Below are positions 1 through 64,000 of a stretch of 64,000 nt of DNA, one piece after another. Numbering within the stretch: the first letter of the stretch is position 1; each line of letters opens with the position of its first letter. Both the position numbers and the translations under genes were made by a program. A model generated the notes under the pieces. The model saw nothing but the letters and a program-made list of their open reading frames with translations. It was not told the origin of the DNA and did no database searches. Origin of the DNA: Isoptericola jiangsuensis (GTDB lineage: Bacteria; Actinomycetota; Actinomycetes; Actinomycetales; Cellulomonadaceae); assembly GCF_002563715.1 (NCBI RefSeq), contig NZ_PDJJ01000001.1:3162001-3226000 (forward strand). Reading direction: 5' to 3'.

Positions 1-1293
1 CAGCGTCAGCTCGGCGACGCCGTCCGCCACCCACGTCACGTCGCACGCGCCGCCGGACAGCGCCGGGAAGTCGTGCGCGAACTGCACCAGCCGCTCCGCC
101 GGGGACAGCGCCGCCACGTGCGCGGCGACGTCCGCCGTCGGCAGGCCGTCCAGGTCGGTCGCCGTGGCGCCCGCCCCCGCGCCGTCGAGGGCGACGTGCA
201 CGAGCCGGTCCCCGCCCTCGGGACCCAGGACGTCCGAGCACACCCACACGCCGCCCGGAGCCGTGTGCTCGAAGATCCGCCGCGCCAGCAGCTCCAGGTC
301 CGCCCGGCCCGCCCCGTAGCTGGAGATCTCGTGCGTGAGGGCGACCGTGAACGTCGTGCTGACCGACGCCGGCGGGAACACCGCCGAGCGCAGCAGGTTG
401 CGCTGCGCGAAGAACACGTTCGGGTTCGCGAACACGCCCTGCGCCCGACGGTGCTCCGCCTCCGCGACCAGGTGCCGCGACACGTCCACCCCGTACAGGT
501 CCGACTCCGCCAGCCGCGGGTCGCGGGCCGCCCGCTCCAGCAGCCCGCCCGCCGCGCAGCCCAGGTCCACCACCCGGCCCGGCACGACGAACGGCGCCAC
601 CAGGTCCCACTTGCGGTCCGACGCGTCGTCGAACGCCGCGGTGTACGTGCGGTAGTCGCGCGTCGTCGTGAGGTCCCCCTCCGTGGAGACCGTCGGGTCG
701 GCGTGGACCAGCTCGACCTGCGCCGCCAGGCGATAACGGTCGTAGTAGGCCACGGCCTCCGGGTGCGCGAGGTCGCGCCACCGGTCGTCACCGGCGGCCA
801 GCAGCTCCAGCACGTCCCACGGGCGCAGCGGCTCGCCCGCCCCGTCGTCGGCGCGGTCCTCCACCGGCACCACACGGAACCCCAGGTCGGCGTACATCGC
901 GACGACGGCGGGGGTCGAGCAGGCGACCACCGTGTCCCCGGGGGTCGCCGCGACCCCCGTCGACAGCTCGACGCTCGCCAGCACCGTGCGGGCGAAGCGT
1001 GGGCTCGGCGGCACGTCCGCCACCGGCGCGACCAGCGACGGCAGCCCCTCCAGGGCCGCGACACGCTCGATCATCGCCTCGCGGCGGTGCGCCGGCACCG
1101 GGTTGCGACGGGTGCCGCTGTGCGTCGCGGACGTCACCGCCCACACGACGTCCGCGCCCTCGGCGCACTCGACCGGCACGCCGTCGGCGTCGGTCAGGTC
1201 CCCGGCGAGCAGCCGGTGCAGGTACTCCGTCTGGAAGCGCGTCACCAGGTGGTGCCGGCCGGGGAACAGGACATGTCGGACGCGCGTGGGCAT
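1..1293 (-). CDS. Nucleotidyltransferase-like / SAM methyltransferase fusion (3' end missing)
   Basis: The frame is open from an ATG at 1293 to the window edge (431 codons, no stop), so the C-terminus is missing. The N-terminal ~150 residues contain RHHLVTRFQTEYL and a THSGTRRNP block followed by HRREAMIERV, which resembles the NMN/cytidylyl-transferase HxGH superfamily; this assignment is inference. The second half is a class I SAM methyltransferase: VVDLGCAAGGLLE is the glycine-rich SAM loop, LYGVDVS is motif II with its acidic residue, and ALTHEISSYG follows. The two domains are in one continuous frame. The substrate is unknown. The start is an ATG at the end of a short gap after the upstream YCII gene; no strong Shine-Dalgarno is visible. 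Confidence 0.72.
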   Translation of the reverse strand, partial: MPTRVRHVLFPGRHHLVTRFQTEYLHRLLAGDLTDADGVPVECAEGADVVWAVTSATHSGTRRNPVPAHRREAMIERVAALEGLPSLVAPVADVPPSPRFARTVLASVELSTGVAATPGDTVVACSTPAVVAMYADLGFRVVPVEDRADDGAGEPLRPWDVLELLAAGDDRWRDLAHPEAVAYYDRYRLAAQVELVHADPTVSTEGDLTTTRDYRTYTAAFDDASDRKWDLVAPFVVPGRVVDLGCAAGGLLERAARDPRLAESDLYGVDVSRHLVAEAEHRRAQGVFANPNVFFAQRNLLRSAVFPPASVSTTFTVALTHEISSYGAGRADLELLARRIFEHTAPGGVWVCSDVLGPEGGDRLVHVALDGAGAGATATDLDGLPTADVAAHVAALSPAERLVQFAHDFPALSGGACDVTWVADGVAELTL

Positions 1294-1328
1294 GCGCGCA
1301 AGGATGCCATCCCGCGCGCCCTGCGCCG

Positions 1329-1670
1329 TCAGGACTCCGCGTCGTCCATGATCTCGCGGACCTCCTGCGCGCACCGGCACGCCGCGGCGGTCCTCGCCGC
1401 CCACTCCAGCGCCTCGTCGCGCGTGGCGACGTCGACGACGCAGAACCCGCCGACCACGGCCTTCGTCTCCGGGAACGGGCCCGGCGTCACCGTGCCGTCC
1501 GTGCCCACGACCGTCGCCTGCTGCCGCTCCAGCCCGCCGCCGAACACCCACACCCCCGCGGCCTTCGCCTCCGCCGTCACCGCGTGGGCCGCCGCACCCA
1601 CGGCCGCGAAGTCCTCCTGCGGGATCGCGTCCATCGCACCGTCGTCGAACGAGATCAGGTACTTCGTCAT
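1329..1670 (-). CDS. YCII/DGPF-family protein
   Basis: A 113-residue protein starting MTKYLISFDDGAMDA with GPFPETKAVVGGFCVVDVA in the middle: the YCII-related (DGPF) ferredoxin-like fold, with PGPF in place of the signature DGPF. The ATG at 1670 is preceded by AGGAGG with normal spacing, which favours it over the longer in-frame extension. Family members are small dimeric proteins often paired with ECF sigma factors; no sigma gene is adjacent here, and the sigma-linked paralogue is at 30635-31063. The specific function is unknown. Confidence 0.88.
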   Translation of the reverse strand: MTKYLISFDDGAMDAIPQEDFAAVGAAAHAVTAEAKAAGVWVFGGGLERQQATVVGTDGTVTPGPFPETKAVVGGFCVVDVATRDEALEWAARTAAACRCAQEVREIMDDAES

Positions 1671-1749
1671 CGCCGGTCCTCCTCGTGCTCGCGGCGGCCG
1701 GGCGGACGCCGCTCCGTCCCCCCGGTAGGACGGCTCCCGGCACCAGGAC

Positions 1750-4700
1750 TCATCGCCGCACGCCCGGCACCCCCTCCGACGGGGCGCCCGCGACCTCCGC
1801 GGCCAGGGCTCGGGCCTTGCGCGAGGCCGCCGCACCACCCGGTCGTGCCGCCAGGTCGGCGAGCCCGGGCCAGGTGGCCTGCTCCGCCGGGACCAGGCCC
1901 CGCCGGGCGGCCTCGCGCAGCACCGGGGCGTACTTCAGCGCGACGTCGAGGACCCGGTTGAGCCAGCGTGGCGGGCTCACGGCGTCCGCGGCGTGGCGCA
2001 CCGGCTCCACGAGCAGCGGCCACAGCACCGGCAGCAGGTCCTCGTCGTCGTCGACCGCCTTGACCAAGCGGGCCGGGCTGACGTCCGGCGAGGCGAGCAG
2101 CGCCCGCACCGCCACGGTCACGGCCGCCGACCCCACGCGCTCGCGCAGGATCCCCCGCTGGTGGTAGGTGGACGCCGCGTCGTGGGCGAGCGTGGCGAGC
2201 ACCACGGCCACCATCGACGTGGTGAGCGGTGGCACCGGACCCTTGCTGAGAGGCCGGTCCTCGCCGGTGCGCCAGTCCCGGTGCGCCGAGACGGCGAGCC
2301 GTCCCTCGGACGCGTCCCAGCGCAGCCACGCGTCCAGCGGGCGTGACGCGTCCGCGGCGGGCGACGTCGCGGCGCACTGGCCCTCGTGCTCGAGGTCGTG
2401 GAACCAGGCCTTCACCACCCGGTACGGACCGCCGGGATCATCAGGCAGGTCGAGGTCGACGGCGAGCATCCGACCCGGCACGTCAGGGTCGACCCAGCTC
2501 GCCACGACCCCCGCGCCGTCCACGACCGCGGGCAGGGTCCCGGCGCCGGCGGGCCAGACCTCCTCGAACGGCCGCGACGGCTCGGGCTCCGGCGCGGCGG
2601 GCGCCCCGGGGGAGGCCGGCGCCGGGAGGTCCGCGGCGACCGCGCGCGCGGCGACCACCGCCCGCGACGTCCCCGACCGGGCCGCGAGCGCCCGCGCACC
2701 CGGCAGGTCGAGCGCGCCGGTCCCCGCGTCCCCGGCCACGACGGCGGCACGCACCGCCGGGGCGAGCGCCTGCATCGTCTCGGCGACGGCGGCGGTGCCG
2801 GCGAGCAGCCTGGTTCCGCGCTGCGAGGTGACGAGCAGGTCGTCGAGCAGCGGCCAGACGACGGAGAGGAGGCCGTCCGCGGCGAGGTCGCGGCACACCG
2901 CGGCGAAGGCCGCCAGCCCGGTGGGCGTCTCCTGCCACGCGAGGAGCCCGACGTCCGCGACGCCGGGCCGCAGCAGCCCCCGCTCCCACGCCTCGGCCAC
3001 AGCGGTCGCGCCGTCCACCGCGGCCGCGGGGTGCAGGTCGCGCTGCGCGGCGACCAGGTTGACCGCGAGGCCCGGGGTCAGCGGTGCCGAGCGGCGGGCC
3101 TGCTGGCGCAGCGCGATCTCGGCCCGGGGGTCGTCACTGCCCCACCACTCCCCCGTGGCGTCCCCCCAGGTGGGGAAGGCGGCCGCCTCGTGGCGGTCGT
3201 ACCGGTCCGGGCGTCCGGTGCGGGCCGGCAGCGCGGCGAGCGCCGGGAGCGGCGTGGCCGGGAGGGGGTGCCAGCCGGCCCAGGGGATGCCGCGCACGAG
3301 CCCGGGCTCGCGGAACGGGTCGCGCAGCACGTCCCGCAGGAGAGGCCCCGCCGCCACCGGGAGCGGCTTGCCGTCCTGGCCCACGACGGGCACCGCGAGA
3401 TCGCCGAGCACGGCGAGGACGTCGGCGTCCGCGAGCGCCGGGTCGACGCGGGTGGCCGCGAGCTGGAGGTCGGCCTCACTGACGGCCACCCCCGCGTCGG
3501 CGTACCGCCCCAGGCGGGTCACGAGGTCGGCCGGGTCGATCCGCAGGTCCACCCACGACGGCGTGGACAGCAGCACCGGCACCTCGCCGAGCCGGGCCAC
3601 GACCTGCGCCTCGCGCGCCTCCAGCGGCTCCCACACGGTGACCCCCCAGCCCCGGAGCGCGTCGACGTCCGCGGGCAGGACCGTCCGCGTGTCCGCGAGC
3701 GGCGACGGCGTGCCGCGCACCCAGGACGGCACGCACCGCAGGCCGGCCACCCAGGTGTCCCGGACCCCGCCGAGCGCGGAGCGGGCGGCCTCGCGGTCCG
3801 CTCCGGCGACGGCGTTCGCCAGGGCGAGGAACCGTTCGACCTCGACGTCCACCACACCCTCGGGGTAGCCGGTGAGCACGGCGGCCGCGGCGGTGAGCGC
3901 CTCCGGGGTGGCCTCGCCCGTGTCGAAGCGCGGCGGCTCCCACACGGGCGGGGTGGGGAGCCAGCGGGCGGGCGCACCGTCCTCGCCCGCGTCGTCGTCC
4001 CCCGCGACGGTGAGGTCCCACGCCGCGACGAGCGCCGACGCCGCCCGGGCGAGCACGCGGTCCGGGCCGGCGGCGTGGGGCACCACGAGGGGCGCGACGA
4101 CGTCGGCCGCCTCCGCGGGCGGGCGAGGACGCCCGGCCGCCGCCGTGAGCAGCAGCCGCAGCACCTTCTTCGTCCGGACCGGCAGCGTGACGAGCAGGAC
4201 GTCCGCCAGCAGGTCGTCGGGCAACGTCCGCACCAGGCGCGGCCCGAACGCCTCGACCACCGGGCCGTCTCCGTGCGTGAGGATCGCGACCAGGACGTCG
4301 GTGCGGGCCACGAGCTCGTCGTCGGTGACGGCGAGCGGGCCGGTCAGCAGCCGCGCCCACACCTTGCGGTCGCCAGGGCGTTGCGCGGCGTCGAGCGCGG
4401 CGAGCGCCAGGTCGAGGGCTTCGGTGCGCTCGACCAGGTCCCGCTCCACCGCCGCCGCGAACACCGTGCCGAAAGGACCGGTCGCCGGGACGCCCGCCGC
4501 GACACCCGCGCGCAGGTGCTCGGGCAGCCGCCGCAGCACGACGTCGGGCTCGCACCAGCCCCGATCGTGCGGCTGGAGGTCTCCCCATTCCGGGAGGTCG
4601 TACCCGCGCAGTGCGCCCCGCGCGAAGACCGCCCAGTCCTTGAGGTATTCGACGTCCACCGGGACGTCGAGGTCGAGGGCGTCCACCACGCGCACGACGG

Positions 4701-5094
4701 CACCGGCGTGCATCGAGGTCGCGTGCTCCGCCCACCGGTCGGGACGGCGCGCGGCCTCGGCGACGAACCGGGCGGCGAACGCCCTCCCCCGCCCGGCGAC
4801 GAGGCGGGCGACGACGTCGTCGTCACGGCTGGACAGGACCCGCACGGCCCGGCGGGCGTCCACCCCGACGCGCACCGCGAAGAGCGCGAGCAGCGACTCG
4901 TCCTTCCAGGTCAGTCCTCCCGGCGGGTCGTCCCGCCCCCATCGCTGCCAGTCCGCCGGCGCGAGCCCGTCGCGCGCGACGCGCTGCTGCTCGGGGGTGC
5001 CGAGCGGCAGGCTCTCCGCGTCGGCGGCCGAGGCGCCGCGCCAGCCGAGATCGGTGAACACGTCGATCGCGGCGAGCAGGCGCGCGCTGGTCAT
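1750..5094 (-). CDS. Large helical protein of unknown function, partner of SWIM protein
   Basis: 1114 residues, rich in Ala, Leu, Asp and Arg, with no signal peptide, membrane segment or recognised catalytic motif. The pattern of repeated amphipathic helices suggests an alpha-solenoid scaffold of the kind seen in several large actinobacterial DUFs; that is inference. A low-complexity Pro/Glu linker near residue 810-830 separates a C-terminal domain. The ATG at 5094 overlaps the stop of the upstream SWIM gene (ATGA), so the two are translationally coupled and probably act together. I do not recognise a precise family. Confidence 0.75.
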   Translation of the reverse strand: MTSARLLAAIDVFTDLGWRGASAADAESLPLGTPEQQRVARDGLAPADWQRWGRDDPPGGLTWKDESLLALFAVRVGVDARRAVRVLSSRDDDVVARLVAGRGRAFAARFVAEAARRPDRWAEHATSMHAGAVVRVVDALDLDVPVDVEYLKDWAVFARGALRGYDLPEWGDLQPHDRGWCEPDVVLRRLPEHLRAGVAAGVPATGPFGTVFAAAVERDLVERTEALDLALAALDAAQRPGDRKVWARLLTGPLAVTDDELVARTDVLVAILTHGDGPVVEAFGPRLVRTLPDDLLADVLLVTLPVRTKKVLRLLLTAAAGRPRPPAEAADVVAPLVVPHAAGPDRVLARAASALVAAWDLTVAGDDDAGEDGAPARWLPTPPVWEPPRFDTGEATPEALTAAAAVLTGYPEGVVDVEVERFLALANAVAGADREAARSALGGVRDTWVAGLRCVPSWVRGTPSPLADTRTVLPADVDALRGWGVTVWEPLEAREAQVVARLGEVPVLLSTPSWVDLRIDPADLVTRLGRYADAGVAVSEADLQLAATRVDPALADADVLAVLGDLAVPVVGQDGKPLPVAAGPLLRDVLRDPFREPGLVRGIPWAGWHPLPATPLPALAALPARTGRPDRYDRHEAAAFPTWGDATGEWWGSDDPRAEIALRQQARRSAPLTPGLAVNLVAAQRDLHPAAAVDGATAVAEAWERGLLRPGVADVGLLAWQETPTGLAAFAAVCRDLAADGLLSVVWPLLDDLLVTSQRGTRLLAGTAAVAETMQALAPAVRAAVVAGDAGTGALDLPGARALAARSGTSRAVVAARAVAADLPAPASPGAPAAPEPEPSRPFEEVWPAGAGTLPAVVDGAGVVASWVDPDVPGRMLAVDLDLPDDPGGPYRVVKAWFHDLEHEGQCAATSPAADASRPLDAWLRWDASEGRLAVSAHRDWRTGEDRPLSKGPVPPLTTSMVAVVLATLAHDAASTYHQRGILRERVGSAAVTVAVRALLASPDVSPARLVKAVDDDEDLLPVLWPLLVEPVRHAADAVSPPRWLNRVLDVALKYAPVLREAARRGLVPAEQATWPGLADLAARPGGAAASRKARALAAEVAGAPSEGVPGVRR

Positions 5095-6437
5095 GCGGTG
5101 GTCTCCTGGACGTCGGTGCGGGGGGTGCGGTCGGACGAGGCGTCGAGACCGGTGGCGAGGACGTGGGCGCACGGGCCGCGGCCGGTCGGGTGCCGCAGGT
5201 ACCAGGGGCACGTGCACGTGCCGCCGCGCCCGACGCGATGGTCGGGGCCGCCGGTGCGGCTGCGCACGGTCCACCCGTCCGCGGTGGCACGCACGGCGCC
5301 GTCGGCGACGAGACGCCGGGCGGCGACGAGGCGCGGGTTGTCGCGGTCGACGGCGGCGGGGTCGTGCGGGAGCTCCCGGTGGAACCAGGTGCCGTCGTGC
5401 ACGTCCCAGCCGACGCGCCCGTCAGCCGCGAGCACGGCGAGCGCCGCCCGGACGCGGGACTCGTCGAGCCCGCCGTCGGAGGCCAGACGCGGCACGTCGA
5501 TCACGGGCTCGAAGGCGAGCAGCGCGCTGACGAGGTCGCCGTCCTCGGCGACGGTCGGGCCCGCGAGCGCAGGCAGCAGCGCGCCCTCGCCGGAGTGGCC
5601 ACGCCACGCGGACTCCGTCAGGCCCAGGACGAGCCGCGCGCCGGGCAGCGCGAGCTCCACCACCACCGGCCCGGCCTCCGGACCGCCGTGCACGGTGAGG
5701 CCCCGGACGTGCGGGAGGAGCCGCTTGGCGGCGCTGAGCCGGTGCAGTCCCGCGACGGGCACGCCGCCGGGCACCCTCCGGGGCGAGACCTGCACCGAGC
5801 CCCGCGCGGCGGCGATCCACACGGTGCGGTCGGTCGCGGTGGCAGCGGGCAGGCCCGCGACGAACGCCCGCGCCCCCGCGGCCCCGACCGTCAGCACCGG
5901 GGCGAGCCCGTGGTGGAGCTCGGCGACGTTCCCCAGCGCCCGCACCCACCGGGTGGGCATCTCGACCGGACGCTCGACGACGGTCCGGTCCGGGGCGGAC
6001 ACCGTCAGGCCGTCCCGACCGACCGCGACGTGCAGCAGCCGGTCCCGACCGACCCGCGCCAGGGCCGCCCGCGTCGTCGCGGCGATGTCGACGTTCGTGG
6101 TGCCGTGCCCGACCGCGCCGGCGTCGACGCCGTCGGGCAGCACGTCCAGGCGCGCGTAGACGCCGTTGCAGGCCGAGAAGCACTCCGCGCGGAGCCGGTC
6201 GCCGTGCGCGGTGAGCACCGGGTCGCGCAGCGACGACGGCGCGAACCGGACGTAGCGTGTCGCGGTGACGTCCGCGAGCGCCACGAGGCCGCGTGCCACC
6301 ACCTGGGGGTGGGCGAGGAAGCCGCGGAAGAACGTGGGGTCGTCGTCGACGCCGTCGGGCGTGAGCGCCGGGGCGAGCCCCAGCGCCAGTGCGCCGGGCC
6401 GCTGGTGGGACGCTGTGCTGAACGCTCGGCTGGTCAC
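5091..6437 (-). CDS. SWIM zinc-finger protein
   Basis: 448 residues from a GTG at 6437. The C-terminal ~40 residues carry the SWIM signature CxC-x12-CxH ([18 protein letters not shown]), a zinc-binding fold predicted to bind DNA or protein. The long N-terminal part is not recognised. A longer in-frame extension (to 6731) runs antisense into msrA and has poor coding character, so the GTG close to the divergent promoter region is preferred. The gene is first in a two-gene operon with the large helical protein (4-bp ATGA overlap) and is divergent from msrA. Confidence 0.82.
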
Positions 6438-6582
6438 GCCCGGGACACTAGGGGGACCGTCCGACAGCGCCCGTCGTCGAGCTCGCCCGCCCTGCTGCCC
6501 CGTCGGGGCGAGGGAACAGGTGCACCTGGCCGGGCGTTGCCGATCACGGGTGCCACGAGCACCCGTCCTGAGGAGGAAAGCG

Positions 6583-7242
6583 ATGATCTTCGAGAACCTG
6601 TTCGGCAGCGGCAAGCAGACGATGGTCGCCCCCGAGGAGGCCCTGCCCGGCCGCCAGTCCCCGGTGCTGCCCGCGCCGCGCCCGCACACCGTGCTGGGCT
6701 CGTCGTTGACGGGCCCGTGGGCGCCCGGCACCCGGGTGCTGTACCTCGCGATGGGCTGTTTCTGGGGCGCCGAGGAGATCTACTGGCAGGTCCCGGGCGT
6801 GGTGAGCACCGCCGTCGGCTACATGGGCGGCACGACGCCGAACCCCACCTACGAGGAGGTGTGCTCGGCGCGCACGGGCCACACCGAGACGGCGCTGGTG
6901 GCGTACGACCCGTCGGTGGTGTCCGAGGAGGAGCTGCTGCGGATCTTCTGGGAGCGGCACGACCCGACCCAGGGCTTCCGGCAGGGCAACGACGTCGGCA
7001 CCCAGTACCGCTCGGCGGTGTACTGGACGACGCCGGAGCAGGAGGAGGCCGTGAAGGCGACCGCCGCCCGCTACGGCGAGGTGCTGGCCGCGCGGGGCTA
7101 CGACCCGATCACGACCGAGACGGCGCCCGCCGTCGAGGCCGGGCCGTTCTTCTATGCGGAGGACTACCACCAACAGTACCTGCAAAAGCACGTAAACGGC
7201 TATCGTTGCCACAGCACGACGGGGGTTCCGTTCCCCGGGTAG
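6583..7242 (+). CDS. msrA: Peptide methionine sulfoxide reductase MsrA with element-supplied C-terminus
   Basis: 219 residues; reduces methionine-S-sulfoxide in proteins. The catalytic Cys59 is in [12 protein letters not shown], followed by the family motifs GYMGG, YEEVCS.RTGH, FW..HDPTQ and [14 protein letters not shown] lies a few bases before the ATG. The first 200 codons are native chromosomal sequence ending in QYL; the last 19 residues ([19 protein letters not shown]) come from the integrated element, because the crossover core CAGTACCTG falls exactly at codons 198-200. The displaced native tail, ending GYRCHATTGVPYPA, is found at 18726-18791. The recycling Cys in GYRCH is kept, so the hybrid enzyme should work. 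Codons in the new tail are less GC-rich than in the body. Confidence 0.96.
7174..7182 (+). other. attL core (CAGTACCTG)
   Basis: Nine bases identical to those at 18717-18725. Sequence left of the core is msrA coding DNA (the YHQ codons) and sequence right of it is element DNA. The reading frame crosses the core as Gln-Tyr-Leu. The core length fits the short cores of large serine recombinases. Confidence 0.85.
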
Positions 7243-7257
7243 ACAGAGAGGGTGCTC

Positions 7258-8817
7258 ATGGCAGGCGCGAAGATCGACCGAGTCGCAATCTACGCGCGTC
7301 TGTCCAGGGCTACTGAGGAGTCTGTCAGCATCGAGCGGCAGATCGAGTCCGCCCGGAACTACGCGAAAGCGCGCGGCTGGACCGTCGTCCTGGAGGCGAA
7401 GGACGACGGCGTCAGCGCCACCCGGAACAAGCCCGAGGACCGGCGCGGCTGGCAAGAGGTGCTTCACTCGCCCGAGGACTACCAGGCAGTCATCGTCTGG
7501 AAGATCGACCGGCTCGCGCGGAGGGTTCTCGATTTCCTCCACGCTGACGAAGAACTCCAGAAGCGGGGCGCCGCCCTCGTGGCAGTCGACCAGCCGATCG
7601 ATATGACCTCGCCCGAAGGTCGCGGGTTCACACAGATGCTCGCGATCTTCGGCGAGATGGAGGCCGCGGCTATCGCGGCGCGCGTCACGGCGGCTCGGCG
7701 GACGCTCCTCAACTCTGGGCGCCGAGTCGGTGGACGCCCCCCGTTCGGCTACATGAACATCGAGAATCCCGACGGCCCCGGCGTGATCCTCGCGCAAGAC
7801 CCCGCAACGATCGACTTCGTCCGTCAGGCGGCGGCCCGCGCCGCCGAGGGCGCCTCGCCCTACTCGATCGCCCGGTGGCTGGAGGCCTCCGGCGTCCGTC
7901 CGCGCCCTCGCCGAGTCCGGGACGCCGAGGGCAACCTCTCGGAGAAGCCCGTCGCCGCTGACTTCTGGCACGAAGCATCCGTGGACGCCTTTCTTCGGGC
8001 GCCCGCACTGGCGGGGCTGACGCCCTACTCCCCCGGTCGGAAGCCGAAGATGACGAAGAACTCGAAGGACTACGTCGTCCAGGACGTCCTTCGCGGCTCC
8101 AACGGCCTGCCGGTCGTGGACGAGTCCATCGCGATCATGACCCCGGCCGAGCGCCGGGCGATGCTTGCGACGATGGACTCCGCCAAGCGTCCCGGCGCGA
8201 GGACGCACGGCAACGCCGAGCCCGCGTTGCTCTACGGGCTCGCCCGGTGCGACGGGTGCGGGAGTCTCCTGCACCGCGCGTCGTCCAGCGGGGGCTATAC
8301 GACCTACCGGTGCTCCGATGCTGGCAAGCGGTGCCCGACGCGGGTGTCGATCAGCCGCCCTGCGCTGGAGGAGCATGTCGTCGCCGAAGTTATTCGGGTG
8401 GCGGGTGAACTCCCGGTGACGTTCGCCGAGGTGACCGCCCGTGAAGAACCGTCCCAACGCGCTGAGGTCGAGGCGGCAATCACGGATACCCTCACAGCAC
8501 TTGGTCAGGTCGATGACCTAGAGCAGGAGGAGCAACTCAACGCGCGACTCCGGCGCCTGAAGGCAGCACGCCGTGAGGCGCGGTCGAAGCCCGATCACGC
8601 CGAGGTCACCCTCCACGAGACGGGAGAGACCTTCGCCGAGGTTCTCGACCGGGTCAAGGACGTCGAGGAGCGCCGCCGCATCCTGGGAGCGGCGATCAGC
8701 ACCGTCACGGTGCGGCCCCCGCTCCGGCGCTCGAACAAGTTCGACCCTGACCGCGTCACGATCGAATGGGACACCGCCGAGAGCATGGACGCCGACCTCC
8801 AGATGCAGGTCGACTGA
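7258..8817 (+). CDS. Large serine integrase
   Basis: 519 residues. The N-terminal resolvase domain has the nucleophile Ser16 in YARLS, then SIERQ and VWKIDRLARR; the GEMEAAAIAARV helix leads into the recombinase domain (GGRPPFGY). A zinc ribbon with CDGCG ... YRC ... CP (around residues 325-360) and a charged coiled-coil region follow, as expected for unidirectional serine integrases that recombine attP and attB. The ATG at 7258 is chosen because AGAGAGG ends about 6 bases before it; an upstream in-frame GTG at 7252 is too close to that site. It begins 15 bp after the rebuilt msrA stop, so msrA transcription probably reads into it. No separate recombination directionality factor was recognised. 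Confidence 0.95.
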   Translation: MAGAKIDRVAIYARLSRATEESVSIERQIESARNYAKARGWTVVLEAKDDGVSATRNKPEDRRGWQEVLHSPEDYQAVIVWKIDRLARRVLDFLHADEELQKRGAALVAVDQPIDMTSPEGRGFTQMLAIFGEMEAAAIAARVTAARRTLLNSGRRVGGRPPFGYMNIENPDGPGVILAQDPATIDFVRQAAARAAEGASPYSIARWLEASGVRPRPRRVRDAEGNLSEKPVAADFWHEASVDAFLRAPALAGLTPYSPGRKPKMTKNSKDYVVQDVLRGSNGLPVVDESIAIMTPAERRAMLATMDSAKRPGARTHGNAEPALLYGLARCDGCGSLLHRASSSGGYTTYRCSDAGKRCPTRVSISRPALEEHVVAEVIRVAGELPVTFAEVTAREEPSQRAEVEAAITDTLTALGQVDDLEQEEQLNARLRRLKAARREARSKPDHAEVTLHETGETFAEVLDRVKDVEERRRILGAAISTVTVRPPLRRSNKFDPDRVTIEWDTAESMDADLQMQVD

Positions 8818-8840
8818 GCAACCTCTCTCTGCCCGCCCGC

Positions 8841-8865
8841 CCTCGGGCGCCGCGTAGCGCCGAGG
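8841..8865 (+). terminator. Possible integrase terminator hairpin
   Basis: CCTCGGGCGC pairs with GCGCCGAGG across a 6-base loop just after the integrase stop. There is no T-run, so intrinsic termination is uncertain. Confidence 0.35.
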
Positions 8866-8885
8866 AGGCCCCGTCCGTGGGCGCC

Positions 8886-8975
8886 GATGTACCGAAGGGC
8901 TGCACTCTCTAGGTCTGTGTTCTAGAGCCGCTCTGCTCTACTACAGACCTAGAGAGTGCAGCCCTTCCGTACATC
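8886..8975. repeat. 33-bp inverted repeat (24-base loop) after the integrase
   Basis: Arms 8886-8918 and 8943-8975 are complementary except at one position; the arms contain GCACTCTCTAGGTCTGT. The 24-base loop is less GC-rich than its surroundings and contains TCTAGAGC. A stem this long exceeds the usual intrinsic terminator. It could be a strong transcription block isolating the integrase, a structured RNA, or a DNA site used in replication or packaging. No coding sequence is supported here. Confidence 0.9.
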
Positions 8976-9062
8976 GCCCTCCAGAAAACCCCCTCCAGGC
9001 ATTCAGGTATCCCAGCCCGCGCCCGGCGCCTCCTGCCCCTGCGTGAGGCCCTGTCCAAGGCC

Positions 9063-9086
9063 GGACGGCCAACTCCCTGGCCGTCC
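9063..9086. repeat. Small hairpin in the integrase-downstream spacer
   Basis: GGACGGCCA and TGGCCGTCC form a perfect 9-bp stem with a 6-base loop. The 8818-9515 spacer holds this hairpin, the large inverted repeat and a likely promoter; I see no convincing gene in it. Confidence 0.45.
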
Positions 9087-9194
9087 GCCCTTCGTCGCTC
9101 TACGCGATTGTCTGTGATTTCTTGGGGCATACCACGCCGAGGCCCTCGCGCCGGGCGCTTCCCGCTTTCACCTCTGCAACCCTGAGTGTCGTTC

Positions 9195-9223
9195 TTGACT
9201 GCATTCCTATATTGAGTTCTAAG
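9195..9223 (+). promoter_or_regulatory. Candidate sigma70 promoter for the rightward block
   Basis: TTGACT at 9195-9200 and TCTAAG at 9218-9223 with 17-bp spacing, in an AT-richer patch upstream of the first rightward gene. The -10 matches four of six consensus bases. Confidence 0.4.
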
Positions 9224-9248
9224 GCGACTCTTTCACTCTAGTGCGCCC

Positions 9249-9445
9249 TGTTGCCCCTTGCCCCCTCTATTTCCAGCACCTATTTACTACACTGCCAGTT
9301 CACGCCGGAGAGGGCTCCGCCCTCGTCGTCCGGCCGGTAGGCCGTTTAGACACTCCCAGAGCCCTCCCCTGGGGCCTCCGGCCCGGACGGGGCGCCCGCC
9401 GCGCCACCCGCTAAAGGAACCCAGGGGGCACCGGGGCAACACTCG
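9249..9445. promoter_or_regulatory. GGGGCAAC repeat motifs upstream of the first rightward gene
   Basis: An inverted near-tandem copy (GGGGCAAGGGGCAAC on the minus strand, 9249-9264) and a direct copy CGGGGCAACACTCG at 9432-9445. The same 14 bases recur at 15295-15308 before another gene of the element. The repetition in two non-coding upstream regions suggests an operator or activator site; the regulator is unknown. Confidence 0.45.
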
Positions 9446-9515
9446 GCCGCGAGCCGCGCACTCCTTCAGCGTCACAACGGGGCACCCGGCCCCGCCCGAT
9501 CGTCTGGAGTCCCTC

Positions 9516-10397
9516 GTGCCCGACTTCCTCCCGCCCGTCCCGCTGCCGATCATCCGTTCGATCCTCGCCCTTCCCGACGAGGTCACCCGCCTCGACGCGG
9601 TCGTCCACGGGATCGCCCAGGGCTTCGACACCTTCCCGCTGACGACGCCTCTGCCTGCCGACGGGCTCCTCGCGGCCTGCCACGACGGGGACCTCGCCGC
9701 GCTGCCCGCGATTGTGAAGAAGGAGTCCCATGCCGACCCGCGGGCGCACCGGGCCGGGCTCCTGCCCCGCCGCCCTCTGGCGGCCGACCTCGCCGCGCGG
9801 GGCGTGACCTACTTCCGGGGCAACTTCCACATGAACGGCGACCACCTCGACCGGTACGACCTCGGCGAGGTCGCGGCCGAAGTCCTGCGGGACTGCGCCG
9901 CGGCGGTCGACCTCACGCCCTGGGGCGCGCTTCACGAGTTCCGCGCCCTCCTCGACGTCTTCGACTACGACGGCGACCCCACCCTCGCGTCCCTCGCCCA
10001 GAGACTGAAGGACGCGGAGCGCACCGCTGCCCGGCGCCCGGGAGCCGTGAGTCCTGCGGAGTCCGCCGACCAGGCCCACGCCCTGCGTCGCACCGCGGAC
10101 GACGTCCAGGCCTCCCGTCGCGTGATGGGCACCCTCGCCGAGATGCTTCACGGCCCTTTGACGGTCTCGACCCCGCCCGACGACGACCCCGCGGGCGAGG
10201 CCGCCCTCGCGTGGCTCGGGTTGCACGATGCCGAGTTGAAGATCGTCCGCCCCGACCTCGGCCGCATGTATGCGGCGGCCGGTTCTCCCGGCGCCCTGGC
10301 CCTGCCCGAGTTGTACGGGGCCGCCGCCGAGCGGTGGGGCCTCCCGACCAAGGTGCAGGGCATTTACGTCTTCCGCCCGGCGCGCGCCTTGAAGTGA
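9516..10397 (+). CDS. Element protein of unknown function
   Basis: 293 residues from GTG 9516 (VPDFLPPVPLPIIRSILALP), which has GGAG six bases upstream. The longer open frame back to 9258 would translate a low-complexity spacer and is rejected. No signal peptide, membrane helix or known motif is seen; the protein is acidic and soluble-looking, with DDD patches near residue 230. It is the first gene of the rightward block and sits before a strong terminator at 10538-10593, so it is probably a single-gene transcript, perhaps an early gene. Confidence 0.7.
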   Translation: MPDFLPPVPLPIIRSILALPDEVTRLDAVVHGIAQGFDTFPLTTPLPADGLLAACHDGDLAALPAIVKKESHADPRAHRAGLLPRRPLAADLAARGVTYFRGNFHMNGDHLDRYDLGEVAAEVLRDCAAAVDLTPWGALHEFRALLDVFDYDGDPTLASLAQRLKDAERTAARRPGAVSPAESADQAHALRRTADDVQASRRVMGTLAEMLHGPLTVSTPPDDDPAGEAALAWLGLHDAELKIVRPDLGRMYAAAGSPGALALPELYGAAAERWGLPTKVQGIYVFRPARALK

Positions 10398-10537
10398 GGG
10401 TCTCAGGAAGCGCCCTGCGCACTGTATCTGTAGGACGAGTTCACACTCGCCCCGCGTGCGGTGCGTCGCCTTCATCGACTCCCGCGCATTGAATCGCCGC
10501 GGCTCCTCCGGTTCGTGATCGGAAGTTGAAGCCCGGT

Positions 10538-10593
10538 AGGCCCCTGGGGCCGTTTCGCTATGAAGGAGCGAAGCGGCTCCGGGGGCTTTTTTT
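10538..10593 (+). terminator. Rho-independent terminator
   Basis: Arms 10538-10559 and 10567-10587 (pairing TTTCGCT with AGCGAAG, then GC-rich with a few G-T pairs) are followed by seven T residues at 10587-10593. It terminates the 9516-10397 transcript. The 10398-10537 spacer shows nothing else I can support. Confidence 0.8.
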
Positions 10594-10685
10594 GTTTGCG
10601 TCGAATCGTCGCCCGTGCCCGGCGCTGGACGATTCCGCCCGCTATTCACGACGCCGGACCCTCCGGCGAGATTGGAGATGCCGCT

Positions 10686-11135
10686 TTGGCATCGCACACC
10701 TTCAACGGCACAGAGAACGTCGGAGACGCCCTGCCGACCCTTCTCCCCGTCCTTCGCGATCTCCGAGACCTGCGGGCCTCGGCCGAGGAGGCCCGCTGGA
10801 CGCCTCCGTCCCGCGCTCGCTCGCGCGAGGACGCCGAGGGCCGCCGCCCTTCCGGTGGCCGCCGCTCGGACCCGACGGCCGCGGCGGCGCTGGACGACCG
10901 ACGTCTCGCCCTGTCGTCGGCCTGCACGAAGGCCGACGCCACGATGCGGGCGGCGACGACGGCGATCCTCGACGCCTACTCGGACCTCGCGAAGGCCTTC
11001 ACGGATTACGCGGAGTGCGACCTCCCCAGCGTCCACATGGCCCGCGCCTCGGCGACCTCGGATCCCGACGCTCGCGCCGCTCACATGCGGGCCTTCGCGG
11101 CCTCGGCGGGCATCCCGATGGGAGTCTTCGCGTGA
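10686..11135 (+). CDS. Element protein of unknown function (TTG start)
   Basis: 149 residues. The TTG at 10686 has GGAG eight bases upstream. The open frame extends back to an ATG at 10560, but that ATG lies inside the terminator loop and is unlikely to be used. The protein is Ala/Arg-rich with a basic low-complexity middle and a helical C-terminal half (ADATMRAATTAILDAYSDLAKAF). The stop overlaps the next start (TGATG), indicating translational coupling. Function not recognised. Confidence 0.6.
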   Translation: MASHTFNGTENVGDALPTLLPVLRDLRDLRASAEEARWTPPSRARSREDAEGRRPSGGRRSDPTAAAALDDRRLALSSACTKADATMRAATTAILDAYSDLAKAFTDYAECDLPSVHMARASATSDPDARAAHMRAFAASAGIPMGVFA

Positions 11136-11380
11136 TGCGCCACCGGTTCGTGTCCTACGTCGCCTATGTCGACGGGGTCCGCCAGGTCCGCACGGTGGCC
11201 CGCGACCAGCGTTCCGCGAGGACCGCGGCCGGGCCGATCGTCCCGCGCGCTCCCCGCGTGGCCCTGTGGGACGTGCCTTCCCAGCGTGAGGGCCGCGCCC
11301 GCGGCCTGGAGCCCGCCGACGTCGTCGCCGAGCACGTCGGCCCCCGCGCCCTTCCGACCTTCTCTTCCTTCACCCGATAG
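11135..11380 (+). CDS. Small element protein
   Basis: 81 residues (MRHRFVSYVAYVDGVRQVR...). The ATG at 11135 overlaps the preceding stop (TGATG). Basic N-terminal half, then a Pro/Ala-rich segment; no known domain. Its coupled position in the cluster supports it as real. Confidence 0.6.
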   Translation: MRHRFVSYVAYVDGVRQVRTVARDQRSARTAAGPIVPRAPRVALWDVPSQREGRARGLEPADVVAEHVGPRALPTFSSFTR

Positions 11381-11391
11381 GACCCCGCCTC

Positions 11392-12066
11392 ATGCCCACG
11401 AAGAAGCTCGCCCCCTCGTCCCTGCACTCCCTCGCCGACCTCCTGCCCACGACGGGCCGGTTCACGGTCGCCGTCCGTCTCGGCCCGGAGTCCCTGCGCG
11501 AGGCCCGCGCAAATGACGGCCCGCGCCGCGCGCACCTGCGCAACGTCCCGCCCGCGTTCGTCTCCGGCGCTCTGGCGGCCGACGGGACCACTAAGGCCCT
11601 CGCGGCCCTGGCCGAGGCCCGTGCCGCCTCCAGTGCCGCGCACGACGCCCTTCGCACGGCCACCTCGGCGCGCGCGGCCCTGCCCGGCGATTCCACGCCG
11701 GGCGAGGTCGAGGAGGCCGAGGTCGCCAAGCGGGATGCAACCCGCGCCCTGGCCGCCGCCCAGCGCGTCACGACCGCCGCCGAGGTGGCCGCCGTGACCG
11801 CGATCTACGACGTGCCCGAGGACCTCGCGGCCCGTCGCCGCGAGGCCTACGCGACCGCCCGCACGGTGGCCGTGCTCCAGGCGCGCGAAGCGCTGGTCTC
11901 GCTCACCGAGTCCCTCTCGATGATCGCGGCCGACGACTACGTGAACCCGGCGTCCGACGCCTCGCGCGTCATCCTCGCCGACCGTCCTGCCGGGTCGGAG
12001 CACCTGCACGCGATCACCGAGTTCGTCGCGGGCTTGAAGACCGAGGACGAGGAGGAGGCCCGATGA
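11392..12066 (+). CDS. Element protein of unknown function, helical
   Basis: 224 residues starting MPTKKLAPSSLHSLADLLP, with a long Ala-rich helical middle (about residues 60-190) that could form a coiled coil or bundle. Ends in an acidic EDEEEAR tail. The stop overlaps the next ATG (ATGA). The position just upstream of packaging genes would suit a structural or packaging accessory role, but nothing in the sequence proves this. Confidence 0.65.
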   Translation: MPTKKLAPSSLHSLADLLPTTGRFTVAVRLGPESLREARANDGPRRAHLRNVPPAFVSGALAADGTTKALAALAEARAASSAAHDALRTATSARAALPGDSTPGEVEEAEVAKRDATRALAAAQRVTTAAEVAAVTAIYDVPEDLAARRREAYATARTVAVLQAREALVSLTESLSMIAADDYVNPASDASRVILADRPAGSEHLHAITEFVAGLKTEDEEEAR

Positions 12067-12224
12067 GCGCGCCCGCCCTCCAGGTGCAGGCCTTCGCGGC
12101 GGCCGTCGTGGCCGCGCGCGAAGCCGAGCACGACCGAGCCGAGCGGGCGGCCCTCGGCGAGTCCCTCACGGCCGAGGACCACGCCGACGTCGCCGCGTCT
12201 GCCCGCCGTCCCCGCTGGTCCTAG
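12063..12224 (+). CDS. Very small element protein (53 aa)
   Basis: 53 residues (MSAPALQVQAFAAAVVAAREAEHDRAERAAL...), one predicted helix followed by an acidic stretch and a basic RRPRWS end. The ATGA overlap with the upstream gene argues that it is translated. Function unknown. Confidence 0.5.
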   Translation: MSAPALQVQAFAAAVVAAREAEHDRAERAALGESLTAEDHADVAASARRPRWS

Positions 12225-12232
12225 TTCGTCCG

Positions 12233-12268
12233 CCGTCGTCGTCGGACCTCGCCGTCCGGCGACGACGG
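12233..12268 (+). terminator. Hairpin between small genes and packaging genes
   Basis: Arms 12233-12247 and 12254-12268 form a 15-bp stem with one mismatch and a 6-base loop. No T-run follows, so it may attenuate rather than terminate transcription. It separates the 53-aa gene from the TerS-like gene. Confidence 0.45.
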
Positions 12269-12380
12269 CCCCCTCGGGGGAGCCCCGGCCCTCGACTTCT
12301 ACCCCCGAGAGGGCATGGCGCCTAGCCCCAAGCGTCCGCATGACGCCCCGCCCCCCAATGACCCGCCCAAGGAGGCGCCC

Positions 12381-12746
12381 GTGAGCACGACACCCGCCCC
12401 CGACGGTTGGGCCTTTCCCGAGGAGTGGAGCGCTGAGGCGCTCGAAATGGCGGCCGAGGTCCTCGCCCAGAGAGCCGACCTCTCCGGCGCCGAGGTCGCC
12501 CTCCTCGAAAATGCCGGCTGGCTCCTGACGCAAGCCTCGATCGCGTTCGACGTCGCCAAGCGGCACGCCTTCGAGTCCACGACGGACCGCGGCGCGATCA
12601 CCCTGCACCCCGGCCTCGCCGAGGCCCGCCAAGCCCGCCTCGCCGCGAACGCCGCCCTCCACAAACTCGTCCCGCACGACTCCGGCGCCGCCGCTGGGAC
12701 GATCGCGGGCGCGTCCCTGGCTCGGCGCCGCTGGAGCCCACGTTGA
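12381..12746 (+). CDS. Terminase small subunit-like protein (P27-type)
   Basis: 121 residues from GTG 12381, which has AAGGAGG six bases upstream; an ATG at 12315 lacks such a site. The order of features is that of actinophage TerS proteins: an N-terminal helical DNA-binding part (GAEVALLENAGWLLTQA), then GAITLHPGLAEARQARLAANAALHKL, and a C-terminal ARRRW. TerS recognises phage DNA and delivers it to the large terminase. No large terminase follows, so this protein may redirect a helper phage's TerL, as in phage satellites (inference). Confidence 0.6.
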   Translation: MSTTPAPDGWAFPEEWSAEALEMAAEVLAQRADLSGAEVALLENAGWLLTQASIAFDVAKRHAFESTTDRGAITLHPGLAEARQARLAANAALHKLVPHDSGAAAGTIAGASLARRRWSPR

Positions 12747-13018
12747 GACGCCTCACGCCGTCGGCGCCCGCCCGCCCGACGGTCGAGGTCCGCGGCCCGG
12801 ACGGCCCCGTCACGGTGCCCGCCCCGCACGGCTGGACGGCCGGGACGGTGTCCCTCGCCGATGCCGCCGCGGCGGCCGACGACATCGTCGCCGCCCTTGG
12901 CTGGCCGCCGTCCTACCGGAGCCGCGTCCTGACCGCCGTGGCCGCCTGGGACGACCCGAGCCCCGGCGTCCCGCGCCTGTCCCGCGAGTCCCTGGCCGCC
13001 CGCCTGGCGACCGACTGA
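12743..13018 (+). CDS. Small element protein (TTG start)
   Basis: 91 residues; TTG at 12743 overlaps the TerS-like stop (TTGA) and has GGAG at 12733. The sequence has a short beta-rich N-terminus (TVEVRGPDGPVTVPAP) and a helical C-terminal half. In phages this position usually holds the large terminase, which is absent. Function unknown. Confidence 0.55.
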   Translation: MRRLTPSAPARPTVEVRGPDGPVTVPAPHGWTAGTVSLADAAAAADDIVAALGWPPSYRSRVLTAVAAWDDPSPGVPRLSRESLAARLATD

Positions 13019-13077
13019 CCACACCCTCCGCGCCGCCCTTCCCGGCGTGGCCTTGACCTTTGAGGAGCCCACAAACG

Positions 13078-14490
13078 ATGACCACGACCACGACGCAAGC
13101 CCGCGACCTGATCGACCGTCTCGACGCCGAGAGGGCGCCAGGCGGACGTCTCGACATTGCCGAGAGGTACGCCTACTCCGGCGACACCGACCTCCCGTAC
13201 ATGCCGCGCCAGGCCCGCCGCGAGTACCGCGAACTCGCCAAGTCCAGCCGGGAACACCGTGTACCTGCCGTTCTCGGCGCCCTGACGGCCCCGCTGCGCG
13301 TCGTCGGATTCCGTTCCACCGGCGCGACGGACAACCTCTCCCCGTGGGACAACTGGCAAGCAAATGGCTTGGACGCCCGCGCGGACGGAGTCCACATGGA
13401 CGCTCTCGCTGCGGGGGTGTCCTACGTTCGCGTCACGCCGTCGAACCAGCCGGGTCGCGCGGCGATCACACCGTGCCGCTTCGACTCGGTCCTCGCCGAC
13501 TACGCCAACCTCAACGGCAAAGACACCGACTGGCCCACGATCGCCCTGCACTACATCGGGACGACCGTGGACACCTTCGGGACGTCCCGCCGCGTGTTCG
13601 ACGTCTGGGACGCCGAGAGCCGGACCCGATTCACCGAGACCGACCGGACCGACAACGTCGGGGGCCTGGTCGCGTCTGAGCCCGTGGAGCACGGCCTCGG
13701 CGTCGTGCCGATGGTGCGCTTCCGTGAGCGCTGGAGCCCGTCGGGGTCGCCCGGCCTCGCCTCGGTGCTGAAGAACCCGGCCGACCGCCTCAACCGCGCC
13801 CTCCTCGCGTGGGAGGTGGCGATTCAGTACGCCTCCTTCCGCCAGCGGTGGGCGACCGGTCTCGTGATCCCGGAAGACGACGAGACCGGCGAGCCCGTGG
13901 AGCCGTTCGAGTCGGCTGTCGATCGCCTCTGGGTCTCGGACTCCCCGGACGCGAAGTTCGGTGACTTCGCCCAGACGGACACGTCGGGCATGAGGGCCGC
14001 GGTCGAAGACGCGCGCACGGCCCTCGCGGTCCTTGCTGGCGTCCAGCCGGGCTTGGTCGAGGGTCTCGACGTGGCCGGGGCCAAGACCGGCGCCGCCGCG
14101 ACGTCGTCGTCGCTCATGGACCGGCGCCTCCGCGCGCTCTCGGCGTCGTTCGGCGAGTCGTGGGAGCAGGTCCTGAGACTCGCTGCCCAGATCACGGGAG
14201 ACACCGAGGCCGCCGCCGACACGTCGGCGCGGGTCGTGTTCGAGGTGATCGAAGCCGAGTCCGTCCAGGCGACCGTGACCGCCCTCGCGACGGCCGTCGG
14301 CTCGCTCGGTCTGCCTCCGGAGGCGACGTGGCCCTCGCTGGTCGCGGTCATCCCCGGCGCCTCCGCGAACGACGTCGAGACGTGGAAGGCGCTGGCCCGT
14401 GACCGTGACGGCCGCGCCGGGCTCGCCGTCGACTACGTCGTCGGCGCCGAGGAGCCCGCGGTCGAGGCCGAGCCCGCGGTCGCCGCGTGA
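13078..14490 (+). CDS. Phage portal protein (SPP1 gp6-like)
   Basis: 470 residues. Typical portal layout: an N-terminal clip region with MPRQARREYRELAKSSREHRVP, a central part with VPMVRFRERWSPSGSPGLASVLKNPADRLNRALLAWEV, and an acidic Ala/Glu-rich C-terminus. The portal forms the dodecameric vertex ring through which DNA enters the capsid and recruits the terminase. GAGGAG lies about 10 bases before the ATG; an upstream TTG extension is not needed. Stop and next start overlap (GTGA). Length is close to the usual 450-500. Confidence 0.85.
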   Translation: MTTTTTQARDLIDRLDAERAPGGRLDIAERYAYSGDTDLPYMPRQARREYRELAKSSREHRVPAVLGALTAPLRVVGFRSTGATDNLSPWDNWQANGLDARADGVHMDALAAGVSYVRVTPSNQPGRAAITPCRFDSVLADYANLNGKDTDWPTIALHYIGTTVDTFGTSRRVFDVWDAESRTRFTETDRTDNVGGLVASEPVEHGLGVVPMVRFRERWSPSGSPGLASVLKNPADRLNRALLAWEVAIQYASFRQRWATGLVIPEDDETGEPVEPFESAVDRLWVSDSPDAKFGDFAQTDTSGMRAAVEDARTALAVLAGVQPGLVEGLDVAGAKTGAAATSSSLMDRRLRALSASFGESWEQVLRLAAQITGDTEAAADTSARVVFEVIEAESVQATVTALATAVGSLGLPPEATWPSLVAVIPGASANDVETWKALARDRDGRAGLAVDYVVGAEEPAVEAEPAVAA

Positions 14491-15269
14491 CGCCCGAGGA
14501 GGGGGCCGCGTGGGAGGCCCTGCGGGTGTCCGTCGCGGCGCGCTCCTCGCGCGTTGGGTCGGCCTTGGAGGGGCTCTGGTCGGGCCGGATGACGCCGGGG
14601 ACGCTGACCGCCTCGGCGACCCGCTCCGCGTTCCTCGGCGACGTGCTCGCGCTGGTCCGTGAGGCCTACGGCGCGAACTCCCTGGAGGCCCTGGAGGCCT
14701 ACCGGATCGCCCGCGCCGCGGCGGGCCTCGGCCCGCTGCCCGCGACCCTCGACCGGCCCGCCTCGGCGAACCCTGACCGCGTCCTGGAGTCGGTCGAGGG
14801 CATCGTGACGGCGCGCCTGGACGCCGAGGACACCCCGACGCTGCGGACGGCCGAGCAGGCCCTCGCGGCCGTCTCGGCGCGCGCCGTGAGCCTCGCGGCC
14901 TACGGCTCCTCAGACCAGATCATTCGGACAGTGGCCCGCGACCGGGACGCCGTCGGCTGGGAGCGGTACGACGACGTCGGCGAAACGTGCTCGCGTTGTC
15001 TTCTACTTCTGGCGAGAGGTCCGGTCTACTCGGCGACGTCGTCGTCCTTCGCCCGGCACCCACACTGCACCTGCGGAGCCCGCGCGGTCTTCACGGACCG
15101 CGGCCCGAGCCCGGAGGCGCGGGAGGCCTATGGCTTCTATGCCGCCGTCCAGCGCGGCGAGTTCCGCTACCCCGAAGGGCACCGCCTGGAGGGCGAGCGC
15201 CTCTCGTTCCGCGCGGCCCTCGCGGCGCAACGGGCGGGCACTCTGGAGTCCTTCCGCGCCTCGGCGTGA
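14487..15269 (+). CDS. MuF-like minor head protein
   Basis: 260 residues from a GTG overlapping the portal stop. The C-terminal half holds the Cys/His pattern of actinophage MuF/VG15 head-morphogenesis proteins: WERYDDVGETCSRC, RGPVYS and FARHPHCTCGARAVF. These proteins bind the portal and are packaged in, or help assemble, the head. The N-terminal half is helical. Portal and MuF adjacent with translational coupling is the normal phage order, but the next expected genes (scaffold, major capsid) are missing. Confidence 0.75.
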   Translation: MTPEEGAAWEALRVSVAARSSRVGSALEGLWSGRMTPGTLTASATRSAFLGDVLALVREAYGANSLEALEAYRIARAAAGLGPLPATLDRPASANPDRVLESVEGIVTARLDAEDTPTLRTAEQALAAVSARAVSLAAYGSSDQIIRTVARDRDAVGWERYDDVGETCSRCLLLLARGPVYSATSSSFARHPHCTCGARAVFTDRGPSPEAREAYGFYAAVQRGEFRYPEGHRLEGERLSFRAALAAQRAGTLESFRASA

Positions 15270-15287
15270 TGCCGAGCGAAAGAAGTT

Positions 15288-15308
15288 GGGGCAACGGGGC
15301 AACACTCG
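15288..15308 (+). promoter_or_regulatory. Tandem GGGGCAAC operator-like repeat
   Basis: GGGGCAAC occurs twice in direct tandem (15288-15303) and runs into ACTCG, giving an exact 14-base match with 9432-9445. It lies 26 bp before the next gene and probably marks a shared regulatory site. Confidence 0.45.
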
Positions 15309-15333
15309 CGACGTCGCCGCGTACTGCCTGAGC

Positions 15334-15657
15334 ATGAACAACAACACCGACCCCGCCGCCCCGACGACCGCCTCCGCCGTTCCGTTCACGGAGCACGGCG
15401 AGGTCCGCGTCGACTCGGCCCGCCTCCTGATCGTGGACCCGGCCTACCTCCCGGCCGACCTCGTGGAGCGCCTCACGACGCCGAACGCCTACGGCGTCTC
15501 ACCCGCCCTCATGCTCTGCACCCCGAGCGTCGACGGCTGGCACGACGTCTGGAGCGACCCGGAGGAGTCCGCCGAGCACGGCATGGCGACGCTCCACATC
15601 ACCGCCCCGAGCGTGAGGCTCGGCGAGGTCTTCCACCTCACGGACATGCACCACTGA
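15334..15657 (+). CDS. Element protein of unknown function
   Basis: 107 residues (MNNNTDPAAPTTASAVPFTEHGEVRVDSARLLIVDPAYLP...). The ARLLIVDPAYLP segment followed by HDVWSDPEE is a recurring pattern in small actinobacterial mobile-element proteins, but I cannot name the family. Last gene of the rightward block, with its own upstream GGGGCAAC motif and the terminator at 15666 directly downstream. No clear Shine-Dalgarno. Confidence 0.65.
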   Translation: MNNNTDPAAPTTASAVPFTEHGEVRVDSARLLIVDPAYLPADLVERLTTPNAYGVSPALMLCTPSVDGWHDVWSDPEESAEHGMATLHITAPSVRLGEVFHLTDMHH

Positions 15658-15665
15658 CGCACGAG

Positions 15666-15699
15666 AAGGCCCCGACCCTCAAGTGAGGGCCGGGGCCTT
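15666..15699. terminator. Bidirectional terminator at the convergence point
   Basis: AAGGCCCCGACCCTC pairs with GAGGGCCGGGGCCTT (one internal mismatch) around a 4-base loop, between the rightward gene ending at 15657 and the leftward operon ending at 15720. Confidence 0.75.
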
Positions 15700-15719
15700 C
15701 GGGCGTTGTGGGTCAGGGA

Positions 15720-16436
15720 TCATGAGCCGAGGAGCCCCTGAATGGCGGCGGTGGCACTCGACGCGACGAGAGGGATACCGTCCCCGGCCGCGACGTTCGC
15801 TGAGAACTGCAAGACCCAGTCGGAGGCCTTCTGTCTCCACGCGCTGCGGTGCGGCTCTGGGACCACCTCTGCCGTGAGGGACGTAGTCCCGATGAACTCG
15901 GCAACGAGTGGTCCGGCCTGATCTGCCCGACCGTTCTCCACCGCCTCACGAATCGCAGCGAGGAGCCCCAGGAGGTGCAAGCGGAGTGAGTCCCTGATTT
16001 CCTCTGCGCCCTTGATGAAGTCCTCTGCGTCTGTGATCGCAGCCTCGACCTTCTCGATCGATTCCGGACCCAACTGGACTGAGCCGCCAGCAACGTCGGT
16101 CGTGATCGCAAGGGACCGAAGTAGCCTGAGGTCGCCAGCCCCGACTACCGCACGCGAGATGGTCGCCACGTTCGACCAACCCTCATCTATCGAGTAGATG
16201 GACTCTGCCCAACGAGTCAGGGCCTCCTCAAAGTCCGCCACGTCGTGACCTCGGGCGCGAAGCCTGACGATGTCCTGTTCGACCAAGGAGAGGAGGTGTG
16301 TAGCGCGCTTCATCTCCTCGTGGAGCGTCGAGTCCTTCCCTGCCGCGACACTGCGCCGATGGTCGATCGCGTCGACACGAGCCGGAATCGTCCACTCGTC
16401 CAACATGACGGCGAGTTCGCGTGCAGGGTTCTTCAT
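15720..16436 (-). CDS. Element protein of unknown function, helical
   Basis: 238 residues, helical throughout (MKNPARELAVMLDEWTIPARVDAIDHRRS...). No signal peptide; a hydrophobic stretch LRLHLLGLLAAIREAV near residue 155 is amphipathic rather than membrane-spanning. Codon use is less GC-extreme than in chromosomal genes. The ATG overlaps the stop of the DUF2637 gene (ATGA), so it is the last gene of the leftward operon. Function unknown; an immunity or superinfection role is possible but unsupported. Confidence 0.7.
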   Translation of the reverse strand: MKNPARELAVMLDEWTIPARVDAIDHRRSVAAGKDSTLHEEMKRATHLLSLVEQDIVRLRARGHDVADFEEALTRWAESIYSIDEGWSNVATISRAVVGAGDLRLLRSLAITTDVAGGSVQLGPESIEKVEAAITDAEDFIKGAEEIRDSLRLHLLGLLAAIREAVENGRADQAGPLVAEFIGTTSLTAEVVPEPHRSAWRQKASDWVLQFSANVAAGDGIPLVASSATAAIQGLLGS

Positions 16437-17116
16437 GACGCGAAAGTACCGGAAAGTGTCGTCAGAAGGGCGCCTGAGTCTTCTTCGACCGGCGTGTCAC
16501 GCAACCGTCGCGCGACGGTGGAGGCATGGCATCCAAAGGCCGCCCCAACCTCGCGCAACGTGGCGCCCGCGGACCTCATGGCCTGCATCGCGGCGAGTGT
16601 GTCCTCGACCTCGATGGGCTCCTCCTCGGCGTCGTCTGCAACGTCGTCGGCGACGAATGCAACGTCCGGCGCAACGGGCTCCTCCTCGGCTGCAACGTCC
16701 ACATCCTCGGCCGTACCCGGCGCAAGGAGCGCCGCGAGGGTGTGCGTCGCCACGAGGACCACGACGGGCGCGAGTCCGACGACGAGCACGCCGACCGCCA
16801 CGCGCGCTGCCTCGGGAACGTGCGCGCCGAGGCCGTGCGCTGTATTGGCTGCCACGCTGACGACGGCGAGGACGCCGAGCGCGCACCATTCGACGCCCGC
16901 GCCGCGCCCCTGCCCTCGGCGCACGAGTGCGGCGAGGCTGAAGGCGAGCGCGCCGCCGTCCGTGAGGACGGGGACGCACCATGCGAGGCGGCCATCCACG
17001 CCCGCCCAACCGGCGACCGCAACGAGCGCGGACGCCGAGAGGGCGAAGGACGCGACGGCGACGACGCCGACGAGCGCGGCGACCGTCCAGACGACGGCGG
17101 GGGCGGGTCGGTTCAC
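16433..17116 (-). CDS. DUF2637 membrane protein with C-terminal HTH
   Basis: 227 residues from GTG 17116 (GAGGAG eight bases upstream). The N-terminal ~115 residues have four hydrophobic segments including VVWTVAALVGVVAVASFAL and VLTDGGALAFSLAALV, typical of DUF2637, a family common on actinobacterial integrative elements and plasmids. An acidic linker (residues ~140-180) leads to a helix-turn-helix: TLREVGAAFGCHASTVARRLRD. A membrane-tethered regulator or a spread/maintenance function is plausible. The longer frame up to 17380 is antisense-like extension and is rejected. Confidence 0.8.
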   Translation of the reverse strand: MNRPAPAVVWTVAALVGVVAVASFALSASALVAVAGWAGVDGRLAWCVPVLTDGGALAFSLAALVRRGQGRGAGVEWCALGVLAVVSVAANTAHGLGAHVPEAARVAVGVLVVGLAPVVVLVATHTLAALLAPGTAEDVDVAAEEEPVAPDVAFVADDVADDAEEEPIEVEDTLAAMQAMRSAGATLREVGAAFGCHASTVARRLRDTPVEEDSGALLTTLSGTFAS

Positions 17117-17127
17117 GATGGGGCTCC

Positions 17128-18144
17128 TCACGGGTTGACGATCACGGGGCGGTGCGTGGAGTAGAGGGCGGTGCGCCGAGCCGACTCGATCGAGGCGCGG
17201 ATCGAGGCCCGTGCGGAGGCGACGACAGCAGGCCGGGAGGCGGCCCGCTCGGCGGCCTCCTCGGCCTCGCGGCGGCGGGCACGCTCGGCGCGCTCCTCGG
17301 CGGCCTTGGCGGCCCGCTCGGCGGCCGTGCGGTGGCCGCTGGCGCGTCCGGCGCGGAGACGGGCGCCGAGCCATGCCCACGGGTCACGGGCGTCCTGCGC
17401 GGCCCACACGCGGCCCGTGCCGCCCGCCTCGGCGATCGCGAGCACGTCGCCCGCGGTGGCACCCTCGACGGCCGGACCGAGCGCCCGGACGAGGACGTCG
17501 GCCAACCCGCCAACATGGCGACCGACCGGGGCGAGGTGAGGCGCCCGTCGGGCGACCTCGGCCGTGAGCCGCTGGAGTCGGATGCTCCTCGGCGCGGTCT
17601 GGGTCTTCGCGGAGCGCTTCGCCCCGGCGCGTCGCGCCTTGGGGGTGTTCTCATTACCCGAGGACCCCTCACGGCTAAAGCCGGAGGGGTGGGCGGACAC
17701 GGCGCCGCCGGTCAGAGCCCACACCGAGGCGGCGCGGATGCCCCGCGCGCCGACGTCCCGCCGCTCCGCCCTCTCGGCGCGCGTCAGGTGACGGCCCTTG
17801 AACACCTCGACGGCGAGGCCCTCGGCCGCGAGCCACGCCCGTGCCCGGCGCACGGTCCGATCGGTTACGCCCGCCCGCTCGGCGGCCGTGTCGACGCCGA
17901 GGGCGACCCCGCGGCCGGTACGCCCGTCCGCGGCCTCGGCGAGGACCCGCGCGACGGCGAGGGCGCCCGCGGTGGCCCCGCGAGCCTCGACCTCGGCGAG
18001 CCACTCCCGCCGCCCGGCCCACACCGGGACGCGGCTGTAGGCCCCCGCCTCGACCATGTCGTGCCATGCCCGACGACGCCCCCGACGGGACGCCGAAGGG
18101 CGGCCGGCCTCCGAGTTGGAGACGGGCCGACCCCCGCGGTTCAC
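17128..18144 (-). CDS. Winged-HTH replication initiator-like protein
   Basis: 338 residues from a GTG that overlaps the upstream stop (GTGA). Around residues 60-120 there is a helix-turn-helix (GVDTAAERAGVTDRTVRRARAWLAAEGLAVEVFKGRHL) of the kind found in actinobacterial plasmid and integrative-element replication proteins, followed by the linker SREGSSGNENTPKARR, a helical region and a long Arg/Ala/Glu coiled coil (residues ~275-320). It is directly upstream of the DUF2637 gene. Whether it starts replication or only regulates transcription cannot be told from sequence. Confidence 0.6.
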   Translation of the reverse strand: MNRGGRPVSNSEAGRPSASRRGRRRAWHDMVEAGAYSRVPVWAGRREWLAEVEARGATAGALAVARVLAEAADGRTGRGVALGVDTAAERAGVTDRTVRRARAWLAAEGLAVEVFKGRHLTRAERAERRDVGARGIRAASVWALTGGAVSAHPSGFSREGSSGNENTPKARRAGAKRSAKTQTAPRSIRLQRLTAEVARRAPHLAPVGRHVGGLADVLVRALGPAVEGATAGDVLAIAEAGGTGRVWAAQDARDPWAWLGARLRAGRASGHRTAAERAAKAAEERAERARRREAEEAAERAASRPAVVASARASIRASIESARRTALYSTHRPVIVNP

Positions 18145-18623
18145 GCGGCGATGAGCGAGCCGTTGAGGACCGCGGCACCGAGGCGCACGCGATCTACGAC
18201 GACGGCGAACACACGGGCTCGTTCGGCGGCATCTCGGAGCGTGAGCCCCGTAGGTCGCGCCTCCTCGATCCTCGCGAGGTGGAGGAGGACGCGGCCGTGG
18301 AGGACGCCCGACACCGAGGCCGTAGCGGCCTCCTCGACGTCGACCTCGCCGCGGGCGATGAGGGCCTCGGCCTCGGCGACCTCAACCGCGAGGTCCTCGA
18401 CCGGCTCCGAGTCGACCTCGACGTCGTGCTCGGCCTGCCAGGCGGCGATCGTCTCGACGGCGGCCTCGACCTCGGCGGCGCCGGTCTCCGTCGGGCTGTA
18501 CGCGGTCGCGCCGCAGATCAGGCAGGCGACCCGGTAGTCGTCCCGGCGCGCGGTGGTGGTGTGCGGGCACTCGCCGCTCTCCGCGCCGGACCAGTAGAAG
18601 AACGTGCAGGTACGCTGGAGCAT
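18141..18623 (-). CDS. Small Cys/His protein, first gene of the leftward operon
   Basis: 160 residues. The N-terminal ~40 residues contain C6, CPH and CLIC, a likely zinc-binding knuckle; an acidic helical region follows. The stop overlaps the next start. The start lies only ~95 bp from attR, so the operon promoter must be within that spacer. Function unknown. Confidence 0.6.
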   Translation of the reverse strand: MLQRTCTFFYWSGAESGECPHTTTARRDDYRVACLICGATAYSPTETGAAEVEAAVETIAAWQAEHDVEVDSEPVEDLAVEVAEAEALIARGEVDVEEAATASVSGVLHGRVLLHLARIEEARPTGLTLRDAAERARVFAVVVDRVRLGAAVLNGSLIAA

Positions 18624-18681
18624 GTCGGGAATCCCCCCGGCCGTGCCCCCGACCGGTGCCAGCCGGTGCGGGGGTTTCTAC

Positions 18682-18703
18682 GTGTTCCGACTACGCGGAA
18701 CAC
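18682..18703. repeat. Inverted repeat in the attP-derived arm
   Basis: GTGTTCCG and CGGAACAC flank a 6-base centre, 14 bp from the attR core. Such dyads are common in phage-derived att arms and may be part of the integrase binding site or an operator for the leftward operon. Confidence 0.5.
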
Positions 18704-18716
18704 CTGACACGGCCAG

Positions 18717-18725
18717 CAGTACCTG
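18717..18725 (+). other. attR core (CAGTACCTG)
   Basis: Identical to the attL core. Left of it is element DNA; right of it the native msrA frame resumes. Joining the left msrA flank to this right flank regenerates an uninterrupted 221-codon msrA. Confidence 0.85.
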
Positions 18726-18791
18726 TCGGCGGCGAAGAACCCGCACGGCTACCGCTGCCACGCCACCACCGGGGTGCCCTACCCCGCGTGA
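18717..18791 (+). pseudogene. msrA: Displaced native 3' end of msrA
   Basis: Translates as QYL followed by a 21-residue tail ending GYRCHATTGVPYPA and a TGA at 18789-18791. It is the C-terminus of the original msrA, separated by the element, with no start of its own. The native terminator hairpin follows at 18801. Confidence 0.93.
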
Positions 18792-18800
18792 CGGAGCACG

Positions 18801-18840
18801 ACGAGGCCCCGCGACACCGTCCGGTGTCGCGGGGCCTCGT
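18801..18840. terminator. 18-bp perfect hairpin, original msrA terminator
   Basis: Arms 18801-18818 and 18823-18840 (ACGAGGCCCCGCGACACC and its complement) with a 4-base loop. It lies between the native msrA stop and the convergent NAD(P)H-binding gene, so it probably works in both directions. Confidence 0.8.
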
Positions 18841-18861
18841 GCGTGGTGCGGGTCGCCCGCG

Positions 18862-19506
18862 TCAGGCCGCGACGGTGAAACGACGGCGACGGTGCGCCGG
18901 CTGCTCCAGCTCGTCGACGAGCGCGACGGCGAAGTCCGCACCGGAGATGGCGGAGGTGCCGTCCTCGGCGGCGAGCAGCACGTCGCCGCCGGTGCGGTAG
19001 CTGCCGGTGCGCTCCCCGGGGGCGTAGGCGCCGAACACGGCGGGCGGGCTGAGGTAGAACCAGTCCAGGCCCTCCGGGGCGGACCGCAGGTCCTCGAGGA
19101 CGGCGGTGAACTCCTGCGCCTCCGCCTTGTAGGCGTCGGGGAACTCGGGGCCGTCGACGAGGCGCGGGCCGCCGGGCGCGACCTGCAGCGAGCCGGCGCC
19201 GCCGACGACGGCGAGGCGCACGTCGCGCCCGGTCGCCAGCTCGGCGAGACGCGCATAGGCGGGGCGCACCTGCCCGGCCATGTCGCCGCGCGGCGAGACG
19301 GTGGCCACGACGACGTCCGCGCCGTCGAGCGCGGTGGTCAGGTCGGCGTCGTCGAGCACGGACCCGGTCGTGTAGCGGACGCCGTCCACCTGCTCGGTCG
19401 GCAGGGACCGGCTCAGGGACGTGACGTCGTGCCCGCGGGACGCCGCCTCCCGGACGATGTGCTCGCCGGCGAAGCCGGTCCCGCCGATCACCACGATGCG
19501 TGCCAT
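18862..19506 (-). CDS. NAD(P)H-binding SDR-like protein
   Basis: 214 residues starting MARIVVIGGTGFAGEHIV, a GxxGxxG Rossmann nucleotide-binding motif. The rest (DVTSLSR, DADLTTALDGADVVVATVSP, WFYLSPPAVFGAY) fits the atypical SDR/NAD(P)H-binding family close to NmrA-type proteins. Substrate unknown. Divergent from an HxlR regulator with a palindrome between them, the usual redox- or electrophile-responsive pairing. The ATG at 19506 is preferred over an extension to 19542 that would cross the operator. Confidence 0.88.
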   Translation of the reverse strand: MARIVVIGGTGFAGEHIVREAASRGHDVTSLSRSLPTEQVDGVRYTTGSVLDDADLTTALDGADVVVATVSPRGDMAGQVRPAYARLAELATGRDVRLAVVGGAGSLQVAPGGPRLVDGPEFPDAYKAEAQEFTAVLEDLRSAPEGLDWFYLSPPAVFGAYAPGERTGSYRTGGDVLLAAEDGTSAISGADFAVALVDELEQPAHRRRRFTVAA

Positions 19507-19532
19507 GGGTTTCTCACTCTCTCGTCGAGGGT

Positions 19533-19551
19533 CACTCTCCATTGGAGAGTG
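19533..19551. promoter_or_regulatory. Palindromic operator of the HxlR regulator
   Basis: CACTCTCCATTGGAGAGTG: two 8-bp arms around a 3-bp centre in the divergent intergenic region. A further CACTCTC half-site lies at 19515-19521. HxlR proteins bind such dyads as dimers. Confidence 0.6.
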
Positions 19552-19606
19552 GCTTACCGTCGGCTACCATAGGCGGGTCGACCGCGTTCCGCAAGGAGGT
19601 GTCACC

Positions 19607-19984
19607 GTGACCCCGATCCCCTTCGACCCGTACCTCAAGGACTGCCCCAGCCGCACCGTCCTCGACCGCGTCGCCGACCGCTGGACCGTGCTCGTCGTCG
19701 GCGCCCTCGCCGACGGACCCCAGCGGTTCACCGCGCTCGCGCAGCAGGTGGGAGGCGTCTCCCAGAAGATGCTCACCCAGACCCTGCGCGGCCTGGAGCG
19801 CGACGGACTCGTGCGCCGCACCGTGCACGCCGAGGTCCCGCCCCGCGTCGAGTACGACCTCACCGACGCCGGCCGCGACGTCCTCGGCCCCCTGCGCGCC
19901 CTGGAACGCTGGACCCTCGACCACTCCGCCGCCGTCCTCGCCGCCCGCGACGCGTACGACACCGCGCACGCCCCCACCGCCTGA
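19607..19984 (+). CDS. HxlR-family transcriptional regulator
   Basis: 125 residues from GTG 19607, with AAGGAGGT six bases upstream. Winged helix-turn-helix of HxlR type: DCPSRTVLDRVADRWTVLVVGAL, RFTALAQQVGGVSQKMLTQTLRGLERDGLVRR, then the wing VEYDLTDAG. The N-terminal Cys in KDCPSR is the position that serves as redox or aldehyde sensor in several relatives. Probably controls the divergent NAD(P)H-binding gene through the palindrome between them. Confidence 0.92.
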   Translation: MTPIPFDPYLKDCPSRTVLDRVADRWTVLVVGALADGPQRFTALAQQVGGVSQKMLTQTLRGLERDGLVRRTVHAEVPPRVEYDLTDAGRDVLGPLRALERWTLDHSAAVLAARDAYDTAHAPTA

Positions 19985-20036
19985 CGGTCGGGTCGCCCAC
20001 CTCGACCCCCGGCACGCAGCCGCTGCCGCGCTGCGA

Positions 20037-20132
20037 TTCCTCACCGATGAACGTCCGACGGGCGAGAATCCGCAGCGCCGACGACGCGCGCCGCCGCGCT
20101 TCCTCACCCATGAGCCGCTGATGCGTGAGAAA
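20037..20132. repeat. Three copies of TTYCTCACSSATSA
   Basis: Direct copies at 20037-20050 and 20100-20113, and an inverted copy at 20119-20132; the last two form a dyad. They lie in the 183-bp spacer before a small membrane protein gene and may be binding sites. Nothing else is visible in this spacer. Confidence 0.4.
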
Positions 20133-20167
20133 CCGCCGCCTGGCGAGCCACCGCTAGGTTCCGGTCC

Positions 20168-20350
20168 ATGAGAATCGACGTCCTCGCGGTCCTGCTCGTC
20201 GTCGTGACCGCCGTGCTCCTGGGCGCAGGGCACCGCAGCCTCGCAGCGGGCACCACACGGTCGGTCGCGACCGGCGCGCTCCTGCTGGCGGTCGGCGTGA
20301 TCGCCGGGTTCGCCGCCGTGCTGACCGTCGCCGCGCTGCCCGTCTGGTAG
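20168..20350 (+). CDS. Small membrane protein (60 aa)
   Basis: 60 residues with two hydrophobic helices (VLAVLLVVVTAVLLGAG and ALLLAVGVIAGFAAVLTVAA) and a short basic loop. No known family. The ATG and hydrophobic pattern suggest a real gene, but no clear Shine-Dalgarno is present. Confidence 0.5.
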   Translation: MRIDVLAVLLVVVTAVLLGAGHRSLAAGTTRSVATGALLLAVGVIAGFAAVLTVAALPVW

Positions 20351-20435
20351 TCGCGCGGCGCCGTCGTCGACCCGGGACACCGCCGACACGCGTGGTGCTC
20401 GGGCAGGACCGGTACCGCAGCGCCACGATGGGGGG

Positions 20436-22052
20436 ATGCTGCTCGCCGAGCTCGTCCGCACCCACACCGCCGTCGCCGCGACGCGCTCGCGGCTGACCAA
20501 GCGGGCCGAGCTCGCCGCGGCACTGCGGGCGGCCGCCGGTCGCAGCGACGAGCGTCCCGGGGCCGCCGCCCCGGGGCACGGCGGAGCGGGCGACGGTGAC
20601 GCGGGGGCCGACTCCCCGGACACGGCGGACGTCGTCGGCGACGACGTGGAGATCGTCGCGTCGTACCTGTCCGGGCGGCTGCGGCAGCGCCGCACGGGGG
20701 TGGGCTGGCGCTCGCTCGCCGACCTGCCGCCCGCGGCCGCGGACCCGGTGCTCACGCCCCGTGACGTCGACGACGCCCTGGAGGCCGTGTCCCGGCTGTC
20801 CGGCCCGGGCTCGGCGACGGCGCGCGCAGCCGCGGTCGCCGACCTGTTCGGGCTGGCGACGGCGGACGAGCAGCGGTTCCTGCGCGGCCTCGTGCTGGGC
20901 GAGCTGCGCCAGGGCGCCCTGGACTCGCTCCTGCTCGACGCCGTCGCCGACGCCGCGGGCGTGCCCGCGACCCTCGTGCGCCGCGCGGCCATGTTCAGCG
21001 CCGAGTCCGGGCCGATCGCCCGCGCCGCGCTCACCGGCGGCGCGCCCGCGCTCGAACGGTTCGGCCTGGAGGTCGGGCGGCCGGTGCGACCCATGCTCGC
21101 GTCGTCCGCGCCGGACGTCGCGGCCGCCGTCGAGAAGCTCGGCGGCGGGCAGGTCGTCGCGGACGTCAAGCTCGACGGCATCCGCGTGCAGGTGCACAAG
21201 CGGGACGACGACGTCCGCGTGCTCACCCGCTCCCTCGACGACGTCACCGACCGGCTGCCCGAGATCGTCGACCTCGTCCGCACGCTCGACGTCGGCGCGG
21301 CCGTGCTCGACGGCGAGGCCCTCGCCCTCGACGACGCGGGCCGCCCCCGCCCCTTCCAGGAGACGGCGTCCCGGGCAGGGACCCACGACGTCGCCGAGGT
21401 CGCGGCCGCCGTGCCGCTGACCGTGCGGTTCTTCGACGTCCTGCACGCCGACGGCGTCGACCTGATCGACGCCCCCACCGCCGAACGCCTCGCCACCCTC
21501 GACCGGGTCGCCCCCGCCGGGGTCACCGTCCCGCGCCTCGTCACCGACGACGTCGCCGCGGTGTCCCGGTTCTTCACCGGCGCCGTCGCCGACGGCTACG
21601 AGGGACTCGTCCTCAAGGACCCCGCCGCCCCGTACGCGGCCGGACGCCGCGGGACCGCCTGGGTCAAGGTCAAGCCGCGTCACACCCTCGACCTCGTCGT
21701 GCTCGCCGTCGAGCGCGGCTCCGGCCGCCGTCAGGGCACCCTGTCGAACATCCACCTCGGCGCCCGCGACGGCGACTCCTTCGTGCTGCTCGGCAAGACG
21801 TTCAAGGGCATGACCGACGAGATGCTCGCCTGGCAGACCGAGCGGTTCCGGGAGCTGGAGACCGCCGACGACGGCTGGGTCGTCACCGTCCGCCCCGAGC
21901 AGGTCGTCGAGATCGCGTTCGACGGCGTCCAGCGTTCCACCCGCTACCCGGGCGGCGTCGCGCTGCGGTTCGCGCGCGTGCTGCGCTACCGCGACGACAA
22001 GCCCGCCGCCGAGGCCGACACGATCGACACCGTGCGCGGCCACCTGCCCTGA
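20436..22052 (+). CDS. ligB: ATP-dependent DNA ligase (LigB type)
   Basis: 538 residues. Starts MLLAELVRTHTAVAATRSRLTK like the N-terminal domain of mycobacterial LigB. The adenylation motif KLDGIR has the nucleophile Lys245; motif III LDGEAL, motif IV DGYEGLVLKD and motif V AWVKVKPR follow, then an OB-fold domain. It seals nicks using ATP, in addition to the essential NAD-dependent LigA. A Gly/Ala/Asp-rich insertion (about residues 30-65) interrupts the N-terminal domain compared with LigB. Confidence 0.93.
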   Translation: MLLAELVRTHTAVAATRSRLTKRAELAAALRAAAGRSDERPGAAAPGHGGAGDGDAGADSPDTADVVGDDVEIVASYLSGRLRQRRTGVGWRSLADLPPAAADPVLTPRDVDDALEAVSRLSGPGSATARAAAVADLFGLATADEQRFLRGLVLGELRQGALDSLLLDAVADAAGVPATLVRRAAMFSAESGPIARAALTGGAPALERFGLEVGRPVRPMLASSAPDVAAAVEKLGGGQVVADVKLDGIRVQVHKRDDDVRVLTRSLDDVTDRLPEIVDLVRTLDVGAAVLDGEALALDDAGRPRPFQETASRAGTHDVAEVAAAVPLTVRFFDVLHADGVDLIDAPTAERLATLDRVAPAGVTVPRLVTDDVAAVSRFFTGAVADGYEGLVLKDPAAPYAAGRRGTAWVKVKPRHTLDLVVLAVERGSGRRQGTLSNIHLGARDGDSFVLLGKTFKGMTDEMLAWQTERFRELETADDGWVVTVRPEQVVEIAFDGVQRSTRYPGGVALRFARVLRYRDDKPAAEADTIDTVRGHLP

Positions 22053-22068
22053 CGCCGCCCCGCCGGGT

Positions 22069-22129
22069 GTCGAGCGTCTCTGAAAGTCCGGCATGGAGCG
22101 CGGATGCCGGACTTTCAGAGACGCTCGAC
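22069..22129. repeat. 26-bp perfect inverted repeat between convergent genes
   Basis: Arms 22069-22094 and 22104-22129 are exactly complementary around a 9-base loop (the arms contain CTCTGAAAGTCCGGCAT). Lies between the ligase stop and the end of the opposing LysR-effector gene. Probably a bidirectional transcription barrier; the stem is unusually long. Confidence 0.88.
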
Positions 22130-22145
22130 GCGCGGTGTCTGTCGG

Positions 22146-23246
22146 TCAGCGGCGCCCGCGCCCCCCGGACCTGCCGCCCTTGCCGCCCTTCGGGCCGCGC
22201 CCGGACCCCTTGCCGCCCGGCGTGCCGCCCTTGCGGGGGCCGCCGCGACCGGCCTGGCCGCGCGAGGACCCGCCCTTCGACGCGCCGCCTGCCCCGGCGC
22301 GCGCCCCTCGGCCCTTGGTGTCGCGGGACTTCTTCTCCGCGGGTGCCTCGGCGGCGCGCGGCCCGCGCGAGCTGTTCGCGGTGCGGCCCCGCACGATGCC
22401 CACGAGCTCCTGGACGAGGTCGTCGTCCCGGTCGCGCGACCACACGAGACCCACGGGGGCGAGGGGCGCGTCGTCGATGAGCCGGTGCACGACGTCCTTG
22501 CGGTGGTGCAGGCGGGCCAACGACATCGGCACCACGGTGATGCCGGACCCGTTCGCCGTCCACGCCACGGCCTCGGCCGTGGTCGACGGCGCCGGGGTCA
22601 CGAGGGTGCCCGAGCCGTCGTCGTACACCTCCGGGGCGCGGCCGGGGCGCGGCTCGTCACCGCCGAACAGGACGTCGTCGGCCGCCACCCACACCACGTC
22701 CTCGGCGAGGTCGGCCGCGGCGACGTGCTCGTCCTCCTCCGTCGCGGCGAGCAGGTGGTCCTTCGACACGACGACGACCGGCACCTCCTCGTACAGGCGG
22801 ATCGCGTGGAAGTCGTCGGCGTCGACGGGCAGGCGCCCCAGCGCGGCGTCGACGTCACCGGTCCGCAGCGCGGCCTCGACGGCCGCGGCCTCGACCTGGA
22901 CCAGCTCGAGCCGGACGTCGGGGACGCGGTCCCGCCAGGTCCGTGCCCACTTCCCCGGGGTCGCGCCGGGCACGTACCCCCAGCGGAACACCGGGCGGCC
23001 GTCGTCGGGCTCCTCGGGCAGCTCGTCGTCGGGATCGACGTCGGGCCAGCCCTCGGGGACGTCCGCCGCCTCGTCGTCGCGCTCATCGTCGCGCTCGGTG
23101 TCGACCGCGGAGCCGTCCGCGCCGTCGGCGTCACGCTCGGCGTCGACCGCGGAGCCGTCCGCGCCGTCGGCGGGCCCGGCGTCCTCGGGCGTCACGTCGT
23201 CCGGGGTCCGGTCAGGCGTGCCGTCCGGCACCGTGTCGTCGCTCAC
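22146..23246 (-). CDS. Stand-alone LysR substrate-binding domain protein with basic tail
   Basis: 366 residues. No N-terminal winged HTH. Residues 1-80 are acidic and contain a near-duplicate (DGADGSAVDAERD / DGADGSAVDTERD). Residues ~85-275 are a periplasmic-binding-like LysR effector fold (VDAALGRLP, VPVVVVSKDHLLA, ITVVPMSLARL). The last ~80 residues are a Gly/Arg/Lys-rich tail that could bind nucleic acid. Related actinobacterial proteins sit next to DUF5997, as here. It may sense a ligand and act through another DNA-binding route; function is inference. Confidence 0.8.
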   Translation of the reverse strand: MSDDTVPDGTPDRTPDDVTPEDAGPADGADGSAVDAERDADGADGSAVDTERDDERDDEAADVPEGWPDVDPDDELPEEPDDGRPVFRWGYVPGATPGKWARTWRDRVPDVRLELVQVEAAAVEAALRTGDVDAALGRLPVDADDFHAIRLYEEVPVVVVSKDHLLAATEEDEHVAAADLAEDVVWVAADDVLFGGDEPRPGRAPEVYDDGSGTLVTPAPSTTAEAVAWTANGSGITVVPMSLARLHHRKDVVHRLIDDAPLAPVGLVWSRDRDDDLVQELVGIVRGRTANSSRGPRAAEAPAEKKSRDTKGRGARAGAGGASKGGSSRGQAGRGGPRKGGTPGGKGSGRGPKGGKGGRSGGRGRR

Positions 23247-23298
23247 GCGACCAGGCTACGTGTCGGCGGCAGGGGCCTGCCGCGTCTACCCTGGGCTC

Positions 23299-23682
23299 AT
23301 GGCCGGAACCCCCTACTCCCAGCAGGTGCTCAAGCCGACGAACGCGGCGAAGCGGCTCGGCGTCTACCTGCCCGCCACTCCCCCGGAGTTTCAGGAGAAG
23401 GGGATCACGCGCGCGGAGCTCGAGCAGCTCGAGGAGAACCCGCCGCAGTGGCTCGCCGACCTGCGTCGCAACGGGCCGCACCCGCGTCCCGTGGTGGCCG
23501 GGCGCCTCGGCATCTCCATCGCCGGTCTGGCGCGCGGCGGCATCACCGACCCGCTGACCACCGAGGAGATCGACGCCCTGCGCGACGAGCCGCCGGCCTG
23601 GCTGGTCCGCGAGCGCGAGACGGCCGCGAAGGTCCGCGCCGAGGAGGACCGCATCGCGGCGGAGCGCACGCCCCGCGACTGA
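23299..23682 (+). CDS. DUF5997 family protein
   Basis: 127 residues. Conserved features: QVLKPTNAAKRLGVYLPATPPEF, ITRAELEQLEENPPQWLADLRRNGPHPR and VVAGRLGISIAGLARGG. A small soluble actinobacterial protein of unknown role, divergent from the LysR-effector protein with only ~50 bp between, which implies shared regulation. Confidence 0.85.
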   Translation: MAGTPYSQQVLKPTNAAKRLGVYLPATPPEFQEKGITRAELEQLEENPPQWLADLRRNGPHPRPVVAGRLGISIAGLARGGITDPLTTEEIDALRDEPPAWLVRERETAAKVRAEEDRIAAERTPRD

Positions 23683-23693
23683 CGGTGGTGGTT

Positions 23694-23782
23694 CGTCGTC
23701 CGGACCGAGGTCCTGGGCGCTCGAATGAATCGGTCGCTTCGCTCCCTCTGCTCTCGCGACCAGGACCTCGGTCCGGACGACG
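23694..23782. repeat. 23-bp inverted repeat with 43-base loop
   Basis: Arms 23694-23716 and 23760-23782 are exact complements (containing GTCCGGACCGAGGTCCTGG). The loop contains GGTCGCTTCGCTCCC. It fills the spacer between the convergent DUF5997 and SelT/W/H-like genes. Confidence 0.85.
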
Positions 23783-23792
23783 ACGCTTCGGT

Positions 23793-24113
23793 CTACTGCT
23801 GGCCGACGCGGTCGGTGTGCCCGAGGGCGAGGTCGGGGGCGACGGCGTCCCGCACGGCCTTCTTCAGCGGCGGGATCTCCGGGAACCCGCCCTGCTCCTT
23901 GCGGTCCCACAGCAGCACGGGTTCGCTGCCGGGCGTGGTGACGAGCTCGACGCGGAACACCCCGCCGGTGCCGGGGACGAGCGCGACCTCGCCGAGCCGG
24001 GTGCGGAACGTCTGGAGGAGCTCCTGGGCGACCCAGGCGGCGCGCATCAGCCAGCGGCACTGCGTGCAGTAGGTGATGGTCACGCGGGCGTCCGACGACG
24101 TGGCTTCGTCCAT
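23793..24113 (-). CDS. SelT/SelW/SelH-family thioredoxin-like protein
   Basis: 106 residues with YCTQCRWLMRAAWVAQELL near the N-terminus: the CxxC redox motif of the Rdx (SelW) fold with Cys in both positions. GEVALVPGTGGVFRVEL and LLWDRKEQGGFPE complete the family. Thought to be a small thiol oxidoreductase; partner unknown. Divergent from the rRNA methyltransferase with 22 bp between the starts. Confidence 0.88.
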   Translation of the reverse strand: MDEATSSDARVTITYCTQCRWLMRAAWVAQELLQTFRTRLGEVALVPGTGGVFRVELVTTPGSEPVLLWDRKEQGGFPEIPPLKKAVRDAVAPDLALGHTDRVGQQ

Positions 24114-24135
24114 GCGCCCAGACTACGGTCGTGCC

Positions 24136-25359
24136 GTGACTGATCCTTCGCTGCCCGCGCAGCTCACGCCCTTGCTGGACGGGCTCGTGCCCTGGCCCGA
24201 CGACGGCACCCGCGCGGACGGGCCGGTGGCGGTGGACGCCACGGACCGGTTGTTGCTGGCGCACGCCGCGGAGCGGGTGGCTGCGGCGGGTCCGGGGGAC
24301 GTGGTGGTGCTGGGCGACCGGTTCGGGGCGCTGACGGTCGGGGTGCTGGCGCTCGGTGCGCCGGACGTGCGCGGGCACACCGACGCGGTGACGGCGGAGC
24401 GGGCGATCGCCCGCAACCTCGACGAGACCGCGGCGGAGGTGGGCGTGGGCCGTCCCGTGCGGCTGGTGCCGGAGCTCGGCCGGGACGTCCTCGACGGCGC
24501 CCGGACGGTGCTGCTGCAGCTCCCGAAGTCGCTGGCGGAGCTCACGGAGGTCGCGGAGGCCGTGGCCCGGTGGGCGGCGGACGACGTGGTGCTGCTGGCG
24601 GGCGGGCGGGTCAAGCACATGACGCGGGCCATGAACGACGTCCTGACGGACCGGTTCACGGATCTGCAGGTCAGCCTGGCGCGCGGCAAGTCGCGCCTCC
24701 TGGTCGCGTCGGGCGTCCGGCCCGAGGCCCGGCAGGCGCCGCCGCTGTACCCGGCGCGGGAGCAGGTGACGGACCCGGAGCTGCTGGCGGCGGCGACCCC
24801 TACCGCGGGCGGCGCCGCGCCGACGCACCTCGACGTGGTCGCGCACGGCGGCACGTTCGCGGGTGCGGCGCTGGACCACGGCACCCGGTTCCTGCTCAGC
24901 ACCGCCGGGCGGTGGCCTGCCGCGGCGCGCGTGCACGACGCCGTCGACCTGGGCTGCGGGTCCGGGCTGCTGTCCGTCGTGCTCGCGCGCCGCTACCCGG
25001 ACGCGCGGGTCGTCGCGACGGACCGGTCGGCGTCCGCCGTCGCGTCGACGCTCGCCACGGCCGCGGCCAACGGCGTCGACGTCACGGTCACGCGGGACGA
25101 CGCGGGCGGCGACCTACCGGACGCGAGTGCCGACGTCGTCGTCCTCAACCCGCCGTTCCACGACCGGGCCGCGCTGCGCACGGACGCCGCGCACCGCATG
25201 TTCGCGACGGCTGGCCGCGTCCTGCGTCCGGGCGGTGAGCTGTGGTGCGTCTACAACACGCCGCTGCGCTACCGCGGCTCCCTGAGCCGCGCCGTCGGCC
25301 CGACGGAGCACGTCGCGCAGGACGTCCGCTTCACGGTCACCCGGTCGCGCAAGCCCTGA
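24136..25359 (+). CDS. RsmC/RlmG-like rRNA (guanine-N2) methyltransferase
   Basis: 407 residues from GTG 24136. Two tandem Rossmann-type halves as in RsmC/RlmG: a degenerate N-terminal half (DRLLLAHAAERV, DVVVLGDRFGALT) and a catalytic C-terminal half with VDLGCGSGLLSVVLA (SAM loop) and VVLNPPFH (the NPPF motif of exocyclic-amine methyltransferases). It likely methylates a guanine in 16S or 23S rRNA; which one cannot be told. The start avoids running into the divergent gene. Confidence 0.86.
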   Translation: MTDPSLPAQLTPLLDGLVPWPDDGTRADGPVAVDATDRLLLAHAAERVAAAGPGDVVVLGDRFGALTVGVLALGAPDVRGHTDAVTAERAIARNLDETAAEVGVGRPVRLVPELGRDVLDGARTVLLQLPKSLAELTEVAEAVARWAADDVVLLAGGRVKHMTRAMNDVLTDRFTDLQVSLARGKSRLLVASGVRPEARQAPPLYPAREQVTDPELLAAATPTAGGAAPTHLDVVAHGGTFAGAALDHGTRFLLSTAGRWPAAARVHDAVDLGCGSGLLSVVLARRYPDARVVATDRSASAVASTLATAAANGVDVTVTRDDAGGDLPDASADVVVLNPPFHDRAALRTDAAHRMFATAGRVLRPGGELWCVYNTPLRYRGSLSRAVGPTEHVAQDVRFTVTRSRKP

Positions 25360-25393
25360 TCCCCGCCTGCCGGGAGCCGACCCCGGGTGCCGA

Positions 25394-25627
25394 GCCGGCT
25401 CCCGGCCACGGCGGTTCCACTGCGCGTCGAGCGACGACCGTCGTCGACGACGGTCCAGGCCGGGAGCCGGCCGGACGACGTGGGTGACCTCACCCCAGAC
25501 CGTCACGGACCGACGGGAGGCAGGGGACGCAGGCGGGGCAGGTCCTCCTGCGCCTGGTCGTCATCCCCGAAGTGGAGGGCCCCCTGGGGCCCGTGAACGC
25601 GACCTGGCGCAGGAGGACCTGCCCCGC
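25394..25627. repeat. Nested inverted repeats in a 287-bp gene-free spacer
   Basis: Outer 14-bp arms at 25394-25407 and 25458-25471, a perfect 20-bp palindrome at 25436-25455 (GACCGTCGTCGACGACGGTC), and a second pair of 22-bp arms at 25533-25554 and 25606-25627 with a ~50-base loop. The spacer (25360-25646) lies between convergent genes; I see no gene in it. Confidence 0.82.
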
Positions 25628-25646
25628 CGGAACCGATCAAGCCGGA

Positions 25647-26048
25647 TCAGTGCACGTCGACGACGTCCACGACGAAGACGAGGGTCGCGCCGCCGGGGAT
25701 GCCGGCCTGCGGGACGCCGCGCTGGCCGTAGCCGTGCTCGGCGGGGATGGACAGCAGGACACGGTCGCCCACGTTGCGGCCGACGAGGCCCTTGTCCCAG
25801 CCGCCGATGACGGCGCCGACGCCGATGGGGAAGTCGATGGTGGCGCCGCGGTCGTAGGAGTTGTCGAAGACGTCCCCGCCCCAGGTCTGGCCGAGGTAGT
25901 TGACGACGATGGTGCGGCCGGCGTCGACGACGGGGCCGGTGCCCTCGACGAGAACCTGGACCTGGAGGCCGGCGGGCGCCTCGGGCGTCGGGAAGGTGAT
26001 GACGGGCTTGTCGCCGAAGGTGCCGGTGGCGGTGGGCAGCGTGGTCAC
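25647..26048 (-). CDS. FKBP-type peptidyl-prolyl isomerase
   Basis: 133 residues. Classic FKBP core: VLVEGTGPVVDAGRTIVVNYLGQTWGGDVFDNSYDRG, VIGGWDKGLVGRNVGDRVLLSIPAEHGYG and LVFVVDVVDVH. Cytoplasmic (no signal peptide), so a folding helper for cytosolic proteins. GTG at 26048 with GAGG seven bases upstream is preferred to the GTG at 26060. Confidence 0.93.
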   Translation of the reverse strand: MTTLPTATGTFGDKPVITFPTPEAPAGLQVQVLVEGTGPVVDAGRTIVVNYLGQTWGGDVFDNSYDRGATIDFPIGVGAVIGGWDKGLVGRNVGDRVLLSIPAEHGYGQRGVPQAGIPGGATLVFVVDVVDVH

Positions 26049-26106
26049 GGTGTACCTCACGGGGTCGGGGGGCCGCCGGTCGTCCGGCGGCAGTGCGCCG
26101 TCCAGC

Positions 26107-27045
26107 CTACGCGGAGACGGGTGCGGGGGCCGTGCGCGCGCCTGTGATCTCGCTGGTGGCGGAACGTCCTTGGGCGAGGAGCTCGGCGACGGCGGTGCGG
26201 GCGGGCGGGCTGGCGGTGAGGCCGTCGCGGACGAGGGCGTACAGGGCGCGGACGGGGGTGGGCCGGACGACGGGGACGGCGACGACGCCGGGCGGGAGCT
26301 GGGCGGCGCCGAGGCGGGGCAGGACGGTGATGCCGATGCCGGCGCGGACGAACGCGACGGCGGTGGGGTAGTCGTGGGCCTCGACGTGGAAGGTGGGGCG
26401 GAACCCGGCGGCGTGGCACGCCTCGAGGAGGTTGCGGCGGCACCAGCCGCGGGCGAAGTCGTTGTCGATCCAGCGTTCGGTGCGCAGCTCGGCGAGCTCG
26501 ATCTCGGCGCGGCCGGCGTGGGGGTGGTCGGTGGGCAGGACGGCGACGTAGGGGTCGTCGAGGAGGTGGTGGGCGGTGAAGCCGCGGCCGGGGTCGTAGC
26601 CGTCGTAGGCGACGACGACCTGGACGTCGGGGCGGTCCTCGACGCGGTCGGCGATGGTCTCGGCGAGGGCGAGGTCGAGCCGGACGCCGGGGTAGTCGGT
26701 GGTGAGGCGGTGGACGACGCGGGGCATCCAGGCGGCGCCGACGGAGGCGAAGTAGGCGACGGACAGGGTGCCGGTGCGGCCGGCGCGGAGGTCGGCGACG
26801 ACGGTCTCGGCCTCGCCGAGGCGGGCGAGGACGCGGTCGGCCTGGGCGGCGAGGGCGAGTCCGGCGGCGGTGGGTCGGACGCCGCGTCCGGAGCGTTCGA
26901 GGAGGGTGAGGCCGGTCTCGCGGGCGAGGGCGGTGACGTGCTGGCTGACGGCGGAGGGTGTGTAGCCGAGGTTCTCGGCGGCGGCGGCGACGGAGCCGCT
27001 GGCGACCACGGAGCGGAAGATGCGGAGCCGGTGCACGTCGAGCAT
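26107..27045 (-). CDS. LysR-family transcriptional regulator
   Basis: 312 residues: N-terminal HTH (MLDVHRLRIFRSVVASGSVAAAAENLGYTPSAVSQHV) and a type 2 periplasmic-binding effector domain. Divergent from the EamA transporter at 27127 with 81 bp between starts, the standard arrangement in which LysR controls the neighbouring exporter. Ligand unknown. Confidence 0.93.
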   Translation of the reverse strand: MLDVHRLRIFRSVVASGSVAAAAENLGYTPSAVSQHVTALARETGLTLLERSGRGVRPTAAGLALAAQADRVLARLGEAETVVADLRAGRTGTLSVAYFASVGAAWMPRVVHRLTTDYPGVRLDLALAETIADRVEDRPDVQVVVAYDGYDPGRGFTAHHLLDDPYVAVLPTDHPHAGRAEIELAELRTERWIDNDFARGWCRRNLLEACHAAGFRPTFHVEAHDYPTAVAFVRAGIGITVLPRLGAAQLPPGVVAVPVVRPTPVRALYALVRDGLTASPPARTAVAELLAQGRSATSEITGARTAPAPVSA

Positions 27046-27126
27046 GTCTCGACCATACAGTCGCACTGAACGATCCGGAAGTGATCGGGACTGGTGCTGA
27101 ACGGTCGACGGGGCGACGATCGTGCC

Positions 27127-28173
27127 ATGACGACCACGACGCCCGCTCAGCCTCCCCGGACCGTCCCCGGCCTCGACGCCTCCCCCGGCGCCCCGGTCGT
27201 CGTGCCCGCCTCCCCGTCGGGCCCGGGCGCGCCGTCGTCGGGGACGTCGGCCCGCACGGTCGCCGCGATGGTCGTCACCGTCGTGCTGTGGGCGTCGGCC
27301 TTCGTCGGGATCCGCGCGGTCGGGCACGACGTCGCACCCGGTCCGCTCACCCTCGGTCGGGTCGCCGTCGGGTCGGCGGCCCTGACCGTGCTGCTCGGCG
27401 TGGTCGCGCTGCGCCGTCGCCGGTCCGCCGCACGCACCGCGGGCGGCGCTCCCTCCGGGGTCGCGGGGTTCCCCCGGGGCCGCCTCCTCGCCCTGGTGGC
27501 CGCCTGGGGCGTCGCCTGGTTCGGCTTCTACAACCTGGCCCTCAACGCCGCGGAGCAGCACCTCGACGCCGGCACGACGGCCCTGCTGGTCGGCATCGCG
27601 CCCGTGCTCGTGGCGCTCCTCGCGGGCTCCCTGCTCGGGGAGGGCTTCCCGCGGCGGCTGCTCGTCGGGATGGCCGCCGCGCTCGCCGGGGTGGTGGTGA
27701 TCGCGGTGTCGACGCCGTCGGGCCGCTTCGACGTCGCCGGCGTGCTGCTCGGCCTGGCCGCCGCCGTGCTGTACGCCGGGTCCGCGACCCTTCAGAAGCG
27801 GCTGCTGCCGCACCTGGACGCCCTCACCATGACCTGGCTCGGCTGCCTGGCCGGCACCGTCGCGGCGCTGCCGTTCCTGCCGGCGCTGGTCGACCAGCTC
27901 GCGGACGCGCGGCCTTCGGCGGTGCTCGGGATCGTCTACCTGGGCGTGTTCCCCACCGCGATCGCGTTCACCACGTGGGCGTACGTGCTGCGCCGCACGA
28001 CGGCGGGCCGCACGGCCGCGGCGACGTACGCCGTGCCGCCGCTGACGGTCCTGCTGTCCTGGGCGGCGCTCGGCGAGGTCCCGCAGGCGGCGGCGCTGGC
28101 GGGCGGCGCGGTCGCCCTGGCCGGAGTGGCCGTGGCGACGCTCCCGCGGCGGCGCGCGGCCCGCCCGGCCTAG
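27127..28173 (+). CDS. EamA/DMT-family transporter
   Basis: 348 residues with about ten hydrophobic helices in two EamA repeats (VTVVLWASAFVGIRAVG... and VLLGLAAAVLYAGSATLQKRLL...). Inner-membrane drug/metabolite exporter, substrate unknown. Preceded by a ~40-residue Pro/Ser-rich N-terminus. Stop overlaps that of the convergent TetR gene by 4 bp (CTAG). Confidence 0.92.
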   Translation: MTTTTPAQPPRTVPGLDASPGAPVVVPASPSGPGAPSSGTSARTVAAMVVTVVLWASAFVGIRAVGHDVAPGPLTLGRVAVGSAALTVLLGVVALRRRRSAARTAGGAPSGVAGFPRGRLLALVAAWGVAWFGFYNLALNAAEQHLDAGTTALLVGIAPVLVALLAGSLLGEGFPRRLLVGMAAALAGVVVIAVSTPSGRFDVAGVLLGLAAAVLYAGSATLQKRLLPHLDALTMTWLGCLAGTVAALPFLPALVDQLADARPSAVLGIVYLGVFPTAIAFTTWAYVLRRTTAGRTAAATYAVPPLTVLLSWAALGEVPQAAALAGGAVALAGVAVATLPRRRAARPA

Positions 28174-28748
28174 GCCTTCTGTCCGACCAGGCCGAGCAGC
28201 CGGTCGACCAGCCGGCCGGCGTCCGCGGCCGGCAGCGGAACGGAGAACAAGGCGTAGAAGTACAGGGGCGCCACGACGACCTCGAGCAGCTCGGCGAGCG
28301 TCGGCACCTGCTCACCCCGGTCCCGCGCACGGTCGAGCATCGCCTGGAGCTGCCGCTCGCGCTCGCGGAACGCCCGGCTTGGGGTGCGCGGCTCGCCGGG
28401 GCGGATCTCGAGGACGACGGCCCGCAGGATCAAGGGCACGAGCGAGTCCTGGAGCGGCGCGGCGACGGCCGCGGCGTAGACCTCGAGGTCGCCGCGCAGC
28501 GTGCCGGTGTCCGGCAGCGCGGCGGTGGTCGACGACCACTCGTCGACGACGTCGTCGAGCAGGGCGGGCATCGTCCCCCAGCGGCGGTACAGCGTGGCTT
28601 GGTGCACCCCGGCACGCTCGGCGACCAGAGGGATGGAGATCTCTTCCCACCGGCGCTCCTCCAGCAGCTCCAGCGTCGCCTGGTGGACCGCGGCCCGGAC
28701 CCGCGCCGAGCGACCGCCGGGCCGCCGCATCTCCTTGCCGTCGCTCAC
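28170..28748 (-). CDS. TetR/AcrR-family repressor
   Basis: 192 residues from a GTG. N-terminal HTH: AAVHQATLELLEERRWEEISIPLVAERAGVHQATLYRRWG; the C-terminal ligand-binding domain is helical. Divergent from a small membrane protein gene, whose promoter contains a palindrome that could be the operator. Confidence 0.92.
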   Translation of the reverse strand: MSDGKEMRRPGGRSARVRAAVHQATLELLEERRWEEISIPLVAERAGVHQATLYRRWGTMPALLDDVVDEWSSTTAALPDTGTLRGDLEVYAAAVAAPLQDSLVPLILRAVVLEIRPGEPRTPSRAFRERERQLQAMLDRARDRGEQVPTLAELLEVVVAPLYFYALFSVPLPAADAGRLVDRLLGLVGQKA

Positions 28749-28773
28749 GCGGGTGATGCTAAAGCGAAACCTC

Positions 28774-28801
28774 TTGCGTTACGCACAGGACGCGCCATAA
28801 C
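28774..28801 (+). promoter_or_regulatory. Promoter with TetR-type palindrome
   Basis: TTGCGT (28774-28779) and CATAAC (28796-28801) with 16-bp spacing. The 11-bp palindrome TGCGTTACGCA (28775-28785) overlaps the -35 box, a good place for repression by the divergent TetR protein. Confidence 0.5.
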
Positions 28802-28844
28802 CTGCTGATGCGAACATTCTCGCGTTTAGCAACGGAGGATCGTC

Positions 28845-29291
28845 ATGAACAGCTCCCGGACCGCCGCACGGCGCCTCACCCTCCACTACCTGGAGATGGT
28901 GCTGGCCATGTTCGCCGGCATGTTCCTTCTGGGCTGGGCATGGACGCTGGCCTGGCCCGGACGCGCGGAGCACGCCGGTGCCGACGCGGCGCTCATGGTC
29001 CTCGACATGACGGTCGGCATGGCCGCGTGGATGGCGGTCCGCCGCCACGGCACCCGGATGATCGTCGAGATGTCCGCGGCGATGGTCGCGCCCTTCGCCC
29101 TGCTGGCCGTGCCCGTCGCCGCGGGACTCCTCTCCGTCGACGTCCTCCACACCGTCGGGCACGGGGCCATGCTGCTCGCGATGCTCGTCGCGATGCTGCT
29201 GCGCCGCTCCCACTACACCGCCGACCACCGGTCCCACCGGCACCCGGCCCTGCCCGCCCCCGCACCGGCGGCGGAGCCGGCCGCCGACTGA
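28845..29291 (+). CDS. Small four-helix membrane protein
   Basis: 148 residues with four hydrophobic helices (MVLAMFAGMFLLGWAWTLAW; ALMVLDMTVGMAAWMAV; MVAPFALLAVPVAAGLL; GAMLLAMLVAMLL) and a His-rich C-terminus (HYTADHRSHRHP). CGGAGG lies 8 bases before the ATG. Met/His-rich sequence could relate to metal handling, but this is only a composition argument. Controlled, probably, by the divergent TetR repressor. Confidence 0.8.
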   Translation: MNSSRTAARRLTLHYLEMVLAMFAGMFLLGWAWTLAWPGRAEHAGADAALMVLDMTVGMAAWMAVRRHGTRMIVEMSAAMVAPFALLAVPVAAGLLSVDVLHTVGHGAMLLAMLVAMLLRRSHYTADHRSHRHPALPAPAPAAEPAAD

Positions 29292-29298
29292 CCGGCGG

Positions 29299-30591
29299 CT
29301 ACAGCGCCGCTGCCTTGCCCTCCAGCACCCCCCGCTCGCGGGCGTTGCCGCACAGCCGGGCCGCGAGCGCCAGCTCGGCGCGGGCCTCGTCGGTGCGGCC
29401 CAGGCGGGCGAGGAGCTCGCCCCGGACGCTCGGCAGCAGGTACGACCCGGACAGCACCTCCCGTGCCACGAGGTCGTCGACCAGGGGCAGGGCGGCGGCC
29501 GGGCCGGACGCCATGGACACGGCGACGGCGCGGTTGAGCTCGACGACGGGTGACGGTGCGACCTGCCCGAGCGCCTCGTAGAGCAGCACGACCCGTTCCC
29601 AGTCGGTGTCCTCGACGGAGCGGGCCACCGCATGCTGCTCCGCGATGGCGGCCTGCAGGCCGTACGGGCCCAGCCCGCGCCCGACGACGACGGCCCGGCG
29701 CAGCGCGGCCCGGCCGCGGCGGATCGCGCCGACGTCCCACCGGCTGCGGTCCTGGTCGGCGAGCAGCACCGGGGAGCCGTCGGGGCGGGTGCGGGCCGGG
29801 AACCGGGCGGCGGTCAGCTCCAGCAGGGCCAGCAGCCCCGCGACCTCCGGCTCGTCCGGCAGCAGACGCGCGAGCACGCGCGCCAGCCGGACCGCCTCGC
29901 GGGCGAGGTCGGCCCGCATCCAGTCGTCGCCGCTCGTGGCGGACGACCCCTCCGTGAAGATCAGGTAGACCACCTGCAGGACGGACCCGACCCGCTCGGG
30001 CCGGTCGGCCTCCGGCGGCACCTCGAACGGGACCCGCGCGGCGGCCAGCGTCTTCTTCGCGCGGGTGATGCGGGCCTGCACGGTGGGGGTCGGGACGAGG
30101 AACGCGCGGGCGATCTCCTCGCTCGACAGGCCCCCGACGACGCGCAGCGTGAGCGCGACCCGTGCCTGCGTGGACAGCACCGGGTGGCAGGCGGTGAAGA
30201 TCAGCGCGAGCCGGTCGTCCGGGATGACGTCGGGGTCCCACAGCAGGTCCGGGTCCTCGTCCGCCACGAGCGACCCGCCCGCGTGGGCGCCGCCCTCGGG
30301 CAGGTCCCGGCCCAGCGTGGCGTACCGCTCGTCGCGCCCGGACCGACGACGGAACGCGTCGATGGCGCGACGTCGCCCCGTCGTGAGGAGCCACGCCGTG
30401 GGATCACGCGGCACGCCGTCGCGGGGCCACGCGACGAGCGCCTCGGTGAGCGCCTCGGACGCGACGTCCTCCGCGAGGGCGAGGTCGCCGGTGTACCGCG
30501 CGAGCGCGGCGACGATCCGGGCGGAGTCCATCCGCCAGGTCGTCTCCACGGCGCGGCGTGCGGCGGCCTCGCCCCCGTCGGCGCCGGTCAC
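29299..30591 (-). CDS. ECF42-type RNA polymerase sigma factor with C-terminal extension
   Basis: 430 residues. Sigma region 2 (residues ~25-90: RIVAALARYTGDLALAEDVASEALTEAL) and region 4 (LSSEEIARAFLVPTPTVQARITRAKKTL), then a ~230-residue TPR-like helical extension (LYEALGQVAPSPVVELNRAVAVSMA, RGELLARLGRTDEARAELALAARLCGN). This layout and the adjacent DGPF gene define the ECF42 group, in which the extension, not an anti-sigma factor, controls activity. Starts with GTG 43 bp after the DGPF gene. Confidence 0.93.
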   Translation of the reverse strand: MTGADGGEAAARRAVETTWRMDSARIVAALARYTGDLALAEDVASEALTEALVAWPRDGVPRDPTAWLLTTGRRRAIDAFRRRSGRDERYATLGRDLPEGGAHAGGSLVADEDPDLLWDPDVIPDDRLALIFTACHPVLSTQARVALTLRVVGGLSSEEIARAFLVPTPTVQARITRAKKTLAAARVPFEVPPEADRPERVGSVLQVVYLIFTEGSSATSGDDWMRADLAREAVRLARVLARLLPDEPEVAGLLALLELTAARFPARTRPDGSPVLLADQDRSRWDVGAIRRGRAALRRAVVVGRGLGPYGLQAAIAEQHAVARSVEDTDWERVVLLYEALGQVAPSPVVELNRAVAVSMASGPAAALPLVDDLVAREVLSGSYLLPSVRGELLARLGRTDEARAELALAARLCGNARERGVLEGKAAAL

Positions 30592-30634
30592 GGTCGGTCC
30601 GTCCCTCGTCGTGGCTCGTCGCGGGTGGCGGCGC

Positions 30635-31063
30635 TCAGAGCTGGCCGGCGCGCTCGCGCCACGCCCGCTCGGCCTGCACGTACTCGTTGTCCGCCGGGAA
30701 CTCGTCGATCGACGGGACGCGGCGGATCTCCACCTTCATGCCCGGTCCGGCGAGCGGCGCCTTCCTCGCCCAGGCGACGGCCTCGTCCTTCGTCGCGACG
30801 TCGAGGATCCAGAAGCCGTTGAACAGCTCCTTGGTCTCGCCGTACGGGCCGTCGGTGACGGTCGGCTCGGGCGTCGAGTAGTCGACGACGACGCCCTGCG
30901 ACGGGTCGTCCAGCCCTTCGGCGGCGACGAGCACGCCGGCCTCGATGAGCTCGTTGTTGTAGCGGCCCATCGTGGCGAGCATCTCGTCGAAGCTGATGTC
31001 CGAGCTCTCGAACGCCGCCTGGCTCTCGTCGGTGCCCCGCATGATCAGCATGTACTTGGCCAT
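30635..31063 (-). CDS. DGPF/YCII-family partner of the ECF42 sigma factor
   Basis: 142 residues starting MAKYMLIMRGTDESQAAF, with TVTDGPYGETKELFNGFWILDVATKDEA in the centre: the DGPF signature with DGPY here. DGPF proteins are the usual targets and co-operonic partners of ECF42 sigma factors; their biochemical role is unknown. A candidate ECF42 promoter lies ~55 bp upstream. Confidence 0.92.
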   Translation of the reverse strand: MAKYMLIMRGTDESQAAFESSDISFDEMLATMGRYNNELIEAGVLVAAEGLDDPSQGVVVDYSTPEPTVTDGPYGETKELFNGFWILDVATKDEAVAWARKAPLAGPGMKVEIRRVPSIDEFPADNEYVQAERAWRERAGQL

Positions 31064-31114
31064 GATCGTCCCCTCGTCGGTGAAGGCCCCTCGGTGGGAC
31101 CCTCTCACCCCCAG

Positions 31115-31141
31115 GTCGAACGGGGAACCGGAGGATCGACA
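31115..31141 (-). promoter_or_regulatory. Candidate ECF42-dependent promoter
   Basis: On the minus strand TGTCGA (31141-31136), 17 bp, then CGAC (31118-31115). This fits the -35 TGTCGA / -10 CGA(C/T) motif reported for ECF42 promoters and stands before the DGPF-sigma operon, suggesting autoregulation. Confidence 0.55.
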
Positions 31142-31295
31142 CGCGTCGTGAGACTTTCTTCCCGGCGGCCGCCCGGGGCGCGCCGCGGTGCGTGCCACCT
31201 GCCCGTCGGCGCGCCACGTCACGAGCGTGTGAATCTTCTCGCCGCAGGGCGGTCGCGGCTGGCGCGCGCGCCCCCGCACGTCGCACCCTGGTCCC

Positions 31296-33212
31296 ATGAC
31301 GCTCGACTTCCAGGCCCCGCCCCGGCCCGACGGCCGCAGCACGTTCCCGTCGATCGCGGACTACGCCTTCCTGTCCGACTGCGAGACCAACGCCCTGGTG
31401 GCCCCGAGCGGCGCCGTGGAGTGGATGTGCGTGCCGCGGCCCGACTCCGCCAGCATCTTCTCCGCCGTGCTCGACCGCGGTGCCGGCCACTTCCGCGTGG
31501 GGCCGCACGGGGTGCGGGTCCCGGTCGCGCGCCGCTACCTGCCCGGCACGCTCATCCTGGAGACCACCTGGCAGACGTCCACCGGCTGGCTGGTGGTGCG
31601 CGACGCGATGGTCATGGGGCCGTGGCACAACGTCGAGGAGCGGTCCGGCACGCACAAGCGCACCCCGACCGACCACGACGCGGAGCACGTGCTGCTGCGC
31701 ACCGTGAAGTGCGTGTCCGGCACGGTCGACCTGGAGGTCGTGTGCTCCCCCATGCCGGACTACGCGCGCGGGGAGGCCGACTGGGAGTACGTGGGCGACG
31801 GCTACTCGACGATGGTGGCGCGCACGGGTCACGCGAACCCGGACCTGCGGCTGTCGTCCTCGCTGCGGTTCGGGCTGGAGGGCCGGCGCGTGCAGGCCCG
31901 CTCCCGCCTCGAGGAGGGTGACACGCACTTCGTGGCGCTGTCCTGGTCCCCGCTGCCCGCCCCGTCGTCGTGGGCGGAGGCCGTCGAGAAGATGTGGCGC
32001 ACGGAGCAGTTCTGGCGCGACTGGATCACGCAGGGCGCGTTCCCCGACCACCCGTGGCGCATCTTCCTGCAGCGGTCCGCCCTCACCCTCAAGGGCCTCA
32101 CGTACGCCCCGACGGGCGCCCTGCTCGCGGCGGCCACGACGTCCCTGCCGGAGACGCCCGGCGGCGAGCGCAACTGGGACTACCGCTACGCGTGGATCCG
32201 CGACTCCACGTTCGCCCTGTGGGGCCTGTACACCCTGGGGCTGGACCGGGAGGCGAACGACTTCTTCGCGTTCATCCTCGACGCGTGCCGGGACAACAAG
32301 CAGCTCCAGATCATGTACGGCGTCGGTGGGGAGGAGGACCTCACCGAGCACGAGCTCTCCCACCTCACCGGGTACGAGGGCGCGCGCCCCGTGCGTGTCG
32401 GCAACGGCGCCTACGACCAGAGCCAGCACGACGTGTGGGGCGCCGTGCTGGACTCGGTGTGGCTGCACACCCGCAACCGTGAGCAGCTCCCCGAGGCGCT
32501 GTGGCCGGTGCTCAAGCGGCAGGTGGAGGAGGCCGCGAAGCACTGGCACCTGCCCGACCGCGGCATCTGGGAGGTGCGGGGCGAGCCGCAGCACTTCACG
32601 TCGTCGAAGCTCATGTGCTGGGTCGCGCTCGACCGCGGCGCGCGCCTCGCCCGCCTCTACGACGAGCCCGACTTCGCGGAGCAGTGGCAGAAGCTCGCCG
32701 ACGAGATCCACGCCGACATCTGTGCGAAGGGTGTCGACGAGCGCGGCGTGTTCACCCAGCGGTACGGCGACGACGCCCTCGACGCGTCGCTGCTGCTGGT
32801 GCCGCTGCTGCGGTTCCTGCCGCCGGACGACGAGCGGGTGCGCGCCACGGTGCTCGCCATCGCGGACGAGCTCACCGAGGAGGGCCTCGTGCTGCGCTAC
32901 CGCGTGGAGGAGACCGACGACGGCCTCAGCGGTGAGGAGGGCACGTTCACCATCTGCTCGTTCTGGCTGGTGTCCGCGCTGTGCGAGATCGGCGAGATCG
33001 ACCGGGCGCGGTCGCTGTGCGAGCGGCTGCTGTCGTTCTCGTCGGCCCTCAACCTGTACGCCGAGGAGATCGACCCGCACACCGGCCGCCACCTGGGCAA
33101 CTTCCCGCAGGCGTTCACCCACCTGGCGCTCATCAACGCGGTCATGCACGTGATCCGCGCCGAGGCCGAGCCGGTCGACCACCGCTCGTTCCGCACGCCG
33201 CACCGCTCCTGA
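31296..33212 (+). CDS. GH15 trehalase/glucoamylase-like glycosidase
   Basis: 638 residues. N-terminal beta-sandwich domain (SIADYAFLSDCETNALVAPSGAVEWMCVPRPDS...) and a C-terminal (alpha/alpha)6 barrel with ERNWDYRYAWIRDSTFALW, GYEGARPVRVGNGAYDQSQHDVWG and EEGTFTICSFWLV, which match actinobacterial GH15 proteins including the mycobacterial trehalase TreH. No signal peptide, so it acts on intracellular trehalose or maltooligosaccharides. Trehalase is the likelier of the two. Confidence 0.9.
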   Translation: MTLDFQAPPRPDGRSTFPSIADYAFLSDCETNALVAPSGAVEWMCVPRPDSASIFSAVLDRGAGHFRVGPHGVRVPVARRYLPGTLILETTWQTSTGWLVVRDAMVMGPWHNVEERSGTHKRTPTDHDAEHVLLRTVKCVSGTVDLEVVCSPMPDYARGEADWEYVGDGYSTMVARTGHANPDLRLSSSLRFGLEGRRVQARSRLEEGDTHFVALSWSPLPAPSSWAEAVEKMWRTEQFWRDWITQGAFPDHPWRIFLQRSALTLKGLTYAPTGALLAAATTSLPETPGGERNWDYRYAWIRDSTFALWGLYTLGLDREANDFFAFILDACRDNKQLQIMYGVGGEEDLTEHELSHLTGYEGARPVRVGNGAYDQSQHDVWGAVLDSVWLHTRNREQLPEALWPVLKRQVEEAAKHWHLPDRGIWEVRGEPQHFTSSKLMCWVALDRGARLARLYDEPDFAEQWQKLADEIHADICAKGVDERGVFTQRYGDDALDASLLLVPLLRFLPPDDERVRATVLAIADELTEEGLVLRYRVEETDDGLSGEEGTFTICSFWLVSALCEIGEIDRARSLCERLLSFSSALNLYAEEIDPHTGRHLGNFPQAFTHLALINAVMHVIRAEAEPVDHRSFRTPHRS

Positions 33213-33246
33213 CCGGCTCGCGCGAGCCTCCCGCGCGGCGGGGACG

Positions 33247-33286
33247 ACGACGGCCGGGCACCTCGTGCGAGGTGCCCGGCCGTCGT
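33247..33286. terminator. 19-bp perfect hairpin between convergent genes
   Basis: Arms 33247-33265 and 33268-33286 (ACGACGGCCGGGCACCTCG and its complement). It separates the trehalase gene from the convergent Bax inhibitor-1 gene and likely works on both strands. Confidence 0.8.
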
Positions 33287-33312
33287 GGTGGGGTGCCGTC
33301 AGGCGCCGGAGG

Positions 33313-34158
33313 TCACTCGCCGCCGCGCAGGATGGCGATGAGGCGCAGCAGCTCCAGGTAGAGCCAGATGAGCGTGACCATGAGGCCGAACGCCGCCGAC
33401 CAGGCGTACTTGGCGGGGGCGCCGCCCTCGACGCCGCGCTTGATGGCGTCGAAGTCGACGATGAGGGACATCGACGCGAGCACGACGGCGACGAGGCCGA
33501 TGATGATGCCGAGCGTGCCGCCGCGCATGCCCCAGCCGTCGAGGACGCCGGTCCACACGAGGATCATGTTGACCAGCGAGAAGACGAGGTAGCCGACCAT
33601 GCCGATGAGCAGGAACCGCGTGAACTTGGGGGTGACGCGGACCTTGCCGGAGCTGAACAGGGCGAGCGCGGCACCGAACACGGAGAGCGTGGCGAGCACG
33701 GCCTGGAGCACGATGCCGTCGGACTGCGCCTCGTAGAACGCGGAGATGCCGCCGAGGAACGCACCCTGCGCGATCGAGTACAGGGTGATGAGCACCGGGC
33801 TCGGGTTCTTCTTGAAGGCGTTGACCAGGCCGAGCACGAGGCCGACGATCATGCCGCCGACCCACAGCATGGGCACGGTGTCGACGAGGGACCAGCTGAC
33901 GGCCGCCATGACGACGAGCAGGGCGAACTGCCCGGCGGTCTTCATGATGACGTCGGTGTACGTCAGGCGCTGGGTGTCGGCCGGCGTGGCCGACGGCGCC
34001 TCGTACATGTTCTGCAGCGACGCGGCGTCGGCAGCCTGGGCACCGTACTGCCCGTACTGGCCGTACTGCGCCGGGCGCGACGCCGTCGCCGTGCCACCGC
34101 GTGCGTCACGCCGCGGCTCGCCGAACACGTCGCTGTTCGAGAAGACGGGGTTGCTCAT
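33313..34158 (-). CDS. Bax inhibitor-1/YccA-family membrane protein
   Basis: 281 residues. Cytoplasmic N-terminus with Tyr/Gln/Gly repeats (QYGQYGQYG), then seven hydrophobic helices including FALLVVMAAVSWSLV, ITLYSIAQGAFLGGISAFYE and LGIIIGLVAVVLASMSLIVDFDAI with the conserved DFD near the C-terminus. Likely an ion-conducting stress protein; role in actinobacteria uncertain. AGGAGG precedes the ATG. Confidence 0.92.
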   Translation of the reverse strand: MSNPVFSNSDVFGEPRRDARGGTATASRPAQYGQYGQYGAQAADAASLQNMYEAPSATPADTQRLTYTDVIMKTAGQFALLVVMAAVSWSLVDTVPMLWVGGMIVGLVLGLVNAFKKNPSPVLITLYSIAQGAFLGGISAFYEAQSDGIVLQAVLATLSVFGAALALFSSGKVRVTPKFTRFLLIGMVGYLVFSLVNMILVWTGVLDGWGMRGGTLGIIIGLVAVVLASMSLIVDFDAIKRGVEGGAPAKYAWSAAFGLMVTLIWLYLELLRLIAILRGGE

Positions 34159-34302
34159 GAGCTCCTCCTGGTCGCGGCTGCCGGGTGTCCCCCGACGGGT
34201 CGTCGGGCGGGCAGAGCCGGGTCGCTGGCCGTGAATCCATCCTAGGCAACGCGCCGGGGGCGCGTCAGGTTCCCGGCGGGGCGAATCGCGGCGGGTCGGC
34301 AG

Positions 34303-34340
34303 GGTGCCGGTCCGGTGGCCGTGGCCGCCGGACCGGCACC
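34303..34340 (-). terminator. Terminator of the RND exporter gene
   Basis: 13-bp arms 34303-34315 and 34328-34340 (GGTGCCGGTCCGG and its complement) directly after the exporter stop. Confidence 0.65.
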
Positions 34341-34352
34341 TCCGGGGTCGCG

Positions 34353-37300
34353 TCAGCCGTCCACGCGGCTCGCCGCGCGGGCGGCCTCCCGGTCACGGCG
34401 CTCCACGTCGCGGGCCTCCTGCTTGGCGTCGCGGCGTGCCGCCCGCTTCGCGCGCCGGGCGGCCCGGCGGTCCTTGCGCCCCTCGACCAGCACGTACAGG
34501 GCGGGCAGGACGAGCAGCGTGAGCAGCGTGGACGACACGAGGCCGCCGATGACGACGAGCGCGAGCGGCTGCGAGATGAACGCCCCGCCGCCGGTGAGGC
34601 CGAGCGCCATGGGGGTGAGCGCGCCGATGGTGGCGAGCGCCGTCATGACGATGGGCCGCAGCCGCTTGCGGGCGCCCTCGCGCACCGCCTCGTCCAGGTC
34701 GCGCCCACGGACGCGGTACTGGTTGATGAGGTCGATGAGCACGATCGCGTTGGACACGACGATGCCGACGAGCATCAGCGCCCCGATGAGGGCGGCGACG
34801 CCGAGCGGGGTGTCCGTGACGAGCAGAGCGACGAGCGCGCCGGTGACGGACAGCGGCACCGAGACGAGCAGCAGCAGCGGCTGCACGAGCGACTTGAAGG
34901 TCGCGACCATGATCAGGTAGACGATCGCGATCGCCGCGAGCAGGGCGAGGCCGAGGTCGGCGAACGCCTCCTCCTGGTCGGCCGCGACACCGCCGACCTC
35001 GACGGACGCCCCGGCGGGCAGGTCGAGGCCGTCGACGGCGGTCGTGACCTCGGTCGACAGGGTGCCGATGTCCTGCGCGTCGGGGGTGATCGACACGGTC
35101 GCGGACCGCTCGCCGTCGACGCGGCTGATGGACGCCGGGGTGTCGACCTCCTCGACGGTCGCGACGTCCGTGAGCGGGACGAGGCCGGTGGCCGTGGGGA
35201 TCTCGACGTCCTCGATCTCGGCGACGGTGGCGGGTGCCTCGCCGGACACGACGACGACCTCGAGCGGGCCCTCGCCGAGGTCGACCTCGCCGATGGTCTG
35301 CTCGGGGTTCATCGTGCTGGCGACGATCCCGGCGACCTGCGTCTCGGTGAGCCCGACCTCGGCCGCGGCCTCCCGGTCGACCTGCACCTGGAGGATCGTG
35401 CGGGACGTGGCGAGGTCGTTGGCGACCTCCGCGACGCCGTCGAGGTCGGTGACGGCGGCCTGCACGGCGTCGGCGGCCGTGGCGAGGTCGTCGGTGTCGT
35501 GGGCGCGGACCACGAGGTCGATGGTGGTGGAGCCGAACCCGGAGTCGCCGCCGGCGACGGACACGGCGGTCGTGGGTGCGGTGTCCGCGAGCTCCTCCGC
35601 GGCGGCGCGGACCTCGTCCTGCACGGCGACGCCGTCGGCGTCCTCGTCCAGCGTGATCGAGAACGTCGCGGACGCCCCGCCCCCGCCGAAGAACGCGGCC
35701 TGGGCGGCGTCGGCGGTGCCGACGGTCGTCTGGATCGTCGCCACGCCGTCGACGGCGGCGAGCGCGTCCTCCATCTCGCGGGCGGCGTCGTCCTGCGCGG
35801 CCAGGGAGGCCTCGTCGGCGAACGTCTGCGTGACGGTGACGGTGTCCTGCCCGGAGTCGCCGATGAAGTTCGTCTCGAGGCGCGGCACGAGCGCGAGGGT
35901 GCCGGCCAGGATGGCGACGGCGACGAGCACGGTGATCCACGGGTGGCGCAGGGCCGTGCCGAGGCTGGGCACGTACGCGCGCTGCCACAGGCCGCGACGC
36001 TCCTTGGCCTCCGCGGCCTCGCGGATCGACGCCCCGCCGTCGGTGGCCTCGGCGGCGCCCTTCGGCGGCTTGACGAACCAGTAGGCGAGCACCGGGACGA
36101 TGGTGAGCGCCACGAGCAGGGAGGCGAGCATCGCGATGGCGACCGTGAACGCGAACGGCCGGAACAGCTCGCCCGTCATGCCGGACACCAGGCCGAGCGG
36201 GAGGAACACCGCGACGGTGCAGATCGTGGACGCCGCGATGGCGCCGCCGACCTCGCGCACGGCCGTGAGGATCGCCTCCGACTTGTCCTCGCCGTACGAC
36301 AGGTGCCGCTTGATGTTCTCGATGACGACGATCGCGTCGTCGACGACGCGGCCGATGGAGATGGTGAGCGCGGCGAGCGTGAGGATGTTGAGGGTGTAGC
36401 CCGTCGTCTGCATGACGAGGAACGCCGTGGCGAGCGACAGCGGGATGGACACCGCGGACACGGCGGTGGCCCGCACGGACAGCAGGAACACCAGGATGAT
36501 GAGGATGGCGAAGACGAGGCCGAGCCCGCCCTCGGTGGCGAGACCCTCGATGGACTCCTCGATGAACGGCGCCTGGTCGAACACGACGGCGGTCGTGACG
36601 CCGGCCTCCTCCAGCACGTCGGCGTTGTCCGCGATGGCGTCCTGCACGGCGTGCGACACGTCGACGGTGTTGCCCTGGGGGGTCTTGGTGATGGCGACGC
36701 CGAGGGACGGCTCGCCGTCGAGGCGCGAGTAGGACGTCGCCTCGGTGGGCTCGACGGTGATGTCAGCGACGTCGCCGAGGCGCACCGGCTCGGGCAGCGC
36801 GGGCGGCGCGTTCGCGTCGGGCAGGCCGGTGACGTCCGAGCCCTGGCCGCCGTCGGTGGACGGCGTGGTGCCGGCGGTGCCGCCGGTCGCGGCCTGGTCG
36901 CCCGCGCCGTCGGGGACGGTCGCACCGGTGTCGGTGCCGCCGGTCGTCCCGGCGCCGTCGGACGACCCGGTGGTGGCGGTGGCGCTCGGGACGAGCGGGA
37001 CGTCCTCCAGCTCCTCGACGCTCGCGAGGCGGGTGCCGGCCTGGAGCGAGTAGGTGGCGCCGTCCTCGGTGACGGTGCCGGCGGGCAGCACGACGCCGTG
37101 GTCGGCGAGGACGTCGGTGACCTGCGTGAGCGTCAGACCCTGCTCCGCCAGCTCGTCGGTGTCGACGTCGACGCGCACCTGGTCCGCGACGGCGCCGGTG
37201 ACGGCGACGGAACGGACGTCGTCGACCTCCTCCAGGGCGGGCACGAGGACGGTCTCGATCTCGTCCGCCAGCGCGGCGAGGTCGTCCCCGCCGGACGCGG

Positions 37301-37724
37301 CGATCTGGATGACGGGGAGGTCGTCGAGGGAGCCGGTGATGACCTGCGGCTCGACGTCGTCGGGGAGCTGTCCCTGGACGCGCGTCACCGCGGTGGTGAG
37401 GCGCTGGGTGGCGGCGTCCATGTCGGTGCCGTAGGTGAACTCGACCATGGTGGTCGACACCCCGGTGGACGCGGTCGAGCTGATGGACTCGATGCCCTCG
37501 ACGCCCTGGGCGGCGGCCTCGAGGGTCTCGGTGACGTCCTGCTCGACGACCTCGGGGGACGCGCCGGGGTAGGTCGCCAGGACGACGCCGGCGGGGAGCT
37601 CGAGGGACGGGATGAGCTCCTGCTTGAGGGAGGTCAGGCTCAGTGCGCCGAAGGCGAAGATCGCGACCGTGACCAGGGCGACCAGGGCACGGTTCGCCAG
37701 GGACAGGCGGGCAAGGCGGAACAC
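34353..37724 (-). CDS. RND-family efflux permease (HAE1 type)
   Basis: 1123 residues with twelve membrane helices in the RND 1+5+1+5 pattern and two large extracytoplasmic loops. Landmarks: NRALVALVTVAIFAFGALSL at the N-terminus, IGRVVDDAIVVIENIKRHL with the charged residues of the proton path, and a second half ending GVAALIGALMLVGIVVSNAIVLID. A Ser/Thr/Gly linker (around residue 270) replaces part of the first loop. No adaptor or outer-membrane gene is adjacent, as expected in a Gram-positive. GTG 37724 has GGAG five bases upstream; GTG 37730 is the alternative. Confidence 0.92.
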   Translation of the reverse strand: MFRLARLSLANRALVALVTVAIFAFGALSLTSLKQELIPSLELPAGVVLATYPGASPEVVEQDVTETLEAAAQGVEGIESISSTASTGVSTTMVEFTYGTDMDAATQRLTTAVTRVQGQLPDDVEPQVITGSLDDLPVIQIAASGGDDLAALADEIETVLVPALEEVDDVRSVAVTGAVADQVRVDVDTDELAEQGLTLTQVTDVLADHGVVLPAGTVTEDGATYSLQAGTRLASVEELEDVPLVPSATATTGSSDGAGTTGGTDTGATVPDGAGDQAATGGTAGTTPSTDGGQGSDVTGLPDANAPPALPEPVRLGDVADITVEPTEATSYSRLDGEPSLGVAITKTPQGNTVDVSHAVQDAIADNADVLEEAGVTTAVVFDQAPFIEESIEGLATEGGLGLVFAILIILVFLLSVRATAVSAVSIPLSLATAFLVMQTTGYTLNILTLAALTISIGRVVDDAIVVIENIKRHLSYGEDKSEAILTAVREVGGAIAASTICTVAVFLPLGLVSGMTGELFRPFAFTVAIAMLASLLVALTIVPVLAYWFVKPPKGAAEATDGGASIREAAEAKERRGLWQRAYVPSLGTALRHPWITVLVAVAILAGTLALVPRLETNFIGDSGQDTVTVTQTFADEASLAAQDDAAREMEDALAAVDGVATIQTTVGTADAAQAAFFGGGGASATFSITLDEDADGVAVQDEVRAAAEELADTAPTTAVSVAGGDSGFGSTTIDLVVRAHDTDDLATAADAVQAAVTDLDGVAEVANDLATSRTILQVQVDREAAAEVGLTETQVAGIVASTMNPEQTIGEVDLGEGPLEVVVVSGEAPATVAEIEDVEIPTATGLVPLTDVATVEEVDTPASISRVDGERSATVSITPDAQDIGTLSTEVTTAVDGLDLPAGASVEVGGVAADQEEAFADLGLALLAAIAIVYLIMVATFKSLVQPLLLLVSVPLSVTGALVALLVTDTPLGVAALIGALMLVGIVVSNAIVLIDLINQYRVRGRDLDEAVREGARKRLRPIVMTALATIGALTPMALGLTGGGAFISQPLALVVIGGLVSSTLLTLLVLPALYVLVEGRKDRRAARRAKRAARRDAKQEARDVERRDREAARAASRVDG

Positions 37725-37864
37725 GCTCACTCCAGGGGGGTGGGAGGTGCACGACGGCTCAGTCGTACGGGGTGCACAACGGAGCCTACGTGGCTCCGGT
37801 TCCCGCAGGCGACGACGTGGTGCCGCCCTGCCCGGCGGACGGGCGGGAACCCGGTCGCGACCAG

Positions 37865-37896
37865 TTGCAAAGAAACGCTTGCAAAGAGTTCTTTGC
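37865..37896. promoter_or_regulatory. Palindromic operator and half-site
   Basis: GCAAAGAGTTCTTTGC (37881-37896) is a perfect palindrome; TTGCAAAGA occurs at 37865-37873 and again at 37879-37887 as direct repeats. It stands 50 bp before the 89-aa gene and winged-HTH regulator, with the RND gene divergent, so it may control both directions. Confidence 0.55.
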
Positions 37897-37946
37897 GGTT
37901 CTATCGTGGTGCTCACCAGCCACCACCACCGCCCGAGGAGCCCGCC

Positions 37947-38216
37947 ATGATCGCCCTGACCAGCCCGTCGCTCCCCCGCACCGCCGCCCCGAGCACCCGC
38001 ACCCCGCACCACCCCGGTGCCGCCGCCCGCGCCCTCGACACCACCGGGCGCCTGCTCGTCGTGGCCGCCGCCCGCCTCGCGACGGCGACCGCCGCCCGGG
38101 ACGAGCGCCGTGCCCGCCGCGCCGCCACCACCACAGCCCGCTCGGAGCAGCTCCGCACCGCGGACGAGCTGCGCCGCGACAACGCCGCCCAGGTCCACCC
38201 GCTCGGCCTGCGGTGA
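37947..38216 (+). CDS. Small basic protein of unknown function
   Basis: 89 residues (MIALTSPSLPRTAAPSTRTPHHPGAA...ALDTTGRLLVVAAARLATATAARDERRARRAATT...), with one moderately hydrophobic helix and an Arg-rich helix. GAGGAG precedes the ATG. Located between an operator-like palindrome and the winged-HTH gene, 25 bp upstream of the latter, so probably co-transcribed. Similar small Arg/Ala-rich proteins are frequent in Micrococcales and have no assigned role. Confidence 0.65.
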   Translation: MIALTSPSLPRTAAPSTRTPHHPGAAARALDTTGRLLVVAAARLATATAARDERRARRAATTTARSEQLRTADELRRDNAAQVHPLGLR

Positions 38217-38241
38217 GCGGGTGGACGAGTACGGTCGGGGC

Positions 38242-38898
38242 ATGAGCGACACGCCCGCACCGGTCGAGGCCCCCGCACCGGCGGAAGGCTCCGCACCGCA
38301 CACCGGGACCACCCGCCAGCCGCTCGGCCCGGAACGCCTCAAGGCGCTCTCCCACCCGCTGCGCCTGCGCATCCTCGACCTGCTCCAGCGGCACGGTTCG
38401 CTCACGGCGAGCGGCCTGGCCGAGCTCGTCGGGGAGTCGAGCGGCTCGACCAGCTACCACCTGCGCCAGCTCGAGCGGCACGGGTTCGTGCGGGAGGTCG
38501 AGGGCAAGGGCACCGCGCGCGAGCGCTGGTGGGAGACGGCGCCCGGGGGGTACTCGATCTCGTCGGACCCCGACGACGACCTCGGGACCCGGTCGGCGAA
38601 GTCGCTCGTCAACGGCGAGCTGGAGCGCGCCCGCCAGGCCAAGATCTGGCGGCTGCTCGACGTCATGGAGCAGGGACCGGGCGCCGACCCGCGCTACGAC
38701 GCCTGGAAGGACGCCACCACCCTGAGCACGATCTCGCTCTGGGCGACGCCCGAGCAGCTGGCCGGCGTCGTCGAGCAGCTCCAGGAGCTCCTGGAGACCG
38801 CCACCGAGACGCTGCGCGGCCAGGAGGGCGTCGAGGGCGCCGCCCCGGTGCAGATCCACTTCAACGCGTTCCCCGTGTTCGGGGACGACGCCGTCTGA
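38242..38898 (+). CDS. ArsR-like winged-helix transcriptional regulator
   Basis: 218 residues. HTH: RLKALSHPLRLRILDLLQRHGSLTASGLAELVGESSGSTSYHLRQLERHGFVRE, followed by the wing with GTARERWWE and a ~120-residue C-terminal helical domain ending QIHFNAFPVF. No metal-binding Cys motif in the HTH, so it is not a classical metal sensor. Presumably binds the palindrome at 37881. Confidence 0.9.
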   Translation: MSDTPAPVEAPAPAEGSAPHTGTTRQPLGPERLKALSHPLRLRILDLLQRHGSLTASGLAELVGESSGSTSYHLRQLERHGFVREVEGKGTARERWWETAPGGYSISSDPDDDLGTRSAKSLVNGELERARQAKIWRLLDVMEQGPGADPRYDAWKDATTLSTISLWATPEQLAGVVEQLQELLETATETLRGQEGVEGAAPVQIHFNAFPVFGDDAV

Positions 38899-38918
38899 GC
38901 GCCCCGCGGGGCACCCCT

Positions 38919-38948
38919 TCTGCCGGTGGCGGATCCGCCCGGGGCAGA
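38919..38948. promoter_or_regulatory. Two tandem PopR boxes upstream of the clpP pair
   Basis: TCTGCC-GGT-GGCGGA (38919-38933) and TCCGCC-CGG-GGCAGA (38934-38948) abut and together form a larger dyad. Streptomyces PopR is reported to bind TCTGCC-N3-GGCAGA upstream of clpP3; each box here differs from that at one position. They lie ~40 bp before the first clpP. Confidence 0.65.
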
Positions 38949-38989
38949 GCAGGCTTCCGGCCCGGGCGCGAGCGGCGGACGGTGGAGCC

Positions 38990-39601
38990 ATGAACGCACC
39001 CGCACCCCCCACCCCGTCCACCCTCGACGACCAGCTCGCCGCCCGTCTCCTGCACCAGCGCATCGTCGTCCTCGGCCAGGAGGTCGACGACGCCGTCGCG
39101 AACCGCGTCTGCGCCCAGCTCCTGTGGCTGTCCGCGGAGGACCCGACCGCCGACGTCGCCCTCTGGATCAACTCGCCCGGCGGCTCGGTCAGCGCCGGGC
39201 TCGGCGTCCACGACACGATGCGGCTGCTGCCGAACGACGTCGTCACCGTCGGCTTCGGCTTCGCCGCCAGCATGGGCCAGTTCCTCCTGACCGCCGGCAC
39301 GAGGGGCAAGCGCTACGCCCTGCCCCACACCCGCGTGATGATGCACCAGCCGTCCGCCGGCATCGGCGGGACGGCCGTCGACATCGCGATCCAGGCGGAG
39401 AACCTCGAGCACACCAAGCGCCTCGTGCACGAGTTGACCGCGAAGCACACCGGCCGCACCGTGGAGCAGGTCGCGGCCGACAGCGACCGCGACCGCTGGT
39501 TCACGGCCGCCGAGGCGCGCGAGTACGGGCTGATCGACCACGTCGTGGAGCACGTCGACGACGTCCGTCCCGCCGCCCCCGGCCGGAAGGCGGGCCTGTG
39601 A
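38990..39601 (+). CDS. clpP: ATP-dependent Clp protease proteolytic subunit (ClpP3-like)
   Basis: 203 residues. Catalytic triad Ser94 ([13 protein letters not shown]), His119 (MMHQPSAG) and Asp168 (DRDRW). Part of a two-gene clpP operon without clpX, controlled by a PopR-type regulator: the arrangement of Streptomyces clpP3-clpP4, a second ClpP pair used when ClpP1/P2 is impaired. Assignment to ClpP3 rests on context. The stop overlaps the next ATG (TGATG). Confidence 0.92.
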
Positions 39602-40206
39602 TGACCGGCTACACCGTCCCCCACGTCGTCGAGCGGACCCCGCTCGGCGAGCGCTACGCCGACGTCTTCAGCCGCCTGCTGCGCGAACGCATCGTCTTCC
39701 TCGGCACGGAGGTCGACGACGGCGTCGCGAACGTCGTCATGGCCCAACTGCTGCACCTGGAGTCGGAGTCGCCCGACCAGGACGTCCACCTGTACATCAA
39801 CTCCCCCGGCGGCTCCGCGACCGCGATGACCGCGATCTACGACACGATGCAGTTCGTGCGGTGCGACGTCACGACGACCTGCATGGGTCAGGCGGCGTCC
39901 GCCGCGGCGGTGCTGCTCGCCGCCGGGACGCCGGGCAAGCGGACGATGCTGGAGCACTCCCGGGTGCTGCTGCACCAACCGTCCGCCGAGGGGCGCGGCA
40001 CCGTCTCCGACCTCGCCATCCAGGCCCGCGAGGTGCTGCGGCTGCGCGCCGAGACCGAGCAGGTCCTGGCCCGCCACACCGGCCGGTCGGTCGACCAGCT
40101 CCGGGCGGACACCGACCGCGACCTCGTGCTGACGGCCCGCGAGGCCGTCGACTACGGGATCGCGGACACCGTGGTGACGTCGCGCAAGCTCACCGCCGCG
40201 GCCTGA
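39601..40206 (+). CDS. clpP: ATP-dependent Clp protease proteolytic subunit (ClpP4-like)
   Basis: 201 residues with triad Ser100 ([13 protein letters not shown]), His125 (LLHQPSAEG) and Asp174 (TDRDL). Translationally coupled to the upstream clpP by TGATG. The two subunits probably form a mixed tetradecamer that works with an unlinked ClpX or ClpC ATPase. Confidence 0.92.
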
Positions 40207-40274
40207 CGGGCGCGCCCGGCGCCGCCCCCACCGGGTGCCGCCGGGCCGTCGGTGCTCCGGCGCTCGTCACCCGG

Positions 40275-40327
40275 GGTGCGGCGCCCGCGGTGCGGCGCCT
40301 GCGGTGCGGCGTCCGGGGTGCGGCGTC
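40275..40327. repeat. 14-bp GC-rich tandem repeat
   Basis: Four units of GGTGCGGCGYCYGS (40275, 40289, 40303, 40317), the last one partial and running into the popR stop. Located between the convergent clpP and popR genes; probably a simple replication-slippage repeat. Confidence 0.6.
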
Positions 40328-40739
40328 AGGCCGCGAGCAGCACGGTCCCGTCCACGGGCCGGGCCGGCGCGGGGCCGGTCCGCAGGGTGCGCACCGGGGA
40401 CGCCGTGGAGGTCAGGACCCGCACCCCGCGCCGGTCCGCGTGCGTCGTCGCCGCCAGGGCGTCGTGCGCCTGGGCGACGAGGTCGACGAGGCGGATGCCG
40501 AGCGCGCCGCACACCGCGGCGAGCATCTCCGACGACGCCTCCTTGCGGCCGCGCTCGACCTCCGACAGGTACGCGGTGGACATGCGCGCGGTCGCCGCGA
40601 CCTCCTGGAGCGTCCGGCCCTGCGCGAGCCGCGCCCGGCGCAGGATGCCGCCCACGAGGTGGCGCAGCAGGGGCTCGCGCGCGCCCCGGGCCGCCCCGGG
40701 CGCACCGGGCTCGGCGGGGGTCGTCGTCACCGGCGTCAT
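40326..40739 (-). CDS. popR: PopR/ClgR-type XRE regulator of the clpP pair
   Basis: 137 residues. HTH of XRE type: GRTLQEVAATARMSTAYLSEVERGRKEASSEMLAAVCGALG, very close to ClgR/PopR. The C-terminus ends VLLAA, resembling the ssrA-tag end and the Ala-Ala ends through which Streptomyces PopR and ClgR are degraded by ClpP. Matching operators lie upstream of this gene and of the clpP operon. The same features would fit ClgR; PopR is preferred because of the operator sequence and the clpP3-clpP4-like neighbours. Confidence 0.78.
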   Translation of the reverse strand: MTPVTTTPAEPGAPGAARGAREPLLRHLVGGILRRARLAQGRTLQEVAATARMSTAYLSEVERGRKEASSEMLAAVCGALGIRLVDLVAQAHDALAATTHADRRGVRVLTSTASPVRTLRTGPAPARPVDGTVLLAA

Positions 40740-40794
40740 GGGCTCGACGCTACCCCCGGGGCTCGCGGCACGGACGGGCGTCGCGCCCCGGCCG

Positions 40795-41817
40795 TCACCG
40801 TTCTGCTACGGGCAGAAGCCGGCCGTCCGGGTCCCGGTGCCCCGGCGCGGCGGCGGCCCCGGCGGGCGACACCGGCTCCGCGGGCCCGCGCCCGGCGGTC
40901 CCGGGCGCTGTGGTGCCCGGCACGGCGGTCCCGGCGGGTCCGGGCCGGGCGGTGCGCGCGGGGCGGCTGCCCCACAGCACACCGCCGACGACGAGCAGCG
41001 CGCCCGCGAGCTCGCCGGGCGTGACCTCCTCGCCGAGCACGAGCCAGGCCGAGCTCATCCCCACGACGGGCACCAGCATGGAGAACGGGGCGACCACCCC
41101 GGCGGGGTGCCGGGCCATGAGCCACGTCCACAGCCCCGACCCGGCCACCGTGCCGAGCAGCACCGTGTACGCGAGGCCGACGACGGCCCACCACGCGGCG
41201 GCGTCGTCGTAGGTGGTCAGCGAGGTCCAGATGGCGTCGCGACCCTCGACGACCCACGACACGGCGAGCATGGGCAGCGGCGGCACGACGGACATCCACA
41301 GCACGAGGTGCAGGGGGCTGCGGGGCTTCGCGAGACGGTTGCTGACGTTGCCGATCGCCCAGCCGAACGCCCCGGCGAGGGTGAGGAGGAACGGCAGGAG
41401 CGCCGCGTTCTCGGCCCGCTGCCAGCCGACGGCCGTCAGCCCCGCCACCGCGACGAGGATGCCGACGACCTGCCGTCCCGACACACGCTCGCGCAGGAAC
41501 ACCGCGCCGAGCACCACCGTGAACGGACCCGACATCTGGAGGACCAGCGAGGCGAGGCCGGCCGGCATGCCCGCGGCCATGCCCCAGTAGAGGAACGCGA
41601 ACTGGAGCACGCCGAACCCGAGCCCGTAGCCGACGAGCCAGCGCACGGGCACCCCGGGCCACGGGACGAGGAGGACGGTGGGGACGGCGAGGACGGCGAA
41701 CCGCAGCGCGACGAGGAACATCGGCGGGTAGTGCGCGAGCGAGGCGTCGATGGCGAGGAAGTTCAGGCCCCACAGCAGGGCGACGACGACGGCGAGGAGA
41801 CGGTGACGGGTGGGCAC
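40795..41817 (-). CDS. EamA/DMT-family transporter
   Basis: 340 residues from GTG 41817, ten hydrophobic helices in two EamA halves (VVALLWGLNFLAI..., FGWAIGNVSNRLAK..., FSMLVPVVGMSSAWLVLGEEVTPGELAGALLVVGGVLW). Pro/Gly/Ala-rich C-terminal tail of ~40 residues. Its 3' end overlaps the PopR box at 40802. Divergent from a LysR regulator 70 bp away. Confidence 0.92.
   Translation of the reverse strand: MPTRHRLLAVVVALLWGLNFLAIDASLAHYPPMFLVALRFAVLAVPTVLLVPWPGVPVRWLVGYGLGFGVLQFAFLYWGMAAGMPAGLASLVLQMSGPFTVVLGAVFLRERVSGRQVVGILVAVAGLTAVGWQRAENAALLPFLLTLAGAFGWAIGNVSNRLAKPRSPLHLVLWMSVVPPLPMLAVSWVVEGRDAIWTSLTTYDDAAAWWAVVGLAYTVLLGTVAGSGLWTWLMARHPAGVVAPFSMLVPVVGMSSAWLVLGEEVTPGELAGALLVVGGVLWGSRPARTARPGPAGTAVPGTTAPGTAGRGPAEPVSPAGAAAAPGHRDPDGRLLPVAER
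40802..40816. promoter_or_regulatory. PopR box upstream of popR
   Basis: TCTGCT-ACG-GGCAGA, inside the larger palindrome TTCTGC-N5-GCAGAA, 63 bp before the popR start. One mismatch to TCTGCC-N3-GGCAGA. It lies within the last codons of the EamA gene, which does not reduce its likelihood but limits sequence drift. Confidence 0.65.
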
Positions 41818-41887
41818 ACGGCCATCGTCACCGGCAGGTCGATGAAGGACAAGCAACCATTCCTGAACCTCTCGGTAGGCTGCCTTC

Positions 41888-42799
41888 ATGGACGTCCGTC
41901 ATCTCGACCTCCTGCGCGAGCTCGCCGACCGCGGCAGCGTCGCCGCCGTCGCCGCCGCCACCCACCGCACGCCGTCCGCCGTCTCCCAGCAGCTGCGCAC
42001 CGCGCAGCGCGAGCTCGGCACCGAGCTCGTCCGACCCCACGGCCGCGGGATCCGCCTCACCGACGCCGGCCGCCTCCTCGCCGCCGAGGCCGTGCAGGTG
42101 CAGGTGGCCCTCGCCGACGTCCAGGCGCGCTGGGACGCGTTCCGCGGCGCCCCCGCCGGCACCGTCTCGGTGGCGGCGCTGCCCAGCGCCGCCACGTTCC
42201 TCCTGCCCGCCGTCGAGGCGGCGCTCGCCGGGGGCGGCGTCGACCTGCGCCTCGCGGACGTCGACCTCGCCGAGGACGCGTTCGGGGCGCTCACCGCCGA
42301 CCACGACGTGGTCGTCGCCCACAGCCTCACGAGCGTGCGACCCGCGGGGACGGACGGGCTCGTCGTCGTGCCGCTGGCCGACGAGCCGCTCGACGTCGCG
42401 ATGTCCCCCGCGCACCCGCTGGCGCGGCACCGCACGGTGTCGGCGCGGCAGGTCGCCGGGTGCGCGTGGGTCGGCGTGCCCCGCGGCTACCCCTTCGACA
42501 CGGTGCTGATCGGGATCGAGCAGGTCACGGGCGAGCAGCTCGACGTGCGGCAGCGGATCGTCGACAACCGGCTCGTCGAGGCGCTCGTCGCGACGAGCGA
42601 CCGGGTCGCGATCCTGCCGCGCTTCACCACGCCCGTCGGCGACCGGCTGACCCTGCGGCCCCTGACGGGGGTCCCCGCGGTGCGGCACGTCGTCGCGGTC
42701 CTGCGGCCCGACGTCGCCCGACGGCGGGCGGTCGGCCACGTCCTGGACGCGCTGCGCGACGCGGCGGCCGACGCCGAGCGCCGGCATCGCGCGGGCTGA
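41888..42799 (+). CDS. LysR-family transcriptional regulator
   Basis: 303 residues: HTH MDVRHLDLLRELADRGSVAAVAAATHRTPSAVSQQLRTAQREL and an effector-binding domain (VSVAALPSAATFLLPAVEAAL..., VAILPRFTTP). Divergent from the EamA exporter, which it probably regulates. Stops 2 bp before the end of the convergent MFS gene. Confidence 0.93.
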   Translation: MDVRHLDLLRELADRGSVAAVAAATHRTPSAVSQQLRTAQRELGTELVRPHGRGIRLTDAGRLLAAEAVQVQVALADVQARWDAFRGAPAGTVSVAALPSAATFLLPAVEAALAGGGVDLRLADVDLAEDAFGALTADHDVVVAHSLTSVRPAGTDGLVVVPLADEPLDVAMSPAHPLARHRTVSARQVAGCAWVGVPRGYPFDTVLIGIEQVTGEQLDVRQRIVDNRLVEALVATSDRVAILPRFTTPVGDRLTLRPLTGVPAVRHVVAVLRPDVARRRAVGHVLDALRDAAADAERRHRAG

Positions 42800-42800
42800 C

Positions 42801-44033
42801 TCAGAGCTGAGCGGCCGCCTCGGCGGGCGTGCCCTCGACCTCGGCCGCGGCGGCGTCCCACCGCCGCCAGAGCACCCGCTCCCCCACGGGAGCCGCGATG
42901 CGGTGACCGAGGAGCAGCATCGTCGCCACCCCCACGACGAGCACGCCGGCGCCCACCCAGAACGGGGCGGCGAGCCCCACGTGCTCGGCCAGCAGCCCGG
43001 CGACGACGGGGGCGGGCGCGGCGAAACCCCAGCGCACGAGGTTGAACGCGCCGGTGGTCACGCGCCGGTCGGGGTCGCCGACGCCGAGCGCCAGGTCGGT
43101 GACGTTGGCGTTCGTCACGCCCATGGCGAGACCCGCGACGACGAGCCAGACCACGCTGACGGCCGTGCCGGGCGAGGTCGCGAGCCCGACGAGGGCGGCG
43201 AGGAGCACGACGAGCGCGGCACCGACGGTCTGCACGGCGCCGAGGCGGTGCGCGAGCCGGTGCCCGACGACGAGGATGCCGACGGCGAGGCCGACGCCCC
43301 ACCCCGTGAACACCAGGCCGAGGGGGACGACGTCGAGGCCGAGCGCGATCGGCGTGTAGCCCAGCACGATGAAGAACACGAAGTTGTAGGCGGCCACGAC
43401 GACGGACAGCACGACGAACGCGGGCCGCCGGAAGGGCGCGAAGACCTGCCGGTGACGCAGCGGGGCGGGCCGCTCGTCGGGGTCGCGGAGCTTGACGATC
43501 GACAGCACCATCGCGCCGACCATGAACACGCCGCACGCGAGGAACGGGACGCGCCACGAGATCTGGCCGAGCAGCCCGCCGAGCAGCGGGCCGAGGGCGA
43601 AGCCGAGGCCGAGGCACGTCTCGTAGAGCTCGACGGCCCAGCCGCGGTCGTTCGCGAGCGACACGAGCAGCACCATGGCGGTGACGAAGAACATCGCGTT
43701 GCCCAGCCCCCACAGACCGCGCAGCAGGGCCAGGCCGACGAGGCCGCCGGCGAGGGCGGCACCGACGGCGGCGACCGCCACGACCCCCACCCCGGCGACG
43801 AGGATCTTCTTGTACCCGAAGCGTCCGGTGGCGACGGTGGCGGGGACCATGCCGAGCGCCATGACGGCCACGTAGGCGGTGAACAGCAGCTCGATCTGCC
43901 AGGTGCTCGCCCCGATCTCGTGCCCGATGACGGGCAGGATCGGGTCGACGATCGCGATACCCGCGATGGCGAAGAACGCCGTGAGCGCGGTCGCGTAGAT
44001 GGCGGTGCGGTGGGGTTCGTCGTGGTGGGCCAC
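42801..44033 (-). CDS. MFS transporter
   Basis: 410 residues from GTG 44033, twelve hydrophobic helices. Major-facilitator signature between helices 2 and 3 (MVPATVATGRFGYKKILVAG) and antiporter-type motif C (GLGFALGPLLGGLLGQISWR), so a drug/H+ antiporter is likely. Substrate unknown. Confidence 0.93.
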   Translation of the reverse strand: MAHHDEPHRTAIYATALTAFFAIAGIAIVDPILPVIGHEIGASTWQIELLFTAYVAVMALGMVPATVATGRFGYKKILVAGVGVVAVAAVGAALAGGLVGLALLRGLWGLGNAMFFVTAMVLLVSLANDRGWAVELYETCLGLGFALGPLLGGLLGQISWRVPFLACGVFMVGAMVLSIVKLRDPDERPAPLRHRQVFAPFRRPAFVVLSVVVAAYNFVFFIVLGYTPIALGLDVVPLGLVFTGWGVGLAVGILVVGHRLAHRLGAVQTVGAALVVLLAALVGLATSPGTAVSVVWLVVAGLAMGVTNANVTDLALGVGDPDRRVTTGAFNLVRWGFAAPAPVVAGLLAEHVGLAAPFWVGAGVLVVGVATMLLLGHRIAAPVGERVLWRRWDAAAAEVEGTPAEAAAQL

Positions 44034-44125
44034 GGGTGCGCCTTCCTCGGTGGGGTCGGACCGAGGCTACGCCGCTTGATTGCTTGGGGCAACTATCGGG
44101 ACGAGGTCGTCCCCTGCGCACGGCG

Positions 44126-44199
44126 TGCCCCCGCCCGGGTTCGAACCGGGACTGGGCCGGGTTTAAGCCGGCTGCCTCTGCCAGTTGGGCTACGGGGGC
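44126..44199 (-). tRNA. tRNA with anticodon UAA, class I (short variable arm)
   Basis: 74 nt on the minus strand. Acceptor stem GCCCCCG/CGGGGGC with A73; D arm with a short stem; anticodon stem GCCGG/CCGGC enclosing CTTAAAC, giving anticodon UAA (codon UUA, Leu); T arm CCCGG-TTCGAAC-CCGGG. The variable loop is only 5 nt, whereas bacterial tRNA-Leu normally has a long variable arm. No encoded CCA. Either a non-canonical Leu(UAA) tRNA, a tRNA charged with something else, or a non-functional copy. Confidence 0.8.
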
Positions 44200-44316
44200 G
44201 ACGAGACACGGCGACGGGCGGTCGCCCCCGGCGCGACGACCGCGACCGGCACCTCACGGTACCGGGCGCGACCACACCCACCGGGCACGACCGCCCGTCA
44301 TGCCTCGAACGGAAGG

Positions 44317-45768
44317 TCAGCCCTTCTCGGCGACCGCCGCGGACGACTGCGCCTTCTGCTCGACCTTCTCGCCCGCCGGCTTCGGCGGGACCGACGCCTT
44401 GCGGAACTCGTCGCGCGGGTCGTGCAGCGAACCGAGCGAGACGATCTCGCGACCCATGAGGAACTGCCCGATCCAGCCCACGAGGATGCGGAGCTTGCGG
44501 TTGCCCGTCGGCATCGCCATGACGTGGTAGCCGCGGTGCGCCAGCCACGCCAGCGGGCCGCGCAGCTTGACGAAGCCGAACAGCTCCGCCACGCCCTTGT
44601 ACAGGCCGAGCGACGCGACGACGCCCACGCTCTTGTGCTTGTACTCGACCGGCTGCTCGCCCTTGAGGGTGGCGACCAGGTTGTCGGCGAGCTGGTTCGC
44701 CTCGCGGATCGCGTGCTGGGCGTTCGGCGGGCAGAACGAGCCCGGGTTCAGCAGGTCCGGCACCGCGGCGCAGTCGCCGGCGGCCCACGCGTCGGGGACG
44801 ACCTCGCCGTCCTCCGTGGCGACCTGGAGGGTCGCCTTCACCGTCACGCGGCCCATGCGGTCCACGGGGAGGTCCGAGTCCTCCTTGATGACGGGGTTCG
44901 CCTTGACACCGGCCGTCCACACCAGGGTGTCCGTGTCGAACTCGACGCCCGTCGACGTGACGACGTGGCCGTCGACGCACGACGACAGGAACGTGCTGAG
45001 GTGGAACTCGATGCCGCGCTTCTTCATCTCCTCCAGCGCCCAGAGCCCCATCGGCTCCGACACCTCGGGCAGGATGCGCCCGGCGCCCTCGATCATGACG
45101 AAGCGCAGGTCCGACGGCTCGATCGTCGGGTAGTTGCGCGTCGCGTAGCGCGCCATGTCCTCGATCTCGGCGAGCGCCTCGATGCCGGCGAACCCACCAC
45201 CGATGAACGTGAAGGTCAGCATCCGCTTGCGCAGCTCGACGTCCCACGTCGAGGAGGCCACGTCGAGACGGTTCAGCACGTGGTTGCGGACCGCGATGGC
45301 CTCCTCCACGTTCTTGAAGCCGATCGCGTTCTCCGCCAGGCCCGGGATGGGCAGCGTGCGCGAGACCGAGCCGAGACCGACGACGAGGTGGTCGTAGGAG
45401 ACCTCGTAGTCCGGGCCCTCCTCCGGCGAGATCGTGACCTTCTTGTCACCGTGCGCGATGTGGACGACCTTGCCCTGGAGCACGTCGACGCCCTTGAGCG
45501 CGAGACGGTGGGGCGCGACGACGTCACGGGCGTCGATCGAACCGGCACCCGCCTCCGGCAGGAACGGCGCGTACGTCATGTACGGGCGCGGGTCGACGAC
45601 CACGACGGCCGCCTCGCGCTTGCCGAGCTTCTTGCGCAGGCGGCGCGCCACGTACAGGCCGACGGAACCCCCGCCGAGGACGACGACGCGGGGGACCTTG
45701 CGCGGGCGCGAGGTCGTCTCCACCACGCCCAGGGCAGAGTTGTCCGAGGACAGATCGTTCTGAGGCAT
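44317..45768 (-). CDS. ndh: Type II NADH dehydrogenase
   Basis: 483 residues. Two Rossmann motifs: FAD-binding VVVLGGGSVGLYVARRL near the N-terminus and NADH-binding FTFIGGGFAGIEALAE near residue 190; WAAGDCAAVPD contacts FAD. The C-terminal region (GYHVMAMPTGNRKLRILVGWIGQFLMGREI) is the amphipathic membrane anchor. Passes electrons from NADH to menaquinone without pumping protons. ATG 45768 is preferred to GTG 45774; neither has a strong Shine-Dalgarno. Confidence 0.94.
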   Translation of the reverse strand: MPQNDLSSDNSALGVVETTSRPRKVPRVVVLGGGSVGLYVARRLRKKLGKREAAVVVVDPRPYMTYAPFLPEAGAGSIDARDVVAPHRLALKGVDVLQGKVVHIAHGDKKVTISPEEGPDYEVSYDHLVVGLGSVSRTLPIPGLAENAIGFKNVEEAIAVRNHVLNRLDVASSTWDVELRKRMLTFTFIGGGFAGIEALAEIEDMARYATRNYPTIEPSDLRFVMIEGAGRILPEVSEPMGLWALEEMKKRGIEFHLSTFLSSCVDGHVVTSTGVEFDTDTLVWTAGVKANPVIKEDSDLPVDRMGRVTVKATLQVATEDGEVVPDAWAAGDCAAVPDLLNPGSFCPPNAQHAIREANQLADNLVATLKGEQPVEYKHKSVGVVASLGLYKGVAELFGFVKLRGPLAWLAHRGYHVMAMPTGNRKLRILVGWIGQFLMGREIVSLGSLHDPRDEFRKASVPPKPAGEKVEQKAQSSAAVAEKG

Positions 45769-45822
45769 GCTCACAGTCTACGACCGTACGCCGGGAGAAC
45801 TTTCCCCGCGTCCGCGGAGCAG

Positions 45823-46773
45823 TCAGGCCAGCGACAGCGCGATGCCGTCGAGGATGTCGCTCTCGCTCGTCACGACGTGCGTCAGCGCGCCACCCGCGGC
45901 GGCGACGTCGTCGCGCACCCGCTCCACGACCCGCGCCCACACGAGCGCCCCCGCGCCGATGACGTCCGCCCTCCCCGGGTGCATGAACCCCAGGTCGAGA
46001 CGCTGCGCGCGGGTCCGGGACAGCAGGTCGTCGCACGCCGCGAGGGTGTCGGACACGGTCAGGACGGTGCCGTTGACCCGGTCCCGCTGGTAGGTCGGCA
46101 GCCCGAGCGCGTGCGCCGTCACCGACGTCACAGAACCCGCCAGCCCCACGAGGGTCGCCGTGCGGCCCCACGGCACCACCGGGGCGGCGGCGTCCAGGGC
46201 GGCGTCGACGTCCGCGCGGGCCGCCGCGACCTCGGCCGCGGTGGGCGGGTCGGAGTGCAGGTGCCGCTCCGTGAGCCGCACCGACCCGACGTCCGTCGAC
46301 AGCGCCGCCTCGGGCGACGACGTCCCCAGGACGAGCTCGGTCGAGCCGCCGCCGAGGTCCACCACGAGGTACGGGCCGGGGTGGGCCGACGCGGCGCCGC
46401 TGGTCGCGCCGCGGAACGACAGCAGCGCCTCCTCCTGCCCGGACACGACCTCCGGCTCGACGCCCAGCGCGGCGCGCACGCCCGCGACGAACACGTCGCG
46501 GTTGCGGGCGTCGCGGGTGGCGGACGTCGCCACGAACCGGACCTTCGTCGCACCCAGGTCCCCGGCGACCTTCGCGTACTCGCGTGTCGCCGCCAGGGTC
46601 CGCTCCAACGCCTCGGGCGCGAGCTCGCCGGTGCGGTCCACACCCTGGCCGAGCCGCACGATCTCCATGCGCCGGTCGAGCTCGACGAGGGTGCCGTCGG
46701 GGGCCACGTCGGCCACGAGGAGTCGGATCGAGTTGGTGCCGCAGTCGACGGCGGCCACGCGGGTGCTGCTCAT
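45823..46773 (-). CDS. ppx: Ppx/GppA exopolyphosphatase family protein
   Basis: 316 residues. Actin-like ATPase fold with VAAVDCGTNSIRLLVAD (phosphate 1), VVDLGGGSTELVLG (phosphate 2) and GLAGSVTSVTAHALGL (adenosine loop). Length corresponds to the short, actinobacterial Ppx1/Ppx2 type without the C-terminal HD-like domain. Follows DUF501, ftsB and eno on the same strand, an order conserved in many actinobacteria. Confidence 0.93.
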   Translation of the reverse strand: MSSTRVAAVDCGTNSIRLLVADVAPDGTLVELDRRMEIVRLGQGVDRTGELAPEALERTLAATREYAKVAGDLGATKVRFVATSATRDARNRDVFVAGVRAALGVEPEVVSGQEEALLSFRGATSGAASAHPGPYLVVDLGGGSTELVLGTSSPEAALSTDVGSVRLTERHLHSDPPTAAEVAAARADVDAALDAAAPVVPWGRTATLVGLAGSVTSVTAHALGLPTYQRDRVNGTVLTVSDTLAACDDLLSRTRAQRLDLGFMHPGRADVIGAGALVWARVVERVRDDVAAAGGALTHVVTSESDILDGIALSLA

Positions 46774-46855
46774 CACCGGCACACCCTCTCATCACGCCCC
46801 GACACGCGCGCGCCCTGCCCGCGGCCCGGGCACGACACCGCCGGACGGTCCGCGG

Positions 46856-47371
46856 TCAGCACGAGCAGCGGTCCGGACGCCACTGGTCGCGGACGCGCTC
46901 CAGCGCCTCGTCGCCCAGCGGGTTCACGCCCGGCCCCGCGGCCAGCGCGTGCCCCATGAGGACGTGCAGGCACTTCACGCGCGTCGGCATGCCGCCCGCC
47001 GAGATCCCGTCGATCTCCTCGACGTGCCCCAGCTCCGCACGCTGCGCCAGGTAGTGCTCGTGCGCCCGGGCGTAGGCCGCCGCGAGCTCCTCGTCCTGCG
47101 TCAGCCGGTCCGACATCTCCTTCATCACGCCGTCCGCCTCCAGGCGGGACGCCGCGGCCACCGCACCCGGGTGCGTCAGGTAGTACGTCGTCGGGAACGG
47201 CGTGCCGTCCGGCAGGCGCGGGGCGGTGCGGACCACGAGGGGCCGCCCGCACACGCAGCGCGCGGCGATGCCGACGACACCGCGCGGCTCGCGGCCGAGC
47301 TGCTCGGCGAGCACCTCGAGGTCGTGGGCGGTGACGGCGGTCGGGTCGTCGGTGGCAGGCGTGGAGGTCAC
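46856..47371 (-). CDS. DUF501 family protein
   Basis: 171 residues from GTG 47371 with GGGGGAG upstream. Signature: DLEVLAEQLGREPRGVVGIAARCVCGRPLVVRTAPRLPDGTPFPTTYYLTHP and GMPTRVKCLHVLMGHALAAGPGVNPLGDEAL. CxC plus further Cys/His (KCLHVL, RCSC) suggest a metal site. Begins 4 bp after the ftsB stop. Function unknown, but always near ftsB and ppx. Confidence 0.93.
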   Translation of the reverse strand: MTSTPATDDPTAVTAHDLEVLAEQLGREPRGVVGIAARCVCGRPLVVRTAPRLPDGTPFPTTYYLTHPGAVAAASRLEADGVMKEMSDRLTQDEELAAAYARAHEHYLAQRAELGHVEEIDGISAGGMPTRVKCLHVLMGHALAAGPGVNPLGDEALERVRDQWRPDRCSC

Positions 47372-47375
47372 GGGT

Positions 47376-48092
47376 TCATTCTCCCCCGTCCGGGGCGGGC
47401 GACGCGTCGCCCGCACCGTCGCGCTCGTCACCGTCGGCCGGCGCCGACGGCGACACCGCGGGCGACGGGAGGTCCTCCGGCGCGGCCGCCCGGTCGGTGA
47501 CCTGCACCGACTCCCACAGCCCCTCGTACCAGGGCGCCCCCGTCGGGGCCGCCGCGACCGTCGGCGCGTCGCTCTGCCCGGCGTCCGCGGCGTCGTCGCC
47601 CTCGATCGCGTCGGCGTCGACGACCCGCCACACCGTGTCGCCGGGCACCACGTAGTTCAGGCGGCTGCGCGCCTGCTGGATGACGTACGACCGGTCGTCC
47701 CACCGGTCCAGCTCGTCCTGGAGCGCGGCGCGCTCCGTCTCGTGCGCGTCGAGCTCCGCCTGGAGGCGGTCGATCTGCGCCTGCTGCTGCACCGCGCCGC
47801 GCACCGTCGGCAGGATGAGCACGAACGCCAGCAGGACGACGACGCCGAGCACGAGCAGCCGGACCGTGAGGACCTCGGGCAGCACCAGGCCGAGCCGGCT
47901 GCGGCGCCGCTCGTCCCGCGCCGGACCCGACGGACGACGTGTGCTGCGGGGCGCCGTCGTGCGTGCCGTGCTCTTCGAGGCGCCCGTCGACCGCGTGCGG
48001 CCGCCGGCCCGGGCACCCGGCCGCCCGGACGTCCGGGACGACGGCCGGGACGAGGGGCGCGGGTTCGGGGCGGCGGGACGACGGGACGGCAC
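47376..48092 (-). CDS. ftsB: FtsB/DivIC septum formation initiator
   Basis: 238 residues. Basic, Ser/Arg/Pro-rich cytoplasmic N-terminus (~75 residues), one membrane helix (VRLLVLGVVVLLAFVLILP), then a coiled coil (QQQAQIDRLQAELDAHETERAALQDELDRWDD) and the conserved YVIQQARSRLNYVVPGD. A ~70-residue acidic Ala/Pro tail follows. Divisome component that works with FtsL and FtsQ. GTG 48092 is preferred over an in-frame GTG at 48119. Confidence 0.9.
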   Translation of the reverse strand: MPSRRPAAPNPRPSSRPSSRTSGRPGARAGGRTRSTGASKSTARTTAPRSTRRPSGPARDERRRSRLGLVLPEVLTVRLLVLGVVVLLAFVLILPTVRGAVQQQAQIDRLQAELDAHETERAALQDELDRWDDRSYVIQQARSRLNYVVPGDTVWRVVDADAIEGDDAADAGQSDAPTVAAAPTGAPWYEGLWESVQVTDRAAAPEDLPSPAVSPSAPADGDERDGAGDASPAPDGGE

Positions 48093-48140
48093 GCCTCGAT
48101 TGTGCCGAACCGTCCCCACCTCGCCGCGGACCCGCCCCGG

Positions 48141-48430
48141 CGAGTCAGCGCACCTCCCCGCGAGTCAGCGCACGCACGCGCGAGTCAGCGCAGGACTCGC
48201 CGAGTCAGCGCACGATCTCGTGCCTCGACGCAGACCCAGCCCGGAACGACGGAACGGCCGGCCACCCGAAGGTGACCGACCGTCGTCGTGCACGCTGCCT
48301 GCGCACGATCCTGCGCTGACTCGCGCCGGATCACGCTGACTCGCGAGACCTTGCGCTGACTCGGCGAGTCCTGTGCTGTCCCGCGGGAACCAGTGCCGGC
48401 TCGCGCAGGCCCGCGCCGGCGCACGGCCGG
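48141..48430. repeat. 20-bp periodic repeat array A (inverted halves)
   Basis: CGAGTCAGCGCA starts at 48141, 48161, 48181 and 48201 (a decayed fifth at 48221). After a ~75-bp unique centre the reverse complement TGCGCTGACTCG occurs at 48312, 48332 and 48352, with decayed units at 48371, 48391 and 48411 keeping the 20-bp register. Lies between eno and ftsB. Not CRISPR: units are 12 bp with 8-bp gaps. Confidence 0.88.
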
Positions 48431-48440
48431 CGCGAGGGTG

Positions 48441-53372
<4,932 letters not shown>

Positions 53373-53376
<4 letters not shown>

Positions 53377-54320
53377 GGATCGCTCGCCTCCGTCTCGGAC
53401 GCCGGCGACGTCGCCGGCAGGTCGGGTACCGGCGCGTCAGGGACCGTCGGCATGTCGAGGTGCTCGTTCAGGACTGTATGGGCCCGACGCCGCGCTGTCA
53501 CCAGGTCGATGACCCGCCCCGCCGCCTCCTCCAGCGCCAACGACGTCGTGTCCAGCACCGGGCACCCCAGCCGCCGCTGCACCCGCGCCACCTCGTCCAG
53601 CTCGTCGAAGATGCGCGCCAGGTCCGCGTACCCGCCCAGGCGGCCACCGTCCGCCAGGCCCGCACCCATGAGATCCACCCGCCGACGACGGATCGCCAGC
53701 AGCCGCTCCGGGTCGATCGTCAGCCCCACGACCTTCCACCCGTCCACCCGGAACAGCTCGCCCGGGGGTGCCACGCCCGCCACCAGCGGCACGTTCGCCG
53801 TGCGGAACCCCAGATAGCCCAGGTACATCGACAACGGTGTCTTGCCCGTCCGCGACGCGCCCACCAGCACCACCTGCGCCTCCCGCAGGCTCTCGTCCGA
53901 CACGTGGCCGTCGTCGTTCGCCACCGCGAACTCCATCGCGTGGATCCGCTCGAAGTAGTCCGCCGCCAGCCCCACCGGCTGCACCACCCGCGTCGGCGCC
54001 GCCCCCGTGCGCGCCACCACGGCGTCCAGGGCCGGCGTCAGCAGGTCAGCGCACGGGATGCCCAGCTCCGCGCACCGGTCCAGCACCTGCGCGTGCAGGG
54101 CCTCGTCCACCACCGTGCAGAACACCACCGCCGGCCCCGGGTCCGCCCGCAGCTGCTCCACCACGTCGTCCAGGCCGTCCTGGCTGTGCAGCCGCGGATG
54201 CCGCACGATCTCCAGCTCGTGGCCCGGGTACTGGGCCCGCACCGCCCGTGCCACCCGCGCACCCGTGTCGCCCGTCGAGTCCGCGACGACGTGGATGACG
54301 ACCCGCTCCGGCCTGCCCAT
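53373..54320 (-). CDS. ppdR: PPDK regulatory protein (bifunctional kinase/phosphorylase)
   Basis: 315 residues of the DUF299 family: VIHVVADSTGDTGARVARA at the N-terminus, VVQPVGLAADYFERIHAMEFAVANDDG, and the P-loop LVGASRTGKTPLSMYLGYLGFRTANVPLV. Inactivates PPDK with ADP and reactivates it with phosphate by acting on a Thr near the catalytic His. Stop overlaps the ppdK start (ATGA), so regulator and target are made together. The C-terminal tail is an acidic Pro-rich extension. Confidence 0.93.
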
Positions 54321-54370
54321 CGCCCCAGGCTAGGGGCTCCGGCACCTCCCGACACGGCGACCGCCCGGAG

Positions 54371-54504
54371 CGCGAGTCAGCGCAGATCCCCGCGAGTCAG
54401 CGCACCGCCACGCGACTCAGCGCACGTCCCCGCGAGTCAGCGCAGCACGGCGCGAGTCAGCACAGCGCCACGCGAGTCAGCACAACTTCCCGCGCTGACT
54501 CGCG
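54371..54504. repeat. 20-bp periodic repeat array C
   Basis: CGCGAGTCAGCGCA units begin at 54371, 54391, 54411, 54431, 54451 and 54471, each exactly 20 bp apart with minor changes; a single inverted unit (CGCTGACTCGCG) at 54493-54504 abuts the stop of the next gene. Confidence 0.9.
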
Positions 54505-55926
54505 TCAGGGCGTCGGGAGCAGGCCGTCGGGGATCTGCCCGACGAGGTCGTCGCAGGCGGTGACGTCCCCGGTCTGGCACCGGTCGGCGAGGTCTCCGAG
54601 CTCACCGACCTGGCCGACCGTCCCGACGAGCTCGCCGATGTCGTCGAGCGTCCACTCGCCGGTCAGCCCGTCGAGCGCGAGGTCTGGCAGGGACAGCTCG
54701 GGCAGCGAGGTGCCCTCGATCTGGTCGAGCCCTCGCCGCAGGTCGTCCGCGACGGCGTTCCACAGCAGCAGGCCGCCGACGACGACGGCAGTGGTGACGA
54801 CGACCTGGATCGAGCCGAGCACGGTCGCCGTGCGCGCCATCCGCCGCCCGGCGGTGCCCCGACGTCGGGCCCGGTCCGCGCCGATGCCGCCGAGCACGAT
54901 GGCGAGGATCCCGACGAGGGGAACCAGGAATCCGACGACCGCGGCGACCATCGCGGCGACGGCCGTCGGTTCGGTCCCCGAGGCGCGCGACGGCTCCGCG
55001 GCACGTCGCCTGTCGGCGGCCCGCGGCCCGGTCCCCAGCGGCGGTACGGCGCGCTGCGGGGCGACGGGCGGCTGCGCCGGCGCGGGCCGTGCCGGCCCGT
55101 GTGCGGCGCGGGGCGCCGTCGTGGACGGGCCGGTTCCGTGCTGCGCCGGCGGGGACGTCGGCCAGGAGGACGGCTGCTGGGCCGAGGGCGTCTGCCACGC
55201 CGGCTGCTGCTGCGCGGGAGGGGCTGGCCGGACGGGGGCGGCGGGCGGGTGGCCCGGCCGCGCGGACCGCGGGGTGGACGGGTACGCCTGCCGGGGTGCG
55301 GGCGGCGGGGTGCGCCGCGGGGACGTCGGGGAGGAGGCCGATCCCGCGGTCCCGACACCGGGATACCGGGCGTGGTCGCCGTGGTGGGTGGCGCTCGGCG
55401 GGAGCACCGGTGTCCGTCGCACCTCGGCCGGGGCGGACGGCCCACCCTGCGCGGGCATCACCTGCGTCGCGTCGGCACCAGGTGCGGAGATCACCTGCGT
55501 GGATCCCGGCGGGAGCCAGTCCTCGACGGCGTAGGCGGGCACGACCTGCGTGCGCTCGGGCTCGATCGCCGACACCACCGGGGTCGCGTCCGGCGACGTG
55601 GTCGGCGGCGTCACGGTCCCGACCACCTGGGTCGCGTCCGCTCGGAACGCCGGGAACGCCTCGGTCGGAGCAGACACGGACCCGACCACCTGCGTCGCGT
55701 CGGGCACGGCCCCCAGGATCCGCGTGGGCCCTGCGCTCGTCGAGAACACCTGCGTCGACCCGGCGCTCTGCATGACGACGTCCTCGGCGGGCAGGGCGCG
55801 GGTGGCCCCGGGAGCCACCGACGAGATGACCTGCGTCCGGTCCGCGCCCGGTACGCCGGAGACGCCCTCCGGCGGGAACCCCTGCGTCGGAGGGACGTTC
55901 GGGTCGACCCCGGGTGACTGGCTCAT
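54505..55926 (-). CDS. Thr-repeat, Pro-rich membrane protein (DUF4190-like C-terminus)
   Basis: 473 residues. Residues 1-170 carry about ten copies of a short motif x-T-Q-V-[IVF] spaced roughly 15-20 residues apart (DRTQVIS, GSTQVFS, DATQVVG, ERTQVVP, GSTQVIS, DATQVMP). A Pro/Ala/Gln-rich region to ~320 follows, then two membrane helices (AAMVAAVVGFLVPLVGILAIVLGGIG and IQVVVTTAVVVGGLLLW) and a short acidic extracytoplasmic end with two Cys. The TQV motifs look like Ser/Thr-kinase targets or FHA-binding sites (inference). Codon use is normal. Confidence 0.82.
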   Translation of the reverse strand: MSQSPGVDPNVPPTQGFPPEGVSGVPGADRTQVISSVAPGATRALPAEDVVMQSAGSTQVFSTSAGPTRILGAVPDATQVVGSVSAPTEAFPAFRADATQVVGTVTPPTTSPDATPVVSAIEPERTQVVPAYAVEDWLPPGSTQVISAPGADATQVMPAQGGPSAPAEVRRTPVLPPSATHHGDHARYPGVGTAGSASSPTSPRRTPPPAPRQAYPSTPRSARPGHPPAAPVRPAPPAQQQPAWQTPSAQQPSSWPTSPPAQHGTGPSTTAPRAAHGPARPAPAQPPVAPQRAVPPLGTGPRAADRRRAAEPSRASGTEPTAVAAMVAAVVGFLVPLVGILAIVLGGIGADRARRRGTAGRRMARTATVLGSIQVVVTTAVVVGGLLLWNAVADDLRRGLDQIEGTSLPELSLPDLALDGLTGEWTLDDIGELVGTVGQVGELGDLADRCQTGDVTACDDLVGQIPDGLLPTP

Positions 55927-56110
55927 GGTCCTCCTGCTCGGCGGATGGGCAGGGCCGATGCTACCGACGTTGCCCGCCCGTCATCGGCCCGGCCCACCAC
56001 GACCGCCATCGGACCACGCCCGCCTACATCACCCGGGCAGGACGGTGCTGACCTGCGACGACGCCCGCCGCCCGCGCCTCTCACGCCCGCGAGAGCCGAT
56101 CCGCGGGATC

Positions 56111-56330
56111 TCGTGCTGACTCGGCGACCCAAGCGCTGACTGACCGCATCCCACGCTGACTCGCGAGGACCTGCGCTGACTCGCCGGAGCATGCGCTGAC
56201 TCGCGCCAAACCGCGCTGACTCGCCGGAGCATGCGCTGACTCACGGGAACCTGCGCTGACTGGGCGACGCCAGCGCTGACTCGCCGGGAGGTGTGCTGAC
56301 TGACCGGAAACTGCGCTGACTCACGGGGTG
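56111..56330. repeat. 20-bp periodic repeat array D (11 units)
   Basis: GCTGAC ends at 56120 and then at every 20th base through 56320: eleven units with no insertion or deletion. Consensus around the core is CTGCGCTGACTCGCSGRRV; positions between cores vary. Fills the region upstream of the Thr-repeat gene and downstream of the xylanase. The period is not a multiple of three, so it is not coding. Confidence 0.93.
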
Positions 56331-56419
56331 GTGGAGGGGGCGGGCGCGGTCGTCAGACCGGAAGCGGAGGTCGCGCAGCGACCGTGAGCGCGACCGCGCC
56401 CGCCCCCTCCACCACCCCG
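56324..56419. repeat. 29-bp perfect inverted repeat with 38-base loop
   Basis: Arms 56324-56352 and 56391-56419 are exact complements (containing GGTGGTGGAGGGGGCGGGCG). The loop has a secondary 6-bp hairpin GGTCGC-GCA-GCGACC. It begins at the edge of array D. Confidence 0.9.
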
Positions 56420-56444
56420 AACCCCACCCGACCGGACCCGACAC

Positions 56445-56486
56445 GGCAAGGGCCCCGCGCGCCGAGGTGGCACGCGGGGCCCTGCC
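56445..56486 (-). terminator. Terminator of the xylanase gene
   Basis: AGGGCCCCGCG (56449-56459) pairs with CGCGGGGCCCT (56473-56483); flanking GGCA/TGCC extends the stem. Located 12 bp after the xylanase stop. Confidence 0.7.
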
Positions 56487-56497
56487 GGTGGGTCAGG

Positions 56498-59400
56498 TCA
56501 GCCGACCTTCGTCCAGGGGCCCCACGGCGAGGCGCCGGGGGTCTGGTTGCGGGTCCACCACTGGGCCTCGTACCGGACGCCGTCGTGGGTGACGACGTCC
56601 CCGGCGACGAAGATGCGGGACGCGGTCCAGACGGCGGTGCCGTCGGGGGCGGTGGCGATCTCCTGCCAGGAGCCCCAGGGGCTCTTGCCGGGCTTCTCCG
56701 TGGTCCACCAGGTGGCGCGGTAGAGGGCGCCGTCGTGGGTGACCTCGTCCCCGGCGGTGTACACCTGGCCCTTGACCCACGCGGGGGCCTGGGGTGCGGG
56801 GGCGGCGACGAGCTCGACGACGCCCCAGCGGTCGGTGTACTGGTAGCCGGTGCCGGTGGGGTCGGCCCAGCTGGTGATGCCGGTGCGGGTGCCCGCGGTG
56901 GCGTCGTTGACCTGGAGGTCGAGGCCGTGGAACGTGCCGGCGCCGCCCTGCCCGTCGAGGGTGACGGACGCCTCGACGAGGTAGCCGCCGTCGGTCAGGG
57001 TGGTGGCGGACTCCACGCGGGCGGCCTGCTCGTCCGGGTCACCGGTGCCGAAGGAGACGGCGTTCTCGGCGCTGATGCGGATCTGCGTGTCGTCGGCCTG
57101 GTAGGAGCCGTTCTTGGCGTTGCCGGCGTCGAGGAAGATCTCGACGGAGTCCTGCACCCACGGGTCGGACGCGGAGACGTCGACGGTGGGGTCGGCGACC
57201 TCGGCGAGCACGTAGAGGGTGTCGTCGGCCCAGAGGGTGCGTACGGTCGCCTGCGCGCCGTCGCTGCCCTGCACGTTCTTCGCGGTGGTGAGGGTGTCCA
57301 CCCCGGACCACACGGCGTCGACGTCGCCGTCGACGACCGGGACGGTGGTGGTCTCGGCGACGCGGGCGAAGCTCAGCTCCTCGACGAGGGTGAGGGTGCC
57401 GGTGGTGCCGGGGCTGTTCCACCCGGTGGTGTCGCCGGCGTCGGTGACGCGGACGTCGAGGCCGAGGGTGTCGCCCTCGGCGGCGGCGTCGAGCGGGAGG
57501 TGCGCGACGACGGCGTAGCCGGTGCCGGTGCCGGCGACCTCGGCGGTGACGTCGCCGGTGGTGGTGCCGTCGCGGCCCACGGTGGCGACGTTCCCGGCGA
57601 GCTGGAGGGTGACGGCGTCGTCGGGGTCGGCGGCGGCGTCGTCGACGGTCACGTAGACGGTGAGGTGGTCGGGCGCCCAGCGGGTCTGGAAGCGGGCGAC
57701 GGTCTCCCCGGCGTCGGTGACGGGGTGCAGCGGGAGCCGCTGCCACTGGGCCGACGTGGTGGCCGACCCGTCGAGGGCGACGTCGCCGGCGAACACGTCG
57801 GCGGAGCGCTGCTGGGCGGGCAGGTCGCCGTCGACGACGCCGTGGTAGGCGGGCTTGGCCTGGTAGGCGTCGTCGAACAGCAGGGGTGCGCCGGCGTCGG
57901 CACGCCAGGAGCGGCCGTCGGTCAGGCCCCACACGGTGACGGAGTAGAGGGAGTCGGCGTGGGCGCGGAACACGTCGAACGCGTCCTTGAACCAGTAGCC
58001 CTGCTCGACGAGGTTGGCCTGCGTCTCGGGTGTGCCGATGGTGACGTCGAGCTCGGTGACGGCCTGGGTGACCGGCAGGTCCTCGAAGCGCTCGATGGCG
58101 GTCTCCAGCGCGGAGACGGGCATGGCGAGCGAGACGTGGAACTGGTGGCCGACGCCGTCGACGGGGACGCCACGCTCCAGGAGGCGGCCGACGAGGGCGC
58201 GGTAGCGGTTCTGCTTGTCGACCTGCTCGGTGTTGTAGTCGTTGATGAACAGGGCGACGGGCCGGTCGGTGCCGTCGGCGGCGTAGACGTCGTTGAACGC
58301 TTCGTCGGCGTACTCGAAGGACAGGTCGATGAACTCCTCGCCGAGGATGCGGTACCACTCGCTGCGGCGCAGGCCGTCGTCGGTGGCGCCGTCGGACACG
58401 ACCTCGTTGACGACGTCGAACGCGGTGACGGGGTTGTCCGCGCCGAACTCGCCGTAGCTCTCGGCGAGCCACTGCGCGACGGCGAAGATGTGCGTGCGGA
58501 GCCGGTCGCGCAGGACCTGCTGGTCCTCGGCGGACGTCGTCAGCGGGTCGCCGGCGGCGTCGGTGAAGAACCACGCGGGCGTCTGGGAGTGCCAGGTCAG
58601 GACGTGGCCGTACAGGTCGAGGTCGTTCGCGCTCGCGAAGTCCATGAGGGCGACGGCCTCGGGGTGCGGGCGGAAGGTGCCCTCGTCGTCGTACCAGGCC
58701 TCCGGCTTCATGTGGTTCTCGGGCGTGATCTGGTCGAAGTGGCGCAGCAGCAGCTCGGCGGCGGTGCCGGAGGTCTCCCGGGAGTCGATGGCGACGCCGG
58801 TGTGGAACGGCACGGTGTCCTTGATCGGCGTGAGGTCCTGGACGACGGCGGGCGCCGGCACGGCGACGACGACGTCGTCGACGAGGAGGTCGCTGGTGTT
58901 GGTGCCGTTGTAGTCGGTCTCCAGGTAGAGGTAGAGCTCCTCGCCGGCGGGCGCCTGGAAGGAGGCGGTGACCTCGGTCCAGCCGTCGGCGGTGACCTCG
59001 CCCCACTGGGCGAGCGTGGAGTAGGTGGTGGTGCCGGCGGCGGTGGACGCGAGCGACAGCCAGACGGCGTCGGCGTCCTGCCCGGGGGCGAACCGCACCT
59101 GGGCGGTGAACTCGTAGCGGACCCCGGCCGTCAGCAGGCCGGAGACGTCGCGGCCGATGCCGTCGCCCTGACCGTCACGGTCGGTGACGAGGGCGGAGGC
59201 GGTGCCGGAGACGGCGTCGTCGCCTGTGATCTCGACGGTGGGCGCGGTGTCGCCGCCGGTGCGGGGGCCCCAGCCGTCGAGCCCGTCCTCGAAGTCGGTG
59301 GCGAGCACGGGGCCGCTGCGCGGCGGGGTGCCGGCGGGGAAGGTGAACTCCCAGCCGTCGGCGAGCAGCTCGGCCACGACGGTGCGGGTCGCGGCGAGCG

Positions 59401-60556
59401 AGCCGGAGCGGTCACCGCCGCCGTCGTGGACGAGCACGAGCTCGCCGTCGGTCATCGCGGCGCGCAGGTTGTCCGTCAGGGTGGCCTCGTCCTGGGTGGT
59501 CCAGTCCGAGATCGTGTTCGTCACGGCCAGCGGCTGCATGCCGAGGGCGACGGCGACCTGCGGCGTGGCGCCCCAGGACCCGTTGGGGGCGCGCCAGAAC
59601 GGCACGGGGGCGTTCGGGTCGCCGAGGGCGTCGCGGATGATCTCGAGGTTGGCGAGCATGTCGGCGCGGGCCTGCTCCGGGGTCATCGACCCCATGTCCG
59701 CGTACCCGGTGGAGTGGTTGCACAGCGTGTGGCCGTCGGCCACGATCCGCCGCAGGATCTCGGCACCGCCGGCGGCCTGGACGTTCTGGCCGATGACGCA
59801 GAACGTGGCCTGCAGGTCGTTCTCGGCCAGGAAGTCCAGCAGGGCGGGGGTGGTGCCCGGGTTGGGGCCGTCGTCGAACGTCAGCGCGGCGACGGGCGTG
59901 CTCGCGGTGCTGCCCGCCTGGGCGGCGACCACGGGCGTGGCGGTCGGGTTGACCGCGCCGCCGGGCACGAACCCGTCGGGCAGCTCGCCGCCGACCTCCT
60001 GGCCGGTGACGACGAGGTCGTCGACGAGGAACGACGGGTGGGTGCTGCCGACGGCGGCGGCCTCGAGGTAGAGCTGGGCGCCGGTGAGGCCGTCGGGCAT
60101 CGTGTAGGAGCCGCCGACCTTGACCCAGTCGGCGGCGGTGACGGGCACGTCCCCGCCGACCCAGGTGTAGGCGTCGCCGGCCGCGGAGGTCTCCTGGACG
60201 GTGAAGTGGATGCTCGTGGCGGGGGTGTCGGCGGGGAGCTTGACCCAGGCCTCGACCTGGTAGACCTCGCCGGGCGCGAAGAGGCCGGCGACGGAGGTGG
60301 CGGGGCCGTTCCAGTTCCCGGTGCGGCCGGTGACGCTCAGCGCGCCGTCGCCCGTGCGGGCGTCGTCGGTGATCGCGAGCGTGACGGGGCCGCGCGGACC
60401 CCAGGGCTCCCAGCTCGTCTCGAAATCGTTCTCCATCACGACGTCGTCGGCAGCCGCCGCGCTCCCCGCCCCCACGGCGGCGGCGCCGAGCGCGCCGCCC
60501 GTCACGAGCGCGGCCGCTCCGATCCCCGCGACCATCCTGGTGAACCTCTGCCTCAT
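56498..60556 (-). CDS. Secreted multidomain acetylxylan deacetylase (CE4) / GH10 xylanase
   Basis: 1352 residues. Signal peptide ~1-36 (MRQRFTRM, hydrophobic core, AxA). CBM22-like module ~40-190. CE4/NodB deacetylase ~220-410 with TFDDGPNPG (Asp228/229) and GHTLCNHSTGY; position 285 is Tyr where the HSxxH motif has His. Second CBM22-like ~415-570. GH10 ~575-910 with acid/base Glu718 (DVVNEVV) and nucleophile Glu835 (TELDVT). Two CBM9-like modules ~911-1055 and ~1060-1255, and two CBM5/12-like modules at the end (WVKGQVYTAGDEVTHDG, repeated as IFVAGDVVTHDG). Hydrolyses xylan and may remove acetyl groups. Confidence 0.94.
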   Translation of the reverse strand: MRQRFTRMVAGIGAAALVTGGALGAAAVGAGSAAAADDVVMENDFETSWEPWGPRGPVTLAITDDARTGDGALSVTGRTGNWNGPATSVAGLFAPGEVYQVEAWVKLPADTPATSIHFTVQETSAAGDAYTWVGGDVPVTAADWVKVGGSYTMPDGLTGAQLYLEAAAVGSTHPSFLVDDLVVTGQEVGGELPDGFVPGGAVNPTATPVVAAQAGSTASTPVAALTFDDGPNPGTTPALLDFLAENDLQATFCVIGQNVQAAGGAEILRRIVADGHTLCNHSTGYADMGSMTPEQARADMLANLEIIRDALGDPNAPVPFWRAPNGSWGATPQVAVALGMQPLAVTNTISDWTTQDEATLTDNLRAAMTDGELVLVHDGGGDRSGSLAATRTVVAELLADGWEFTFPAGTPPRSGPVLATDFEDGLDGWGPRTGGDTAPTVEITGDDAVSGTASALVTDRDGQGDGIGRDVSGLLTAGVRYEFTAQVRFAPGQDADAVWLSLASTAAGTTTYSTLAQWGEVTADGWTEVTASFQAPAGEELYLYLETDYNGTNTSDLLVDDVVVAVPAPAVVQDLTPIKDTVPFHTGVAIDSRETSGTAAELLLRHFDQITPENHMKPEAWYDDEGTFRPHPEAVALMDFASANDLDLYGHVLTWHSQTPAWFFTDAAGDPLTTSAEDQQVLRDRLRTHIFAVAQWLAESYGEFGADNPVTAFDVVNEVVSDGATDDGLRRSEWYRILGEEFIDLSFEYADEAFNDVYAADGTDRPVALFINDYNTEQVDKQNRYRALVGRLLERGVPVDGVGHQFHVSLAMPVSALETAIERFEDLPVTQAVTELDVTIGTPETQANLVEQGYWFKDAFDVFRAHADSLYSVTVWGLTDGRSWRADAGAPLLFDDAYQAKPAYHGVVDGDLPAQQRSADVFAGDVALDGSATTSAQWQRLPLHPVTDAGETVARFQTRWAPDHLTVYVTVDDAAADPDDAVTLQLAGNVATVGRDGTTTGDVTAEVAGTGTGYAVVAHLPLDAAAEGDTLGLDVRVTDAGDTTGWNSPGTTGTLTLVEELSFARVAETTTVPVVDGDVDAVWSGVDTLTTAKNVQGSDGAQATVRTLWADDTLYVLAEVADPTVDVSASDPWVQDSVEIFLDAGNAKNGSYQADDTQIRISAENAVSFGTGDPDEQAARVESATTLTDGGYLVEASVTLDGQGGAGTFHGLDLQVNDATAGTRTGITSWADPTGTGYQYTDRWGVVELVAAPAPQAPAWVKGQVYTAGDEVTHDGALYRATWWTTEKPGKSPWGSWQEIATAPDGTAVWTASRIFVAGDVVTHDGVRYEAQWWTRNQTPGASPWGPWTKVG

Positions 60557-60629
60557 CGTCGCTCCCTCGCGAGTGTCCGCCGGCGGCGACGATGCCGCGG
60601 GCGCGGGCGTGGCGACGCCCGTGCTCCCG

Positions 60630-60659
60630 AGGCTAGGTGGGCTTCGAAAACGATGTCAA
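60630..60659 (-). promoter_or_regulatory. Sigma70 promoter of the xylanase gene
   Basis: On the minus strand TTGACA (60659-60654), 18 bp, then TAGCCT (60635-60630). The spacer contains CGTTTTCG, a half-match to the nearby operator. Confidence 0.6.
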
Positions 60660-60683
60660 TGGCGTCGGGGCCGGTCCCGGGCT

Positions 60684-60695
60684 CGAAAGATTTCG
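60684..60695. promoter_or_regulatory. CGAAAGATTTCG operator-like palindrome
   Basis: CGAAA-GA-TTTCG, 25 bp upstream of the -35 box. It resembles the CGAAA-N-TTTCG elements in front of actinomycete xylanase genes that are bound by LacI-type repressors, with a 2-bp centre here instead of one. Confidence 0.45.
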
Positions 60696-60697
60696 GA

Positions 60698-60734
60698 CCG
60701 CGGACGACCGACCGCATCGGCCGGTCGTCCGCGG
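60698..60734 (-). terminator. Terminator of mfd
   Basis: 13-bp arms 60698-60710 and 60722-60734 (CCGCGGACGACCG and complement) directly after the mfd stop; a T-rich stretch (AAATCTTT on the minus strand) follows. Confidence 0.7.
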
Positions 60735-60749
60735 GGCACGTCCGTGGCG

Positions 60750-63700
60750 TCAGCGGGACGCGGTGCCCGCCGTGGCCGCCGCCGCGACGTCCCCGAGGAT
60801 CACCGCGTCGATGAGCTGCTCGGCCCACCCGAGCAGCGCGGCCCCCCGCAGCGGCTTGCCACCGATGCGCGCCGTCGTCGGGTACGGCACCAGGACCGCC
60901 CGGATCGCCGGCTTGAGGATCGTGCCCGGGTAGAGCCGCTTGAGGCGCAGCTGCGCCGACTCCGGCAGGTCCACCGGCGCGAACCGGATGTGCTTGCCCT
61001 GCGCGGTGACGTCCGTCAGCCCCGCCCGGCGGGCGTGGTTGCGGAACTCCGCCACCTCGAACAGCGCCTCGGTGGCCTCGGGCAGCTTGCCGTACCGGTC
61101 GACCAGCTCCGCCCGGATCTCCGCGAGCGCCGCCGCGTCGCGCGCCGACGCGATCTTCTTGTACGCCTCGAGGCGCAACCGCTCGGTGGCGATGTACGTC
61201 TCGGGCAGGTGCGCGTCGACGGGGAGCTCGATGGTGACCTCCGGCTCCTCGGCGTCCGCCTCGCCCTTGTACGCCCGCACGGCCTCACCGACCATGCGCA
61301 CGTACAGGTCGAACCCGACGCCCGCGATGTGCCCGGACTGCTCGCCGCCCAGCAGGTTGCCCGCCCCGCGGATCTCGAGGTCCTTCATGGCGATCTGCAT
61401 GCCCGCGCCGAGGTCGGTGTGCGCGGCCATCGTGGCGAGACGGTCGTGCGCGGTCTCCGTGAGCGGCCGCTCCGGCGGGTACAGGAAGTAGGCGTACGCG
61501 CGCTCGCGCCCACGGCCCACGCGGCCGCGCAGCTGGTGGAGCTGGGACAGGCCGAAGGTGTCCGCGCGCTCCAGGATGAGGGTGTTGGCGTTGGAGATGT
61601 CCAGGCCGGTCTCGACGATGGTGGTGCACACCAGCACGTCGAGCTCCTTCTCCCAGAAGCCGCGGATGACCTGGTCGAGCTGGCTCTCGCTCATCTTGCC
61701 GTGCGCGACGCCGACGCGGGCCTCGGGCACCATCTCGCGCAGGCGGGCCGCCGTCCGGTCGATCGACTCGACCTTGTTGTGGATGTAGAACACCTGGCCC
61801 TCGCGCAGCAGCTCGCGCCGCACGGACGCCGCGATCTGCTTCTCCTCGTACGCGCCCACGTAGGTGAGGACGGGGTGGCGTTCCTCGGGCGGCGTCTGCA
61901 GGGTCGACATCTCGCGGATGCCGGTGACCGCCATCTCCAGGGTGCGCGGGATCGGGGTCGCGGACATCGCCAGGACGTCCACGTTGGTGCGCAGCTGCTT
62001 GAGCGTCTCCTTGTGCTCGACGCCGAACCGCTGCTCCTCGTCGACGATGACCAGGCCGAGGTCCTTGAACCGCACGGAGCCGGTGATGAGGCGGTGGGTG
62101 CCGATGACGACGTCGACCTTGCCGGTGCGCAGCCCCTCGATCGTGTCCTCGGACTCCTTGGCGCCCTGGAACCGGGACAGCGCCCGCACGGTGACGGGGA
62201 ACCCGGCGTACCGCTCGGAGAACGTGTCGAAGTGCTGCTGCACGAGCAGGGTCGTGGGGACGAGGACGGCGACCTGCTTGCCGTCCTGCACCGCCTTGAA
62301 CGCCGCCCGGATCGCGATCTCCGTCTTGCCGTAGCCGACGTCGCCGCAGATCAGGCGGTCCATCGGCACGGACTTCTCCATGTCGGCCTTGACCTCGTCG
62401 ATGGTGGACAGCTGGTCGGGCGTCTCGACGTACGCGAACGCGTCCTCCAGCTCACGCTGCCACGGGGTGTCCGGGCCGAACGCGTGCCCCTCGGTGGCCA
62501 TGCGCGCCGAGTACAGGCGGATGAGCTCGCCCGCGATCTCCTTGACGTGCTTGCGGGCCCTCGCCTTGGTGTTCTTCCAGTCGGCGCCGCCCATCTTCGA
62601 CAGCGACGGCGACTCGCCGCCGGTGTACTTGGTGACCTGGTCGAGCTGGTCCATGGGGACGAACAGCCGGTCGCCCGGCTGCCCGCGCTTGGAGGAGGCG
62701 TACTCGATGACGAGGTACTCGCGGGTCGCCGCGTTCGCGCCCGCGCCGAGGGTGCGCTGCACCATCTCCTCGAACCGGCCGACGCCGTGCTGCTCGTGCA
62801 CCACGAAGTCGCCCGCCTTGAGCTGGAGCGGGTCGACGACGTTGCGACGCCGCGACGGCATCTTGCGCATGTCCCGCGTGGTGGAGCCCTGCCGACCGGT
62901 GAGGTCGGCCTCGCTGAACACGGCGAGCCGCAGCTCCGGCGCGACGAAGCCCTTGCCCACCAGCGCCGGCACGACGTGCACGACACCGCCCTCGGGGGCG
63001 TCGGTGAGGTCCGTGGACAGCCGGGCGGCCGTGTCCGCCGCGCCGAGCTGCTCCACCATGCGGCGCGCGGGGCCGGGGCCCTCGGTCGTCAGCACCAGGC
63101 TCCACCCGGCGCGCTGGAGGCCCTTGACGTCGTCCAGGGCGCGGGCCACGTCCCCGCGGTAGGACTCGACGTCGCGGGCGGCGACCGTGATGGTCGTGCC
63201 GTCGGCGCCCGTGGTCACGGGCTCCGGGGCCGTGCCGTCGGCGGCGGTCGCGGCGGCCTCGGCCGCGTCCAGGGAGAACGCGGACAGCGTCCACCAGCCC
63301 AGCCCGCGCCGCGCCGCCACGTCCCGGGTCTCGGAGAACGTCGCGAACGACGCCGCCGACAGGTCGATCGGGCTGTCCGCCCCCGCGACCGCCGACGTCC
63401 ACGCGGCCGCGAGGAACTCCTCGGTCGTCGCGACGAGGTCGTGCGCGCGCCGCCGCACCCGCTCCGGCTCGTCCAGGACCAGCAGCGCGTCGTCCGCGAC
63501 CAGCTCCAGCACCGGACGCATCCGGTCCACCAGCACGGGTGCGAGGGACTCCATGCCCTCCACCGCGATCCCGGCGGCCAGCTTGTCCAGCATGTCCGTG
63601 GCGCCCGGCAGCTGCGCGACCCGCGACGCCGCCCGCTCCCGCACCGCGTCCGTCAGCAGGATCTCCCGGCACGGCGGCGCCCACAGGCCGTGGTCCGCGA

Positions 63701-64000
63701 TCTCCAGCGACCGCTGGTCCGCCACGGAGAACCAGCGGATCTCCGTGACCTCGTCGCCCCAGAACTCGATGCGCAGCGGGTGGTCCTCCGTCGGCGGGAA
63801 CACGTCGAGGATGCCGCCGCGCACCGCGAACTCGCCACGCCGCTCGACCATGTCCACCCGGCTGTAGGCGGCCGCGACGAGCGCGTCGCCCACCGCGGTG
63901 AGGTCCGCCGTCTGCCCGGTCGACAGCTCGACCGGGACGAGCTCGCCGAGGCCGTCCACGACGGGCTGCAGCAGCGCCCGCACCGGCATCACCAGCACGC
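60750..64000 (-). CDS. mfd: Transcription-repair coupling factor Mfd (N-terminus beyond window)
   Basis: The frame is open to the right edge; at least 1083 residues are present and roughly the first 110-130 are missing compared with full-length Mfd. Visible parts: UvrB-homology region (RGEFAVRGGILDVFPPTEDHPLRIEFWGDEV), the RNA polymerase-interacting domain (LKAGDFVVHEQHGVGRFEEMV), the helicase motifs DRLICGDVGYGKTEIAIRAAFKA (Walker A), VIVDEEQRFGVEHKE (DEEQ box), SATPIPRTLEMA and QLRGRVGRGRERAYAYF, and the C-terminal TRCF domain. Removes stalled polymerase and recruits UvrA. Confidence 0.97.
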   Translation of the reverse strand, partial: VLVMPVRALLQPVVDGLGELVPVELSTGQTADLTAVGDALVAAAYSRVDMVERRGEFAVRGGILDVFPPTEDHPLRIEFWGDEVTEIRWFSVADQRSLEIADHGLWAPPCREILLTDAVRERAASRVAQLPGATDMLDKLAAGIAVEGMESLAPVLVDRMRPVLELVADDALLVLDEPERVRRRAHDLVATTEEFLAAAWTSAVAGADSPIDLSAASFATFSETRDVAARRGLGWWTLSAFSLDAAEAAATAADGTAPEPVTTGADGTTITVAARDVESYRGDVARALDDVKGLQRAGWSLVLTTEGPGPARRMVEQLGAADTAARLSTDLTDAPEGGVVHVVPALVGKGFVAPELRLAVFSEADLTGRQGSTTRDMRKMPSRRRNVVDPLQLKAGDFVVHEQHGVGRFEEMVQRTLGAGANAATREYLVIEYASSKRGQPGDRLFVPMDQLDQVTKYTGGESPSLSKMGGADWKNTKARARKHVKEIAGELIRLYSARMATEGHAFGPDTPWQRELEDAFAYVETPDQLSTIDEVKADMEKSVPMDRLICGDVGYGKTEIAIRAAFKAVQDGKQVAVLVPTTLLVQQHFDTFSERYAGFPVTVRALSRFQGAKESEDTIEGLRTGKVDVVIGTHRLITGSVRFKDLGLVIVDEEQRFGVEHKETLKQLRTNVDVLAMSATPIPRTLEMAVTGIREMSTLQTPPEERHPVLTYVGAYEEKQIAASVRRELLREGQVFYIHNKVESIDRTAARLREMVPEARVGVAHGKMSESQLDQVIRGFWEKELDVLVCTTIVETGLDISNANTLILERADTFGLSQLHQLRGRVGRGRERAYAYFLYPPERPLTETAHDRLATMAAHTDLGAGMQIAMKDLEIRGAGNLLGGEQSGHIAGVGFDLYVRMVGEAVRAYKGEADAEEPEVTIELPVDAHLPETYIATERLRLEAYKKIASARDAAALAEIRAELVDRYGKLPEATEALFEVAEFRNHARRAGLTDVTAQGKHIRFAPVDLPESAQLRLKRLYPGTILKPAIRAVLVPYPTTARIGGKPLRGAALLGWAEQLIDAVILGDVAAAATAGTASR

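Follow-up and report, generated by a model that had tools for sequence, protein, structure and literature searches.

Known phage satellites seize the heads of their helpers by way of the small terminase subunit (TerS), scaffold or size factors, or bring a full head set of their own, and PICIs show conserved regulators (e.g. of the Stl/AlpA type) and a conserved layout. The cf-PICIs, as excerpted in PMC10690885, carry their own head and packaging genes of phage origin (capsid, protease, portal, connectors, both terminase subunits, and HNH) and rely on the helper for tails. The same excerpt gives the Streptomyces satellites MulchRoom, which has a tyrosine integrase, and MiniFlayer, which has none, a full capsid and packaging set including portal and terminase genes. 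PICI candidates from Mycobacterium, in the excerpted text of PMC10654092, are defined by an integrase plus a major capsid protein and include serine integrases, terminase, scaffold, and capsid genes; their induction remains to be shown.

Here we describe an 11,543-bp element integrated in msrA of the genome of a soil actinobacterium, an Isoptericola, within a window (the whole 64,000-nt stretch of DNA analysed) to which all positions refer. Like PICIs and PICI-like elements, including the Mycobacterium candidates, and like phiRv1/phiRv2, it is small, bears an integrase, and holds few head or packaging genes. It resembles the excerpted cf-PICIs in bringing phage-derived genes of this kind and presumably leaving tails to a helper, but only TerS, portal, and MuF were found, whereas TerL, capsid, and connectors are missing, leaving it short of a full head set. 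With MulchRoom and MiniFlayer, as portrayed there, it shares an actinobacterial host and its own portal and terminase genes, and it differs from both in its serine integrase and partial set. Unlike the Mycobacterium candidates as excerpted, it has no capsid gene but a portal and MuF, and surveys built on that definition by integrase and capsid would overlook such elements. We think it probable that the element is a PICI-like satellite in the broad sense, integrated and dependent on AZ-type phages as helpers, and that its TerS and portal–MuF vertex would divert helper heads to its own DNA.

Gene content and ends of the msrA element

The ends and genes are collected in Table 1. In all 17 other genomes of the genus that were searched, the MsrA match runs to residue 218 of 219; the element's own genome shows such a match as well, together with a separate C-terminal one at window 18708-18785. 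As is general for phage satellites, the element is integrated, with att sites and an integrase, and a complete virion gene set is absent with the queries used. TerL, capsid, tail, and lysin queries gave 0 matches in it, bearing out the first-pass annotation, which had reported no TerL, capsid, or tail; an intact prophage would carry all three. The ORFs, gene order, and overlaps described there (TTGA between TerS and g6, GTGA between portal and MuF) are likewise as claimed, and the 15 translated ORFs contain 0 internal stops.

Table 1. Features of the element, with positions in the window
Feature	Position	Strand	Evidence or remark
attL core CAGTACCTG	7174..7182		inside msrA; replacement MsrA C-terminus supplied by element
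Large serine integrase, 519 aa	7258..8817	+	PF00239 E 9e-30, PF07508, PF13408; phrog_95 E 2e-85
Long inverted repeat	8878..8983		41-nt arms, 90% complementary; begins 61 nt past integrase stop
g2, 293 aa	9516..10397	+	relative in G018 element, tblastn E 9e-15
g3, DUF7169 protein	10560..11135	+	PF23773 E 4e-14
g3c, 82 aa	11132..11380	+	short conserved stretch in common with I. luteus element
g4, 224 aa	11392..12066	+	predicted long helical bundle; 57% identical in I. luteus element
g4b, 53 aa	12063..12224	+	short I. luteus element relative, E 0.005 over 27 residues
Predicted terminase small subunit (TerS)	12381..12746	+	ORF open from ATG 12315; phrog_1496 in 3/3 family members
g6, 91 aa	12743..13018	+	coupled to TerS (TTGA); no clear family match
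SPP1-type portal protein, full length, 470 aa	13078..14490	+	PF05133 E 8e-14; PHROG portal E 6e-59
MuF-type minor head protein (VG15), 260 aa	14487..15269	+	coupled to portal (GTGA); Pfam VG15 E 3e-16; PHROG head maturation protease E 1e-18
g9, 107 aa	15334..15657	+	relative adjoins capsid gene of G018 element
g10, 238 aa, cargo ORF	15720..16436	-	atypical codon use; no I. luteus element match
g11, DUF2637 region + C-terminal HTH	16433..17116	-	PF10935 E 1e-7; phrog_733 E 9e-10, excisionase-like; start inferred from translation
g12, weakly replication-initiator-like	17128..18144	-	phrog_270 E 8e-4
g13, 160 aa	18141..18623	-	56% identical in I. luteus element
attR core CAGTACCTG	18717..18725		native msrA 3' end comes next

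The earlier portal and MuF assignments hold in profile searches, and the portal start at 13078 is confirmed. TerS is the less clear-cut case: by itself the window protein gives a weak match (phrog_1496, E 0.009) and no NCBIfam match. The assignment is backed by its family, all three members of which match phrog_1496 (best E 3e-6), and by a TerS profile relative (E 3.5e-8) in a head operon of genome G157 that overlaps the start of a TerL gene (phrog_9 E 1e-63); the alignment indicates that the GTG start at 12381, chosen in the first pass, is probably right. The predicted TerS would give the element a packaging-redirection gene of its own, as PICIs have. Stl/AlpA-type families are absent from the ORF profile matches, which come from general models rather than dedicated ones, and an HTH appears only in g11. 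As for the other genes, g2 has no Pfam, PHROG, or NCBIfam match, and PADLOC, run on g2, g9, and g10, gave no match for any of the three. The helical model of g4 (pLDDT 67) has no significant fold match in a viral library; that of g2 (pLDDT 35) is unusable.

Counterparts in I. luteus and sister elements

Sought in other actinobacteria, the gene order turned up in a second Isoptericola species, I. luteus, where g4-portal-MuF-g11-g12-g13 stand in an order identical to that of the window element, with a different integrase and att gene; a scan of genome contigs returned this copy only. The two portals are 69% identical with a dN/dS of 0.30, MuF gives 0.35, and both genes are free of stops. Judged by this recurrence of its core order, the window element is not a one-off remnant. 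The portal–MuF pair appears to be under purifying selection, although part of the low dN/dS may be a legacy of the time when these genes still belonged to a phage. The I. luteus element has portal and MuF and no recognisable TerS, and the TerS step therefore cannot be essential to the portal–MuF module. The satellite reading proposed in the first pass thus stands as regards conserved order, purifying selection, and a sister family without detectable TerL, and falls short in that TerS is not universal.

The bacterial family holds seven further small elements with a serine integrase, in which TerL and tail queries likewise gave no match. They carry differing subsets of head and packaging genes (capsid; capsid and adaptor; capsid and TerS; TerS, capsid, and adaptor; TerS and HNH; none), and g3, also present in Curtobacterium phage Halsey, and g12 recur among them, the latter in several. 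Across the nine elements, TerL queries (n=7) and tape-measure, major-tail, tail, and lysin queries matched none, while every one of nine control stretches with a TerL region matched at least one TerL query not its own; the names of 8 query proteins were checked by profile. All nine were found by way of window and sister genes, so that the sample is biased with respect to the traits they share. Sister ends were judged by flanking host genes, not by base-level mapping, and two of the att-site names, a Tad pilus locus and a thioredoxin/NHL-repeat gene, are what we take these to be from reading of the ORFs. Loci whose ends or head genes are not settled were left out of the nine-element tables: the g12-bearing G149 (contig end), G173, G211 (4.4 kb fetched), and G487; the TerS- or DUF7169-bearing G084, G186, G118, and G010; and the G145 remnant. 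Judging from its ORFs, G084 is prophage-like, tail genes included, and G186 is large and phage- or plasmid-like. Two separate elements in the family (G135 and G169) have TerL, portal, and capsid, with no tail seen.

DUF2637 and replication-initiator-like genes are also known from actinobacterial plasmid-type elements, and one sister (G020) carries g11 and g12 with no head genes, as would be expected of an integrative plasmid-like element, built on the g11-g12 module, that had captured phage head genes as passengers. We give this reading a very slim chance, since TerS, portal, or capsid genes occur in 8/9 elements and g11/g12-like genes also lie at the right end of a prophage with TerL, capsid, and tail genes (G117).

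Relation to AZ-type phages and the proposed packaging scheme

The best matches listed for the integrase, portal, MuF, sister capsids, adaptor, and Terminase_7 TerS are Arthrobacter, Curtobacterium, and Microbacterium AZ-type phages; among the phage matches listed for the integrase, AZ-type Arthrobacter phages come top, at 34%. We compared 929 ORFs of six AZ/EH-type phages (Reedo, DrManhattan, MaGuCo, JuneStar, Curtobacterium Halsey, and Microbacterium Cen1621) with the nine elements. Only integrase, TerS, portal, MuF, capsid, adaptor, HNH, and a few small genes match; the window element does so only in integrase, portal, and MuF, for which these phages come closest, as they do for capsid, adaptor, Terminase_7 TerS, and HNH of the sisters. 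TerL, tail, primase, and polymerase of the six phages are never matched by the nine elements. Unlike the element, these phages are complete at 40-49 kb, with TerL, tails, DNA polymerase, and primase; Azeevirinae records run to about 42-45 kb with TerS-TerL-portal-MuF-scaffold-MCP and replication genes, well beyond 11.5 kb. Nothing in Reedo or Halsey matches the window TerS, g2, g4, g9, or g11-g13, and the TerS of Halsey-type phages belongs to Terminase_7, a family unlike that in the window. Neither the window TerS nor g12 matches any of 50,697 phage records, and IMG/VR scans with TerS, g4, and g12 alignments returned no relatives.

A homologous full prophage from which simple deletion could yield the element was sought and not found, in keeping with the first-pass view. 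All 1181 portal matches in phage records are less than 60% identical (at most 43% among the 30 matches listed), and non-satellite portals in 221 family genomes reach at most 33-34%. Those genomes contain no close AZ-type portal besides the two satellites, whose portals form one clade (support 100/100 in a 30-row tree). Among the best 80 of 180 IMG/VR portal relatives, TerL matches occur in 49, while g2, g3, g4, g9, and g11-g13 are matched in none of the 80. In two of these loci (L056 and L070), upstream DNA is present without a TerL match.

Could the element be a decaying prophage, that is, an AZ-like temperate phage that has lost TerL, capsid, tail, and replication genes and whose remaining genes drift? 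Its order (int...TerS...portal-MuF) fits an integrated AZ-type genome, its integrase, portal, and MuF are like AZ-type genes, and the G117 prophage, with its g11/g12-like right end, adjoins the att gene of the I. luteus element. However, the reduced set recurs in two species, each with an integrase and site of its own, the window TerS and g12 lack phage counterparts (the Halsey-type TerS being Terminase_7), and the earlier argument that compact, intact genes speak against random decay gains from open ORFs throughout and a dN/dS of about 0.3. We regard this explanation as unlikely: reduction of a phage is the likely origin of the element, and present decay is not supported.

With few head genes and no recognisable motor, shell, or tail, the element most likely relies on a helper phage for the missing parts in order to spread. 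In the satellite scheme that we favour, a temperate or infecting Azeevirinae/cluster AZ-type phage (a temperate lifestyle is shown for the cluster AZ phage Powerpuff in the excerpted part of PMC8758107) would induce the element, which would excise and replicate using g12. The satellite TerS would bring the helper large terminase to satellite DNA, and the satellite portal and MuF would form the entry vertex of heads made of helper shell and scaffold, to be filled with satellite DNA and given helper tails. Sister elements would supply other parts (capsid, adaptor, another TerS, or HNH endonuclease), so that the family appears to compete with the helper through replacement of one component or a few. 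A lineage bringing the portal vertex alone would allow a direct test of whether the choice of DNA that a head accepts lies with the portal instead of the shell. A helper prophage in the element's own genome, a possibility raised in the first pass, did not emerge: for the TerL families searched there was no phrog_9 match and one weak, probably spurious phrog_2 match.

The same genes might instead serve a phage-interference island, in which portal, MuF, and TerS poison the heads of infecting phage through mixed portals or mis-packaging and spread of the island itself is not needed. Helper interference is common among satellites (excerpted text of PMC11389934), a portal alone could be dominant-negative, and one sister carries a cytosine methyltransferase and Vsr. 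Simple poisoning, however, needs neither a MuF partner nor TerS, while the integrase, att sites, and replication-like gene point to mobility, and we hold an island of this kind to be quite improbable.

The inverted repeat downstream of the integrase

A long inverted repeat just 3' of the integrase is common to several elements and to most of the AZ-type phages compared (5/6 examined). By a score defined post hoc, once the repeats had been seen, it is weak in 5/9 elements (G018, G038, G111, G132, and G020; 11-15) and 1/6 phages (DrManhattan; 10), and host flanks also carry such repeats in 4/86 windows. An ACGGAA motif at first thought common to the repeats was dropped, as it is missing from G018, G111, G020, and others. 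The repeat may be a control or replication site linking satellite to helper. To our knowledge, no repressor is known for AZ phages, and a repeat common to satellites and phages offers a concrete lead to immunity control of AZ/EH phages. Taken together, a wider proposal, which we advance tentatively and think doubtful as a whole, is that satellites of the Isoptericola/Cellulomonas group hijack the AZ-type lineage by swapping single head parts (portal and MuF here; shell, adaptor, TerS, or HNH elsewhere), and that the repeat couples their control to the helper and is the missing AZ regulatory site. All Rfam matches lie below threshold, three of them being miRNA-like and on the window repeat, whose RNA fold gives a z of -12.

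Insertion site and gene content

The element interrupts msrA in a host genome consisting of a single 4.04-Mb contig, and it measures 11,543 bp between the two flanking copies of the core CAGTACCTG. The left junction leaves MsrA with a replacement C-terminus, while the native one lies at the right junction. In 17 of 17 other genomes of the genus searched, the MsrA match runs from residue 5 or earlier to residue 218 of 219, and a string filter finds the uninterrupted site in at least 11 of these loci; the element's own genome gives a match to residue 218 plus a separate C-terminal match. We infer that the element excises.

The genes run in the order serine integrase, g2, g3, g3c, g4, g4b, TerS, g6, portal, MuF and g9 (g-numbers are reading frames without standard names), followed on the minus strand by g10, g11, g12 and g13. 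The first-pass annotation had described the head genes as intact and overlapping at TTGA and GTGA; both overlaps are present, and the frames translated contain zero internal stops. Its portal and MuF assignments are firm in profile searches; its TerS gives a weak profile match as a single sequence (E 0.009) but is supported at the family level, as phrog_1496 is matched by all three members (window, G018 and G031; best E 3e-6). In genome G157, a relative of the TerS profile (E 3.5e-8) runs into the beginning of a TerL gene (phrog_9, E 1e-63); further along come a portal, a match to MuF and a phrog_10 capsid gene. The satellite TerS would partner with TerL, and g12 may drive replication of the element. 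The structure model of g4, a long helical bundle of modest quality, returned no fold match; as a guess, g4 could be a scaffold-like factor.

Portal and MuF-type proteins act together in SPP1-like phages, and those of the element would form a vertex in helper heads. The satellite MuF is a short form, in contrast to the MuF homologs of several AZ-type phages (records H58, H60, H62, H64 and H65), which are also annotated as VIP2-like ADP-ribosyltransferase.

Features of the window element, its relatives and candidate helper phages (contents of elements are listed besides integrase)
Feature	Locus	Position	Strand	Description
att core CAGTACCTG, left copy	window	7174-7182		flanks element
att core CAGTACCTG, right copy	window	18717-18725		flanks element
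g3	window			DUF7169 protein
g11	window		minus	DUF2637 plus HTH
g12	window		minus	weakly replication-initiator-like
G018 element				capsid, TerS
G031 element				TerS, HNH-type gene, AZ-type gp5 relative
HNH-type gene of G031	L191	11566-11871		
G038 element				capsid
G197 element				capsid
G111 element				capsid, adaptor
G132 element				Terminase_7-type TerS, capsid, adaptor
G020 element	L115	3345-16396		g11, g12; no head gene; cytosine methyltransferase, Vsr
G145 remnant	L192	9963-10205		TerS-like
G135 element	L136	7400-17500		cf-PICI-like
Reedo inverted repeat	L232	35275-35397		after integrase
Reedo inverted repeat	L232	19915-20021		before exonuclease gene
Halsey inverted repeat	L233	33055-33173		after integrase
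Halsey inverted repeat	L233	19966-20070		before exonuclease gene

A sister element and a wider family

The same gene order, which the first pass proposed to look for in other actinobacteria, recurs for the core in Isoptericola luteus NEAU-Y5 (G142), which is of the same genus and holds the one relative of the window portal found in the genome_contigs scan. Identities are 57% for g4, 69% for portal, 62% for MuF, 69% for g11, 63% for g12 and 56% for g13; the G142 element sits in another gene, carries a distant integrase (26%) and different cargo, and contains no recognisable TerS. Between the two, dN/dS is 0.30 for portal, 0.35 for MuF, 0.39 for g4, 0.28 for g11, 0.51 for g12 and 0.56 for g13, by a simple Nei-Gojobori count on one pair per gene that is rough for GC-rich DNA. 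In a 30-row tree that took in 20 of 80 IMG/VR loci, the two portals group together (100/100) on a long stem among phage portals.

The thioredoxin/NHL-like gene used by the G142 satellite (assigned by inspection) also adjoins a prophage in G117 (L116/L117) that has TerL, capsid and tail genes and ends on the right with g11/g12-like genes. The TerS-like remnant of G145 (profile E 7e-25) also lies beside a thioredoxin/NHL-like gene, likewise assigned by inspection, and may be the residue of a satellite.

Across 221 genomes of the bacterial family, portal matches occur in 16 (two with the window-type module), g12 in 11, the TerS profile in 12, DUF7169 in 9, the satellite capsid profile in 8 and g4 in 10 (E 0.01; two strong); among 396 genomes drawn from the order, g12 (E 1e-15) is found in the window's own genome and one other. 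Seven elements beyond those in the window and G142 were resolved. The methyltransferase and Vsr of the G020 element are possible defence cargo. The HNH-type gene of G031 has a counterpart, 67-76% identical, close to the end of each of the six AZ/EH-type phage records (five of which annotate it as HNH endonuclease), and is closer to its phage counterparts than are the other shared genes of that element. Six sister elements (L113, L114, L190, L191, L201 and L202) adjoin TadA/TadB-like pilus genes (flanks assigned by inspection), which looks like a recurrent target of sister-element integrases. The same family also holds cf-PICI-like elements in G135 and G169 (L139), with TerL, portal and capsid matches; host-like frames begin soon after their head genes, and no tail gene is seen.

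Missing virion genes and candidate helpers

Absence was tested with seven TerL queries and with further ones for capsid, tape-measure, major-tail, tail and lysin. As claimed at first pass, TerL, capsid and tail are absent within the queries used: apart from its own genes, the window element matches only those for portal and TerS. None of the nine small elements matches any TerL, tail or lysin query. The 10 control stretches were five prophage head regions, two cf-PICI-like elements, Reedo, Halsey and the right half of the G117 prophage; all nine with a TerL region (the last is not among them) match at least one TerL query not their own. PHROG profiles back the labels given to the tape-measure, major-tail, minor-tail and lysin queries, of the G117 and G135 capsids and of the G135 and G170 TerL. 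Of 929 plus-strand frames of at least 80 aa from the six AZ/EH-type phages (E 1e-5), the window element matches portal, MuF and integrase only, and the TerL, tail, primase and polymerase frames have no match in any of the elements.

The element is not an intact prophage. It also departs from the cf-PICI description, as TerL, capsid and connectors are missing; judged from its sequence, it most likely works as a PICI-type satellite. Candidate PICIs in Mycobacterium were selected by integrase plus capsid (PMC10654092), a rule that would overlook the window element. In the literature searched, which excludes most subscription papers, we found no account of a satellite that has portal and MuF but lacks a capsid.

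The suggested search for a helper prophage in the same genome, run with the TerL profiles phrog_9 and phrog_2, gave no match to the former and a single one to the latter (E 7e-6), within a 1747-aa open frame that is probably some other ATPase. Among 50,697 phage records, the best-listed matches are 34% for integrase, 43% for portal and partial for MuF, and, for sister genes, 37-42% for capsids, 64% for adaptor and 58% for the G132 TerS. They belong to phages of Arthrobacter, Curtobacterium and Microbacterium, many of which fall in the Azeevirinae/cluster AZ, a lineage that may supply the helper; mycobacteriophages account for many of the weaker portal and capsid matches (819 of 1181 portal records). 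These records hold no match to the window TerS, the G018 TerS or g12. Halsey and Cen1621 are presumed AZ/EH types by comparison rather than by record labels. The cluster AZ phage Powerpuff is shown to be temperate; it encodes a serine integrase, and no repressor is known for it (PMC8758107).

Inverted repeats after the integrase

Directly 3' of the integrase lies an inverted repeat with 41-nt arms in the window (RNA fold z -12) and 43-nt arms in G142 (z -17); the two share the outer ends GTACCGAA/TTCCGTAC and an identical mismatch, and their stems differ. The best-repeat score, a measure adopted once the first repeats had been noticed and taken over the 600 nt that follow the integrase, is 37 in G142, 31 in the window, 28 in G031, 20 in G197 and 11-15 in G038, G018, G020, G111 and G132. 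Among the phages it is 30 in Halsey, 24 in MaGuCo, 23 in Reedo, 20 in JuneStar, 17 in Cen1621 and 10 in DrManhattan (controls: Bxb1 7, phiC31 9). The AZ paper text (PMC8758107) uses none of the terms inverted, palindrom-, hairpin and operator, and a Microbacterium phage paper assigns short repeats to cluster EG.

A second site precedes the exonuclease gene, with scores of 21 in Halsey, 20 in MaGuCo and JuneStar, 13 in Reedo and Cen1621 and 10 in DrManhattan. Scores of at least 17 occur in 0 of 261 windows off the two sites (Reedo, Halsey, MaGuCo and JuneStar) and in 4 of 86 host-flank windows. The repeats at both AZ-type sites are long and differ phage by phage, and are a candidate control site in phages without a known repressor; the satellite repeat may have a role in control or replication. 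The arms before the exonuclease gene repeat sequence that also follows the integrase in four of the phages (Halsey, MaGuCo, JuneStar and Reedo).
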